Below are positions 1 through 47,516 of a stretch of DNA of 47,516 bases, piece after piece. This DNA comes from Candidatus Zixiibacteriota bacterium (GTDB lineage Bacteria > Zixibacteria > MSB-5A5 > GN15 > FEB-12). The stretch is taken from positions 2,033,345 through 2,080,860 of the forward strand of contig CP070756.1 in assembly GCA_020348905.1 (NCBI GenBank), in the 5' to 3' direction. Made by a program: the position numbers and the translations under genes. The stretch's first letter is position 1. Each line of letters opens with the position of its first letter. A model generated the notes under the pieces. It made no database searches. It was not told the DNA's origin and saw only the letters and a program-made list of their open reading frames with translations.

Positions 1-1122
1 GGTATTACATGTTATCCGGTGGCGGGTGGATCCGGAATTGTTGCCACCGAATTGGGACAACAACTGGCCACGAGGGGACACCAGGTTCATTTCATATCTT
101 ACGCCTTGCCGTTTCGTCTCGACGGCTACCAGGCGAAGGTGATGTACCACGGTGTTGAAACTACCGCCTACCCGCTTTTCAAGTATCCGCCATACACACT
201 GACTCTGGCGGCAAAGATGGCCGAAGTTGCTCGTAATTACGAAATCGATGTCTGGCATGTACATTACGCCATTCCTCATGCGGCCTGTGCATTCCTGGCG
301 CGTCAACTGTTGTGTGCCACCAAATCGAAACAGCCGAAAATCATAACCACCCTGCATGGGACCGATATAACCCTGGTCGGGTCGGACCCCTCTTACTACG
401 ACATTACCCGATTCTCGATACAGACGTCCGATGGAATTACAGCCGTCTCGAAGTACCTCGCCGACGAAACTAAAGAGGTTTTCAAGATCGACGCCGATAT
501 CAGGGTTATTCATAACTTTGTGGATAACGACCGTTTTCGTCCGCTGGCGAGCCGGTGCGAACGTTCGGAGTTTGCCAATCCGGCTGAATTTCTCATTGCT
601 CACGTGTCCAATTTTCGCCCGGTTAAGCGAACCCTGGACGTAATTGATGTTTTTGAGAGAGTCAATGCGGAATTGCCTTCAAAGCTTCTGTTGATCGGCG
701 AAGGGCCGGACACCATACTGGCGCGGCGCCAGATTAAGAAGAAGAACCTCACCGATAGAGTCGTCTTTCTGGGTAATCAAAACCGTATTGAGGCCGTGTT
801 GCCTTGTACTGATCTTTTCCTGTTGCCATCGGAGGAGGAGTCGTTTGGCTTAGCGGCACTGGAAGCTCTGGCCTGTGGTGTGCCGGTTATCGGTACTTCG
901 GGTACCGGCCTTGTCGAGGTTGTCGAGGATTACAGGACCGGTTTTCTGCTGCCGATTGGTGATACGGCTTCTATGTCACGGGCGGCCATCTCGCTGTTGA
1001 AGGACAAGACCCGTCTCAACGAGTTCCGAAAGAATGCGGCCAAGTCAGCCACCGAGAAATTTGGCGCTGACAAAATAGTGTCGCAGTACGAGCAGTACTA
1101 TCAGGAGATCGTGAATGGCTGA
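1..1122 (+). CDS. bshA: BshA, N-acetyl-alpha-D-glucosaminyl L-malate synthase (5' end cut by the window)
   Basis: GT4-family glycosyltransferase that joins UDP-GlcNAc to L-malate, the first step of bacillithiol synthesis in the cytosol. The reading frame is open from base 1 and already encodes GITCYPVAGGSGIVATELG, the typical BshA N-terminus, so only the first few residues lie outside the window; the GTG at 19 is internal. The C-terminal half carries the nucleotide-sugar E-x7-E region (PSEEESFGLAALEALACGVP) and the GT-B fold pattern. The stop overlaps the start of bshB1 by 8 bases, so the two are translationally coupled. The family call is firm because both gene order and sequence agree. bshC is not in the window. 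Confidence 0.95.
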   Translation, partial: GITCYPVAGGSGIVATELGQQLATRGHQVHFISYALPFRLDGYQAKVMYHGVETTAYPLFKYPPYTLTLAAKMAEVARNYEIDVWHVHYAIPHAACAFLARQLLCATKSKQPKIITTLHGTDITLVGSDPSYYDITRFSIQTSDGITAVSKYLADETKEVFKIDADIRVIHNFVDNDRFRPLASRCERSEFANPAEFLIAHVSNFRPVKRTLDVIDVFERVNAELPSKLLLIGEGPDTILARRQIKKKNLTDRVVFLGNQNRIEAVLPCTDLFLLPSEEESFGLAALEALACGVPVIGTSGTGLVEVVEDYRTGFLLPIGDTASMSRAAISLLKDKTRLNEFRKNAAKSATEKFGADKIVSQYEQYYQEIVNG

Positions 1123-1837
1123 AAATATATCGCTCGATATTCTCGGTATAGCCGCACACCCGGACGATATCGAGATCACCTGCGGCGGATTTCTGATCAA
1201 GATGGCAAAGCAGGACCGCGCTGTCGGAGCGGTTGATCTTACCAGGGGGGAGATGGGTAGTTTCGGAGATGAGAACGACCGTGACAGCGAAGCATCGGCG
1301 GCCGCAAAGATAATGGGTCTGGCCTACCGGGGAAACCTGGGTATGACCGATTCGGCCATCGAGGTTAATCAGCCAAACAAACTGAAGATCGCGGAAGTGA
1401 TACGGAAAACACGACCGGAGCTGGTCGTTCTGCCACACTGGACCCAGAGGCACCCGGATCACTTTGCCTGCCACAGGCTGGGGTACGACGCCTGTTTTCT
1501 GGCAGGCCTGAAAAAAATCGATCTTGAAGGGGAGCCTTTCCGACCTCGCAAAATCATTTATGTCTCCTATTTTCGCAATACCGATTATACTTTCATGGTC
1601 GATATCTCTGACGAGTTTGAACAGAAGTGCGCTGCGGTGGCGGCCTACAAGTCGCAATTTGACGATCCCCAAAATGCCAGACGAATCTTCCAGCCCGGCG
1701 TGAATATCTACGACTTTATGCGGATTCGTGCCCGCCAGTTGGGTCAGCTGGTGGGAGTCGAGTACGCTGAGGCCTTTACGGTCCGGGAACACGTTCTTAT
1801 AGATGATCCCCAGAAAATGCCGGTATCCTCAATATAG
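1115..1837 (+). CDS. bshB1: BshB1, bacillithiol biosynthesis deacetylase
   Basis: Zinc-dependent LmbE/PIG-L-type deacetylase that removes the acetyl group from GlcNAc-malate, the second step of bacillithiol synthesis. The protein is 240 residues, the usual size. Near the N-terminus it has the metal site AHPDDIE (about residues 13-19), then TRGEMG, and later RHPDH, which supplies another metal-binding His. The C-terminal region after YVSYFRN matches the BshB1 subgroup rather than the mycothiol deacetylase MshB. The ATG at 1115 lies inside the last codons of bshA, which fixes the start and implies one transcript. It ends before a roughly 110-base gap that separates it from the transporter gene. 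Confidence 0.94.
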   Translation: MAENISLDILGIAAHPDDIEITCGGFLIKMAKQDRAVGAVDLTRGEMGSFGDENDRDSEASAAAKIMGLAYRGNLGMTDSAIEVNQPNKLKIAEVIRKTRPELVVLPHWTQRHPDHFACHRLGYDACFLAGLKKIDLEGEPFRPRKIIYVSYFRNTDYTFMVDISDEFEQKCAAVAAYKSQFDDPQNARRIFQPGVNIYDFMRIRARQLGQLVGVEYAEAFTVREHVLIDDPQKMPVSSI

Positions 1838-1947
1838 TTTGCGTAATTTTTGTTTGCGTGTGCGAGGCCTAGTATATATTGATAAGATAATCTATCTTGC
1901 GCCGGATGGTGCTTTCATGAACCGGTAAACCAGGGAGTCTCACAGCC

Positions 1948-2859
1948 TTGCCGTCCACTAACGTTTCTAACCAGCAGTTGCCTAGTCAACTCGCATCCGG
2001 ACTTACTGTGACCTGGGTGGGAGTGGCTCTCAACGTGGTTTTGGTGGTGGTCAAGATATTCGCCGGTGTTGTAGGCCGAAGTCAGGCACTGGTGGCCGAT
2101 GGTGTTCATTCCATCTCCGACCTCTTCAGCGATTTTGTGGTCCTGGTTGGGTTGCGATTGGGGCGAAAGGAGGAGGACGAAGATCATCCCTTCGGCCACG
2201 CACGTATAGAGACCATATCGAGTATGCTGGTTGGGGCCATCCTTCTGATAGTCGGTCTGGGGATCGCCTACAACGCGCTGACTTCGATATACGAGCACCG
2301 GCAGGCCTCCCCGGGACTGCTTACGATATTCGTGGCCGCTTTCAGCGTCATCTCGAAAGAAGCCATGTACTGGTATACCCTGAGAGTTGGACGAAGGATC
2401 AAGAGCCTGGCCGTGGTCGGTAACGCCTGGCATCACCGCAGCGATGCTTTCAGTTCGGTGGCCGTGCTTATCGGTGTCACAGCGGCGTACATTAACCCGG
2501 CATGGGATCTGGCCGATGCCTATGCTGCCTTGATCGTGACGCTGTTCATTCTCAAAGTGGGCTGGTCCCTGGCCTGGGGAGGACTCAAGCAGGTGGTGGA
2601 TACCGCCCCCAGTCGCGAGATTCTTGATCAACTGGTCGAAACGGCATCCGGGGTAGAAGGGGTTTGGGAAGTACACGATGTTCGCGCGCGGTATTCGGGT
2701 TCACAGATATTCGTTGAAATGCACATCGTCGTCGACCCCAATCTCACGGTGCGGGAAGGTCATCACATTGCCGACAAAGTCCGCTTCCATCTGGTCAACC
2801 AGGTTTCCGATGTTACCAGGGTTATTATTCACGTTGACCCTGAAAACGACGAGGACTAG
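1948..2859 (+). CDS. Cation diffusion facilitator family transporter
   Basis: Inner-membrane divalent-metal/proton antiporter of the CDF family, about 303 residues. Six hydrophobic helices fill roughly residues 15-215. Metal-site signatures are visible: LVADGVHSISDLFSD in helix 2 and HHRSDAFSS in helix 5. A cytosolic C-terminal domain of about 85 residues contains the typical V-x-G-V and H-x-x-D/E-like patterns (HDVRARYSG, HIVVDP, HVDPEND). The metal (Zn, Fe, Mn or Cd) cannot be told from sequence. The start chosen is a TTG about 10 bases after AGGGAG; no good ATG lies upstream in frame. The coding end is followed within 25 bases by a strong terminator. Confidence 0.9.
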   Translation: MPSTNVSNQQLPSQLASGLTVTWVGVALNVVLVVVKIFAGVVGRSQALVADGVHSISDLFSDFVVLVGLRLGRKEEDEDHPFGHARIETISSMLVGAILLIVGLGIAYNALTSIYEHRQASPGLLTIFVAAFSVISKEAMYWYTLRVGRRIKSLAVVGNAWHHRSDAFSSVAVLIGVTAAYINPAWDLADAYAALIVTLFILKVGWSLAWGGLKQVVDTAPSREILDQLVETASGVEGVWEVHDVRARYSGSQIFVEMHIVVDPNLTVREGHHIADKVRFHLVNQVSDVTRVIIHVDPENDED

Positions 2860-2881
2860 GACGGCTGAAGCTGCAAATTTT

Positions 2882-2916
2882 GAGGCCGGAGTCATTCGAC
2901 TCCGGCCTCTTTGTGT
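2882..2916 (+). terminator. Rho-independent terminator after the CDF gene
   Basis: Perfect 11-bp stem (2882-2892 pairing with 2899-2909) with a 6-base loop, followed by a T-rich run. It sits 22 bases after the transporter stop and should end the bshA-to-transporter transcript. Confidence 0.85.
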
Positions 2917-3232
2917 TTCCTTGCACACAACCCTACTCTATCAGGGTCATTTTCTTCCGGTTTTGCGACGGTTACTACTGCTCATCAGATACGTACCACT
3001 TGGCCGCTTTGTTCCCGGACATACTCTTATTTGCTTGTCCATGCGCTAAGGTGCTACCTTTCCCTCTCCTTACAATCAACAGCAACCTTTTTGCCGAACT
3101 GTGGCGAATATCTTTCTTGTTGTAATAACGGCGGTTAGCATCAGAGGCCTGTTGATGGTGAAGAATTGTGCTGCACAATCGGTGAAGGGGTGCCGCTAAA
3201 GTAGTACCGGCGGTGCCGAACAAAAACAGCAA
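2917..3232. other. Intergenic stretch with no gene recognised
   Basis: About 320 bases between the terminator and the tRNA-Sec promoter. Short open frames occur on both strands but none has a start with a ribosome-binding site, a recognisable protein or convincing codon use. I see no RNA structure beyond short hairpins. Confidence 0.5.
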
Positions 3233-3267
3233 TTGCGGCCTCCCGGGGATGTTCATATATTGAACAC
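3233..3267 (+). promoter_or_regulatory. Predicted promoter of tRNA-Sec
   Basis: TTGCGG (3233-3238), a 17-base spacer and TATATT (3256-3261). A start 7 bases after the -10 box falls on 3268, the first base of the mature tRNA. The -10 box lies inside the inverted repeat GTTCA-TATAT-TGAAC (3251-3265), which could be an operator. Seen in sequence; activity is inferred. Confidence 0.6.
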
Positions 3268-3364
3268 GGAAGCGGATGTCGTCTGGTGGCGATCCCGGCC
3301 TTCAAAGCCGTGCGGGGGGCAAAGATCTTGTCCCCGGTGGGTTCGATTCCCACCCCTTCCGCCA
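3268..3364 (+). tRNA. selC: tRNA-Sec (UCA anticodon)
   Basis: Selenocysteine tRNA that reads UGA through SelB. Recognised by GGAAG at the 5' end, a six-pair D stem closing a four-base loop (TGGT), an anticodon loop CTTCAAA with TCA at 3302-3304, a long variable arm of eight pairs including one G-U (3313-3320 region with TTGTCCCC), the TTCGATT loop, discriminator G and an encoded CCA (3362-3364). All of these are bacterial tRNA-Sec traits. The oddity is the acceptor arm: seven bases follow the T stem instead of eight and C3273 has no partner, so acceptor plus T stem gives 12 pairs instead of the usual 13. selA and selB lie 11 kb downstream. Confidence 0.93.
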
Positions 3365-3473
3365 TTTTACTTCCCCGTTTGCCCTCGAATCGTCCCTGCA
3401 GGTATTTGCTGAATATTCGGTGAGTGCTGATGCCGGTGTGTGGTGCAGCGCTGAGGCGTATGAGACTTTGTAA

Positions 3474-3508
3474 TTGACTTCCCGCTGTCGATAGCACAGA
3501 CTTAGTTT
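3474..3508 (+). promoter_or_regulatory. Possible leaderless promoter for recG
   Basis: TTGACT (3474-3479) lies exactly 35 bases before the GTG start of recG. The -10 position (3497-3502, CAGACT) is a weak match. No Shine-Dalgarno is present, and an in-frame TAG ends 3 bases before the GTG. Confidence 0.4.
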
Positions 3509-5596
3509 GTGGCAGAAATCAGATTAAACTCACCGTTGCAGTATGTCAAAGGGGTCGGTCCCCGGCGTGCCGAAGTGCTGGCTAGGCACGGTATGCACGA
3601 AGTGCGGGACCTGCTGTTCTACTTTCCAAGGCACTACCTGGACCGAAGCAACATTGTCCCTATCGCGACCCTCAAACAGAATCAGTCGGCCACGATCATC
3701 GGTACGGTCAAGGCACACGGTGTACTGCACGGTCGTCGAAGACGCTACGAGGTCATCCTTCAGGACGATTCCGGGGCGATTAGTCTGATCTGGTTTCAGG
3801 GCGTCCGCTACTGGGAGAGGGTCTTTGAAAAAGGCCAGATATTCGCCGCCACCGGGATGGTCAGCTATTTCATGGGTTATCAAATGATCCACCCCGATCT
3901 GGAGCGGCTTGAAGAAGAGACCGATCAATTGATTCACGCCGGGCGGATCATTCCCATCTATCCCCAGACAGCTGAACTGAGCAAGGTCGGTCTTAACAGT
4001 AAAGGCATGCGAAAACTAACATCATTCGTTTTTGACAACCTGGTCGAGAAGCTGCCCGATTATCTCCCCGAAGCCGAGCGGGACGATAACCGGCTGTTCG
4101 GTCTCAATGATGCCATTCGCAAAATTCACTATCCCGATCAGCGTGACGAGGTAGAGAGGAGCCGTCGCCGTCTGGCATATGATGAATTGCTGGAATTTCA
4201 ATTTCTTGTATTTCGCAACCGATCTCGAAAGGAGACAACCGTCAAGAAGCACACTTACCGTAAACCGGGTAAGCGTCTGACGGAGTTTATCGAATCACTG
4301 CCGTTCAAGCTGACTGAAGGCCAGAAATCAGTTTCGCGCGAGATCTTCAACGACCTGCGGGCGGAGCACCCCATGTCGCGTTTGCTGCAGGGGGATGTCG
4401 GTTGCGGCAAGACGGTGGTGGCGGTGGTAGCCGGGCTTTACGTAGCCGAAAACGACCTTCAAACCGCTTTTATGGCACCTACCGAAATACTCGCCGAGCA
4501 GCACTATCGAATGTGGAAGGAGCCTCTGGCCCGTGCCGGCGTATCATCGGGGCTGCTTACCTCCAGCTTGAAAGCGGGGGAGAAAAAGGAGACGGCCCGG
4601 CGCTGTGCCGCGGGGGAGATTCAGATCCTGTTCGGGACCCATGCTCTCATTTACGATTACGTTACGTTTCGCGCTCTTGGATTGGTGATAATCGACGAGC
4701 AGCATCGCTTCGGGGTCGAACAGCGCGGCAAGTTATATGACAAAGGTGACAATCCCGACCTGCTGGTCATGACGGCCACCCCTATTCCAAGAACCCTGGC
4801 CCTGACCCTGTATGGCGATCTGGACATTTCCACTATCAAAGATATGCCCGCAGGTCGAAAGCCTATCCGCACCGTCTGGCGTGGCAAAGACGTGCGCGAT
4901 AAAGTATATCAATTTGTAATCGACGACGCCGGTAAGGGTGGACAAACCTACATAGTCTATCCCTTGATTGAGAAGTCAGATCAAATGAATCTGGAGAGTG
5001 TCGAAGATGCCTACAAGGATTTATCGAAAGGCGCACTCAAGGACTGTCGGGTGGCCATGGTACACGGCCGCCTGAAGGCAGCCGAACGCGACAGAATACT
5101 TGAGAAGTTCCGCAACGGTCAACTCGATGTTCTGCTTGCCACGACCGTTATCGAAGTCGGGTTGGACAATCCCAACGCAACGACTATGATAATAGAACAT
5201 GCCGAGCGATTCGGATTGGCTCAGCTTCACCAGCTACGGGGTCGGATCGGTAGGGGAAAGAAGCAGGCCACCCTTATCGCGGTGGCGCATCCACCCGTAT
5301 CCGAAATAGGGCAGAGGCGGTTGGAATACCTGACCTCGACCACCGACGGTTTTGAGATCGCCGAAGCCGATCTTGAACTGAGGGGACCGGGCGAGATTTT
5401 CGGAATAAGGCAGTCAGGTCTACCGGAATTGAGAACGGCCAGACTCGTACAGGATCAGGACCTCATCGAAGCTTCACGCAAGCTGCTTGAAAGACTGTTC
5501 GCCGGCTACAACAGTCTTGACACCGGCTACCGGAGCTTGTATAAATATCTCGAAAAACGAGCCTCCGTCAAAGATGCGCATCTTGGTGGGGGCTGA
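3509..5596 (+). CDS. recG: RecG, ATP-dependent DNA helicase (branch migration)
   Basis: Helicase that reverses stalled forks and processes Holliday junctions. At 695 residues it matches the usual bacterial RecG length. The N-terminal wedge domain begins with LQYVKGVGPRRAEVLARHG and contains an OB fold. The helicase core shows Walker A GDVGCGKT (about residue 294), the DEQH box followed by RFGV (about 395), TATPIPRTL (about 420), TVIEVGLDNP (about 545) and QLRGRIGRG (about 575). The C-terminal TRG motif region is present. The start is a GTG just after an in-frame stop. It is the first gene after tRNA-Sec and appears to have its own promoter. Confidence 0.96.
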   Translation: MAEIRLNSPLQYVKGVGPRRAEVLARHGMHEVRDLLFYFPRHYLDRSNIVPIATLKQNQSATIIGTVKAHGVLHGRRRRYEVILQDDSGAISLIWFQGVRYWERVFEKGQIFAATGMVSYFMGYQMIHPDLERLEEETDQLIHAGRIIPIYPQTAELSKVGLNSKGMRKLTSFVFDNLVEKLPDYLPEAERDDNRLFGLNDAIRKIHYPDQRDEVERSRRRLAYDELLEFQFLVFRNRSRKETTVKKHTYRKPGKRLTEFIESLPFKLTEGQKSVSREIFNDLRAEHPMSRLLQGDVGCGKTVVAVVAGLYVAENDLQTAFMAPTEILAEQHYRMWKEPLARAGVSSGLLTSSLKAGEKKETARRCAAGEIQILFGTHALIYDYVTFRALGLVIIDEQHRFGVEQRGKLYDKGDNPDLLVMTATPIPRTLALTLYGDLDISTIKDMPAGRKPIRTVWRGKDVRDKVYQFVIDDAGKGGQTYIVYPLIEKSDQMNLESVEDAYKDLSKGALKDCRVAMVHGRLKAAERDRILEKFRNGQLDVLLATTVIEVGLDNPNATTMIIEHAERFGLAQLHQLRGRIGRGKKQATLIAVAHPPVSEIGQRRLEYLTSTTDGFEIAEADLELRGPGEIFGIRQSGLPELRTARLVQDQDLIEASRKLLERLFAGYNSLDTGYRSLYKYLEKRASVKDAHLGGG

Positions 5597-5651
5597 TTGC
5601 TATTGTTTATCGGATTGATCGGCTTCACGCCTGTGCGGAAGAGAGGAAATT

Positions 5652-6017
5652 ATGACCGATACCACGGAAAAACTCGACCCCTACTTCTTTCAGCTGGTAC
5701 TGTCGCTTCAGACCGGAGCCATGCAACAGATGGGCAAGATGGTTTCGCCGATAAGTGGTAAGGTGGAACGCAATCTGGATATAGCCAGAAATACCATTGA
5801 CATGCTGGCCATGCTGGAGGCGAAGATGAAAGGCAATATGACCGAGGAGGAGTCAAAACTGATTGGTCGTGCCATCTACGAGCTTCGTCTAAATTATGTG
5901 GATGAATCAAAAAAGGGCGATAGCCCCGATGAGGCTTCCGGTGATACCCCTGAGCCGGCACCCGGGCCGGCGGCAGATGAGGGGAGCGAGGAAGATAAGG
6001 ATGACCGGGAAAAATAA
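5652..6017 (+). CDS. DUF1844 family protein
   Basis: Small cytosolic protein of 121 residues with no known function. Residues 8-85 match the DUF1844 pattern: an LVLSLQTGAMQQMGKM helix, then NLDIARNTIDMLAMLEAKMKGNMTEEE and a final helix ending in LRLNYVD. The last 35 residues are acidic and low in complexity (Asp/Glu/Pro/Gly rich), probably disordered. The ATG at 5652 follows GAGAGGAAATT, a good ribosome-binding site. It sits 55 bases after recG and is probably cotranscribed. The family occurs widely in deep-branching bacteria next to housekeeping genes, which gives no functional clue here. Confidence 0.85.
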   Translation: MTDTTEKLDPYFFQLVLSLQTGAMQQMGKMVSPISGKVERNLDIARNTIDMLAMLEAKMKGNMTEEESKLIGRAIYELRLNYVDESKKGDSPDEASGDTPEPAPGPAADEGSEEDKDDREK

Positions 6018-6105
6018 GGAAACTATCCGGGCAAGTCTGAAGGGGTAGGTTGTATAAACAATCGAGGTAGTACAACTTTCCTGATCTTAAGGCAACCAAA
6101 TTAGC

Positions 6106-6134
6106 TTGCTTTTGATGGCCCAAGAGAGTATATA
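6106..6134 (+). promoter_or_regulatory. Possible promoter of murB
   Basis: TTGCTT (6106-6111), 17 bases, TATATA (6129-6134). A start near 6141 would leave about 6 bases before the ATG at 6147 and would exclude the upstream TTG at 6138. Confidence 0.4.
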
Positions 6135-6146
6135 GGTTTGACAAAA

Positions 6147-7094
6147 ATGGTTGAACAAGTGAAAGTTAGCCGCAAAATACCGCGGGCCGATATGGTGGCC
6201 GCGTTTGGCGATACTCTTGAGTTTGACAAGCCGCTTGCTCCTCTTACGAGCTACCGCACCGGCGGCCCTGCCAGGTTTTTCATAGCTGTATCCTCATCTG
6301 AGCAGTTAGTTGGGACTGTCAAGCAAGCCAGGGAGTTAAAGATACCCTTCTTTATTATCGGTGGGGGCTCCAATTTGCTGGTGTCGGACAGTGGTTACGA
6401 CGGGCTGATCATAAAAGTCGCCATTATGTCAATGGCTGTCTCAGACGAAAGCCGCGTTGAGTGTGGCGCCGGTGAGGATCTTATGGCACTGGTTGATTTC
6501 GCTACGACTAACGCTCTGACAGGAGTGGAGTTCGCGGCCGGCATCTGGGGAACGGTGGGCGGCGCCATTTACGGTAATGCCGGCGCCTACGGCGGAGAGA
6601 TGAAAGATGTGGTATACAGCCTGGAACTGGTGGACAGTGCCGGAAAGGTAAAAGTAGTTGGACCGGACTATTGCCGGTTCGGTTACCGTGATTCGAATCT
6701 AAAAGCAACTCGTGAAATAGTCACCACTGCCGTTTTTCAGTTAAAGCGGGGAGACAAAGTGAGAATTGAAGATAAGGTAAACGAAATTCTCGCCATGAGG
6801 CGAGAGAGACATCCTACGCAGGGACACTCTGCCGGATGCTTTTTCAAAAACATTCCCGATCCCGATGAGGAATTCGGAAAGCTTCCGGCCGGTCGACTGC
6901 TCGATCAGGTCGGGGCCAAGGGTCTGTCGGTTGGCGGAGCCGCCGTGTTCGAAAAACACGCCAATATAATTGTTAACAGGGGCGGCGCCACCTCCAAAGA
7001 TATCCGTAAGCTGGCCGATACTATGAAGAAGAGAGTCCTGGACGAATTCGGTATAACGCTCGAAGAAGAAGTAATCCAGTTGGGCGAGTTTTAG
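6147..7094 (+). CDS. murB: MurB, UDP-N-acetylenolpyruvoylglucosamine reductase
   Basis: FAD-dependent enzyme that reduces UDP-GlcNAc-enolpyruvate to UDP-MurNAc in peptidoglycan synthesis. The FAD-binding part shows TSYRTGGPARF, then GGGSNLLV (about residue 70) and the long GIWGTVGGAIYGNAGAYGGEM stretch. The C-terminal part has GHSAGCFFKN, GRLLDQVGAKG and NIIVNRGGATS, ending in a conserved Glu region. Length and lack of the E. coli-type insert suggest the shorter type II form. The catalytic proton donor, Ser in E. coli and S. aureus, is Cys231 here (codon TGC). I prefer the ATG at 6147 to the TTG at 6138 because of the predicted promoter; neither has a clear ribosome-binding site. Confidence 0.94.
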   Translation: MVEQVKVSRKIPRADMVAAFGDTLEFDKPLAPLTSYRTGGPARFFIAVSSSEQLVGTVKQARELKIPFFIIGGGSNLLVSDSGYDGLIIKVAIMSMAVSDESRVECGAGEDLMALVDFATTNALTGVEFAAGIWGTVGGAIYGNAGAYGGEMKDVVYSLELVDSAGKVKVVGPDYCRFGYRDSNLKATREIVTTAVFQLKRGDKVRIEDKVNEILAMRRERHPTQGHSAGCFFKNIPDPDEEFGKLPAGRLLDQVGAKGLSVGGAAVFEKHANIIVNRGGATSKDIRKLADTMKKRVLDEFGITLEEEVIQLGEF

Positions 7095-7119
7095 GGGAAA
7101 GGAGTTGCTATCGTATAAT
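7091..7119 (+). promoter_or_regulatory. Possible promoter of the sprA-like gene
   Basis: A perfect TATAAT at 7114-7119 with a poor -35 match (TTAGGG, 7091-7096) 17 bases upstream. It falls at the end of murB, so the giant gene could be expressed independently. Confidence 0.45.
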
Positions 7120-7151
7120 TTTTAAAGAGTTAGAATTAACAGCAAGACGTT

Positions 7152-10100
7152 TTGATAGTGAACTCTTTAGCGAAAAGAGCGTACATGGTCGCGGCGCTGG
7201 CAATCGTCGCGGCAGTTAGCCCCACCCGGGCAAATATCGGATTTCAGGCTGCTCTCGATACCCCACCTTCCCCCGTGTCCCCCTACGAGGATGAATATGC
7301 TCAGTTCTCTGTCGCCTTACTGCCTAAATCGAAGATATCTCTCCACAGTCGGTTGGTACGTACTCCCAAAGTTGTTCATTCGGAGTTTGCCGGTCGTTCT
7401 CTACGGCTCAATGTGAACTATTACTCCCATGGGAAAATCGAAAAAGCCATGGTGCCGGTGTCCGTTGATGCCGTGAGTTTTATGAATCGGCGGGTTGACA
7501 CTTTTGTCAAGCGGTCGTTTTCCGAGAACATGTACCTGCTGCTTCGGGATCCGGAGCGTCAGGAAAGCCGCGGATTGGGTATTTCAGTGGCCCTTCCCAA
7601 GCGCCTGAACAAGATCTTCGGTGAGGGTGGCGCCGGTCTGAAAGTCGCCGGATACAGGAAAATCACTTTCGCCGGTCGATCGCAGTGGACCGACCAGGCT
7701 GAATCGGAAACGTTCCGCCAGAATAAGTTCCCGTCTCTGAGAATGGAACAAATCTCGCGCTTTGACATAACCGGCACTATCGGTTCCAAGATTTCCGTCA
7801 AGGTTTCCCAGGACAGCCAGACCGATATCCCGCTGGCGAATCGAATCCAGATACGCTACAAAGGTGATGACGATGACATACTCAAGTCCATCGAGGCCGG
7901 TAACACCACTCTCTCCCTGCCCAATACTCAGTTTGTCGGGTACTCGTCACGTATTCGCGGTCTGTTCGGAGTGAAGGCTGAAGCCCAGATTGGTCGGCTT
8001 TACCTGACCGGAATTGCCTCACAGGAGAAAGGGTCGAGCGAAAAAGCTTCGTTTACGGCTACAGGCGAGGAGAATGCTGATTTTGTTCGCGACTATGAAT
8101 ACGTCCAGCGGATAATATTCGATCTCGGTAAGCCCGGTGAGTTCAGTCCCAACGATTCAGTCACAAAGCTCTTTGTATACGAATCCATATCAGGAGTTGT
8201 CCCTGATCTGGAGGCGGTGGAAGCCAATCTCTGGGTGGATCCTGACAGCCCGGAGGCTTACCCGAACGAGGATATAAAGGCCGATGGCCAGGTAAAAGTC
8301 AACCAGCTTGATGATAACGCCTATGAATTTTTCAACGATCCGTCGCGGAATCTCCACTACGTGCGCTTCACCCATCCACGGGACAAAACCAAGCATCTGG
8401 CCTGCTGGATGGAGATCAAGCGGGCCGATGGCACCTATGACACCGTTGGTAGCACAGCTTCCATACCTTATGACTTGAAGCTGCTCGCTATCGCGAGTGG
8501 CAAGAACCCCAGTCCTGACCAGGAAACCTGGCACTTGATGTGGCGAAACTGTTATTCGATTCCGGTCAATGTGGATATCTCGGACATCCGGGTGAAAATA
8601 TTCAAGGGGCCGCCCGGAACGGAAACGAATTCCGACAATCTGGACTATCAGAGTTCGGGTGGCCGGACTGCTCCATACATTGAGATACTCGGTCTGGACC
8701 GGTATAACGAATCGGAAATGAGGGACCCGGACGGCTTGCTCGATGATCTGCAGGAGGTTTTTCGCCCGGACTGGGGCTTGCTCATCTTTCCCGATCGTCG
8801 TCCGTTTGACTCGGATCAGATATTTACCGACCAGAACGGCATCGAGACACCGCCACTCGCCGTCAGACTGCCGGAGATCTATGACTTTACATCGCTGGGC
8901 GTTCCGGCCCAATCCAGTCAGTACTATCTTCAGTTAACGACCACGGCGCGGAGTTCTAAGATTAAGCTCGATCGTGCCAACATTATCGAGGGTTCCGAGA
9001 CTATCACGGTCAACGGTCGCCAACTCGCCCGGGGAACTGACTATACCATAAATTACGAATTTGGCCAGATTACCTTGCTCGATGATGAGGCCACCGATCC
9101 CAACGCCAGTCTTAGTATCGACTACGAGTATGCCCCGTTCTTTGCCGTTCAGAAGAAGACTCTCCTGGGCGCCAGGGCGGAATACGATTGGAGCGATGAC
9201 TTCAAGTTCGGATCCACGCTTCTGTACAAGTCTGACAAAACTCAGGAACGCAAACCCAAAGTGGGGCAGGAGACTGCTAAAACCATCGTTCTTGACGGTG
9301 ATATGAGCCTCAAGCTGCACCCCAACTTCCTGACGAGTATGGTCGACGCCATACCGTTCGTCGAGGCCGAGTCACCATCCAACATTTCTATTATCGCCGA
9401 GGTAGCTCAATCCCGTCCTAACCCCAATGTCGACGGGGTCGCATACGTAGATGACTTTGAATCGGCTCTGGAGGAATTATCCCTGGGGACAACGCGCACG
9501 CGGTGGAAACAATCCTCGACACCGGTGCCCATCCAGGATCTCGGTTTTCAGCGAACCAAGATGCTCTGGCATACGCCCAAAGAGCTGGTTCAGGTTCAGG
9601 AAGTGTACGACCGGGAGTCCGCCCAGGGCGAAGGTACCCTCAGAACGATGCGGATGATTTTCCGTCCCGATTCCAGCGGTGCCGATTCATGGGCCGGCGT
9701 CACAAGGTATTTCGGATCGGCCATCGACAGCAAGCGGGCACAGCTTTTTGAGGTTCGCCTGAGGGCCTACGATGATATCCAGGCCCTACTTCATTTCGAT
9801 TTTGGCATTATTAGCGAGGATCTTGATGATCAGCCGCAGCACGAAGGCACGGCTTTTACCGAGGACCTTGACAACAATGGTGCTGTCAGTATAGCTGAAG
9901 ACGTAGGTCTTGACGGAGTCGCCGACGGCGCGGGGGAAACACCCACGCCATGGGGTACCAGCTACGACCTCGCCGGTGATAACTGGTATTTCCAGGGTGA
10001 GGGTAAATGTCCCTTTGGGCCCGATGGATGCGGTGAAAACACCGACGCGGATACATCCATTTATTATTACGAGTTTTTGAACGGCACCGAGGGAAATATT

Positions 10101-13100
10101 CGGGATCCCTCGGTGGCCGGTGTACCCGACCGGGAAATCCTGTCCACAGGAATCAGCGGTCTGGAAACCAGCAATGCCTATTTTTCGTATGTTCTGGACC
10201 TGTCATCTGACGAGTTTCTGGTGCCCAACTCCGGAAAAAACGACTGGGTAACTTATCGAATACCTATCCGGGATTCGACTGTGCTGGACCAGGCGGTAAG
10301 CACGGGCCGGACTCCTGACTGGAACAATATCACCCATGTCAGGGTATGGTTCGAATCACGACCAGGACAGACCGAACACGATACGGTCGAGATCGCGGAT
10401 TGGTACTTCGTTCAGTCGAATTGGCAGGATTCGGTAATACTGGGACCTGACTCGGCCAGCAGTAACACCAAATTCGTCGTGGCTGAAATGAGTGACGACG
10501 AAAATCAGGATTTTACACCGCCTCCGGGGGTTGAGTCGTACCGCGATCCCACCACCAATGTTACCGAAGCTCAGCGAGCCCTGCTGATGCAATTCAGCAA
10601 TCTTCGGGCCGCTGACTCCTGCCTGGCGACCAAGGATTTGATCTCGGTGGATCGCTATTCGGGTTACCGCCGGATGGAGATGTTCGTATACGGTGCTTAT
10701 GAAAATGATAGCGACCAGGGTAAAATTCGCTTCTTCTTCCGACTCGGTCAGGATGCCCGGAACTATTATGAATATTATACCACCGTTTATCAAGGGTGGG
10801 ACGAGCGTAACTTCGTCAATGTTGACTTCAACGAGATCACCGGCCTGAAAGATGACGCCCAGAAGGCCTTGCTTACTGGTGGCAACGAGGTGAACTTTGA
10901 TGACGGTGAGCATTATCGTATATTTGGAAATCCCGACATAAACAAGGTGCGCTACTTTGCCGCCGGACTGATCAATACCGACAGCACCGATGGCACTGAA
11001 ATCAGCGGTCAGTTATGGCTGGATGAATTGCGCGTGACTGAAGTTAGACGCGATGTGGGTACAGCCGGGCGTATTCAGGTCGCGGGAAATCTGGCCGATC
11101 TGCTCAGCTATAATTTTGCGTTTGAGTCGCGGGATCCCTATTTCCGGGGTCTGTCCTCCTCAACGCGCGGCGGCTCAACCGACAACCTTGGCAGCGGGCA
11201 GACAAATACCAGCTACAATTACGGAGTTACCTTCAATGTTAATAAGTTCCTGCCGCGATCCTGGGGCGCCCAGCTACCGGTTTCGGTGCGGTACAGTAAG
11301 GCCACCCAGACGCCCCTGCTGCGAAACAACTCCGACGTGGTGCTGCCCGAGGAAACCAGGCGGGAGGAGCGTACTATCCGCGAATCCAAGAACATCAACG
11401 TTTCCAGTCGCTTCAATCGCAAGGGCAGAAATCCACTGTTTAACCTGCTGCTGAATCGCCTCAAGACCTCGGTGTCTTACGGACGAACCAATACCCAGTC
11501 GGTGACGGCTCCTTACAGTTTCGGTGAATCGTACAGTGTGCGATCAAGTTTTGACTTTTCTGTTAAGAGTCCTCCTTACGTGCCTATCTTCTCCTGGACC
11601 CGCTCGATTCCCGTTCTCAAGAAGCTCTCTGAGTCGCGGCTGGGGCTGTATCCTGAGAAATGGACGACATCGGGCAATTTCAACCGTAGCCTGACCATTA
11701 CTGATGACATCAACTCAAACAGGCGATCGTCCAACAAGCGAACCTTTGACGGCAAGATGGACATGAAATATAAGTTCTTTCACAATTTGTCCATAACTCT
11801 CAGTTATCAGACCAATCGCGATCTGAGCGACCCCGACCTGGTCAATTTGTCGTTCAAAAACCCCAAACTGGGCCTCGAGACTCATTACGGGCAAAGCATA
11901 AGTACCAGCTATGATCCGAAACTTCTGAGTTTTATGAAAACGGCGTTTTCATATAAGGCGAATTACTCCGATGACTGGCAGCGTCAGTACCGCGCCCGCA
12001 AGTCGGCCATGTCCCGCTCGGTGGGCGTGAGCGGTGATTTTGACCACCAGAAACTTCTGGGAGAGACGCGAAAGAAGGCCAGTGGTCGCCGGACTTCGGG
12101 GCGCGACCGTGAGAGGCGGGCGGCTGACGAGGAGAGTTTCCCGGTGTACCAGTACGGCCTGAACGCACTGCGGTTTCTGACAGGATGGATTGATCCGTTT
12201 ACGTACTCCTACAGCGAGAGCTTCAATAATTCATTGCCGGGTATGGATGTCCGCCCGAGCTGGCAATACCGGTTCGGCTTTAAAGATAACGCCGATGTAG
12301 GCGAAGTTACCGGTGCGGTAGGATCCCAGGCTTCATCTGAAGGCATTCGATATGATGTCGGATCGGGTTTCAAATTCCTCGGCGGTTTAATCACTACGGT
12401 GCGGTTTGGTCGATCGGTGAATAGAGATCTGGTCAAGCAGGGTGCCCGCTATGAGAATATCTCCACAAACTGGCCTGACCTGGCGCTTAGAATTCAGAAA
12501 TTCAAGACCTTTCCGCTGATCAAGAAATATCTGAATACGTTTATCGATGTTTTTGCTCCGCGCACGGGCTTCAAACGGCAATTAAGAGAAAGGCGTGATA
12601 TCGACGGGGACTTTCTTGTTTCGAAGTCGGTGGTCAGAAATCACAAGCCTCTGCTGTCAATAAGTTTCAAAGCTATCAGGATGTTGTCGTTGTCCGCGGC
12701 CTATTCATTGGATAAGGAGGAAAAGGAAGTCTACAACACCGCTTCGGGAGACCTGCAGAGCGAAACCGTCTCTACGAAAAAAACTATTGCGGTAACGGCA
12801 AAATATTCGTTCAGTTCCCCGCGCGGAATTGCTTTGCCGATATTCGGCCGGCTGAAGTTTGACTCGCGTGTTGAACTGGAGATGTCGGTCCGCATAAACT
12901 CTCAAATTTCCGAAACGGCCCAGGCCGGACAACCTTTCGCTACCTCGACCGACAAATCCGACTACATGTTCTCGCCGGTCATTTCCTACGCATTCAGCAG
13001 ACAGATTAAGGGTGGTCTGACCATGCGCTGGCAGGACTCCAACGACAACTATCGTAGCCGTAAGAGCCATACCAGGGAAGTCCAGATCTGGACTGAGATC

Positions 13101-13109
13101 AGCTTCTGA
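7152..13109 (+). CDS. sprA: SprA-like giant outer-membrane protein (type IX secretion translocon family)
   Basis: Protein of 1985 residues. In Bacteroidetes, SprA (Sov) is the 36-strand outer-membrane channel of the type IX secretion system. A hydrophobic N-terminus (residues 10-26, ending near TRA) is a signal peptide. Family blocks are visible: an N-terminal part with KSIEAGNTTLSLPNTQF and SSRIRGLFGVKAEAQIGRL (about 255-285), the middle block AEVAQSRPNPNVDGVAYVDD (about 755-775), LWLDELRVTEVRRDVGTAG (about 1290), and a C-terminal half of alternating polar/aromatic strands. It is shorter than the Flavobacterium protein (roughly 2400). The chosen start is TTG; a GTG six bases later is also possible. 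Other type IX genes are not in the window, so the secretion role is inferred. Confidence 0.88.
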   Translation: MIVNSLAKRAYMVAALAIVAAVSPTRANIGFQAALDTPPSPVSPYEDEYAQFSVALLPKSKISLHSRLVRTPKVVHSEFAGRSLRLNVNYYSHGKIEKAMVPVSVDAVSFMNRRVDTFVKRSFSENMYLLLRDPERQESRGLGISVALPKRLNKIFGEGGAGLKVAGYRKITFAGRSQWTDQAESETFRQNKFPSLRMEQISRFDITGTIGSKISVKVSQDSQTDIPLANRIQIRYKGDDDDILKSIEAGNTTLSLPNTQFVGYSSRIRGLFGVKAEAQIGRLYLTGIASQEKGSSEKASFTATGEENADFVRDYEYVQRIIFDLGKPGEFSPNDSVTKLFVYESISGVVPDLEAVEANLWVDPDSPEAYPNEDIKADGQVKVNQLDDNAYEFFNDPSRNLHYVRFTHPRDKTKHLACWMEIKRADGTYDTVGSTASIPYDLKLLAIASGKNPSPDQETWHLMWRNCYSIPVNVDISDIRVKIFKGPPGTETNSDNLDYQSSGGRTAPYIEILGLDRYNESEMRDPDGLLDDLQEVFRPDWGLLIFPDRRPFDSDQIFTDQNGIETPPLAVRLPEIYDFTSLGVPAQSSQYYLQLTTTARSSKIKLDRANIIEGSETITVNGRQLARGTDYTINYEFGQITLLDDEATDPNASLSIDYEYAPFFAVQKKTLLGARAEYDWSDDFKFGSTLLYKSDKTQERKPKVGQETAKTIVLDGDMSLKLHPNFLTSMVDAIPFVEAESPSNISIIAEVAQSRPNPNVDGVAYVDDFESALEELSLGTTRTRWKQSSTPVPIQDLGFQRTKMLWHTPKELVQVQEVYDRESAQGEGTLRTMRMIFRPDSSGADSWAGVTRYFGSAIDSKRAQLFEVRLRAYDDIQALLHFDFGIISEDLDDQPQHEGTAFTEDLDNNGAVSIAEDVGLDGVADGAGETPTPWGTSYDLAGDNWYFQGEGKCPFGPDGCGENTDADTSIYYYEFLNGTEGNIRDPSVAGVPDREILSTGISGLETSNAYFSYVLDLSSDEFLVPNSGKNDWVTYRIPIRDSTVLDQAVSTGRTPDWNNITHVRVWFESRPGQTEHDTVEIADWYFVQSNWQDSVILGPDSASSNTKFVVAEMSDDENQDFTPPPGVESYRDPTTNVTEAQRALLMQFSNLRAADSCLATKDLISVDRYSGYRRMEMFVYGAYENDSDQGKIRFFFRLGQDARNYYEYYTTVYQGWDERNFVNVDFNEITGLKDDAQKALLTGGNEVNFDDGEHYRIFGNPDINKVRYFAAGLINTDSTDGTEISGQLWLDELRVTEVRRDVGTAGRIQVAGNLADLLSYNFAFESRDPYFRGLSSSTRGGSTDNLGSGQTNTSYNYGVTFNVNKFLPRSWGAQLPVSVRYSKATQTPLLRNNSDVVLPEETRREERTIRESKNINVSSRFNRKGRNPLFNLLLNRLKTSVSYGRTNTQSVTAPYSFGESYSVRSSFDFSVKSPPYVPIFSWTRSIPVLKKLSESRLGLYPEKWTTSGNFNRSLTITDDINSNRRSSNKRTFDGKMDMKYKFFHNLSITLSYQTNRDLSDPDLVNLSFKNPKLGLETHYGQSISTSYDPKLLSFMKTAFSYKANYSDDWQRQYRARKSAMSRSVGVSGDFDHQKLLGETRKKASGRRTSGRDRERRAADEESFPVYQYGLNALRFLTGWIDPFTYSYSESFNNSLPGMDVRPSWQYRFGFKDNADVGEVTGAVGSQASSEGIRYDVGSGFKFLGGLITTVRFGRSVNRDLVKQGARYENISTNWPDLALRIQKFKTFPLIKKYLNTFIDVFAPRTGFKRQLRERRDIDGDFLVSKSVVRNHKPLLSISFKAIRMLSLSAAYSLDKEEKEVYNTASGDLQSETVSTKKTIAVTAKYSFSSPRGIALPIFGRLKFDSRVELEMSVRINSQISETAQAGQPFATSTDKSDYMFSPVISYAFSRQIKGGLTMRWQDSNDNYRSRKSHTREVQIWTEISF

Positions 13110-13153
13110 TATTTTCAGTTGACTTGAATTGCCGTAACCGTGTAATTATCCGC

Positions 13154-14080
13154 ATGACTTTTTCACCTCTGGCAGCGACCATTGTCTGTGGTGTTTTAAT
13201 CTGTTTATCGTGTTCATCGCCTCGCATTCAACCGCCCGAATTTGATGGCGACCGCGCTTACGATTACCTTGTAAAGCAGGTGGAATTCGGACCGCGCGTT
13301 CCCAGTACCGAGGCCTCGGCGCAGTGCCGCCGGTATATGTGCGAGCATTTCAGCCAGCTTGGCCTTGAAGTGGACTCGCAGGTCTTTAACCATGACGATT
13401 CATATTCACGCAGCACGATTGTCATGGTAAATGTGGTGGCGTCGGCTTGGGGCGAAAGCGATGCCGCGTTGGTGCTGATGGCTCACTACGATTGTCGCCC
13501 CAGAGCCGAATACGCCAGCATCCCTGAGCTCATGGAAAAACCGATTGACGGTGCTAATGACGGTGCCTCGGGGGTGGCCGTCCTGATGGAGATGGCGAAT
13601 CTGTTCGCCGCTCGCAAGCCGCCCTGTCGGGTCGATTTGGTTTTGGTTGACGGAGAGGATTGGGGCGTGACCGGCGACCGCGAGAACTACATGCTTGGCT
13701 CCAGAGAGTTTGCTCGAAGGGGGATCCGTGACAGGTATCGGTTTGGAATTGTGGTTGACCTGGTCGGAGACAGCGATCAGCAGATTTACCGGGAGGCGTT
13801 TTCCGAGCGATATGCCAAGCCCTTGAACGACGTAATCTTTGAAACCGCTGCTCGCCTGGGAATAAATACCTTCTACGACTCGGTCAAGCACCCGGTTCTC
13901 GATGATCATATCTCGCTCAATATCGGCGGTGTTTTGGCTGCTGATATCATTGACTTCGATTACGCATATTGGCATACTGAGTTGGATACGCCGGACAAGT
14001 GTAGCGGCGAGTCTCTGGCTAACGTCGGTAGAGTGCTGGCGGAAATTGTTTATAATCCACACTTATGGCCGGAAAAGTAA
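13154..14080 (+). CDS. M28-family lipoprotein, glutaminyl-peptide cyclotransferase-like
   Basis: Zinc enzyme of the M28 fold, probably converting N-terminal Gln to pyroglutamate on exported proteins; a plain aminopeptidase is the alternative. The N-terminus is a lipoprotein signal with lipobox LSC about 20 residues from the ATG, so it is anchored in the envelope. Metal and active-site blocks: AHYDCRP, GANDGASG, DGEDWG, LGSREFARR, VDLVGD, DDHI and YWHTELDTPDKC. The order and the LGSR, DLVG, DDHI and WHT motifs follow glutaminyl cyclases. I start at the ATG because it begins a compact signal peptide and a TTGACT box lies 35 bases upstream; a TTG at 13124 would add ten residues. The end overlaps selA by 16 bases. 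Confidence 0.82.
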   Translation: MTFSPLAATIVCGVLICLSCSSPRIQPPEFDGDRAYDYLVKQVEFGPRVPSTEASAQCRRYMCEHFSQLGLEVDSQVFNHDDSYSRSTIVMVNVVASAWGESDAALVLMAHYDCRPRAEYASIPELMEKPIDGANDGASGVAVLMEMANLFAARKPPCRVDLVLVDGEDWGVTGDRENYMLGSREFARRGIRDRYRFGIVVDLVGDSDQQIYREAFSERYAKPLNDVIFETAARLGINTFYDSVKHPVLDDHISLNIGGVLAADIIDFDYAYWHTELDTPDKCSGESLANVGRVLAEIVYNPHLWPEK

Positions 14081-15447
14081 TTAAACAACTCCGTGACTTC
14101 CCTTCCGTGGAAGAGCTGCTTCAGAGCGGCAAGCTGGTTGGGGCGGTGTCGTCCGTGCCCAGGCCGGTGGCGGCCGATGTCGTGAAGGAAGTCGTAGCTG
14201 ACGTCAAAAGCGAGTTTAAACGGAGGGGTGCAGCCATAAGCCTGACTGAAATTCATAACAAGATTAGAGATCGGATCAGGAGCTATCGTCGTCGTGAAAT
14301 CTCCAGGGTCATTAACGCCACCGGGATCGTGGTGCACACTAACCTGGGCAGGGCGCCGCTGTCGGAGAGCATTTTCGACGCCGTGAAGACAACGGTGGTG
14401 GGGTATGGCAACATAGAGTACGATCTTCAGTCGGGATCCAGGGGAAAACGAGGGCCATCCTGTGAGGCTTACCTGGCGCGGCTGTCCGGGGCCGAAAACG
14501 CCACCGTCGTCAACAACTGCGCCGCTGCTCTGCTGATCATTCTCAATACCTTTGCCAACAGGAAGAAAGTTATCATATCGCGCGGTGAGCTGGTGCAAAT
14601 TGGTGGCGGCTTCAGGATACCCGATATCCTCAAGAAATCCGGCGCCAGGCTGTGCGAGGTTGGGACTACCAATATAACTAACCTGTCTGATTACGCTGAC
14701 GCCATTGACGACAAAACGGCTCTTATCCTGCGTGTTCATCAGAGTAATTTCATTCAGCGCGGGTTTACCGATCAGGTCAAGCTCAAGCCGCTCGTTGCCC
14801 TGGGTCGTAAACACGGTGTACCGGTGGTCAACGATCTGGGCAGCGGGGTGTTTGTATCAACTCGGAAGCTGCTGGGCTACAACGAACCGACCGTGCAGCA
14901 GTCCGTTCGCGACGGAGCCGACCTCACCTGTTTCTCCGGTGACAAAATGCTGGGGGGCTGCCAGGCCGGTCTGATTGTCGGAAGCGACGAACACATAAAG
15001 AAGATCCGTAAAAACGCCCTGTTCAGAACCCTCAGGGTGGACAAGATCGTCTTTTCGATGCTGGAAAAAATGCTGGCCTTTTATCTCAACGACGACTGGA
15101 TGACCAATATCAAAGTCTGGTCGATTCTGTCTTTGAGCGAGTCCGAACTCTATCGTCGCGGCAAGGACTTGCTTAAAAAGCTCGGTAATCCCAGGGGCAT
15201 CTCGGTAGAGGCTACCGGAGCTTATGTGGGTGGGGGAGCGCTGCCGGAGTCGAGTATACCTTCGGTTTCCATCGTCTTTTCGCCCCAGTTCAACGCCACC
15301 ACTCTGCTCAAGAAATTCCGCGACATGCCGGTTCCCATAATCGGCCGAATTGATGATGATCGTCTCATCCTCGACCTCAAGGCCGTCGATGAAACCGATC
15401 TGCCGTATCTGACGGATGCTATATCCAGCGTACTTGACGAAGCTTAG
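14065..15447 (+). CDS. selA: SelA, L-seryl-tRNA(Sec) selenium transferase
   Basis: PLP enzyme that turns Ser-tRNA(Sec) into Sec-tRNA(Sec) using selenophosphate. At 460 residues it has the normal bacterial length. An N-terminal helical tRNA-binding domain precedes the conserved [41 protein letters not shown] and HQSNF follow. The PLP lysine is Lys294 in [12 protein letters not shown], where many relatives have Pro in place of the Cys. The start lies inside the end of the M28 gene. selB follows after 11 bases, so the two form an operon. selD, the selenophosphate synthetase, is not in this window. Confidence 0.96.
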
Positions 15448-15458
15448 GTGACCGGTAA

Positions 15459-17348
15459 ATGATTGTAATCGGAACGGCAGGACATATCGACCATGGCAAA
15501 TCATCCATCGTCAAAAGGCTTACCGGAACCGACCCGGATCGCCTGCCCGAGGAAAAGAAGCGGGGTCTGACCATCGATCTGGGATTTGCCTTTTACCAAA
15601 CACCTGAGGCAGATGTCATCGCCTTTGTTGATGTACCGGGCCATGAGAAGTTTGTCAAGAACATGGTGGCCGGTGCCGGGGGTATCGACGCCGTTATGCT
15701 GGTGGTGGCGGCCGACGACGGCTGGATGCCGCAGAGCGAAGAGCACTTTCAAATAGTGAGGTTGCTCGGCGTCAGGCACGGTATGGTTGTTATCAACAAG
15801 ACCGACCTGGTTGAACCCGACTGGCTGGAACTGCTTGAGCAGGAAATTTCTGATAAAACCGCCGGCACCTTTTTGCAGGAAGCCCCGGTCTTCAAAGTTT
15901 CATCTCAGACCGGCGAGGGTTTTGACCGGCTCAGTGCCCATCTCGATTCGCTGACATCCAACATCACGGCCAGGCGAGATATCGGCAAAGCTCGCCTCTA
16001 CATCGATCGCTCCTTCGTTCGACCTGGTATCGGCGGTGTCGTTACGGGCACGCTTCGAGGCGGCAGGCTAACGGTGGGTCAGAGCGTAGCGGTGTGGCCG
16101 TCCATGAAGAAAGCTAAAATCCGGTCGTTGCATTCGAATAATCAGGAAGTGAAAACGGCCGGACCGGGACAGCGCACGGCGGTATCATTTACCGGACTGG
16201 ACCGCGAGAATCTTATTCGGGGCGGGGTAGTTTCAGGCAGGGAAGACCTTGCGTTTTTCAAACAGCATCCGGTACTGGCGCTGTCGGTGGAGGTTCTGCC
16301 GGATGCTCCGGTGGCCCTTACGGAACGTCGCCGCGTGCTGTTGATCGCAGGTACAACCGAGGCCGAAGGGGAGATAAGACTGTACGATACCCGGCGAATA
16401 GAAGCGGGCCAAAAGGGATTGGCCTTTTTCAAACCGGACGAGCCGGTGTATACCCTGGTAGGTGATCACTTCATACTTCGGCTACCGACACCGATGGTCA
16501 CTATGGGCGGCGGGCAGGTACTGGACCACCTGCAACACTTCCCGCGCAAGAAGAGGCTTGAAGACTACGCTTATCTCAAGGACAGGGTACCGGCGACACT
16601 TCGCAATCTGGTTCTGTCCGAGCTGCGCAAACAAATAATCATTCCGGCCGATTCGCTTCTGGATCAGTCCGACTTTTCGCGAGAGCAAATTGAATCGGAA
16701 ATCAAACAAGTCTGGCAGGCCAAGAAGGTCAGGATCTTCGAAGGTAGCGTGTATCACGAGCAATACTTCAAACAGGCCCTGGATAGCCTTCAGCAAATTC
16801 TCGGGAAGTACTTCCAGGACAAATCGCATGTCAAGGGAATCTCCCTGGAGCAGATCGTTGATATAGCGGGCCTGAGCCAGTCTCAGGCAAGTCTCATGGT
16901 TGGCTTTCTCGTATCTTCCGGTGCCATGATCAAGATTCGGGAGCTGTATAACCTTAGTGGCCGGGGGATGAGCCTGAAAGGACCCGCGAAGCTGGCCCAC
17001 GATGATATTATGAAATCGCTTACCGATAATCGCTATTCGCCTCCAACTCTGACCGTCCTGGTTGGTCGCGGTAAGGCCTACAAGGACGCCATAAAATTCG
17101 TAGTTGATGCAGGCGAGGGTTACAAATGCGGTTCGGATTTTGTTTTCCTGACCGATGTTTGGGATGAAATCGTGGAGTACGTCACGAAAAAGATAAAGAC
17201 CGAAGGCAAACTCACCGTGGCGGACTTACGCGACCGGTTCGGTTTCTCGCGCAAGTTCGGCATCCCGATCCTGGAAGAGACCGATCGAATCAGGCTTACC
17301 CGCCGGGAAGGAGATTATCGGGTGAAAGGAGACAAGTTTGAAGGCTAA
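15459..17348 (+). CDS. selB: SelB, selenocysteine-specific elongation factor
   Basis: GTPase that carries Sec-tRNA(Sec) to UGA codons marked by a SECIS hairpin. The GTP-binding domain has GHIDHGKS (residues 7-14), [20 protein letters not shown] and NKTDL, followed by EF-Tu-like domains II and III. The C-terminal third (from about residue 370) is helical and built of winged-helix repeats, the part that binds the SECIS element. At 629 residues it is similar to E. coli SelB (614). AGGTGA lies just before the ATG. Its last codons overlap the start of the amidohydrolase gene by 11 bases. Confidence 0.96.
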
Positions 17349-18921
17349 GAGCTTATTCTACAATACCGTGATCCATACTCAAGCCGATGGTCTGGCAGTT
17401 AACTCAATGGCCGTCTCCAAAAACAGGATTGTGGCTGTTGGCAATAACCTCCAGCACGATCCGGACTTCAAAACATATGACAGGGTGGATTTGAAGGGCA
17501 AGACAGTTGTTCCGGGGTTTGTCGATGCCCACACGCACTTCTACTATTTTGCCATGGCTCTCGGTAAAGTTGACCTCGACGGGCTGGATTCCGTTGAGAA
17601 GTGCCTTAGTCGGATAAGGAAGTTCACATCCGGGCTGAGTAAAAACCGGTGGGTACTGGGGGGTGGCTATTCGCCTGATCGTTTTCGGGTTCGCATGGAG
17701 CCGGATCGTTACATGCTTGACAGGGTTACCGGCGGCCGACCGGCGTTTATGTTTTCGAAAGACCAACACACTGCCTGGGTAAACAGTCGTGCCCTTCAAT
17801 TGGCAGGCGTTACGCGTCGGACGCCTGATCCTCCCGGCGGCAAAATCGACCGGCTCGCCAACGGCGAGCCATCCGGAATTCTCCGTGAGACGGCATACCA
17901 GTTGGTGTATCACAAGATCCCACCGCCGTCCCGATACGACGTCAACCGTTTCTACCGGCAAGCCGTGCAGTATGCTTATACCCGCGGGGTTACCGGGGTG
18001 CACTCCTTCGACGGGCCGGAAGGTTTCATATACTTCTCCGGGCTGGCTGAGAAGGGCACTGTGGGCCTGAGAATAAATTACTACTTTCCTGTAAATATGC
18101 TTCCGCAAATACGCAAGACCTGTGTCCGCTACGGGATGGGTACCGACTTCTTCAGACTGGCCGGAGTGAAGGTATTTTCCGACGGCTCTCTTGGCAGCCA
18201 GTCGGCCCTCTGTTTTAACAGGTATATCGGCTCGCGCGACAATTACGGTCTTGAAGTTACGTCAGCAAAGGAGCTGGCTGGAATAATCAACTCGGCCGGT
18301 AAACTGGGTTTTCCGTGCGCCATCCACGCCATTGGGGACAGGGCAGTTGCTAACGTGCTCGATGCTGTCGAGAATTCGCCGTCGCCGGACTTCGGCGCCC
18401 GCCACCGCATTGAGCACCTGCAACTTATAAGGCGCAAGGATGTCGCCAGGGTCAAGCGATTAGGAGTGATCGCATCAATGCAGCCTTCGCACTGCCCCTC
18501 GGATATCTATCTCATTCGCCGTTACTGGGGCAAGCGAGGAGCAAACGCGTTCATATTCCGTACTCTTATCGATAGAAGCGTCGATTTAGCCTTTGGTTCT
18601 GATGTCCCCATTGAACCGATGAATCCCATTGAAGGTATTGCTGCCGCTGTCCGGAGAGCCCGAAAGGGCAGCCGTGACACCCTTTACCCCGAGCAGAGAA
18701 TCTCCGCTGCTGAAGCGCTGTACCGATTTACGGTTGGACCTGCCGTTGCGGTTGGGCAACAGCACTGCCGCGGATATCTGCTTCCGGGCTACCCGGCCGA
18801 TTTCGTTTTGTTGTCGCAGGATATCACGAAAGTCGCTCCATCGCGCATTTATGATACCAGGGTACTGGCGACGGTTCTCGACGGGAAAGTTAAATACCGA
18901 AGTAGGACGGTGGATTTTTAG
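17338..18921 (+). CDS. YtcJ-like amidohydrolase (amidohydrolase family 3)
   Basis: Metal-dependent hydrolase of 527 residues; substrate unknown (the family contains amidases and exoenzyme-like hydrolases). After a short beta-sandwich segment it shows VPGFVDAHTHFYYF (metal HxH), KVFSDGSLGSQSA, HAIGDRAVANVL, RIEHLQL and FGSDVPIEPMNP, the last giving the catalytic Asp. The C-terminus ends in the usual PADFVLLSQD block. The start is TTG: AAAGGAG lies 6 bases upstream and decides it, inside the end of selB. Coupling to selB looks like simple operon packing; I see no reason to tie it to selenium metabolism. No signal peptide is seen. Confidence 0.87.
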   Translation: MKAKSLFYNTVIHTQADGLAVNSMAVSKNRIVAVGNNLQHDPDFKTYDRVDLKGKTVVPGFVDAHTHFYYFAMALGKVDLDGLDSVEKCLSRIRKFTSGLSKNRWVLGGGYSPDRFRVRMEPDRYMLDRVTGGRPAFMFSKDQHTAWVNSRALQLAGVTRRTPDPPGGKIDRLANGEPSGILRETAYQLVYHKIPPPSRYDVNRFYRQAVQYAYTRGVTGVHSFDGPEGFIYFSGLAEKGTVGLRINYYFPVNMLPQIRKTCVRYGMGTDFFRLAGVKVFSDGSLGSQSALCFNRYIGSRDNYGLEVTSAKELAGIINSAGKLGFPCAIHAIGDRAVANVLDAVENSPSPDFGARHRIEHLQLIRRKDVARVKRLGVIASMQPSHCPSDIYLIRRYWGKRGANAFIFRTLIDRSVDLAFGSDVPIEPMNPIEGIAAAVRRARKGSRDTLYPEQRISAAEALYRFTVGPAVAVGQQHCRGYLLPGYPADFVLLSQDITKVAPSRIYDTRVLATVLDGKVKYRSRTVDF

Positions 18922-18937
18922 CAGGCGTCCAAAAACA

Positions 18938-18966
18938 TTGACATTGAACGCGAGAGGGGACATATT
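18938..18966 (+). promoter_or_regulatory. Predicted promoter of the nfeD-slipin pair, possibly leaderless
   Basis: TTGACA (18938-18943), 17 bases, CATATT (18961-18966). The expected start is 18973, the A of the nfeD ATG. A purine-rich run (GAGAGGGGA) lies 13 or more bases from the ATG, too far for normal ribosome binding. Confidence 0.55.
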
Positions 18967-18972
18967 ATATCG

Positions 18973-20349
18973 ATGCGTATAAAGAGTTACATGGTCCTTG
19001 TTCTCTTTGGCTTCTTGCTTATCAGCCCGATCATTTCCTTCGCCATTAGAACGGCCCTTGCCTCGGATTCAACCGATGTCGTTCCCCATGACACGACTGT
19101 GGGCGAAGTATTGGGAGATTCCGTTTTGCCGGATGACGAGCCACTGGCGCTTGTGTATAGCATGGTCATCGACGGTGCTATTGGAGCCGTGACCGATGAG
19201 CGGGTCGAGGAAGCCATAGAACTGGCCGAGGATAACAACGCCGAGATTCTGGTGATATTGCTGGATACGCCGGGAGGCTTTTCCAAGCCCACCTGGTCGA
19301 TCTGCAAGAACATACTCAACTCCTACGTTCCAGTCTGTCTCTATATCGCCCCGTCCGGTGCCAGAGCTGGTTCTGCCGGCGTCTATATGACTTATGCGGC
19401 GCATTTTGCCGCTATGGCTCCCTCGACCAACATTGGCGCCGCCCACCCGGTCGCGGGATCCGGTCAAGAGATCGATTCTGTTATGAATGAGAAAGTCACC
19501 AACGATGCCGTAGCTCAGATACGCGCTGCCGCGGAGAAGAGGGGTCGAAACGCTGACTGGGGCGAGAGAGCCGTCAGAGAATCGGTATCCATCACCGACA
19601 ACGAGGCCCTCAAGCTGAACGTCATTGACCTACGGGCGGATAATCTCGACGATCTGCTGAAGCAGCTTGACGGACGTGAAACCGACATCCCCTCGGGCAA
19701 GAAAGTCATGTCGCTCAAGTCCTACACAGTGAAGGAAATCAAGACGACTTTCATCCAGCGGTTTCTCACGATAATAACGTCGCCCGATGTCGCATTCATA
19801 TTGATGTCGATCGGTGGCCTGGGCATAATCCTCGAGCTGTACAATCCCGGTGCCATTCTTCCCGGTGTGGTAGGGGTTATTTCACTGATCCTGGCCTTCT
19901 ACGCATTCCAGACTCTGCCCATCAATTACGCCGGTCTGGCCCTCATTATATTGTCAGCTGTTCTATTCATAGCCGAGATAAAGGTCGTCAGCCACGGGTT
20001 GCTGACCATTGGTGGAGTAATTTCATTTTTCTTAGGTGGGCTTATGCTGATAGATACCGTTGACCCCGATCTCCAGATATCAAAGTCGGTATTGATAACA
20101 GTGGCCGTCTGTTGCGGACTGATAGTGGCCCTGGTGTCGTGGCTGGTCATCAAGGCCGCCCGGCATCAGGTAACTACGGGCGACCAGGGAATGATCGGAA
20201 AGATAGCCGAAGTGCGCACGCCGGATATGGTCTACGTCGACGGCGCCCTGTGGAAAGTAACCTGTGACGAGGAACTGGCAAAGGGCGACAAGGTGGAAAT
20301 CGTTGGCGTGGATAAATTGACTTTAAAAGTTAAGAAAACCAACACATAA
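18973..20349 (+). CDS. NfeD-family membrane serine protease (long form)
   Basis: Membrane-bound ClpP-like protease thought to cleave the C-terminal region of its stomatin partner. Of 458 residues, 1-30 form a signal or anchor helix and about 60-235 the ClpP-class domain. The nucleophile Ser lies in [12 protein letters not shown], with the general-base Lys in the following MNEKVTND segment, and NIGAAHPV is conserved. About residues 260-390 hold four to five membrane helices ([19 protein letters not shown], then several hydrophobic stretches). The last 60 residues form the NfeD OB-fold domain. The partner slipin gene starts 14 bases later, the classic pairing. Confidence 0.93.
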
Positions 20350-20363
20350 CGAGGGGATCTGAA

Positions 20364-21137
20364 ATGTCACTGCCAGCAATAGTAGCCGTTGCGTTTATCC
20401 TGTTTTTGATAATCGTAAACGCCATCAAGATTCTTAAGGAGTACGAGCGAGGCGTTGTCTTCCGCCTCGGACGCTTGATCGGTGCCAAGGGCCCTGGCAT
20501 CTTCATCCTTATCCCGGTTGTCGATAAGATGGTGAAGGTTGATCTGCGTGTTTTGACTTTTGACGTTCCCGCCCAGGATGTTATCACCAAGGATAACGTT
20601 TCGGTAAAGGTCAACGCGGTGCTCTATTTCCAGGTTCTTGACCCCAACAAGGCCATTGTGTCGGTAGCCAACTACTTCGAGGCTACCTCGCAGATAGCAC
20701 AGACTACCTTGCGCTCGGTTCTGGGTCAGGTTGAGCTCGATGACCTTCTGGCCAACCGGGAGAAAATCAACGCGGAACTCCAGCACATTATTGACGATCA
20801 AACCGAGCCCTGGGGCATCAAGGTTTCGGTCGTGGAGGTCAAGAACGTCGACCTGCCGGTGGAGATGATCCGCGCCATAGCGAGGCAGGCCGAGGCCGAG
20901 CGTGAGCGTCGCTCGAAAGTCATCCATGCCGACGGTGAGTTCCAGGCGGCTCAGAAACTGGCCGATGCTGCCTTGGTCATTGGCAAAGCGCCCAATGCTA
21001 TGAACCTCCGTTTCCTGCAGACGCTGGTGGAGGTGTCGGCTGAGAAATCGTCCACTCTCATTTTCCCGGTTCCGGTCGATTTGCTCCAGTCGGTCAAGAA
21101 TTTCCTGGATAAGCAGACCGGCGGAGAGGCAGGGTAA
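20364..21137 (+). CDS. Slipin (stomatin/SPFH/band 7 protein)
   Basis: Membrane scaffold protein of 257 residues. A single N-terminal hydrophobic helix (3-22) is followed by the SPFH domain: [34 protein letters not shown], then [19 protein letters not shown], all typical of bacterial slipins. A charged, probably coiled-coil helix (about 175-215, [17 protein letters not shown]) and a final alpha segment follow. It is the predicted substrate or partner of the NfeD protease just upstream. A ribosome-binding site (GAGGGGATCTG) precedes the ATG. A terminator follows about 40 bases after the stop. Confidence 0.95.
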
Positions 21138-21175
21138 GGCAAGCATCAGAATCAGCCGCTTTGAAAAGCACGACG

Positions 21176-21207
21176 GGCGGAACCCTCCATGTGGGTTCCG
21201 CCTTTTT
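21176..21207 (+). terminator. Rho-independent terminator after the slipin gene
   Basis: Perfect 10-bp GC-rich stem (21176-21185 with 21193-21202), 7-base loop, then TTTTT. It closes the nfeD-slipin unit. Confidence 0.92.
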
Positions 21208-21241
21208 CAAATATGTCCTTTTTCCCCTCGCTGGATTTGCG

Positions 21242-21247
21242 TATATT
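21242..21247 (+). promoter_or_regulatory. Possible -10 box of the dCMP deaminase gene
   Basis: TATATT 16 bases before the ATG at 21258, so the mRNA would have only a few leader bases. The -35 region (TTTTCC near 21220) is poor, and no Shine-Dalgarno is present. Confidence 0.4.
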
Positions 21248-21257
21248 CAGTCCCGTT

Positions 21258-21755
21258 ATGAAAGGCAAACGTACCGACTACATAAGCTGGGAGGAGTACT
21301 TCATGGCTATCGCCCAGCTCTCGGCCAAGCGCTCCAAGGACCCCGGGTCCCAGGTCGGAGCTTGTATAGTGAACAAGACCAAGCGAGTCATCGGGATCGG
21401 CTACAACGGCTTTCCCACCGGCTGTTCGGACGATGAGCTTCCGTGGGACAGGGAAGGGGACTTTCTGGAGACCAAGTACCCGTACGTATGTCACGCCGAG
21501 ATGAACGCCATCACCAACGCCTCGAATAAGCCGGAGCTTGATGGCGCCAGTCTTTATGTCTCACTTTTTCCTTGCAATGAGTGTGCTAAACTCATTGTTC
21601 AGGTTGGGATTAAGGAAGTGGTATTCCTCTCGGACCGCTACAACAACGATCCCATATTCATAGCCGCTCGAAAAATCTTCGATATGGCGGGGGTCAAGTA
21701 TCGCCGGCTTGTGCCTGAGCATACAAGTATCGGCCTTTCACTCGATTCCGAATAA
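21258..21755 (+). CDS. Deoxycytidylate (dCMP) deaminase
   Basis: Zinc enzyme that deaminates dCMP to dUMP, feeding thymidylate synthesis. It has 165 residues. Zinc ligands are visible in CHAEMNAI (His, with Glu as proton shuttle) and in FPCNECAK (two Cys). The segment [26 protein letters not shown] is the substrate-binding block of the dCMP deaminase family, close to human DCTD. The in-frame extension upstream (to 21189) is rejected because it would run through the terminator. The start is the ATG before [15 protein letters not shown] gap of about 165 bases separates it from glnA. Confidence 0.94.
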
Positions 21756-21830
21756 CTGGCGCGGACCCGGGGGAGTCTTCAAACGGAGCCGCGAAAATGG
21801 TTATATTTATCAAACTTTTTGGGAAATTCC

Positions 21831-21858
21831 TTGTTACAGGTTCATTATAGACTATATT
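21831..21858 (+). promoter_or_regulatory. Predicted promoter of glnA
   Basis: TTGTTA (21831-21836), 16 bases, TATATT (21853-21858). It leaves a leader of about 57 bases ending in GGAGG ahead of the ATG at 21922. No NtrC- or GlnR-type operator was recognised. Confidence 0.6.
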
Positions 21859-21921
21859 AGCCGCTTATCAGAGCGGACGATATACGCAGGATTCCCATCT
21901 AGCAGTGGAGGAACTTGATAA

Positions 21922-23247
21922 ATGACGAAGTCCAAGGAAGATATTCTTAGGCTTATTGACGAGGCCGGAGTACGCTATATCCGGCTGTGTTTTACCGATA
22001 TTCTGGGCAAAATTAAGGGTATGTCGATCACCCGTTCCGAGATCGAGCAAGTCCTTGATGAAGGCCAGGGATTCGATGGTTCGTCGGTCGAAGGTTTTGC
22101 CCGCATCGAAGAATCGGATCTGATGGCTATGCCGGACCCGGTCACATTCCGCGTGATTCCGTGGGAAATCGCCGGTGAAAAAGTGGCCACCATGTTCTGT
22201 GACATTCAGAATCCGGACGGAACTCCGTACGAGGGAGACCCGCGCTGGGTTCTCAAGCGTAATCTGAACCGCCTCGAAGAGAAGGGCTGGACTTTCTATG
22301 TCGGGCCCGAAATAGAGTACTTTTACTTCGAAAACGAAAACAGCACTGTTGCCCTCGATAAGGCCGGTTATTTCGACTACGGGACCGTCGATGTTGGCAC
22401 GCGGGTGCGCAAGGAAACGGTCCGGGCCCTGGAGCACATGGGTATTCCGGTCGAGTGTTCGCACCACGAGGTTGCTCCCAGTCAACATGAAATAGACTTG
22501 AAGTACCAGGAAGGTCTGGTAATGGCGGACTTTGCCCAGTTGTACAAGTTTGTCGTCAAGGAAGTGGCCATGGACAATAAGCTTTACGCCACCTTCATGC
22601 CAAAACCCATATTCGGTGAAAACGGAAGCGGCATGCATTGTCACATGTCACTGTTTAACAAGGATAAGAACCTGTTCTTTGACAAGAAGGGACGTTATAA
22701 CCTGTCGGAGATCGGGCAGCAGTTTACGGCTGGCATCCTGAATCATATCAAAGAGTTTACCCTGGTTACCAACCAGTGGGTCAATTCCTACAAACGGCTG
22801 GTACCCGGTTATGAGGCGCCGGTGTATGTCAGCTGGGGACGCCGCAACCGTTCCAGCATGGTGCGCGTGCCCATGTACCGGGTGGGCAAAGAACAGGCCA
22901 CCCGTATCGAATTGCGTTCACCCGACCCGGCCGCAAACCCTTACCTGGCCTTCGCCTGCATGCTTTCGGCCGGTCTCAAAGGGATTGAGCAGGGTTATAC
23001 CCTGCCCGAGCCGGTCGAAGAGAATATCTTCAACATGTCTCGCTCCGAGAAGGAGGGGCTGGCCATTGACGTCCTGCCGAACTCGCTGGAGAACGCTGTC
23101 AATGCATTCGAACAATCGGAATTCGTCAGGGGAACTCTGGGCGACCATATATTCGAAAAACTGATCGCCAACAAGCGCATTGAATGGGATGCTTACCGGA
23201 TGCATGTCGGCGGGTACGAGACTGACAAGTATTTGCCGATGCTGTAA
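21922..23247 (+). CDS. glnA: Glutamine synthetase, type I
   Basis: ATP-dependent enzyme that joins ammonia to glutamate, the main entry of nitrogen into the cell. At 441 residues it is the compact GSI-alpha form, which in relatives is controlled by feedback rather than adenylylation; I see no adenylylation-loop Tyr. Family blocks: GQGFDGSSVEGFARIEESDL, GPEIEYFYF, the ATP-site GENGSGMHCHMSLF, KRLVPGYEAPVYVSWGRRN and RIELRSPDPAANPYLA. A strong GGAGG stands 10 bases before the ATG. Its own promoter and the terminator just downstream make it a single-gene unit. Confidence 0.97.
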   Translation: MTKSKEDILRLIDEAGVRYIRLCFTDILGKIKGMSITRSEIEQVLDEGQGFDGSSVEGFARIEESDLMAMPDPVTFRVIPWEIAGEKVATMFCDIQNPDGTPYEGDPRWVLKRNLNRLEEKGWTFYVGPEIEYFYFENENSTVALDKAGYFDYGTVDVGTRVRKETVRALEHMGIPVECSHHEVAPSQHEIDLKYQEGLVMADFAQLYKFVVKEVAMDNKLYATFMPKPIFGENGSGMHCHMSLFNKDKNLFFDKKGRYNLSEIGQQFTAGILNHIKEFTLVTNQWVNSYKRLVPGYEAPVYVSWGRRNRSSMVRVPMYRVGKEQATRIELRSPDPAANPYLAFACMLSAGLKGIEQGYTLPEPVEENIFNMSRSEKEGLAIDVLPNSLENAVNAFEQSEFVRGTLGDHIFEKLIANKRIEWDAYRMHVGGYETDKYLPML

Positions 23248-23274
23248 TAGTCACATTTCATAAGAGTTCATTGG

Positions 23275-23306
23275 CGGGTGGACCTGATGGTCCATCCGTT
23301 TTTTTT
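23275..23306 (+). terminator. Rho-independent terminator after glnA
   Basis: Ten-pair stem with one G-U (23275-23284 with 23289-23298), loop TGAT, then a run of eight T. Confidence 0.93.
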
Positions 23307-23323
23307 GTCGGCCGAAATTACTG

Positions 23324-23352
23324 TTGTTCGCTGGTCCGACTCTGCTTATCTA
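23324..23352 (+). promoter_or_regulatory. Possible leaderless promoter of the radical SAM gene
   Basis: TTGTTC (23324-23329) and TATCTA (23347-23352) with a 17-base spacer; the predicted start falls at or next to the ATG at 23360. Both boxes are partial matches. Confidence 0.35.
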
Positions 23353-23359
23353 TATCCCC

Positions 23360-24745
23360 ATGGCCCGGATACTTCTGATCGACCCGCCCTTCTCCGCCTT
23401 TATGGGTTTCTCCAGGTGGTTCTTTCCCATGGGTCCAGCCGTGCTGGCCAATTTCTTGATGGGCAAAGGACACGAGGTTTTGGTATATGACGCCGACCAT
23501 ATCGACTCTGATGTCAGCTTCAACTATAGTCAAATGCTTCGGGCTTTCGAAGATTACCGCAGTCATGTAAACGACCTGTCTCATCAGGTTTACCGGCAGA
23601 TTGCGGATATGGTTAAGGATTTTGCCCCGGATGTTGTCGGTATCAGCTGCATGTCCGTCAAAGTGCCGGCAGCTCTGGCCTCGGCTGAGACGGTCAAGGA
23701 CAATATCGATGTTCCCGTCGTTTGCGGCGGACCTCATGCGACCAAGCTACCTGAGCACCTTTTGAAATCACCGTATGTCAACTATGTCATCCGCGAGAGC
23801 GGTCTGGCGTCATTTGACCTGCTGGTCGATCAGCTTGCCGGCTCAGAGTCGATGGAGCCCGGTAAGATCCCCAACCTGTCGTACAATTCGGACGGCAAGA
23901 ATATCGTTCACAACCCCGTTTCCCACCGTGAATGGGAGTCTATGTCGTGGTATCCGGCCCGTGGCGCGCTTAAGGCGCCGGGACAGTACGGTCCTCACGA
24001 TATGAGTATGATCATGGCCTCTATCGGATGTCCTTTCGAGTGTCAGTTTTGCGCGCGGACGTTCGATGATCAGTTGGTTCATCGGCGGGTGGAGAATATC
24101 TGCACGGAGATAGAAGAACTGGTGAACAACCACGGAGTGGACTTTCTTCACTTCAAGGACGATACCATGGGGACGAACAAGAGTCGGTTGAGAGATATAT
24201 GCGAAATTATCGCCGCCAATGATGCCATTTCCGGCTGGGAGTGCCTGACACGTATCGATGTTGCCGATGATGAGGCATTAACGTTACTCAAAGGCTCGAA
24301 GTGCTTGCGGGTCAAGGTCGGGGTCGAAAGCGGCAGCCCGGCTGTCCTGAAGCAGCTAAACAAGCGAATCACACCTGAGGACGTTATCGACTTTTCATCA
24401 AGAGCTAAGAAACACGATTTGCCCTGGTCGGCCTTTTACATGATTGGACTGCCGGACGAGACCCCGGATGACATCCTGCTGACTCTAAATCTTATTGAAA
24501 AGTCAAGGCCCAACCATGTGTCCATGAGCATCTTCACGCCCTATCCCGGCTCGCATATGTATGATCAACTGATGCGGGAGGGCAGGATGCCCGCTGAAAT
24601 TGACTGGTCGGCGCTGGATCCTTTTTCTCTGGCACCGCAGTTGGAGCGAGCTATTGCTCATGACGAGTTTGTCAATATCGCCACCGAAGTAATGGCCTTT
24701 GTTGACGGGTACAATCAAGACTCTGATTGGAACGATAAAGCCTGA
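23360..24745 (+). CDS. B12-binding radical SAM protein (BchE/P-methylase-like)
   Basis: Cobalamin-dependent radical SAM enzyme of 461 residues; the reaction is unknown, with methyl transfer or ring formation common in the class. Residues 1-150 form a B12-binding Rossmann domain: ARILLIDPPFSAFMGFSRWF at the start, then DVVGISCMSV and VVCGGPHATKLPE. The radical SAM domain has the cluster motif CPFECQFC (CxxxCxxC), the HFKDDTMGTNKSRL stretch, KVGVESGSPAVLKQLNKRI and MIGLPDET. The ATG at 23360 is preferred to one 36 bases upstream because the family begins right there. An alpha/beta hydrolase gene follows after 17 bases, so the two may act on the same compound. Confidence 0.88.
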   Translation: MARILLIDPPFSAFMGFSRWFFPMGPAVLANFLMGKGHEVLVYDADHIDSDVSFNYSQMLRAFEDYRSHVNDLSHQVYRQIADMVKDFAPDVVGISCMSVKVPAALASAETVKDNIDVPVVCGGPHATKLPEHLLKSPYVNYVIRESGLASFDLLVDQLAGSESMEPGKIPNLSYNSDGKNIVHNPVSHREWESMSWYPARGALKAPGQYGPHDMSMIMASIGCPFECQFCARTFDDQLVHRRVENICTEIEELVNNHGVDFLHFKDDTMGTNKSRLRDICEIIAANDAISGWECLTRIDVADDEALTLLKGSKCLRVKVGVESGSPAVLKQLNKRITPEDVIDFSSRAKKHDLPWSAFYMIGLPDETPDDILLTLNLIEKSRPNHVSMSIFTPYPGSHMYDQLMREGRMPAEIDWSALDPFSLAPQLERAIAHDEFVNIATEVMAFVDGYNQDSDWNDKA

Positions 24746-24762
24746 CGAGAGGTTAGAAACTT

Positions 24763-25560
24763 ATGCCATACGCCGATTTGGACACCTACTGCCTGTATTA
24801 TGAGGACTATCCATCCTTAGCAGGGGAAGAAACGAGCTTGCCAATAGTCTTCATCCATGGTTTTACCATTGACCATCGCATGTGGGTCGATGACGCCAAG
24901 TTCTTCAGCCAATGGTACCGCGTGCTACTGCTTGATCTGAAGGGCCACGGTTTGTCAGATGCCCCAGAAACGGGTTATAGCCGTGCCCACAGGGTAGACG
25001 AAATAGTAGGTTTCCTTGACAGGTTAGATATCCACAAAGCGCACCTGGTGGGTCTGTCGATGGGCGGTACGACGGTTCTGGGCGTCGCCCTCGCGCACCC
25101 CGAGCGCCTGGCCTCGCTGACACTGGTGTCAACCTCGGCAGCCGGGTATGACCACGGAATAAAGACAGAGAAGGTTGACGAAATTGCCCGGACTCAAGGT
25201 ATGGAGGTTGCCCGCGAGAGGTGGATTAAATCCACTCTTCAGTACTTCTGTAACGATAAGCAGCAACTTGGCCAGTTACTCGAGCAGATGATGCAGGAGC
25301 ACTCCGGGGCTTACTGGAAGGACCCGATGAGAGGCAAATACCCGCCGGAAGATGACCTGCAGCATGTTCACGAGATAGATGTGCCCACGATGATATTTGT
25401 GGGAGGCCTCGACCGCCCCTTTGTGCCGCTTGCCAAAACCCTCCACGAAAGAATCACCGGGAGCCGATTAAGCGTGTTCGAGGACGTGGGGCACATGTTA
25501 AACCTCGAATCTCCCAATAGGTTTCAGCAAGAACTTAAACTGTTTCTTGAAGGCAAATAA
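24763..25560 (+). CDS. Alpha/beta hydrolase
   Basis: Cytosolic alpha/beta-hydrolase-fold enzyme of 265 residues; substrate unknown. IVFIHGFTIDHRMW holds the oxyanion region, GLSMGG the nucleophile Ser, and FVGGLDRPFVP and FEDVGHMLNLESP supply the likely catalytic Asp and His. A lid domain lies between about 140 and 195. No signal peptide is visible. GAGAGG precedes the ATG. It closely follows the radical SAM gene and ends about 40 bases before the purN promoter. Confidence 0.88.
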   Translation: MPYADLDTYCLYYEDYPSLAGEETSLPIVFIHGFTIDHRMWVDDAKFFSQWYRVLLLDLKGHGLSDAPETGYSRAHRVDEIVGFLDRLDIHKAHLVGLSMGGTTVLGVALAHPERLASLTLVSTSAAGYDHGIKTEKVDEIARTQGMEVARERWIKSTLQYFCNDKQQLGQLLEQMMQEHSGAYWKDPMRGKYPPEDDLQHVHEIDVPTMIFVGGLDRPFVPLAKTLHERITGSRLSVFEDVGHMLNLESPNRFQQELKLFLEGK

Positions 25561-25600
25561 CCCGTTTGCCGGCATATCTCACATCTGATAGTCATTGAGT

Positions 25601-25628
25601 TTGACAAGGGCCTTCAATATCTTATATT
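25601..25628 (+). promoter_or_regulatory. Predicted promoter of the purNCH operon
   Basis: TTGACA (25601-25606), 16 bases, TATATT (25623-25628), nearly consensus. The leader of about 43 bases is too short for a purine riboswitch and no PurR box was recognised. Confidence 0.72.
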
Positions 25629-25677
25629 CGAGACTCACTCTTAGGCGAATTCTACACCACGAACTCAGGAGGTGAAT

Positions 25678-26295
25678 ATGTTCTCCGAGAATGCGGCCAG
25701 GGTCGCAGTCTTCATATCCGGAAGCGGGAGCAACCTGCAGGCCCTGATTGACGGGACAAAAGCTGGGATACTCTCGGCAAAGATAGTCCTGGTGGTGTCG
25801 AGTCGGCGTGATGCCTACGGTCTCGAGCGGGCCGCTAAAGAGAATATTGACACCTTCGTATTCAAGGCCAAGAAATACGCCACTCCCGAGGAAGCCGGTG
25901 AGGCTTTGCTGGACAAACTTGCCGAGCATAAGGTCGAATATATTGCCCTGGCCGGATACCTCAAGCTTCTTCCGGCCGAACTGGTGAAAACCTACCGCAA
26001 CCGGATCGTGAACATCCACCCGGCCCTGCTGCCCAAATACGGCGGTAAAGGAATGTACGGGCATTTCGTCCACGAGGCGGTGATCGCCAACGGTGACAAA
26101 GAGTCCGGTGTTTCGGTGCACCTGGTCGATGAGATCTACGACCACGGTAAGGTGCTCGAGCAGGTGCGGGTCCCGGTGATGCCCGATGACAGTCCCGATG
26201 ACCTGGCGGCCAGGGTGTTGAAGCAGGAGCATAAATTGTATGCCCGGGTGCTGGAAAAACTAATAAAAGGAAAGTACCATATAACCAATGAGTAA
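25678..26295 (+). CDS. purN: PurN, phosphoribosylglycinamide formyltransferase
   Basis: Transfers a formyl group from 10-formyl-THF to GAR, step 3 of purine synthesis. 205 residues. VAVFISGSGSNLQALID binds the substrate phosphate; the catalytic set is in VNIHPALLPKYGGKGMYG (Asn, His) and HLVDEIYDHG (Asp). The start is the ATG at 25678: AGGAGGTG at 25667-25674 is a strong Shine-Dalgarno and swallows the GTG at 25672, so that GTG cannot be the start. The end overlaps purC by 8 bases. First gene of a three-gene purine operon. Confidence 0.96.
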   Translation: MFSENAARVAVFISGSGSNLQALIDGTKAGILSAKIVLVVSSRRDAYGLERAAKENIDTFVFKAKKYATPEEAGEALLDKLAEHKVEYIALAGYLKLLPAELVKTYRNRIVNIHPALLPKYGGKGMYGHFVHEAVIANGDKESGVSVHLVDEIYDHGKVLEQVRVPVMPDDSPDDLAARVLKQEHKLYARVLEKLIKGKYHITNE

Positions 26296-27184
26296 AGTTG
26301 TCCTTCACACAAACATTGAAGAATACCCCCTTGCCGTAAGGGGAAAAGTCCGCGATATATACGACCTCGGTGATTCGCTTCTGTTCATAGCCTCGGACAG
26401 AATCTCGGCCTTTGACGTCGTCATGCCGAACGGTATCCCCGGCAAAGGCCAGGTGCTTACCGCGATGTCGCTGTTCTGGTTCGATTTTCTCAAGGATACC
26501 ATCGACAATCACCTGATTACAGCCGATGTTGACGAGTATCCGGAACCACTCAAGAAGCACCGGGATATCCTTGAGGGTCGCTCCATGATTGTTGTCAAGG
26601 CCGACCGGGTCGATTGCGAGTGTATCGTCCGCGGCTATATCTCCGGTTCCATGTGGAAGGAACTCAAGCAGGCTCGCCAGAGCGGCTCCAACATTGTTCA
26701 CGGGTTTGAGTTTCCAGCCGGTCTTCAGGAGTCGGAGAAGTTGCCAGAACCGCTCTTTACGCCGTCGTCGAAAAACGATCTCGGCCACGACGAAAACATC
26801 AGCTACCAGCAACTGGTGGATCTTATCGGCGAGGAGACGGCGGCGCTTTGTCGCGAGAAGTCTCTGGCCATCTACAAGAAAGCTGCTGATTACGCGCTTA
26901 CCAAAGAGATCATCATTGCCGACACCAAGTTTGAATTTGGTTTCAAAGACGGCCAGTTCATCCTCATCGATGAAGTGCTCTCGCCCGATTCGAGCCGGTT
27001 CTGGCCGGTGGAAGAGTACGAAATTGGGCGCGGGCAACCATCGTTCGACAAACAGCCGATTCGCGATTATCTTGACGGTCTCGACTGGGACAAGAAGCCG
27101 CCGCCGCCGACACTGCCGGACGAAGTAGTCGAGGCGTCGTCACAGAGGTATTTGAAAGCGCAACAACTTTTGACGGGTAAGTAA
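26288..27184 (+). CDS. purC: PurC, SAICAR synthetase
   Basis: Phosphoribosylaminoimidazole-succinocarboxamide synthase, which joins aspartate to CAIR. It has 298 residues, the longer yeast-like form rather than the roughly 240-residue enteric type. GKVRDIYDLGDSLLFIASDRISAFD is the N-terminal ATP-binding signature; KADRVDCECIVRGYISGSMW and IIADTKFEFGF with IDEVLSPDSSRFWP are the other family blocks. The ATG lies inside the end of purN, and purH follows after 4 bases. Confidence 0.97.
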   Translation: MSKVVLHTNIEEYPLAVRGKVRDIYDLGDSLLFIASDRISAFDVVMPNGIPGKGQVLTAMSLFWFDFLKDTIDNHLITADVDEYPEPLKKHRDILEGRSMIVVKADRVDCECIVRGYISGSMWKELKQARQSGSNIVHGFEFPAGLQESEKLPEPLFTPSSKNDLGHDENISYQQLVDLIGEETAALCREKSLAIYKKAADYALTKEIIIADTKFEFGFKDGQFILIDEVLSPDSSRFWPVEEYEIGRGQPSFDKQPIRDYLDGLDWDKKPPPPTLPDEVVEASSQRYLKAQQLLTGK

Positions 27185-27188
27185 ACGC

Positions 27189-28760
27189 ATGTCTGAAAAT
27201 GTCACTATCAAACGAGCCCTCATCTCGGTTTCAGATAAGACCGGCGTGGAAAAACTCGCCCGCGCGCTTGAGGAAAGGGGCGTGGAGATCATTTCCACCG
27301 GCGGGACACTCAAGGTTCTGAAGAAGGCCGGCATTCATGCTATCTCCGTCTCCACCTTCACCGGGGCACCGGAAATTCTGGGTGGGCGGGTGAAAACTCT
27401 TCACCCGCGAGTCCATGCCGGTATTCTCTACCGGCGTGACAACGAAGCCGATGTGGAACAGATGGCTTCCACCGACTACAAGGGAATAGACCTGGTGGTG
27501 GCCAGTCTCTATCCGTTCGAGCAGACAGTGGCCAATCCAAAGTCGAACGACAAGGATATCATCGAGAACATCGACATCGGGGGACCATCGATGATTCGCG
27601 CCGCGGCCAAAAATTACGAATCAGTAACGGTGGTTGTGGCCCCCTCAGATTACGACCGCCTACTGGAGCAGCTGAAAGCTAACGATGGCGCCACCGACCT
27701 GGCATTCCGTCGCGAGTGTGCCGGCAAGGCTTTCGCGCTTACGTCGCATTACGATACTTCCATCGTTGACTATTTCACATGTGACCGAGCTGAGCCGGCT
27801 GACGGCTTTCCTGTGAGGCTGCATCGCTCGTTTGCCCGCAGGTCCAGGCTTCGTTATGGAGAAAACCCCCATCAGCAAGCATCACTCTATGCCGATGAAC
27901 AGTTTGGCGGCCCCACTCTTATCCGGGCTGAGCAGCTTTCGGGCAAGGAGCTGTCTTACAACAATTATAACGATCTCGATGCCTGCCTGGAGATGCTTCT
28001 GGATTTCAGCGAGCCGTTCGCCTGCGTTCTCAAACATGCCAACCCGTGCGGTGCGGCCATCGGGAAAGACCTTGCTGAAGCTTACAAGCGTGCGTATGAA
28101 AGCGATCCGCTGTCGGCCTACGGTTCGATAATCGGGCTGAACAAAGAGATCGATATGGAAGCGGCCCAACTGCTGCATGAGACGCCGTTTGTTGAATGCA
28201 TTCTGGCGCCCTCGATAACCGACGAGGCTTTCAAGCTGCTCAAGAAAAAGAAAGCCCGCCGCATTCTGACTTTGCCGCAGATAGCCGACGGTCGTCCCGA
28301 TGGTGAGAAAGTCTACCGCTTCATCCGCGGCGGTCTGCTGGTGCAGACAGCCGACGATCAGGATACGCCACAGGCCGATTTGAAAGTTGTCAGCAAGCGC
28401 GCCCCGACCAAGAAAGAGATGAAGGACCTTCTGTTCGGCTGGAAGGTTGTCAAGCACACCAAGTCCAATGCCATCGTGCTGGCCAAAGACGGCGCCACGG
28501 TTGGAATCGGGATGGGGCAGACCTCGCGGGTCGACTCCGGTTTCATGGCCGTCAAGCGGGCCGGGGAGAGGGCCAAAGGGTCCGTGATGGCCTCCGATGC
28601 GTTTTTCCCGATGGCTGATGGGGTGGAGGTCGGCACCAACGCCGGTGTGACGGCGATCATTCAGCCGGGTGGTTCGAAGGGTGACGAGCAGGCCATAGCT
28701 GCTGCTGACAAGGCCGGTGCGGCGATGGTGTTCACCGGCATGCGGCACTTTAAGCATTAG
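27189..28760 (+). CDS. purH: PurH, AICAR transformylase / IMP cyclohydrolase
   Basis: Bifunctional enzyme for the last two steps of IMP synthesis. It has 523 residues, the standard length. The N-terminal cyclohydrolase (MGS-like) domain shows ALISVSDKTG, ISTGGTLKVL and RVKTLHPRVHAGIL. The C-terminal transformylase domain has RYGENPHQ, LSYNNYNDLDA and CVLKHANPCGAA with its catalytic Lys-His pair, and ends in TGMRHFKH, the usual C-terminus. It completes the purN-purC-purH operon. No hairpin with a T-run follows directly; the next 600 bases hold the palindrome cluster. Confidence 0.97.
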   Translation: MSENVTIKRALISVSDKTGVEKLARALEERGVEIISTGGTLKVLKKAGIHAISVSTFTGAPEILGGRVKTLHPRVHAGILYRRDNEADVEQMASTDYKGIDLVVASLYPFEQTVANPKSNDKDIIENIDIGGPSMIRAAAKNYESVTVVVAPSDYDRLLEQLKANDGATDLAFRRECAGKAFALTSHYDTSIVDYFTCDRAEPADGFPVRLHRSFARRSRLRYGENPHQQASLYADEQFGGPTLIRAEQLSGKELSYNNYNDLDACLEMLLDFSEPFACVLKHANPCGAAIGKDLAEAYKRAYESDPLSAYGSIIGLNKEIDMEAAQLLHETPFVECILAPSITDEAFKLLKKKKARRILTLPQIADGRPDGEKVYRFIRGGLLVQTADDQDTPQADLKVVSKRAPTKKEMKDLLFGWKVVKHTKSNAIVLAKDGATVGIGMGQTSRVDSGFMAVKRAGERAKGSVMASDAFFPMADGVEVGTNAGVTAIIQPGGSKGDEQAIAAADKAGAAMVFTGMRHFKH

Positions 28761-28845
28761 GCAGAGCCCGAGTATCGCGTCTCTTTCGCCCCCTCTGTCA
28801 TTACCACCTCTCTTTCATTCCAGCGCCCTTTTCGTGCGTCTTCGT

Positions 28846-28861
28846 CCCGCGTCTTAGCGGG
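28846..28861. repeat. Short inverted repeat
   Basis: CCCGC (28846-28850) and GCGGG (28857-28861) around a six-base loop, first of the cluster. Confidence 0.5.
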
Positions 28862-28882
28862 ATCATTCCCGCCCCTGAGTCA

Positions 28883-28900
28883 TTCCCGCGAAGGCGGGAA
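28883..28900. repeat. REP/dRS3-like palindrome
   Basis: TTCCCGC-GAAG-GCGGGAA. The same ATTCCCGC word occurs once more about 18 bases upstream (28865). The form resembles short GGGAA-type repeats known from many genomes (such as Neisseria dRS3); the resemblance does not prove a shared origin. Confidence 0.65.
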
Positions 28901-29000
28901 CCCATCTTCTCTTAAAATTTCTCTGTATCGTGATGCGTCGCATTGCGTTTACCCCGATCTGGGTTCGTTTGCTCATTTTTTGGTTTTTGCTTACCGTTGT

Positions 29001-29028
29001 GCCCGGTGAATCTTCAGATTCACCGGGC
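29001..29028. repeat. Perfect 12-bp inverted repeat
   Basis: Arms 29001-29012 and 29017-29028 around a TTCA loop. No T-run follows on either strand, so it is not a standard terminator. Confidence 0.75.
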
Positions 29029-29108
29029 CACATTCAGGCACATTGCGTCCGTATGATGCGCACGTTGGAGTTTCAACATCGTTTGTGTAGGGAAATTGCC
29101 TGCCGCTT

Positions 29109-29138
29109 CGTAGGGGTTCAAAATTCTGAACCCCTACG
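29109..29138. repeat. Perfect 12-bp inverted repeat
   Basis: Arms 29109-29120 and 29127-29138 around AAATTC. The arms contain TAGGGGTTCA and its complement. Confidence 0.75.
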
Positions 29139-29150
29139 GAGGAGAAGATT

Positions 29151-29189
29151 GTCGGGTTTCTTCTTCGCGCGGCTCATCCGGAACCCGAC
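29151..29189. repeat. Eight-bp inverted repeat with long loop
   Basis: GTCGGGTT (29151-29158) and AACCCGAC (29182-29189). Confidence 0.55.
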
Positions 29190-29231
29190 CTACTGAACTG
29201 CCCGATAGGGTCCACGCGAAGCGGGGAGGTT

Positions 29232-29257
29232 TCGACACCTTCCCTGTGTGTGTCGAG
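29232..29257. repeat. Seven-bp inverted repeat
   Basis: TCGACAC (29232-29238) and GTGTCGA (29251-29257). Close to it are further small pairs, including AGAACC / GGTTCT at 29272-29289. Confidence 0.45.
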
Positions 29258-29324
29258 AAGACTTTACGGCAGAACCACTATCGGGTTCTTCCCTACCAAG
29301 ACTACGGAGGTTTGTCCGCGAAGT

Positions 29325-29350
29325 GGCAGGAGTCGAAGACGGCTCCTGCC
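29325..29350. repeat. Eight-bp inverted repeat
   Basis: GGCAGGAG (29325-29332) and CTCCTGCC (29343-29350), 21 bases from the stop of the minus-strand protease gene. Last member of the cluster. Confidence 0.6.
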
Positions 29351-29370
29351 CTACTACTCTACCACCGGGG

Positions 29371-30312
29371 CTACTCGAACGGAGTATCAAAGGCCTTGTT
29401 CGGTTTGATCAGCAGGCGTTGGTGGGGGTAGTCGAAGATGACATTGAAACGCCTGATAGAATCATTACCAAGGATACCGTCAGCACCTTCCTGTTTCGAA
29501 CGAACTTCGGCGGGGGCAAAAGCGGTGGCGACATTATGAAGGTCGTAAGGTCCAAGCGAAAGCTTGTAGCTGTAACCGGAATGGCCGTTGATGTCACCAC
29601 TAAGCCCGGTACCCAGATTCCGCGGTACCAGCGTGGCCGGTAGAGTAAACTTCTGTTCGGGTTTAACCAGCAGCTCCAGGGCATCGCCTGAGGCCAGATC
29701 GATATAGCACAGTATCGAGACCTCTTCACCCTCCACTACTTCGACTTTGGCTTCCAGGAAGGGAAGATCCTTTCTAAGCTCGATCGGGATTTCATGCCAG
29801 TCAGTAGCCTCGGGTACGTAAGAGGTATCATGCAGCAGGATTACCTGCTGGTCGTAATCGATTTTTACTATATAGTGGCCGAAGAGATTCCACCCAATGA
29901 TGCCATCGGTCAGGAATTGCTGCGTGTGTGCACTCTGGCCGATTAGCACACGCTGGCTGTCGACGGTTACCTCGCCAAATCCGAGCTGGCCGGTTTCAAT
30001 CATAATGGCCGTGGATGCCTCGCCGGCACCGGCTCCCGGTACGCGGACTTCAATGGCACCCGTGGTATCAATGACGTTGGCGAGGTTCTTGTGGAACAGG
30101 TAAACACCGTCGAACCGCATCCCGGTATCCAGAATCAGGTTGAGCGGTTCTGAGCCGTTGACGCTGGTGGGAATGATAACTCGATTTCTCTCGATTAGAA
30201 ATGGTACCTTTGGTACGTCTTTGGCGGCACTAAGATAGGGATTTATGCCGATCACTGAGGCCGCAAGAGTTGCGATTAGCAGTTGGCAGGTGAATAATCC
30301 GGGTGATTTCAT
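29371..30312 (-). CDS. Secreted retropepsin-like aspartyl protease
   Basis: Exported protein of 313 residues. Residues 8-30 form a signal peptide (LLIATLAASVIGINPYLSA). Two retropepsin-like halves follow: the first has LILDTGMRFDGVYL with the catalytic DTG, then GQLGFGEVTVDSQRVLIG and DGIIGWNLFGHYIVKIDY; the second has CYIDLASGDALELLV, GADGILGNDSIRRFNVIFDY and RLLIKPN. DTG is kept in the first half, while the second has DLASG, so a single active Asp or a binding-only role is possible. AAGGAAG precedes the ATG. It converges on purH across the palindrome cluster. Substrate unknown. Confidence 0.82.
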   Translation of the reverse strand: MKSPGLFTCQLLIATLAASVIGINPYLSAAKDVPKVPFLIERNRVIIPTSVNGSEPLNLILDTGMRFDGVYLFHKNLANVIDTTGAIEVRVPGAGAGEASTAIMIETGQLGFGEVTVDSQRVLIGQSAHTQQFLTDGIIGWNLFGHYIVKIDYDQQVILLHDTSYVPEATDWHEIPIELRKDLPFLEAKVEVVEGEEVSILCYIDLASGDALELLVKPEQKFTLPATLVPRNLGTGLSGDINGHSGYSYKLSLGPYDLHNVATAFAPAEVRSKQEGADGILGNDSIRRFNVIFDYPHQRLLIKPNKAFDTPFE

Positions 30313-30600
30313 GATGCTTCCTTACGGTAAAATTAAACTAAATTCGACCTTGCTCCGTATTACTCATATGACGCCACGGTGGGCCGTATTGTCAACGAGA
30401 AAGTCCGCCGACACGGTTAGTGTAGCTCATCACAGGCAGGTGCTTTTACCGGCGTCGCTCGAAAATCGCCCTGTTGCCTGTGATCGATTTACGTAATGGT
30501 GGCAAAATGTGATGTTTTTTGAACCTGTTGGAAAAACAGTTGTTGCATAGATTTGAACTCAGATTTATTTTATTAAAAAATAGGCATACTTGTTGGACTG
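30313..30600. other. Divergent intergenic region
   Basis: About 290 bases between the protease gene (minus) and the DUF494 gene (+). The half near DUF494 is A+T rich. A minus-strand TTGACA lies at 30390-30395, but the -10 match downstream is poor. No gene or clear structure is seen. Confidence 0.4.
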
Positions 30601-31074
30601 ATGAGAAATCGAATACTTGAGATTGTTGTTTTCTTAATGGACTATATGCGGGATGACCATGACCGCCAGTCAGAAGCCGATGATGTCTCCGTGGCCCTGA
30701 GAAATCTGGGCTACTCCGATCAGGAAATAAGCTCCGCTTATACCTGGTTTCTGGAGCAATTCAAGGGAACACCCGAACAATTCTTTTCCAAATTCCCCAA
30801 AGATCGCTCATCTGTGAGGGTTTTGACCGATTACGAGCGGATGTATATTGCGCCCGAAGCTCACGGGTTTCTGATTAAGCTTCTAAACAGTGCCGTAATA
30901 ACCGACGAGCAACTTGAAGCGATCCTTGAACGGGCGGTCTTTTTTGCGGCAGAACCTATTACGCTGGAGCAGATTAAGATCATCTCCTCCGCCGTTGTCT
31001 TTAACGAAGCCGATGACCTCGAGGGCTCATCGCTGCTTCGTCCGGCAAGCGACCGGTCCCATCTGGTCAATTAG
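30601..31074 (+). CDS. Smg/DUF494 family protein
   Basis: Cytosolic protein of 157 residues whose function is not established. The pattern matches Smg: an N-terminal helix (ILEIVVFLMDYM), then DDVSVALRNLGYSDQEISSAYTWFLEQF, a middle region with RVLTDYERMYIAPEAHGFLIKLLNSAVITDEQLEAILERA and a final helix around LEQIKIISSAVVFN. In gammaproteobacteria smg sits beside dprA and topA; here coaBC follows after 6 bases. It is the first gene of a long + strand run reaching tgt. Confidence 0.85.
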   Translation: MRNRILEIVVFLMDYMRDDHDRQSEADDVSVALRNLGYSDQEISSAYTWFLEQFKGTPEQFFSKFPKDRSSVRVLTDYERMYIAPEAHGFLIKLLNSAVITDEQLEAILERAVFFAAEPITLEQIKIISSAVVFNEADDLEGSSLLRPASDRSHLVN

Positions 31075-31080
31075 TATCTC

Positions 31081-32295
31081 ATGTCATTACAGGGTAAAAG
31101 AATTCTGGTAGGCCTGACGGGGGGAATTGCCTGTTACAAGATTCCCTACCTGGTCCGTTATCTGTGGAAGGATAAGGCCGAAATCAGGGTGGTCATGACC
31201 GAGGCCGCCACCAAGTTTATTACCCCTCTTACACTTGAAAGCGTCTCGAACAACCCGGTGGCCAGCGACCTCTTTCCGGCCGATCGTTTTGTCGGTACGC
31301 GTCATATAGATATGGCCCAGTGGCCGGACCTGGTTGTGGTAGCCCCTGCCACGGCCAACTTTATGGGTAAGGTGGTATCGGGGATTTCGGATGACCTGCT
31401 TACGACCATTATTTGCGCTACCCCAAAGCCGGTAATGATCGCCCCGGCGATGAATCCGCAGATGTGGCTCAACAAAGTCACCCAGAGAAACTTCGCGACC
31501 CTAAAAGAGTTGGGTTACATCTTTGTTGGGCCGGGTGAGGGGGGTACGGCCTGTGACCACTACGGTATTGGTCGTATGGCGGAACCGGAAGAATTGTATG
31601 AAGCAATAAAGAAGTTCCTCGCCAAAGGCTCCCGGCAATCTCGAAAAAAAAAAGCCCTGACCGGTAAGAAAATTCTAATTACCGCCGGTCCTACCCGTGA
31701 AGCAATTGATCCCGTGAGATTTATCTCCAACCGTTCGTCGGGCAAGATGGGCTTTGCCCTGGCCGAGGCAGCGGTTGCCAGCGGCGCTGAAACAACCCTG
31801 ATATCGGGCCCGACCGATTTGACTCCTCCGGCTGGAGTGCGATACATTACAATCGAAACGACCGGTCAGCTCAGGACCGCGGTCAAAAAGGAGTTTGTCA
31901 AAAGTGACTGCCTGATAATGGCCGCTGCCCCCGCAGATTACCAACCTAAGAAAAAGCAGCTTTCGAAGATAAAGAAATCAGACAAAGAGTTAACCTTACC
32001 GTTGAAACCAACGGTTGATATCCTGAAGGATATCGCGTCGGTCAGACGCAAGAAGCAGGTTGTGGTTGGGTTTGCGCTCGAGACCGATGACGCTATCGCC
32101 AACGCTCGCAGGAAGCTTAAAGAGAAAAAGCTCGATATGATAGTCGTGAACACGCCCGGCGCAGATACCGGATTCGAGCATGACACCAATAGCGTAACTC
32201 TCATCATGCCGGGTAAGAAACCGGTAGAGCTGCCACTGGCTTCGAAATCACAAATTTCCTTCTCAATACTTGACCGGCTTTCGACTCTTCTGTAA
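31081..32295 (+). CDS. coaBC: CoaBC, phosphopantothenoylcysteine synthetase/decarboxylase
   Basis: Bifunctional coenzyme A enzyme that adds Cys to 4'-phosphopantothenate and decarboxylates the product. It has 404 residues. The N-terminal flavin decarboxylase (CoaC, about 1-185) shows GLTGGIACYK, RHIDMAQWPDLVVVAPATAN with the active His, PAMNPQMW, and GTACDHYGIGRM with the flap Cys. The C-terminal CoaB domain (about 195-404) starts with ITAGPTREAIDPVRFISNRS and has AAPADYQPKKK and GFALETDD. There is no obvious ribosome-binding site, so translation may depend on the upstream gene. Confidence 0.96.
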   Translation: MSLQGKRILVGLTGGIACYKIPYLVRYLWKDKAEIRVVMTEAATKFITPLTLESVSNNPVASDLFPADRFVGTRHIDMAQWPDLVVVAPATANFMGKVVSGISDDLLTTIICATPKPVMIAPAMNPQMWLNKVTQRNFATLKELGYIFVGPGEGGTACDHYGIGRMAEPEELYEAIKKFLAKGSRQSRKKKALTGKKILITAGPTREAIDPVRFISNRSSGKMGFALAEAAVASGAETTLISGPTDLTPPAGVRYITIETTGQLRTAVKKEFVKSDCLIMAAAPADYQPKKKQLSKIKKSDKELTLPLKPTVDILKDIASVRRKKQVVVGFALETDDAIANARRKLKEKKLDMIVVNTPGADTGFEHDTNSVTLIMPGKKPVELPLASKSQISFSILDRLSTLL

Positions 32296-32320
32296 TATGC
32301 ACAGTTGAAGCCGACCACGT

Positions 32321-33076
32321 ATGAAAAATAGCAACAACAGCATCCCGGAATTGTTGCGGCGTGCCCTCACCGCGCAGTTGGATATGGGCCTGGGGGAGTT
32401 AATCGTCGCAAAACCAGAACCTCGGCCGGGGCTGCCGGAAATGGGTCAACCGGAGGTATCGAGAGTAGTTTCAGTTATGGATTTGTTTGGTCAATCGTCT
32501 GCCGACCAGAAATTGCCCAATTACGATTCGCTCGAGGCGCACTATGCTGCCATATGTCAATGTCAGCAGTGTCCACTCGGAGCCACTCGTAACAAGTTTG
32601 TGTATGGTGTCGGTAGTCCGGATGCCGACCTTTTGTTCATTGGCGAAGCTCCGGGGGCGGAAGAGGATCGGCTGGGAGAGCCATTCGTGGGCCGGGCCGG
32701 GCAGCTTCTCGATCGTATTCTGGCGGCCATGCAGCTTTCGCGGCAGCAGGTTTACATCGCCAATATCCTCAAGTGCCGTCCACCCAATAACCGCGATCCC
32801 CTTCCGGATGAAATGGCCAAGTGCTCTCCTTATTTGGACGAACAGATTCGGCTTCTCAACCCGAAGTTGATATGCGCTCTGGGGCGAGTTTCGGCCCAGA
32901 CGCTGCTTAAGACTACCACGCCGCTTGGCAAGCTCCGCAATCGCTGGCACGAATACCAGGGTATACCGATGCTGATAACCTATCATCCGGCGGCCCTGCT
33001 TCGCTTCCCGGCTTACAAGAAAGATACCTGGGAAGACATGAAGATGCTCAAGGCTCGTCTGGATGGAATGAAATAA
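32321..33076 (+). CDS. Uracil-DNA glycosylase, family 4 (iron-sulfur)
   Basis: Removes uracil from DNA, starting base-excision repair. It has 251 residues; the first 65 or so look flexible. The catalytic domain has [18 protein letters not shown] with the first two cluster Cys, the active-site motif [45 protein letters not shown] with the other two Cys, and TYHPAALLR as motif 2. These mark the 4Fe-4S family also annotated as an SPO1 DNA polymerase-related protein. It abuts dnaB directly. Confidence 0.93.
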
Positions 33077-34510
33077 ATGGCTCAAAGGATTCAACGCACA
33101 CGCGAGGCGGAAAACCTTCAGCCGCCACAATCGCTCGATGCCGAGCAGGCCGTGCTGGGTTCGGTACTCAAGGATCCCGACGCAGTCTATCAGGCGATTG
33201 AAATTCTGGATGGTCCGGATAATTTCTATTACCCCAAGCACCAGTCGATCTTCCGGGCCGTTTTGAGCCTCTATAACCGCTCCGAGCCGTGCGACATTAC
33301 GACGGTAGCCAACGACCTGCTGAAAGAAGGGACGCTGGAAAAGGTCGGTGGCCGGGTTTACCTGGTTGAACTGGCGGAGAGCATCGCATCAACGGCTAAC
33401 ATTGCCTATCACTGCAATATCGTGCTGGAGAAAGCGGTCTTGCGGAAACTCATTCAGACCTCCAATGAAATTGTCCGAAGCTGTTACGCCATGGAGCAGC
33501 CGGTTGATGACCTGCTCGATACCGCCGAAGCCAACATCTTCAATATATCCGAGAGCCGCCTGCGCAAGGGCTTCCTTTCGTTGAAGGAACTCATGCCGCC
33601 AGCCTTTCAGCGCATAGAAGACCTTCAGGCTGACGATTCAGCTGCGCTTGGTATAAAGACCGGATTTCTTGACTTGGACGAAAAAACTAACGGGCTTCAC
33701 CGGGGTGATCTTGTTATCGTGGCCGGTCGGCCTTCGATGGGTAAATCGGCGCTGGTGATGAATATTGCCGAACATGTGGCTGTGAAGCAAGAAAAAGCGG
33801 TAGGTATATTTTCTATCGAAATGTCTGATGAAGCTCTAGTACTGCGCATGCTATGCAGTAAGGTTGGAGTTTCTCAGCACAGAGTGAGAGCTGGAAAGCT
33901 CAACCAGACTGAAATGAACCGTCTGACTAACCTCGGTGGCTTCCTTGCCGATGCGCCTATATTCATCGACGATTCACCCAATCTGACATCGCTGGAGATG
34001 CGCGCCAAAGCGCGGCGGTTGAAAGCTCAACACGATGTGGCGCTGATTATCGTCGATTACATTCAGATGATGCATGCTTCCGGTCGTCACGAGAACCGGC
34101 AGCAGGAAATTGCATCCATTTCCAGAAACCTCAAAGTACTTGCAAAAGAGCTGGACGTTCCGGTGATTGCCTGCTCTCAGTTGTCAAGGCAGGTGGAACA
34201 GCGCGGTGGTGAAAAGAGGCCGCAACTTTCAGATTTGAGAGAATCGGGTGCCATAGAGCAGGATGCTGACGTGGTTATGTTCGTCTTTCGTGCCGAGCAT
34301 TATCTCTCACATCTTGAGAGGACCGATCCGAAGTTCCAGGAGGTTGAGGGCAGGGCTGAAATCATCGTTGCCAAGCAGCGTAACGGTCCGACCGGAACGG
34401 TAAACCTGACGTTCATAAAAGAATTTGCCCGATTCGAGAACCAGACTACCGGTTTCAGGGAGCTTCCGCCGGATGCCGAGCCTGTCACCGGGGAGGATAT
34501 TCCTTTTTAA
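33077..34510 (+). CDS. dnaB: DnaB, replicative DNA helicase
   Basis: Hexameric helicase that unwinds DNA ahead of the replisome. It has 477 residues and no intein. The N-terminal domain (PPQSLDAEQAVLGSVLKDP to about 150) is followed by a linker and the RecA-like C-terminal domain: GIKTGFLDLDEKTNGLHRGDLVIVAGRPSMGKS (Walker A), IIVDYIQMM (Walker B), SQLSRQVEQR and RESGAIEQDADVVMFVFR. Its ATG begins immediately after the glycosylase stop. Confidence 0.97.
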   Translation: MAQRIQRTREAENLQPPQSLDAEQAVLGSVLKDPDAVYQAIEILDGPDNFYYPKHQSIFRAVLSLYNRSEPCDITTVANDLLKEGTLEKVGGRVYLVELAESIASTANIAYHCNIVLEKAVLRKLIQTSNEIVRSCYAMEQPVDDLLDTAEANIFNISESRLRKGFLSLKELMPPAFQRIEDLQADDSAALGIKTGFLDLDEKTNGLHRGDLVIVAGRPSMGKSALVMNIAEHVAVKQEKAVGIFSIEMSDEALVLRMLCSKVGVSQHRVRAGKLNQTEMNRLTNLGGFLADAPIFIDDSPNLTSLEMRAKARRLKAQHDVALIIVDYIQMMHASGRHENRQQEIASISRNLKVLAKELDVPVIACSQLSRQVEQRGGEKRPQLSDLRESGAIEQDADVVMFVFRAEHYLSHLERTDPKFQEVEGRAEIIVAKQRNGPTGTVNLTFIKEFARFENQTTGFRELPPDAEPVTGEDIPF

Positions 34511-34518
34511 GGACGCTT

Positions 34519-35298
34519 ATGCCGAGCGGGTTACAGGAACTTGGCCGCCTCGGTGTGAATTTCATTCGCGCTATCGGCGGCGTTTTTATTCTACTGTATA
34601 AATTCATCGCCTCGCTTCAGGAACTTCATCGTTCGCTGGGCCTGTTCGTTCACCAGCTTTACCTGCTCGGGGTCAAGTCGGTTCCGCTGATAATAATCAT
34701 CTCGATATTCGTTGGAGCCGTGTCGGCCTGGCAGGCGGCTTACCAGTTCAAATTTATCGGCGCTCCATTGAGGCTGCTGGGACACGCGGTTGGTAAAGCG
34801 GTAGTGATTGAACTTGCCCCGGTGCTGGCGGCGATTGTGTTCGCCGGGCGGGTTGGTGCAGGTATCACGGCCGAGTTAGGCACTATGAAAGTAACGGAGC
34901 AGATCGATGCTCTCGAGTCAATGGGCATCAGCCCGGTTCGCTACCTGGTCCAGCCGCGTGTGCTGGCCTGTTTGTTCATGGTACCGTTCCTGGTGATATT
35001 TGCCAACTTTGTCGCCATTGTCGGAGCGTTAATTGTATCTATCATTGGGGTGGCGGTATCGTCGGAGACTTTCCTGACCGGCTTTAAGGATTCATTCAAG
35101 CTGTCGGATTTCGTCAACGGTTTGATTAAGGCGGGTGTATTCGGATTCATCATCGGTATAGTAGGATGCTACCATGGCTTCAATACCAAGGGAGGCGCCC
35201 AGGGAGTCGGCCTGGCCACTACCTCGTCGGTCGTGATATCGATGGTATTGATTCTGGTGTTCAATTTTGTTTTTGCCGTAATCTTGTTCAGGATATAG
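34519..35298 (+). CDS. mlaE: MlaE-family ABC transporter permease
   Basis: Inner-membrane permease of the phospholipid (Mla/MCE) transport system, 259 residues. Five to six hydrophobic helices are seen from about residue 50 to the end. Family blocks: LYLLGVKSVPLIIIISIFVG, APVLAAIVFAGRVGAGITAELGTMKVTEQIDALESMGISP, then RVLACLFMVPFLVIFANF and GFIIGIVGCYHGFNTKGGAQGVG. It lies one base from the ATPase gene. The MCE substrate-binding protein (MlaD) is not next to it and must be encoded elsewhere. The partner system implies an outer membrane. Confidence 0.93.
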   Translation: MPSGLQELGRLGVNFIRAIGGVFILLYKFIASLQELHRSLGLFVHQLYLLGVKSVPLIIIISIFVGAVSAWQAAYQFKFIGAPLRLLGHAVGKAVVIELAPVLAAIVFAGRVGAGITAELGTMKVTEQIDALESMGISPVRYLVQPRVLACLFMVPFLVIFANFVAIVGALIVSIIGVAVSSETFLTGFKDSFKLSDFVNGLIKAGVFGFIIGIVGCYHGFNTKGGAQGVGLATTSSVVISMVLILVFNFVFAVILFRI

Positions 35299-35299
35299 T

Positions 35300-36055
35300 A
35301 TGAGCGCACCGCTGATTAAAATAGAGAACCTGCGCAAGGCTTTCGACTCGCACCTTGTACTTGACGGTGTCAATATCGATATCAACAGGGGTGAGTCGAT
35401 TGTCGTGATTGGCCAGTCCGGCTGCGGCAAGTCGGTGCTTCTCAAACATCTTATCCGTCTTCTGGAACCGGATGACGGGCGCGTCACATTCGACGGTGAA
35501 GATATAAGCCGCTTCGACTTTTATGAACTGACCGATTACCGGCGCAGGTTCGGGATGCTGTTTCAGTCGGCGGCCTTGTTCGACTCGATGACGGTGGAGG
35601 AGAATGTCGGCCTGGGGTTGAAAGAGTCGCGTCAGTATTCGGCGAAGCAAACCAGGGATATCGTGAACGAAAAACTGGAACTGGTCGGGCTGACCGGGGT
35701 GGGCGAAAAGCGACCGGCGGAGCTTTCCGGCGGCATGCGCAAGCGGGTAGGATTAGCGCGGGCGATCGCCGGTACGCCGGAGGTTCTACTATACGATGAG
35801 CCGACCACCGGTCTGGATCCCATTACAGCCGACATGATCAATGAACTTATTGTTCACCTGCGCGAGAAACTGCAGGTGACTTCGGTCGCCGTTACCCACG
35901 ATATGAAGTCCGCTTTTCAGATTGCCGACCGGATTGTCATGCTTCATAATGGGAAAATCGAGTTCGAAGGCACACCACAGGAGGTTTCAACAACTTCCAA
36001 CCCGGTCGTCAGGCAATTTATAACCGGTTCTTCAGTCGGACCTATTCAGGCTTAA
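35300..36055 (+). CDS. mlaF: MlaF-family ABC transporter ATP-binding protein
   Basis: ATPase subunit that pairs with the MlaE permease. It has 251 residues. Walker A is GQSGCGKS, the Q-loop lies in MLFQSAALFDSMTV, the signature is LSGGMRKRVGLARA and Walker B is LLYDEPTTGLDP, with the switch His in VTHDM. The segment FGMLFQSAALFDSMTVEENV and the MRKR variant of the signature are marks of the MlaF/Ttg2A subgroup. radA starts 3 bases after the stop, so the operon continues. Confidence 0.94.
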   Translation: MSAPLIKIENLRKAFDSHLVLDGVNIDINRGESIVVIGQSGCGKSVLLKHLIRLLEPDDGRVTFDGEDISRFDFYELTDYRRRFGMLFQSAALFDSMTVEENVGLGLKESRQYSAKQTRDIVNEKLELVGLTGVGEKRPAELSGGMRKRVGLARAIAGTPEVLLYDEPTTGLDPITADMINELIVHLREKLQVTSVAVTHDMKSAFQIADRIVMLHNGKIEFEGTPQEVSTTSNPVVRQFITGSSVGPIQA

Positions 36056-36058
36056 GAG

Positions 36059-37423
36059 ATGATTAGCGGTAAGAGAACCAGGACAGCCTATTTTTGTACC
36101 CGTTGCGGCAGCGAACACGCCAAGTGGCAGGGTCAATGCCGGGAATGCGGCGAATGGAACAGCCTTATCGAGGAAAAGGTCACGGTTCGAAAGGGCAAGA
36201 GCGGCAAGGCGCCGCTTTCCGACAGAAAGAGAATTCCGGAGATCGACATTGAATCGCAGGCGGGTTATCGCAGCGGCATAACCGAATTCGACCGCGTTCT
36301 GGGTGGGCGTCTGTTGCCGGGCATGACGGTTTTGCTGGGTGGCGAACCGGGCATTGGCAAATCGACCCTCATTCTTCAGGCGGCTGAGGCTTTCTCCAGA
36401 CAGGGACTCGCCGTCCTTTATGTCACCGGCGAAGAATCGCTGTCGCAGTTGAAACTTCGCTCACAGCGACTCGGTGTTTCGGGGGAAAACATCACCGCCG
36501 TAAACACGACATCGCTGGAAGAAGCGATTGGCACTCTCGGTTCAACTAAGTTTGATATCGTTCTGGTTGATTCAATACAAACCCTTGCGACGGATAGCCT
36601 GGATTCACCACCGGGCACGGTTGCCCAGGTACGCGAGGTAAGCCACCAGTTAATCTCACTGGCTAAGACAGCCGGATACGGTCTGTTTCTTATTGGGCAC
36701 GTTACCAAGGACGGCCTGGTGGCCGGGCCGAAACTGCTTGAGCATATGGTCGATACGGTGGCCTATTTCGAAGGAGACAATACTCATCTTTATCGTATGC
36801 TACGGGCGACCAAGAACCGCTTCGGTTCAGTAGCCGAGATCGGAATCTTCGAGATGCAGCCGGTCGGCCTGGTCGAAGTGAACAACCCGTCATCGCTGTT
36901 TCTGTCCTCCGGTCGCGGCGAGGCGCGGCCCGGATCGGTGGTCACGGCAGTATGCGAGGGAAGCCGACCGATACTGGTCGAGATTCAGGCCCTTGTCACG
37001 CCGGCCAGCTATGGTACGCCGCAGCGTGTTGCCGGAGGTATTGATAACAAGCGTCTGGCGCTTCTTCTGGCGATTCTGGAAAAACGATGCGGCTATCCGA
37101 TGGCTTCCAATGACGTCTTCGTGTCAGTGGCAGGTGGTCTGAAGTTGTCCGAACCGAGTCTGGACCTGCCTCTTCTGACAGCTATAACGTCGTCACTGCT
37201 CAATAAGCCGGTTGGTGTCCTGACAGCTGTTGTCGGCGAGGTGGGTTTGTCGGGTGAGGTGAGGGGAGTCACCATGATCGACCGCCGGCTAAGTGAGGCG
37301 GCGCGGCTGGGATTTGAATCGGTCGTACTGCCGGGTGTTAATGTCAGTCAGGCTGAAGGACAGAAAATTAAGATGATTGGGGTTGACGACATTCAAACGG
37401 CACTGGATAAAACTTTTGGATAG
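36059..37423 (+). CDS. radA: RadA, DNA repair protein (Sms)
   Basis: RecA-related helicase that extends recombination intermediates. It has 454 residues. The N-terminal C4 zinc finger is CTRCGSEHAKWQGQCREC. The ATPase domain has LGGEPGIGKST (Walker A), VTGEESLSQLKLR and DSIQTL, and the RadA-specific KNRFGS. The C-terminal Lon-like domain includes DVFVSVAGGLKLSEPSLDLPLLTA and GEVGLSGEVR. The last codons overlap the chosen tgt start. Confidence 0.96.
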   Translation: MISGKRTRTAYFCTRCGSEHAKWQGQCRECGEWNSLIEEKVTVRKGKSGKAPLSDRKRIPEIDIESQAGYRSGITEFDRVLGGRLLPGMTVLLGGEPGIGKSTLILQAAEAFSRQGLAVLYVTGEESLSQLKLRSQRLGVSGENITAVNTTSLEEAIGTLGSTKFDIVLVDSIQTLATDSLDSPPGTVAQVREVSHQLISLAKTAGYGLFLIGHVTKDGLVAGPKLLEHMVDTVAYFEGDNTHLYRMLRATKNRFGSVAEIGIFEMQPVGLVEVNNPSSLFLSSGRGEARPGSVVTAVCEGSRPILVEIQALVTPASYGTPQRVAGGIDNKRLALLLAILEKRCGYPMASNDVFVSVAGGLKLSEPSLDLPLLTAITSSLLNKPVGVLTAVVGEVGLSGEVRGVTMIDRRLSEAARLGFESVVLPGVNVSQAEGQKIKMIGVDDIQTALDKTFG

Positions 37424-38555
37424 TATTTACCGAACGCACAATATTGATCATAGCGCCCGTCGGGGCGAGATCACGACTCCGCACGGAACCTTTCAGACAC
37501 CGGCCTTCATGCCGGTAGGGACGTCGGGAGCGGTGAAAGCGCTCACGGCGGAAGATCTCGACGAGATGGGCGCCGAAATAGTACTCGGCAACACCTACCA
37601 CCTGTACCTTCGTCCCGGACCGGAAGTAATTAAATCACAGGGCGGGTTGGCCAAATTCACCGGATGGAATAAACCGACCCTCACCGACAGCGGCGGGTTC
37701 CAGGTGTTTTCACTGCAGGACATCTCCAAGATCACCGATGAGGGTGTGAAGTTTCAGTCGCATCACGATGGTTCCTACCACCTGTTCACTCCTGAGAAGG
37801 TGACAGACATCCAGCATGACATGGGTGCCGACATCATCATGGCTTTCGACCAGTGCGTACCTTATCCGGCTGACGAGAAAACCGCGGCGACGGGGGTGAG
37901 ACGAACATATGATTGGGCAAAGGAGTGCTTAAAGAGACACGAGGAACTAATCGCAGGCGTTGACGATAAAGATCGGCCCAGCCTGTTTGGAATTGTGCAG
38001 GGTTCGGTTTATGGAGAACTTCGAACACAATCGGCCGAACAGATTGTTGCGCTCGACTTTTCGGGCAACGCTATCGGCGGACTGTCAGTAGGGGAGAGCA
38101 AACAGGAAATGGAGGAAATGCTGGTTCATACTATCGGGTACCTGCCGGATGATAAGCCGCGTTACCTGATGGGGGTGGGATACCCCGAAGATATCTTGAT
38201 GGCGGTGTCATACGGGGTTGACATGTTCGATTGCGTTCTGCCAACCCGCAACGCCCGGACCGGGAATGTATTTACCAGCGAAGGTCAAATCGTTTACCGC
38301 AATGCCGAGTACGCCGATGATGAGCGTCCCCTTGACCCGAATTGCGACTGCCGGGTCTGCCAGCGATACAGCCGGGCATATATTCGGCACCTGTATAATC
38401 AGTCGGAAATAACGGGCATGGTGCTGGCTTCTTATCATTCCAGTTACTTCTACCAGAACCTGATGCGAAGAATCCGGGAAGCGATAAAAAAGAATCGCTT
38501 CGAAAGGTTCCGAAGCGAGTTTCTCAGCGTCTATAAGACGAACAATCCGAGATAG
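37416..38555 (+). CDS. tgt: Tgt, queuine tRNA-ribosyltransferase
   Basis: Exchanges G34 for preQ1 in tRNAs with GUN anticodons, a step of queuosine synthesis. About 379 residues. The body begins at ARRGEITTPHGTFQTPAFMPVGT. Catalytic residues are the Asp in TDSGGFQVFSL and the Asp in FDCVLPTRNARTG. Zinc ligands are CDCRVC and a His in LASYHS. The start is uncertain: I chose a TTG at 37416 that overlaps the radA stop; a TTG at 37377 would add 13 residues that do not look like the family. It is the last gene of the 8-kb run and converges on the beta-barrel gene with only 10 bases between. Confidence 0.93.
   Translation: MDSIYRTHNIDHSARRGEITTPHGTFQTPAFMPVGTSGAVKALTAEDLDEMGAEIVLGNTYHLYLRPGPEVIKSQGGLAKFTGWNKPTLTDSGGFQVFSLQDISKITDEGVKFQSHHDGSYHLFTPEKVTDIQHDMGADIIMAFDQCVPYPADEKTAATGVRRTYDWAKECLKRHEELIAGVDDKDRPSLFGIVQGSVYGELRTQSAEQIVALDFSGNAIGGLSVGESKQEMEEMLVHTIGYLPDDKPRYLMGVGYPEDILMAVSYGVDMFDCVLPTRNARTGNVFTSEGQIVYRNAEYADDERPLDPNCDCRVCQRYSRAYIRHLYNQSEITGMVLASYHSSYFYQNLMRRIREAIKKNRFERFRSEFLSVYKTNNPR
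38486..38518 (-). terminator. Terminator of the minus-strand barrel gene, inside tgt
   Basis: Perfect 8-bp stem (38495-38502 with 38511-38518), 8-base loop. On the minus strand it is followed by TTCTTTTTT (38494 to 38486). It lies 48 bases past the stop of the minus-strand gene, within the 3' end of the tgt coding sequence. Confidence 0.7.
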
Positions 38556-38565
38556 AAGCGGCCGG

Positions 38566-39180
38566 TCAGAGTTTCAGGGTGAAGAGATACCCGAAACTTA
38601 TTCGGAAATCATTTTGTCGGAACTGTTCGGTCGAGCTTATCCACCTATTCGGCTCCAACTGTTGGGTGAAGATATAGTTGGGCCGGAATTCAGTCATGCT
38701 GACTTCGATCGAGTAGACCTTCTGCAATCGCAGACCGGCAGTTATTCTGTAACCGATGGGATTGTTCATGTCGACATCGGTTATGCCGTGGAAGTTGAAA
38801 AGTGAATCCACTTCGTTGTCGGCCAGAGTGAAACTGTTGATCGACCACACCAGTCCCAGACCCACGTATCCGGTAAGTTTGTCGGTGCCCCGGTAATAGA
38901 TACCCTCGACAGAAAACGAAACCCGGTGCAGATCGCCATCGGGGTAAACGATGGAACTCACAGAGCCATATCGATAATCCATAGCGCCGCGGACGATTAT
39001 CGGGTGGTATACAACCATCTCGTACTTGGCGGTGAGATCGGGTCCGGTCGATACTACTGAGCCGGGGCCGTTCAATCCCGCCGTGAAGTGCAGGTTGGTG
39101 AAACTGATGGTATCTTCTTCGACTGGGTTGAGGGGATAGAGGGGCAAACTTAAGAGTGTAGCGAACAACAGTGACGTCAC
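38566..39180 (-). CDS. Predicted outer-membrane beta-barrel protein
   Basis: I do not recognise the family. The 204-residue product has a signal peptide (TSLLFATLLSLPLYPL) and then about eight stretches of alternating polar and hydrophobic residues, ending in FRISFGYLFTLKL; this looks like a small eight-stranded barrel. The start is a GTG at 39180: AGGAGA lies 6 bases upstream on this strand, and the signal peptide begins there. A longer in-frame version with an ATG at 39348 is rejected because it would cross the AT-rich promoter region and bury the signal peptide. No function can be given. Confidence 0.72.
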   Translation of the reverse strand: MTSLLFATLLSLPLYPLNPVEEDTISFTNLHFTAGLNGPGSVVSTGPDLTAKYEMVVYHPIIVRGAMDYRYGSVSSIVYPDGDLHRVSFSVEGIYYRGTDKLTGYVGLGLVWSINSFTLADNEVDSLFNFHGITDVDMNNPIGYRITAGLRLQKVYSIEVSMTEFRPNYIFTQQLEPNRWISSTEQFRQNDFRISFGYLFTLKL

Positions 39181-39243
39181 GACGATTCTCCTACTTGTCT
39201 CTTCTATAATATAAACGAAAAGTGGAGCAATCAGGGCAAAATT

Positions 39244-39272
39244 ATTTATGGACGCATGAAACATTTTGTCAA
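39244..39272 (-). promoter_or_regulatory. Possible promoter of the barrel gene
   Basis: On the minus strand TTGACA (39272 to 39267), 17 bases, ATAAAT (39249 to 39244). The leader would be about 57 bases. A second -10-like TATATT lies closer to the gene. Confidence 0.4.
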
Positions 39273-39401
39273 ATAATAACTTAATATTAGAGCAAATTGA
39301 GTTAATATGGACTGCCATTTCGATAATTCGCCAGCTTGTCAAAACCATTGTAAGTCATTGAGCCACAAGGTAAAAATCTTGATTTTTAGCCCTAAAAGCG
39401 G

Positions 39402-39429
39402 TTGACATGGGCTTTTAAAGCACTATATT
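39402..39429 (+). promoter_or_regulatory. Predicted promoter of the aldehyde dehydrogenase gene
   Basis: TTGACA (39402-39407), 16 bases, TATATT (39424-39429), identical in both boxes and spacing to the purN promoter. The leader is about 80 bases. Confidence 0.72.
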
Positions 39430-39450
39430 AACTGCTCGTGTTTTGCGAGT

Positions 39451-39464
39451 GTGAATAAATTCAC
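39451..39464. promoter_or_regulatory. Palindrome in the aldehyde dehydrogenase leader, possible operator
   Basis: GTGAAT-AA-ATTCAC, 15 bases past the predicted transcription start. A small CTCG/CGAG hairpin (39435-39449) lies just before it. Operator role is inferred from position only. Confidence 0.45.
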
Positions 39465-39518
39465 AAACCTTTGATGGTAAATAAGACTATACTGTAAAAT
39501 AACTTAAGGGAGTATCCG

Positions 39519-41012
39519 ATGAGCGATAACAAAGTTCAAAAGAACTTCATAAATGGTAAGTGGATTGAATCAAAGTCGGGTCAGACGTTTGAAAACCGCA
39601 ACCCGGCCGACACCGATGACCTGGTGGGCGTCTTTCAGAAATCGACGGCTGACGACGTCAACATGGCCATTGAGGCCGCTGCGCAGGCTTACAAGAAATG
39701 GCGTCTGGTGCCTGCCCCCAAGCGCGGCGAGTTACTGTTCAAAGTAGCCGACCGGCTGGTGCAGGAAAAGGAAGCTATCTCGCAACAGATGACGCGCGAG
39801 ATGGGCAAAGTCATCAAGGAAACCCGCGGCGATACGCAGGAAGCAATCGACATGACTTACTACATGGCGGGTGAAGGACGTCGCCTGTTCGGAATGACGA
39901 CACCATCGGAGATGGCCAATAAGTTCAACATGACCATACGTCAACCTCTGGGCGTCTGCTCGTTTATTACTCCCTGGAATTTTCCTATCGCCATTCCATC
40001 GTGGAAGATGATGCCGGCCCTGATTTGTGGCAACTGCATCGTGATAAAACCTGCCACGGATACGCCGGCCTCGGTGGCTTATCTGATGAAGGTATGTGAA
40101 GAGGAAGGAGTCCCCCCCGGTGTAGTCAACATGGTGACCGGATCAGGTGGAGCGCTGGGTGATTCCCTTATTAATCATCCGGCGGTGAAGGTGGTGTCTT
40201 TCACCGGCTCGACTGAAGTGGGCCGCAAGGTTTCCGAGGCCTGTTCAACCAACTTCAAGCATTCGTGTCTGGAGATGGGTGGCAAGAATGTGCAGATCGT
40301 TATGGACGACGCCGACCTGGATCTGGCGGTTGACGGCGCCCTGTGGGGGGCGTTCGGGACCACCGGTCAGCGTTGTACGGCCACCTCACGGCTGATTGTT
40401 CACAAGGATGTCGCAGATAAGATGACGTCCATGCTTGTGGACCGCGCCGCCAAACTCAAGGTTGGTAGCGGTCTTGATGAGACGGTTGAGATGGGTCCTT
40501 GCATTAATCAGGGTCAGCTTGAGACGGTCCTGAGCTACATTGAAATCGGCAAGAAGGAAGGGGCCAGTCTGACCACCGGCGGCGAAAGACTGACCGGCGG
40601 CGATTACGACAAGGGGTTCTTTGTTAAGCCGACGGTTTTTACCGGTGTTACTCAGAAGATGCGCATCTGGAAGGAAGAGATATTCGGCCCCGTTCTCAGT
40701 ATAGCCACCTTTGATTCTTTCGAGCAGGCGGTTGAGATGGCCAATGATACCGTCTACGGCCTGTCGGCGTCGATTTACACCCGCGACGTGAACAAGGCCT
40801 ATACCGCCATGCGTGATGTATATACGGGCATTTTTTATGTTAACGCGCCGACCATTGGTGCCGAGACTCATTTGCCGTTCGGCGGCACCAAGGAAACCGG
40901 CAACGGACATCGGGAAGCGGCCACCGCGGCCCTGGATGTCTTCAGTGAATGGAAATCGATTTACGTAGATTTCTCCGGAACGCTCCAGCGGGCGCAGATT
41001 GACAACGCATAG
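39519..41012 (+). CDS. Aldehyde dehydrogenase family protein
   Basis: NAD(P)-dependent oxidation of an aldehyde to an acid; substrate unknown. It has 497 residues. Catalytic Cys286 lies in [10 protein letters not shown] and the general-base Glu252 in LEMGGKN. The cofactor region shows [30 protein letters not shown] and FTGSTEVG. The C-terminus ends with [17 protein letters not shown] and [17 protein letters not shown] precedes the ATG. It has its own promoter and appears to be the first gene of the 39.5-42.5 kb block, though a 195-base gap separates it from the next gene. Confidence 0.93.
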
Positions 41013-41207
41013 GAAAGAAACCGGAGTCACTCAGAGATAATACGATGACGCGCCGCAGATACATATTCAATACCGGTATGGGATGCCGTCTGTGGTTTCT
41101 CATCCTGTATATCTGGATGGCTTCTTCCATCTAACGGTTCCCTTTGATTTTGATGTTCAATGGTAACGGATATTGTGATTCACAACGCATCTTAAATGGA
41201 GATAAAC

Positions 41208-42554
41208 ATGGCTACGAACAAAAAGAAAATCATCATCATGGGAGCCGCGGGACGCGACTTTCATAATTTCAATACGCTCTATCGCAAAAACAGAAACGTC
41301 CAGGTGGTGGCTTTTACCGCCACCCAGATTCCGGACATTGAAGGGCGCAAGTACCCGGCCAAACTGGCCGGCAAGCTTTATCCGAAGGGAATTCCAATTT
41401 ACGAGGAAGAGCTCCTTCTGGAATTGATCGAGAAACACAAGATTGACGAGGTCGTCTTTTCATATTCCGATGTGCCTTACCAGCACGTCATGGAGAAAGC
41501 CGCTTATGTAATGGCGGCCGGGGCACGCTTTGCCGTGGAGGGCGGTGCGCCGACCATGATTGAATCCAAAAAACCGGTAGTGGCAGTGTGCGCCGTCAGG
41601 ACCGGTTGCGGCAAGTCCCAGACGACCCGGCGGGTAGCCGAGATCCTTCAGTCGATGGGCAAGAAGGTAGTGGCTATCCGTCATCCGATGCCTTACGGCG
41701 ACCTGGCCAAACAGGCCTGTCAGCGCTTTGCCACACTGGATGACCTGGACAAGCACAAGTGCACCATCGAGGAGCGCGAAGAATACGAACCTCATATTAA
41801 CCGTGGCGTCATCGTTTATGCCGGTATCGACTATGAGATGATCGTTCGCCAGGCGGAGAAAGAAGCTGACATCATTCTCTGGGACGGTGGCAATAACGAC
41901 ATGTCGTTCTATAAGCCCGACCTGCTTATTACGGTGGTCGACCCGCATCGTCCCGGCCACGAACTATCATATTATCCCGGCCAGAACAACCTTTTATTGG
42001 CCGATGCAATCGTGATTAACAAAGTCGGCTCGGCTGACCCGGACGGTGTTGCCGAGGTCCGCGAAAACATCGCCGCCTATAATCCCGAGGCGGTGGTCAT
42101 CGAGGGTGCTTCACCGGTTGAGGTCGATAAGCCTGACCGGATAAGAGGCAAGAAGGTGCTGGTAGTTGAAGATGGTCCTACTCTGACGCACGGCGAGATG
42201 CCCTACGGAGCCGGAGTAGTAGCGGCCCAAAAGTACGGCGCCGCGGAGTTAGTTGACCCCCGGCCCTTCACTGTCAAGTCGATTACCGAGACTTTCGAGA
42301 AGTATCCGGAGATTGGCATTCTATTGCCGGCCATGGGATATGGCGACGCCCAGGTCAGGGACCTTGAAACCACCATAAACCGCACCAAGTGTGATCTGGT
42401 AATTGTGGCGACACCCATTGACCTGACCCGGATTATCAAGATAAAGAAACCCACGGTGCGAGTCTTCTATAGTCTGCAGGAGATAGGCACGCCAAACCTT
42501 ACGGGTGTTCTGGGCGGGTTTATCAAGGGACTGAAGAAGACCGGGAAGCGATAG
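41208..42554 (+). CDS. Cyclic 2,3-diphosphoglycerate synthetase-like P-loop protein
   Basis: Soluble 448-residue protein resembling archaeal cyclic 2,3-diphosphoglycerate synthetase; in bacteria its role is not established. The N-terminal domain opens with IIIMGAAGRDFHNFN, a Rossmann-like segment. A central P-loop reads VCAVRTGCGKSQTTRR, followed by RHPMPYGDLAKQACQRF, ILWDGGNNDMSFYKPDLLITVVDPHRPGHE and VINKVGS, like GTPase motifs. The C-terminal part has LPAMGYGDAQVRDLETTINR. The ATG at 41208 has GGAG 6 bases before it; an ATG at 41196 contains that same site and is rejected. Carbamate kinase follows. Confidence 0.8.
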   Translation: MATNKKKIIIMGAAGRDFHNFNTLYRKNRNVQVVAFTATQIPDIEGRKYPAKLAGKLYPKGIPIYEEELLLELIEKHKIDEVVFSYSDVPYQHVMEKAAYVMAAGARFAVEGGAPTMIESKKPVVAVCAVRTGCGKSQTTRRVAEILQSMGKKVVAIRHPMPYGDLAKQACQRFATLDDLDKHKCTIEEREEYEPHINRGVIVYAGIDYEMIVRQAEKEADIILWDGGNNDMSFYKPDLLITVVDPHRPGHELSYYPGQNNLLLADAIVINKVGSADPDGVAEVRENIAAYNPEAVVIEGASPVEVDKPDRIRGKKVLVVEDGPTLTHGEMPYGAGVVAAQKYGAAELVDPRPFTVKSITETFEKYPEIGILLPAMGYGDAQVRDLETTINRTKCDLVIVATPIDLTRIIKIKKPTVRVFYSLQEIGTPNLTGVLGGFIKGLKKTGKR

Positions 42555-42566
42555 AGAACAATGAAG

Positions 42567-42596
42567 TGAGCGGGTCGACCTGAAGCGGCCCGCTCA
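42567..42596 (+). other. Hairpin between the P-loop gene and carbamate kinase
   Basis: Eight-bp stem TGAGCGGG / CCCGCTCA with a 14-base loop that contains a small palindrome. No T-run follows, so it may be an attenuating or mRNA-stabilising hairpin rather than a terminator. Confidence 0.4.
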
Positions 42597-42619
42597 TGGC
42601 CTCAGATAGATTGTAAGAG

Positions 42620-43570
42620 ATGTTAGAGAATAAGACAGCAGTTGTGGCCCTGGGTGGTAACGCCATCACGCGCGCGGGGGAAGAGGACACCATCTACCGA
42701 CAGTTCGCCAACACCAGAAAATCACTTGATGGAATCGTCGAGCTGGTTCGCCATAGCTACAATCTGGTGGTGACACACGGGAACGGACCACAGGTTGGCA
42801 ACGCTCTGCTCCGAAGCGAACTGGCCCGAGGTAAAGCACCTATTCTGCCGTTGGGGGTGCTGGTAGCCGACACCGAGGGGGGCATGGGTTACATGATCGA
42901 GCAATCCTTGCAGAATCGCCTTCTTGCCGAAAACATCAATCGTCCCGTGGTGACCATAATTACCCAGATGCTATGTGACGAAAAGGATCCGGCCACTCAT
43001 AATCCTACCAAGTACATTGGCCAGTTTTATACCGAGGAGGAGGCGGCCAGATACGCTGAGGAACGCGGTTGGCAAATGAAAACCGACGCCGATCGCGGCT
43101 GGCGCCGGGTAGTGCCTTCGCCTATTCCGTATAAAGCTGTCGAATCGGAGACGATCAAGACCCTGGTGGAACAGGGCACTATTGTTATCGCGGGGGGCGG
43201 CGGAGGAATTCCGATTTACATCGACGAAAAGGGCAACTATGAAGGGATTGATGCCGTCATAGATAAAGATCTCGGTTCAGCCGTGATCGCCGAGGACATC
43301 GGCGCCGGCATACTTCTGATATTGACTGATATCGACAAGGTAGCAATTAACTACGGCAAGCCGGACGAGAAGGAGCTGGATCAGGTGAGCCTTTCTGAAA
43401 TTAAGGCTTACCATCAGCAGGGCCACTTCCCGCCGGGTTCGATGGGACCAAAGATAGAAGCCGCTATCAAGTTCCTCCAGAGCGGTGGAGATATAGTTGC
43501 CATAACGTCGCTGGACAATGCCCTGAAGGTGTTGCGGGGCGAGGCCGGAACAAGGATTGTACCCGATTGA
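42620..43570 (+). CDS. arcC: Carbamate kinase
   Basis: Interconverts carbamoyl phosphate plus ADP with carbamate plus ATP. It has 316 residues. Family blocks: VVALGGNAITRAGEE, VVTHGNGPQVGNAL, VLVADTEGGMGYMIEQSLQN, RRVVPSPIPYKAVE, VIAGGGGGIPI, DKDLGSAVIAEDIGAGILLILTDIDKVAINYG and FPPGSMGPKIEAAIKF. These are specific to carbamate kinase within the amino-acid kinase family. No arginine deiminase or ornithine carbamoyltransferase gene is nearby, so an arginine-deiminase role is not supported by the window; purine or other nitrogen catabolism, or work with the upstream P-loop protein, is possible. Confidence 0.95.
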   Translation: MLENKTAVVALGGNAITRAGEEDTIYRQFANTRKSLDGIVELVRHSYNLVVTHGNGPQVGNALLRSELARGKAPILPLGVLVADTEGGMGYMIEQSLQNRLLAENINRPVVTIITQMLCDEKDPATHNPTKYIGQFYTEEEAARYAEERGWQMKTDADRGWRRVVPSPIPYKAVESETIKTLVEQGTIVIAGGGGGIPIYIDEKGNYEGIDAVIDKDLGSAVIAEDIGAGILLILTDIDKVAINYGKPDEKELDQVSLSEIKAYHQQGHFPPGSMGPKIEAAIKFLQSGGDIVAITSLDNALKVLRGEAGTRIVPD

Positions 43571-43572
43571 GA

Positions 43573-44961
43573 ATGTGTGAACTGTCAAAAGATACGATAG
43601 ACGCGATCCTGGGTGAAGGCAGGATTTACGAGGTCGGCGGGGCCGTTCGCGACAGGTATCTGCTCAAAGAACGACCCATCAAAGACCGGGATTACCTTGT
43701 AACCGGTGTTCCTTATGACAATCTTACGCGGCTGCTGAAAAACTTCGGCAGGGTTGATCTGGTCGGTCGTAGTTTTGGAGTTATCAAGTTCACTCAGTTC
43801 AAATCCGGTGTTCCACATACTTTTGATATAACCCTGCCGCGCAAGGAGTTTTCCACCGGGGTCGGTCATCGTGATTTCAAAGTGGATTTCGATCCTGATC
43901 TGGATGTTGAAGACGATCTGCTGCGGCGCGATTTCACCATAAACGCCATGGCCCTGTCACTTGACGATAACAAACTGGTCGATCCGTTGAAGGGCCGCCG
44001 CGATCTGGAAGACCGCCAGCTGCGAATGGTGCACGATCGTTCTTTCGAAGACGATCCCCTGCGCATGCTGCGAGCGGTTCAATTTGCCGCCCGCTTCAAT
44101 TTCATGATTGAGCCGAAGACATTCGAGGCGCTCCGAAAACACGCCACGCTGATGAATACCGTTTCCAGTGAGCGCATCGCCGAGGAACTCAACAAGCTCA
44201 TGGAACTGGCCGAAAAGCCGTCTGACGGTTTCAGGTTGATGCTAACCAGCGGTCTGCTCAAGGAACTATTCCCGCAGCTTGAAGACTGCGTCGGTGTTGG
44301 GCAGCCGGGTGGTTACCATAAGTACGATGTATTTGAACATACCCTTCACGTAATTGACGCGTGCCAGGCGAACCTGCGTCTGCGTATGGCTGCTCTCTTT
44401 CACGATATAACCAAACCACAGCACCGGCGCCTGGTCGAAAACGGCGCTAGTTTCTACGGCCACGAGGTTTCCAGTGCCGCGGTGGCCCGCACGGTGCTGA
44501 ATCACCTGAGGTACCCGAAAGATTTTATCAGCGATGTGTGTACCCTGGTGGAGCGCCATATGTTTACTACCGAGGTGACCGACAAGGGCCTGCGCCGGTT
44601 GGTAAAACGGGTGGGGGTTGACTTGATATTCGACCTGCTTGATCTTCGCCGCGCCGATGTAGCGGGACAGGGGATGGGGGGCAGTACCGAGGACGTGGAT
44701 AGGTTCGAAAAAGAAATCCGCGACGAACTGGACAGGAAACCGCCTTTCAGCATATCCGACCTGACCATTGACGGTCATGAGATTATGAGTATGTTCGAGA
44801 TCCAACCGGGTCGTGATGTGGGTAGTGTTCTGAATTACCTGCTGGAGCGCGTTCTGGATGAACCGGCTCTCAATACACCGGATCAGCTGAGGGCAATGGC
44901 TGAGGAATATTACAACAGAGAAATTATAAATAATCATAGTGACAAGGAATCTGACGAATGA
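43573..44961 (+). CDS. CCA tRNA nucleotidyltransferase / poly(A) polymerase family protein with HD domain
   Basis: Class II nucleotidyltransferase of about 462 residues, probably adding or repairing tRNA CCA ends. The head domain shows YEVGGAVRDRYL, the catalytic DRDYLV Asp pair, RRDFTINAMALSLDDNKLVDPLKGRRDLEDRQLRMVHD and DDPLRMLRAVQFAARFNF. The C-terminal half has an HD phosphohydrolase motif (ALFHDITKPQHR). tRNA-Sec encodes its own CCA, so repair may be the main role; a poly(A) polymerase is the alternative. The start is uncertain: the ATG at 43573 or a TTG at 43567 inside the arcC stop. Its end overlaps sucC by four bases. Confidence 0.88.
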   Translation: MCELSKDTIDAILGEGRIYEVGGAVRDRYLLKERPIKDRDYLVTGVPYDNLTRLLKNFGRVDLVGRSFGVIKFTQFKSGVPHTFDITLPRKEFSTGVGHRDFKVDFDPDLDVEDDLLRRDFTINAMALSLDDNKLVDPLKGRRDLEDRQLRMVHDRSFEDDPLRMLRAVQFAARFNFMIEPKTFEALRKHATLMNTVSSERIAEELNKLMELAEKPSDGFRLMLTSGLLKELFPQLEDCVGVGQPGGYHKYDVFEHTLHVIDACQANLRLRMAALFHDITKPQHRRLVENGASFYGHEVSSAAVARTVLNHLRYPKDFISDVCTLVERHMFTTEVTDKGLRRLVKRVGVDLIFDLLDLRRADVAGQGMGGSTEDVDRFEKEIRDELDRKPPFSISDLTIDGHEIMSMFEIQPGRDVGSVLNYLLERVLDEPALNTPDQLRAMAEEYYNREIINNHSDKESDE

Positions 44962-46094
44962 AAATCCACGAGTACCAGGCTAAGGAAGTCTTCGCAGGAG
45001 CCGGAATACCTGTTCCCGGGGGAGAGGTAGCCACGACCCCGACGGAAGCGTTCGAGATCGCTCAGCGATTCAATACCCCGGTGATGGTCAAGTCGCAGGT
45101 TCACGTAGGCGGGCGCGGGAAAGCCGGCGGCATCAAATACGCGGAAAACGCCGAAGCTGCCAAAGTTCTGGCCCAGAAAATACTGGGGATGGACATCAAG
45201 GGGCTGGAGGTCAAGAAAGTGCTGGTGACGGTAGCCGAGGATATCATATCCGAATCGTACGTCGGGATTATTCTCGATCGTGCCACAAAGAAGCCGGTTA
45301 TCATGGTATCTCCAGCCGGCGGCGTCGACATCGAGGAAGTCGCGGCCAAAACCCCGGAGAAGATCCACAAGCTTTATGTCGACCCGGTGTTGGGGTTAAA
45401 GCCGTTTCAGGCTCGCAATCTGGCTTACAAATTGTACCGGGATATAGGTCAGGTGCGTAAGGCCGCTGACATCATAATGAAGCTTTACGGCGTCTTCTGG
45501 AGTACGGATGCCTCGCTGGTGGAGATTAATCCCCTGATTACGAATACGGCCGGTGAAGTGCTGGCTCTCGATGCCAAAATCAACATCGATGACAACGGCC
45601 TTTACCGTCAGCCGGTCATAGAGGCAATGCGTGACCTTGACGCTGAGGACCCTTACGAGGTGGAGGCTCGCGAGGGGGACCTGTCGTTTGTGAAGCTCGA
45701 CGGTAATATTGGCTGCATCGTTAACGGGGCCGGCCTGGCTATGGCGACCATGGATCTGGTCAAGCGATACGGCGGCGAGCCGGCCAATTTTCTCGATATT
45801 GGCGGTTCGTCCAACCCGCAGAAGGTCGTGACGGCTATGAACATCATCCTCAGCGACCCCAAGGTCCGCGCCATCCTGATCAATATCTTCGGCGGGATTA
45901 CCCGGTGCGACGATGTAGCCAACGGCATTGTGGCGGCTTTCAAGCAGCTGAATCCCACCGTTCCGGTGGTTGTCAGGTTGACCGGGACCAACGAAAAAGA
46001 AGCTTACCGAATCCTCAAATCGGTAAACCTTCCGTCGGCGGATACGCTCGACGATGTTGTCAAGAAGGCCATCGAACTGGCCGGAGTGGAATAG
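44958..46094 (+). CDS. sucC: SucC, succinyl-CoA ligase (ADP-forming) beta subunit
   Basis: ATP-grasp subunit of the TCA-cycle enzyme that makes ATP from succinyl-CoA, or runs in reverse. It has 378 residues. [20 protein letters not shown] opens the ATP-grasp domain, with [17 protein letters not shown] for nucleotide binding, VEINPLITN and [10 protein letters not shown] for metal, and the C-terminal CoA-ligase domain with [27 protein letters not shown] and [16 protein letters not shown]. The ATG overlaps the previous stop, and sucD follows after 26 bases. Confidence 0.97.
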
Positions 46095-46120
46095 GAACCA
46101 ACAGGAAGAGGATTGAAACG

Positions 46121-47170
46121 ATGTCAGTATTCATAAATACCAAAACCAGACTGATTGTTCAGGGAATCACCGGCCGCGATGGTTCTTTCCACGCCGAGCA
46201 AATGAAAGCTTACGGCACCAAGGTGGTAGGCGGCGTGACGCCCGGCAAGGGCGGCACGAAAGTCGCCGGTATTCCGGTTTTCAACACGGTCGAAGAGGCT
46301 GTTGCCAAGACCAGGGCTAACGCCTCGGTTATTTACGTCCCGCCGTCATTTGCAATCGATGCCATCTACGAGGCAGTCAATGCCGGCATAAAGACCATCG
46401 TGTGCATTACCGAGGGTATTCCGGCCAACGATATGATGAAAGTTTATCCGTATGTGAAAGAGCACGGCGCTCGTCTGGTAGGCCCCAACTGTCCGGGCCT
46501 TATTTCCCCGGGCGAATGCAAAGTCGGCATCATGCCGGGCACTATCGTCAAGAAAGGGAATGTCGGCGTTGTCTCACGCTCCGGTACCCTTACTTATGAA
46601 GCCATCTGGGCCCTGACGATGGAAGGGATGGGACAGACCACGTGTATCGGTATTGGCGGTGACCAGGTTATCGGCACCAATTTCATTGATTGTCTGGAAG
46701 CTTTTCAGGCCGATCGTTCCACCAAGGCTATCGTCATGATTGGTGAGATTGGTGGAAGCGACGAGGAAGAAGCTGCGGCTTACATAAAGAAGAATGTGAC
46801 CAAGCCGGTGGTGGCTTTCATCGCCGGTCAGACGGCTCCTCCCGGGAAACGTATGGGGCACGCCGGAGCCATAATTTCCGGTGGTACCGGTACGGCGGCT
46901 GAGAAGATAGCCGCCCTTAACAAGGTGGGTATCCCGGTAGCTTTTTCGCCCACCGAAATTCCACAGCTTATGAAGGAGCTGCTGAAGAAGTCGAAAAAGC
47001 CGAAGGCCGCGGTGAAGAAGACTACGACCAGGAAGAAGCCGGCTGCCAAAAAGACGGTCAGGAAGAAGACGACAGCCAAGAAGAAAACAACCGTTAAGAA
47101 GATTGGCAACAAAGCCAGAACCCTGAAGAAGGCGGCCAGGAAGAAAAAGACAACAACCAGAAGGAAATAA
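46121..47170 (+). CDS. sucD: SucD, succinyl-CoA ligase alpha subunit with a lysine-rich tail
   Basis: CoA-binding and phosphohistidine subunit that pairs with SucC. Residues 1-288 are an ordinary Suc[71 protein letters not shown] and the phosphohistidine in [12 protein letters not shown] (His247). The usual protein stops near 290. Here 61 more residues follow, about half Lys or Arg, with Thr and Ala between and no acidic residue, like histone H1 or AlgP tails. The tail is in the same frame with no sign of a frameshift. GGAAGAGGATTG precedes the ATG at 46121; the in-frame extension back to 45905 runs through sucC and is not real. Confidence 0.95.
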
Positions 47171-47215
47171 CATTAGGCTGTTCAAAGAGAAACAACGCAG
47201 CCCTAAGGATTCGCT

Positions 47216-47479
47216 ATGACACAACCACATAAGGTCGATGACTCCGCTGCTAAACCCGGGGCGAAGAGCAAGTACGATTATTCCAAAGGTCCACTTCCTC
47301 TGAAAATCGACCTGAGTTGGTGCAAAGCGTGCAATCTGTGCATTGCTCTGTGCCCACAACAGGTATTTGAACCTGATCGCGACGGAAAACCGGTCCAGGC
47401 ACGGCCTGAAAACTGTACCCAGTGCACAATCTGCTGGGTGCATTGCCCGGATTTCGCCATAACATCTAATTATAAGTGA
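47216..47479 (+). CDS. korD: Ferredoxin-like delta subunit of 2-oxoacid:ferredoxin oxidoreductase (KorD-like)
   Basis: Small iron-sulfur protein of 87 residues that would carry electrons from 2-oxoglutarate oxidation to ferredoxin. A disordered 25-residue N-terminus precedes two 4Fe-4S motifs, CKACNLCIALCP and CTQCTICWVHCPD. The IDLSWCKACNLCIALCP opening is typical of KorD subunits. It follows sucCD by about 45 bases, which fits 2-oxoglutarate oxidation feeding succinyl-CoA ligase. A new start codon 18 bases after its stop suggests the alpha subunit comes next. A pyruvate or other 2-oxoacid substrate cannot be excluded. Confidence 0.82.
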   Translation: MTQPHKVDDSAAKPGAKSKYDYSKGPLPLKIDLSWCKACNLCIALCPQQVFEPDRDGKPVQARPENCTQCTICWVHCPDFAITSNYK

Positions 47480-47496
47480 GATAGAACAGGTAGAAA

Positions 47497-47516
47497 ATGG
47501 CAGAACCAGTTAAGAG
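47497..47516 (+). CDS. Start of the next gene, probably the oxidoreductase alpha subunit (cut by window)
   Basis: An ATG followed by codons for AEPVK reaches the window edge. AGG stands 7 bases before it. The identity is inferred only from the usual korDAB order. Confidence 0.4.

Follow-up and report, generated by a model that had tools for sequence, protein, structure and literature searches.

The stretch of DNA analyzed here, referred to as the window, comprises 47,516 nucleotides from the genome of a Candidatus Zixiibacteriota bacterium. Its sole tRNA gene was identified by ARAGORN as tRNA-Sec with a TCA anticodon (3268-3364, forward strand). This gene, selC, is adjoined by recG, and selA and selB are encountered about 11 kb downstream. 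The features of the locus, all on the forward strand, are as follows:

3233-3238, forward: candidate -35 box with the sequence TTGCGG, separated from the -10 box by 17 bases; weak when taken alone, with a position that is conserved across the phylum
3256-3261, forward: candidate -10 box, TATATT, 6 bases before G3268; position conserved in the phylum
3268-3364, forward: tRNA-Sec gene (selC), from ARAGORN and Rfam RF01852 (68.4 bits)
3268-3275, forward: 5' strand of the acceptor stem, GGAAG-C-GG, with seven paired bases and one bulge, from the sequence, the pairs in the phylum and the fold energy
3273, forward: bulged base C at position 5a (after pair 5), from comparison across the phylum
3302-3304, forward: UCA anticodon, within the tRNA-Sec gene
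3315-3335, forward: long variable arm, from the fold
3337-3353, forward: T arm of five pairs (3337-3341 with 3349-3353) and a 7-base loop, its pairs standard in 105 of 105 genes of the phylum
3354-3360, forward: 3' strand of the acceptor stem, seven bases long against eight in the E. coli tRNA-Sec, from the sequence and comparison across the phylum
3361, forward: discriminator G73, from the sequence
3362-3364, forward: encoded CCA, from the sequence
14065-15447, forward: selA, selenocysteine synthase (TIGR00474, 516 bits; PF03841)
15459-17348, forward: selB, selenocysteine elongation factor (TIGR00475, 330 bits; PDB 5lzb, E 7e-65)

A very long ORF also occupies positions 7152-13109 of the window, and its first part matches SprA, the outer-membrane translocon of the T9SS (TIGR04189).

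By virtue of its UCA anticodon, long variable arm, 6-pair D stem and G73, the gene has the traits of a tRNA-Sec, as the original prediction had stated. The covariance-model check proposed there gives an RF01852 match at 3268-3360 that lies well above the curated cut-off of 47 bits. In place of a 13-pair (8/5) acceptor and T arm, however, the gene has 12 pairs and a bulge. Only 12 nucleotides, not 13, separate the T loop from the discriminator G, and C3273 has no partner; the RF01852 alignment correspondingly has a gap of one base on each strand, close to where the acceptor and T stems meet. The shortened arm and the unpaired C had both been read from the sequence originally, and both readings hold. 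In the anticodon stem of this one copy, the same alignment places a U after CCG that is either a mismatch or a bulge.

To place the window gene among its relatives, RF01852 was searched against 132 Zixibacteria genomes, of which 105 gave a match over the cut-off. The best gene of each of these genomes was parsed with a parser that admitted 3' arms of 12 to 14 nucleotides, and the arm proved to be 12 nucleotides long in every one of the 105. A pattern search points the same way, in that a 13-nucleotide arm was found in none of the 132 genomes while the same pattern with 12 was found in 101. The four genes missed by the shorter pattern (G064, G074, G103 and G120) differ elsewhere and also have an arm of 12. 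Comparison with relatives, which the original prediction had called for, thus turned up the same missing base throughout and no perfect 8/5 arm. At a threshold of E 1e-9, 27 of the 132 genomes have no RF01852 match; three of them (G005, G043 and G044) nevertheless show a selD with an in-frame TGA, and are either incomplete assemblies or cases of loss. One parsed gene, in genome G103 (C8:27559-27650, L142), has a damaged acceptor 5' strand that reads TGTAG for GGAAG and may be a pseudogene or an assembly fault. Outside the phylum, nine of ten proteobacterial genes have the 13-nucleotide arm. The tenth, an alphaproteobacterial tRNA-Sec on a plasmid of Roseomonas gilardii (L260), likewise has 12.

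A 12-pair arm is not without precedent. Santesmasses et al. (2017, PMC5330540) report an AT-stem of 12 bp in 47 tRNA-Sec from bacteria; in most of these, an acceptor nucleotide at position 3a, 4a or 5a is bulged. All 105 Zixibacteria genes have seven 3' bases and a bulge at 5a, and share with the published type the seven residues from the T stem to G73 and the accompanying Sec machinery genes. Also common in the published set is a bulged nucleotide, 43a, in the anticodon stem (PMC5330540). There are differences as well. The lineages named in that paper are Gammaproteobacteria, Clostridiales, Spirochaetes, two Alphaproteobacteria, Rubrobacter and Dehalogenimonas, without Zixibacteria among them. 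Not all genes of those lineages carry the fold, whereas all 105 of the Zixibacteria do, and the selC of the window does not form one operon with selA and selB. In the epsilonproteobacteria, which are another phylum, covariation in 21 genes likewise favored 7/5 over 8/5 (PMC4607533), and that arrangement has been described as 12 bp with one bulged nucleotide (PMC5330540). The Cloacimonetes-type 7/5 tRNA-Sec also has a 12-pair arm but lacks the linker base between the acceptor and D stems, whereas in Zixibacteria the linker is complete and one base is bulged (PMC5330540). Compared with E. coli selC, the window gene belongs to the same tRNA family and begins with the same 5' GGAAG but differs in the 3' arm, which has 13 nucleotides in E. 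coli. Since exceptions are already in print (PMC5330540), the 13-pair arm is better regarded as a variant trait than as a requirement. The 12-pair arm is therefore of an already published kind, found here in a new phylum, and what is new is its fixation, bulge included, across a phylum. The retrieved passages that deal with Zixibacteria and selenocysteine contain no discussion of a zixibacterial tRNA-Sec.

The original prediction left two arrangements of the arm open, a bulge, or a C-C mismatch combined with a 4-pair T stem; the former is borne out and the latter is not. When the 7/5 fold is drawn with its bulge after the fifth pair, every one of its 12 pairs is standard in at least 104 of the 105 genes. 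Exceptions occur in G103 alone, at pairs 1 and 3; this gene has a 5' end that appears broken. Compensating changes are seen in the T stem at pair 50-64 (TA 88, AT 8, GC 5, CG 4) and also at 51-63 and 52-62. The alternative, with eight acceptor pairs and a 4-pair T stem like the minor 8/4 tRNA-Sec mentioned in PMC7609411, uses the same number of bases. Its C-C mismatch could stack within the helix, and its pairs 7-66 and 8-65 would be standard too, as counted from the letters of the phylum genes. Its pair 6-67, however, is never standard (CC 50, AC 44, TC 11), and it would leave G49 unpaired even though position 49 is G in all 105 genes, opposite C65 or U65. When an identical middle part was imposed on both folds, the bulged 7/5 was the more stable in 105 of 105 genes, by 2.6 to 4.6 kcal/mol with a mean of 3.4. 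An unconstrained minimum-energy fold of the window copy gave a slipped acceptor register and no cloverleaf. Altogether, the 8/4 arrangement is improbable.

The identity of the bulged base offers a further view of the 7/5 fold. Of the 105 genes, 50 have C at this position, 44 have A and 11 have U; none has G. Mapped on the taxonomy, the base has changed 27 times on a strict count, while the most lenient one gives at least 10 changes, and never to G. A G at this position would produce a perfect 8/4 helix, yet it is never found. Since only G could pair with C67 and thereby shift the register, we read its absence as selection for an unpaired base; the bulge may thus be selected to stay unpaired, although the related sequences are not independent of one another. 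The exclusion of G from the bulge is new.

The machinery for selenocysteine insertion appears to be in place. As had been claimed for the pair, the TIGR00474, PF03841, TIGR00475 and 5lzb matches show both SelA and SelB to be unremarkable representatives of their families. The homology of SelB to the E. coli selenocysteine-specific elongation factor, whose structure is solved (5lzb), covers the first domains and the final winged helix. Among 21 genomes, comprising that of the window and 20 relatives, selD was found over the cut-off in 20; in 19 of these, the best match contains a single in-frame TGA. In a genome of the same genus (G003), SelD reads SCAGUAAKLAPKFL, where U is an in-frame UGA at what is presumably the usual Sec site of SelD. 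The selD of the window's own genome is only partly readable, since its match begins at profile position 82 and the stretch reads N, and the UGA evidence is therefore that of relatives. No formate dehydrogenase was found over the cut-off in the 21 genomes, and among its matches only those in G005 and G012 have an in-frame TGA; this enzyme is left out of the selenoprotein evidence. With selA and selB nearby and UGA codons in the SelD of relatives, the tRNA-Sec system is probably functional, in line with the earlier expectation for this RNA.

Within such a system, the seven acceptor and five T-stem pairs would stack into a 12-pair helix, to which the bulged base at 5a may add an extra layer or a kink on the 5' strand. 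SerRS would use G73 and the long variable arm to charge the tRNA, the attached Ser would be converted to Sec by SelA, and SelB would then bind the Sec-tRNA and deliver it to UGA codons. The usual view is that a length of 13 pairs lets bacterial SelB recognize tRNA-Sec and causes EF-Tu to reject it. For E. coli, the determinant that favors SelB and disfavors EF-Tu is reported to be the longer acceptor stem (PMC7609411), and for this reason a 12-pair arm could bind less well. SelB may nevertheless tolerate the shorter arm, as the original prediction suggested; one possibility is that the bulge compensates for the missing pair in the length test made by SelB. Since all tRNA-Sec detected in the phylum combine 12 pairs with a bulge from which G is absent, length alone does not seem to be the rule, and the C, A and U bulges form a natural series for binding tests.

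Two further explanations for the short arm deserve mention. The gene could be a decayed or repurposed relative of tRNA-Sec that has ceased to serve selenocysteine, a reading for which the shortening itself and the broken 5' strand of G103 might speak. Against this stand the near-perfect conservation with its compensatory changes, the UCA anticodon and G73, the intact selA and selB, and the in-frame UGA in the SelD of relatives, which together make decay very unlikely. Least credible is the loss of one base from an ordinary 8/5 tRNA-Sec through a sequencing or assembly error; indels are conceivable in the window's assembly, a single contig of 80.65% estimated completeness, but such an error is excluded by the identical arm in all 105 genes of the phylum and the lack of any 13-nucleotide pattern, and the same arm recurs in 65 named contigs, mostly labeled Zixibacteria, Zixiibacteriota or GN15, that overlap the 105-gene set. 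With high confidence, then, the window encodes a functioning tRNA-Sec that belongs to the known 12-pair (7/5) type and has a single bulged base in its acceptor stem.

Conservation in the phylum extends upstream of the gene. Counted back from G1 in the 105 genes, the conserved columns are T at -12 (88), A at -11 (86), T at -10 (86) and T at -7 (82), followed further out by T at -35 and at -34 (76 each), with almost nothing conserved between the two boxes. The motif TANNNT stands exactly at -12 to -7 in 74 of the 105 genes, where about 3.4 would be expected from composition, and in all 43 genes of the window's family. A -35-like TTG, TTTAC or TTTGC lies at the right distance in 68 of those 74, while five shifted positions give only 5 to 11. 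A pyrimidine (C or T) precedes G1 in 101 of the 105. The exact spacing is absent from 31 genes, among them the entire families f2, f3, f5, f8 and f11-f14, and in some of the 31 the box is found a few bases further upstream.

For comparison, other tRNA genes were collected as controls, 25 from the genome of the window and 42 from eight relatives. The loci from the relatives were their best-scoring tRNAs, and some lie in clusters. From 76 genes found, removal of duplicates and of those with short upstream sequence left 69, and two with N upstream were then dropped to give 67. A -10 box at the same position was present in 2 of the 67 after correction of the 5' ends, or 1 of 67 before it. In the nine genomes that supplied the controls, selC has the box in eight (Fisher p 2e-8, with the reservation that tRNAs sharing a genome are partly dependent on one another). 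None of ten proteobacterial selC genes, E. coli selC included, has TANNNT at -12. The case for a promoter is a comparative one, because a generic single-sequence promoter scan of the window returned no match.

A promoter whose position is locked to the tRNA points to G1 as the probable start site, and a transcript that begins at G1 would have no 5' leader to remove. RNase P measures the stack of the acceptor and T stems, and eukaryotic tRNA-Sec is said to bypass the enzyme. With this background in mind, we consider it an even call whether a sigma-70-type promoter starts the tRNA-Sec of Zixibacteria at G1, so that the RNA would be leaderless and RNase P bypassed; the 12-pair bulged helix would be a reason for such an arrangement. 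The cause is unlikely to be a loss of RNase P, since the genome of the window contains a match to RNase P RNA, at 95.8 bits just below the cut-off of 100. The closest parallel is in Nanoarchaeum equitans, where tRNAs are likewise leaderless and transcription begins at the mature 5' end (PMC10941002). That organism is an archaeon without RNase P, while the present case concerns a single tRNA of bacteria in which an RNase P RNA-like match is still present. No published report of a leaderless bacterial tRNA-Sec was found in a literature search with most subscription journals outside its reach. An apparently leaderless selC, with its start site placed by promoter position, would be new. If the promoter reading is true, this would also be a case of a tRNA in bacteria dispensing with 5' processing while the enzyme, RNase P, is apparently present.

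The 3' ends of the genes show a pattern of their own. Among genes without an encoded CCA, 40 of 69 enter a TTTT within eight bases of the discriminator, compared with 4 of 36 genes with CCA when the eight bases are counted after the CCA. Since a T run often comes straight after the CCA-less genes, transcription of some selC genes may end directly after the acceptor stem.

A second tRNA-Sec-like gene was observed in one genome of the survey (G096, L256 3355-3446, reverse strand). It matches RF01852 with 56.3 bits, was not called by ARAGORN, and has a GCA anticodon and, by eye, an 8-pair acceptor stem (AAGGCUGG) and U73. It resembles a selC*-type tRNA-Cys, and it sits between ORFs that by eye are TonB-type receptor-like and BioY-like.
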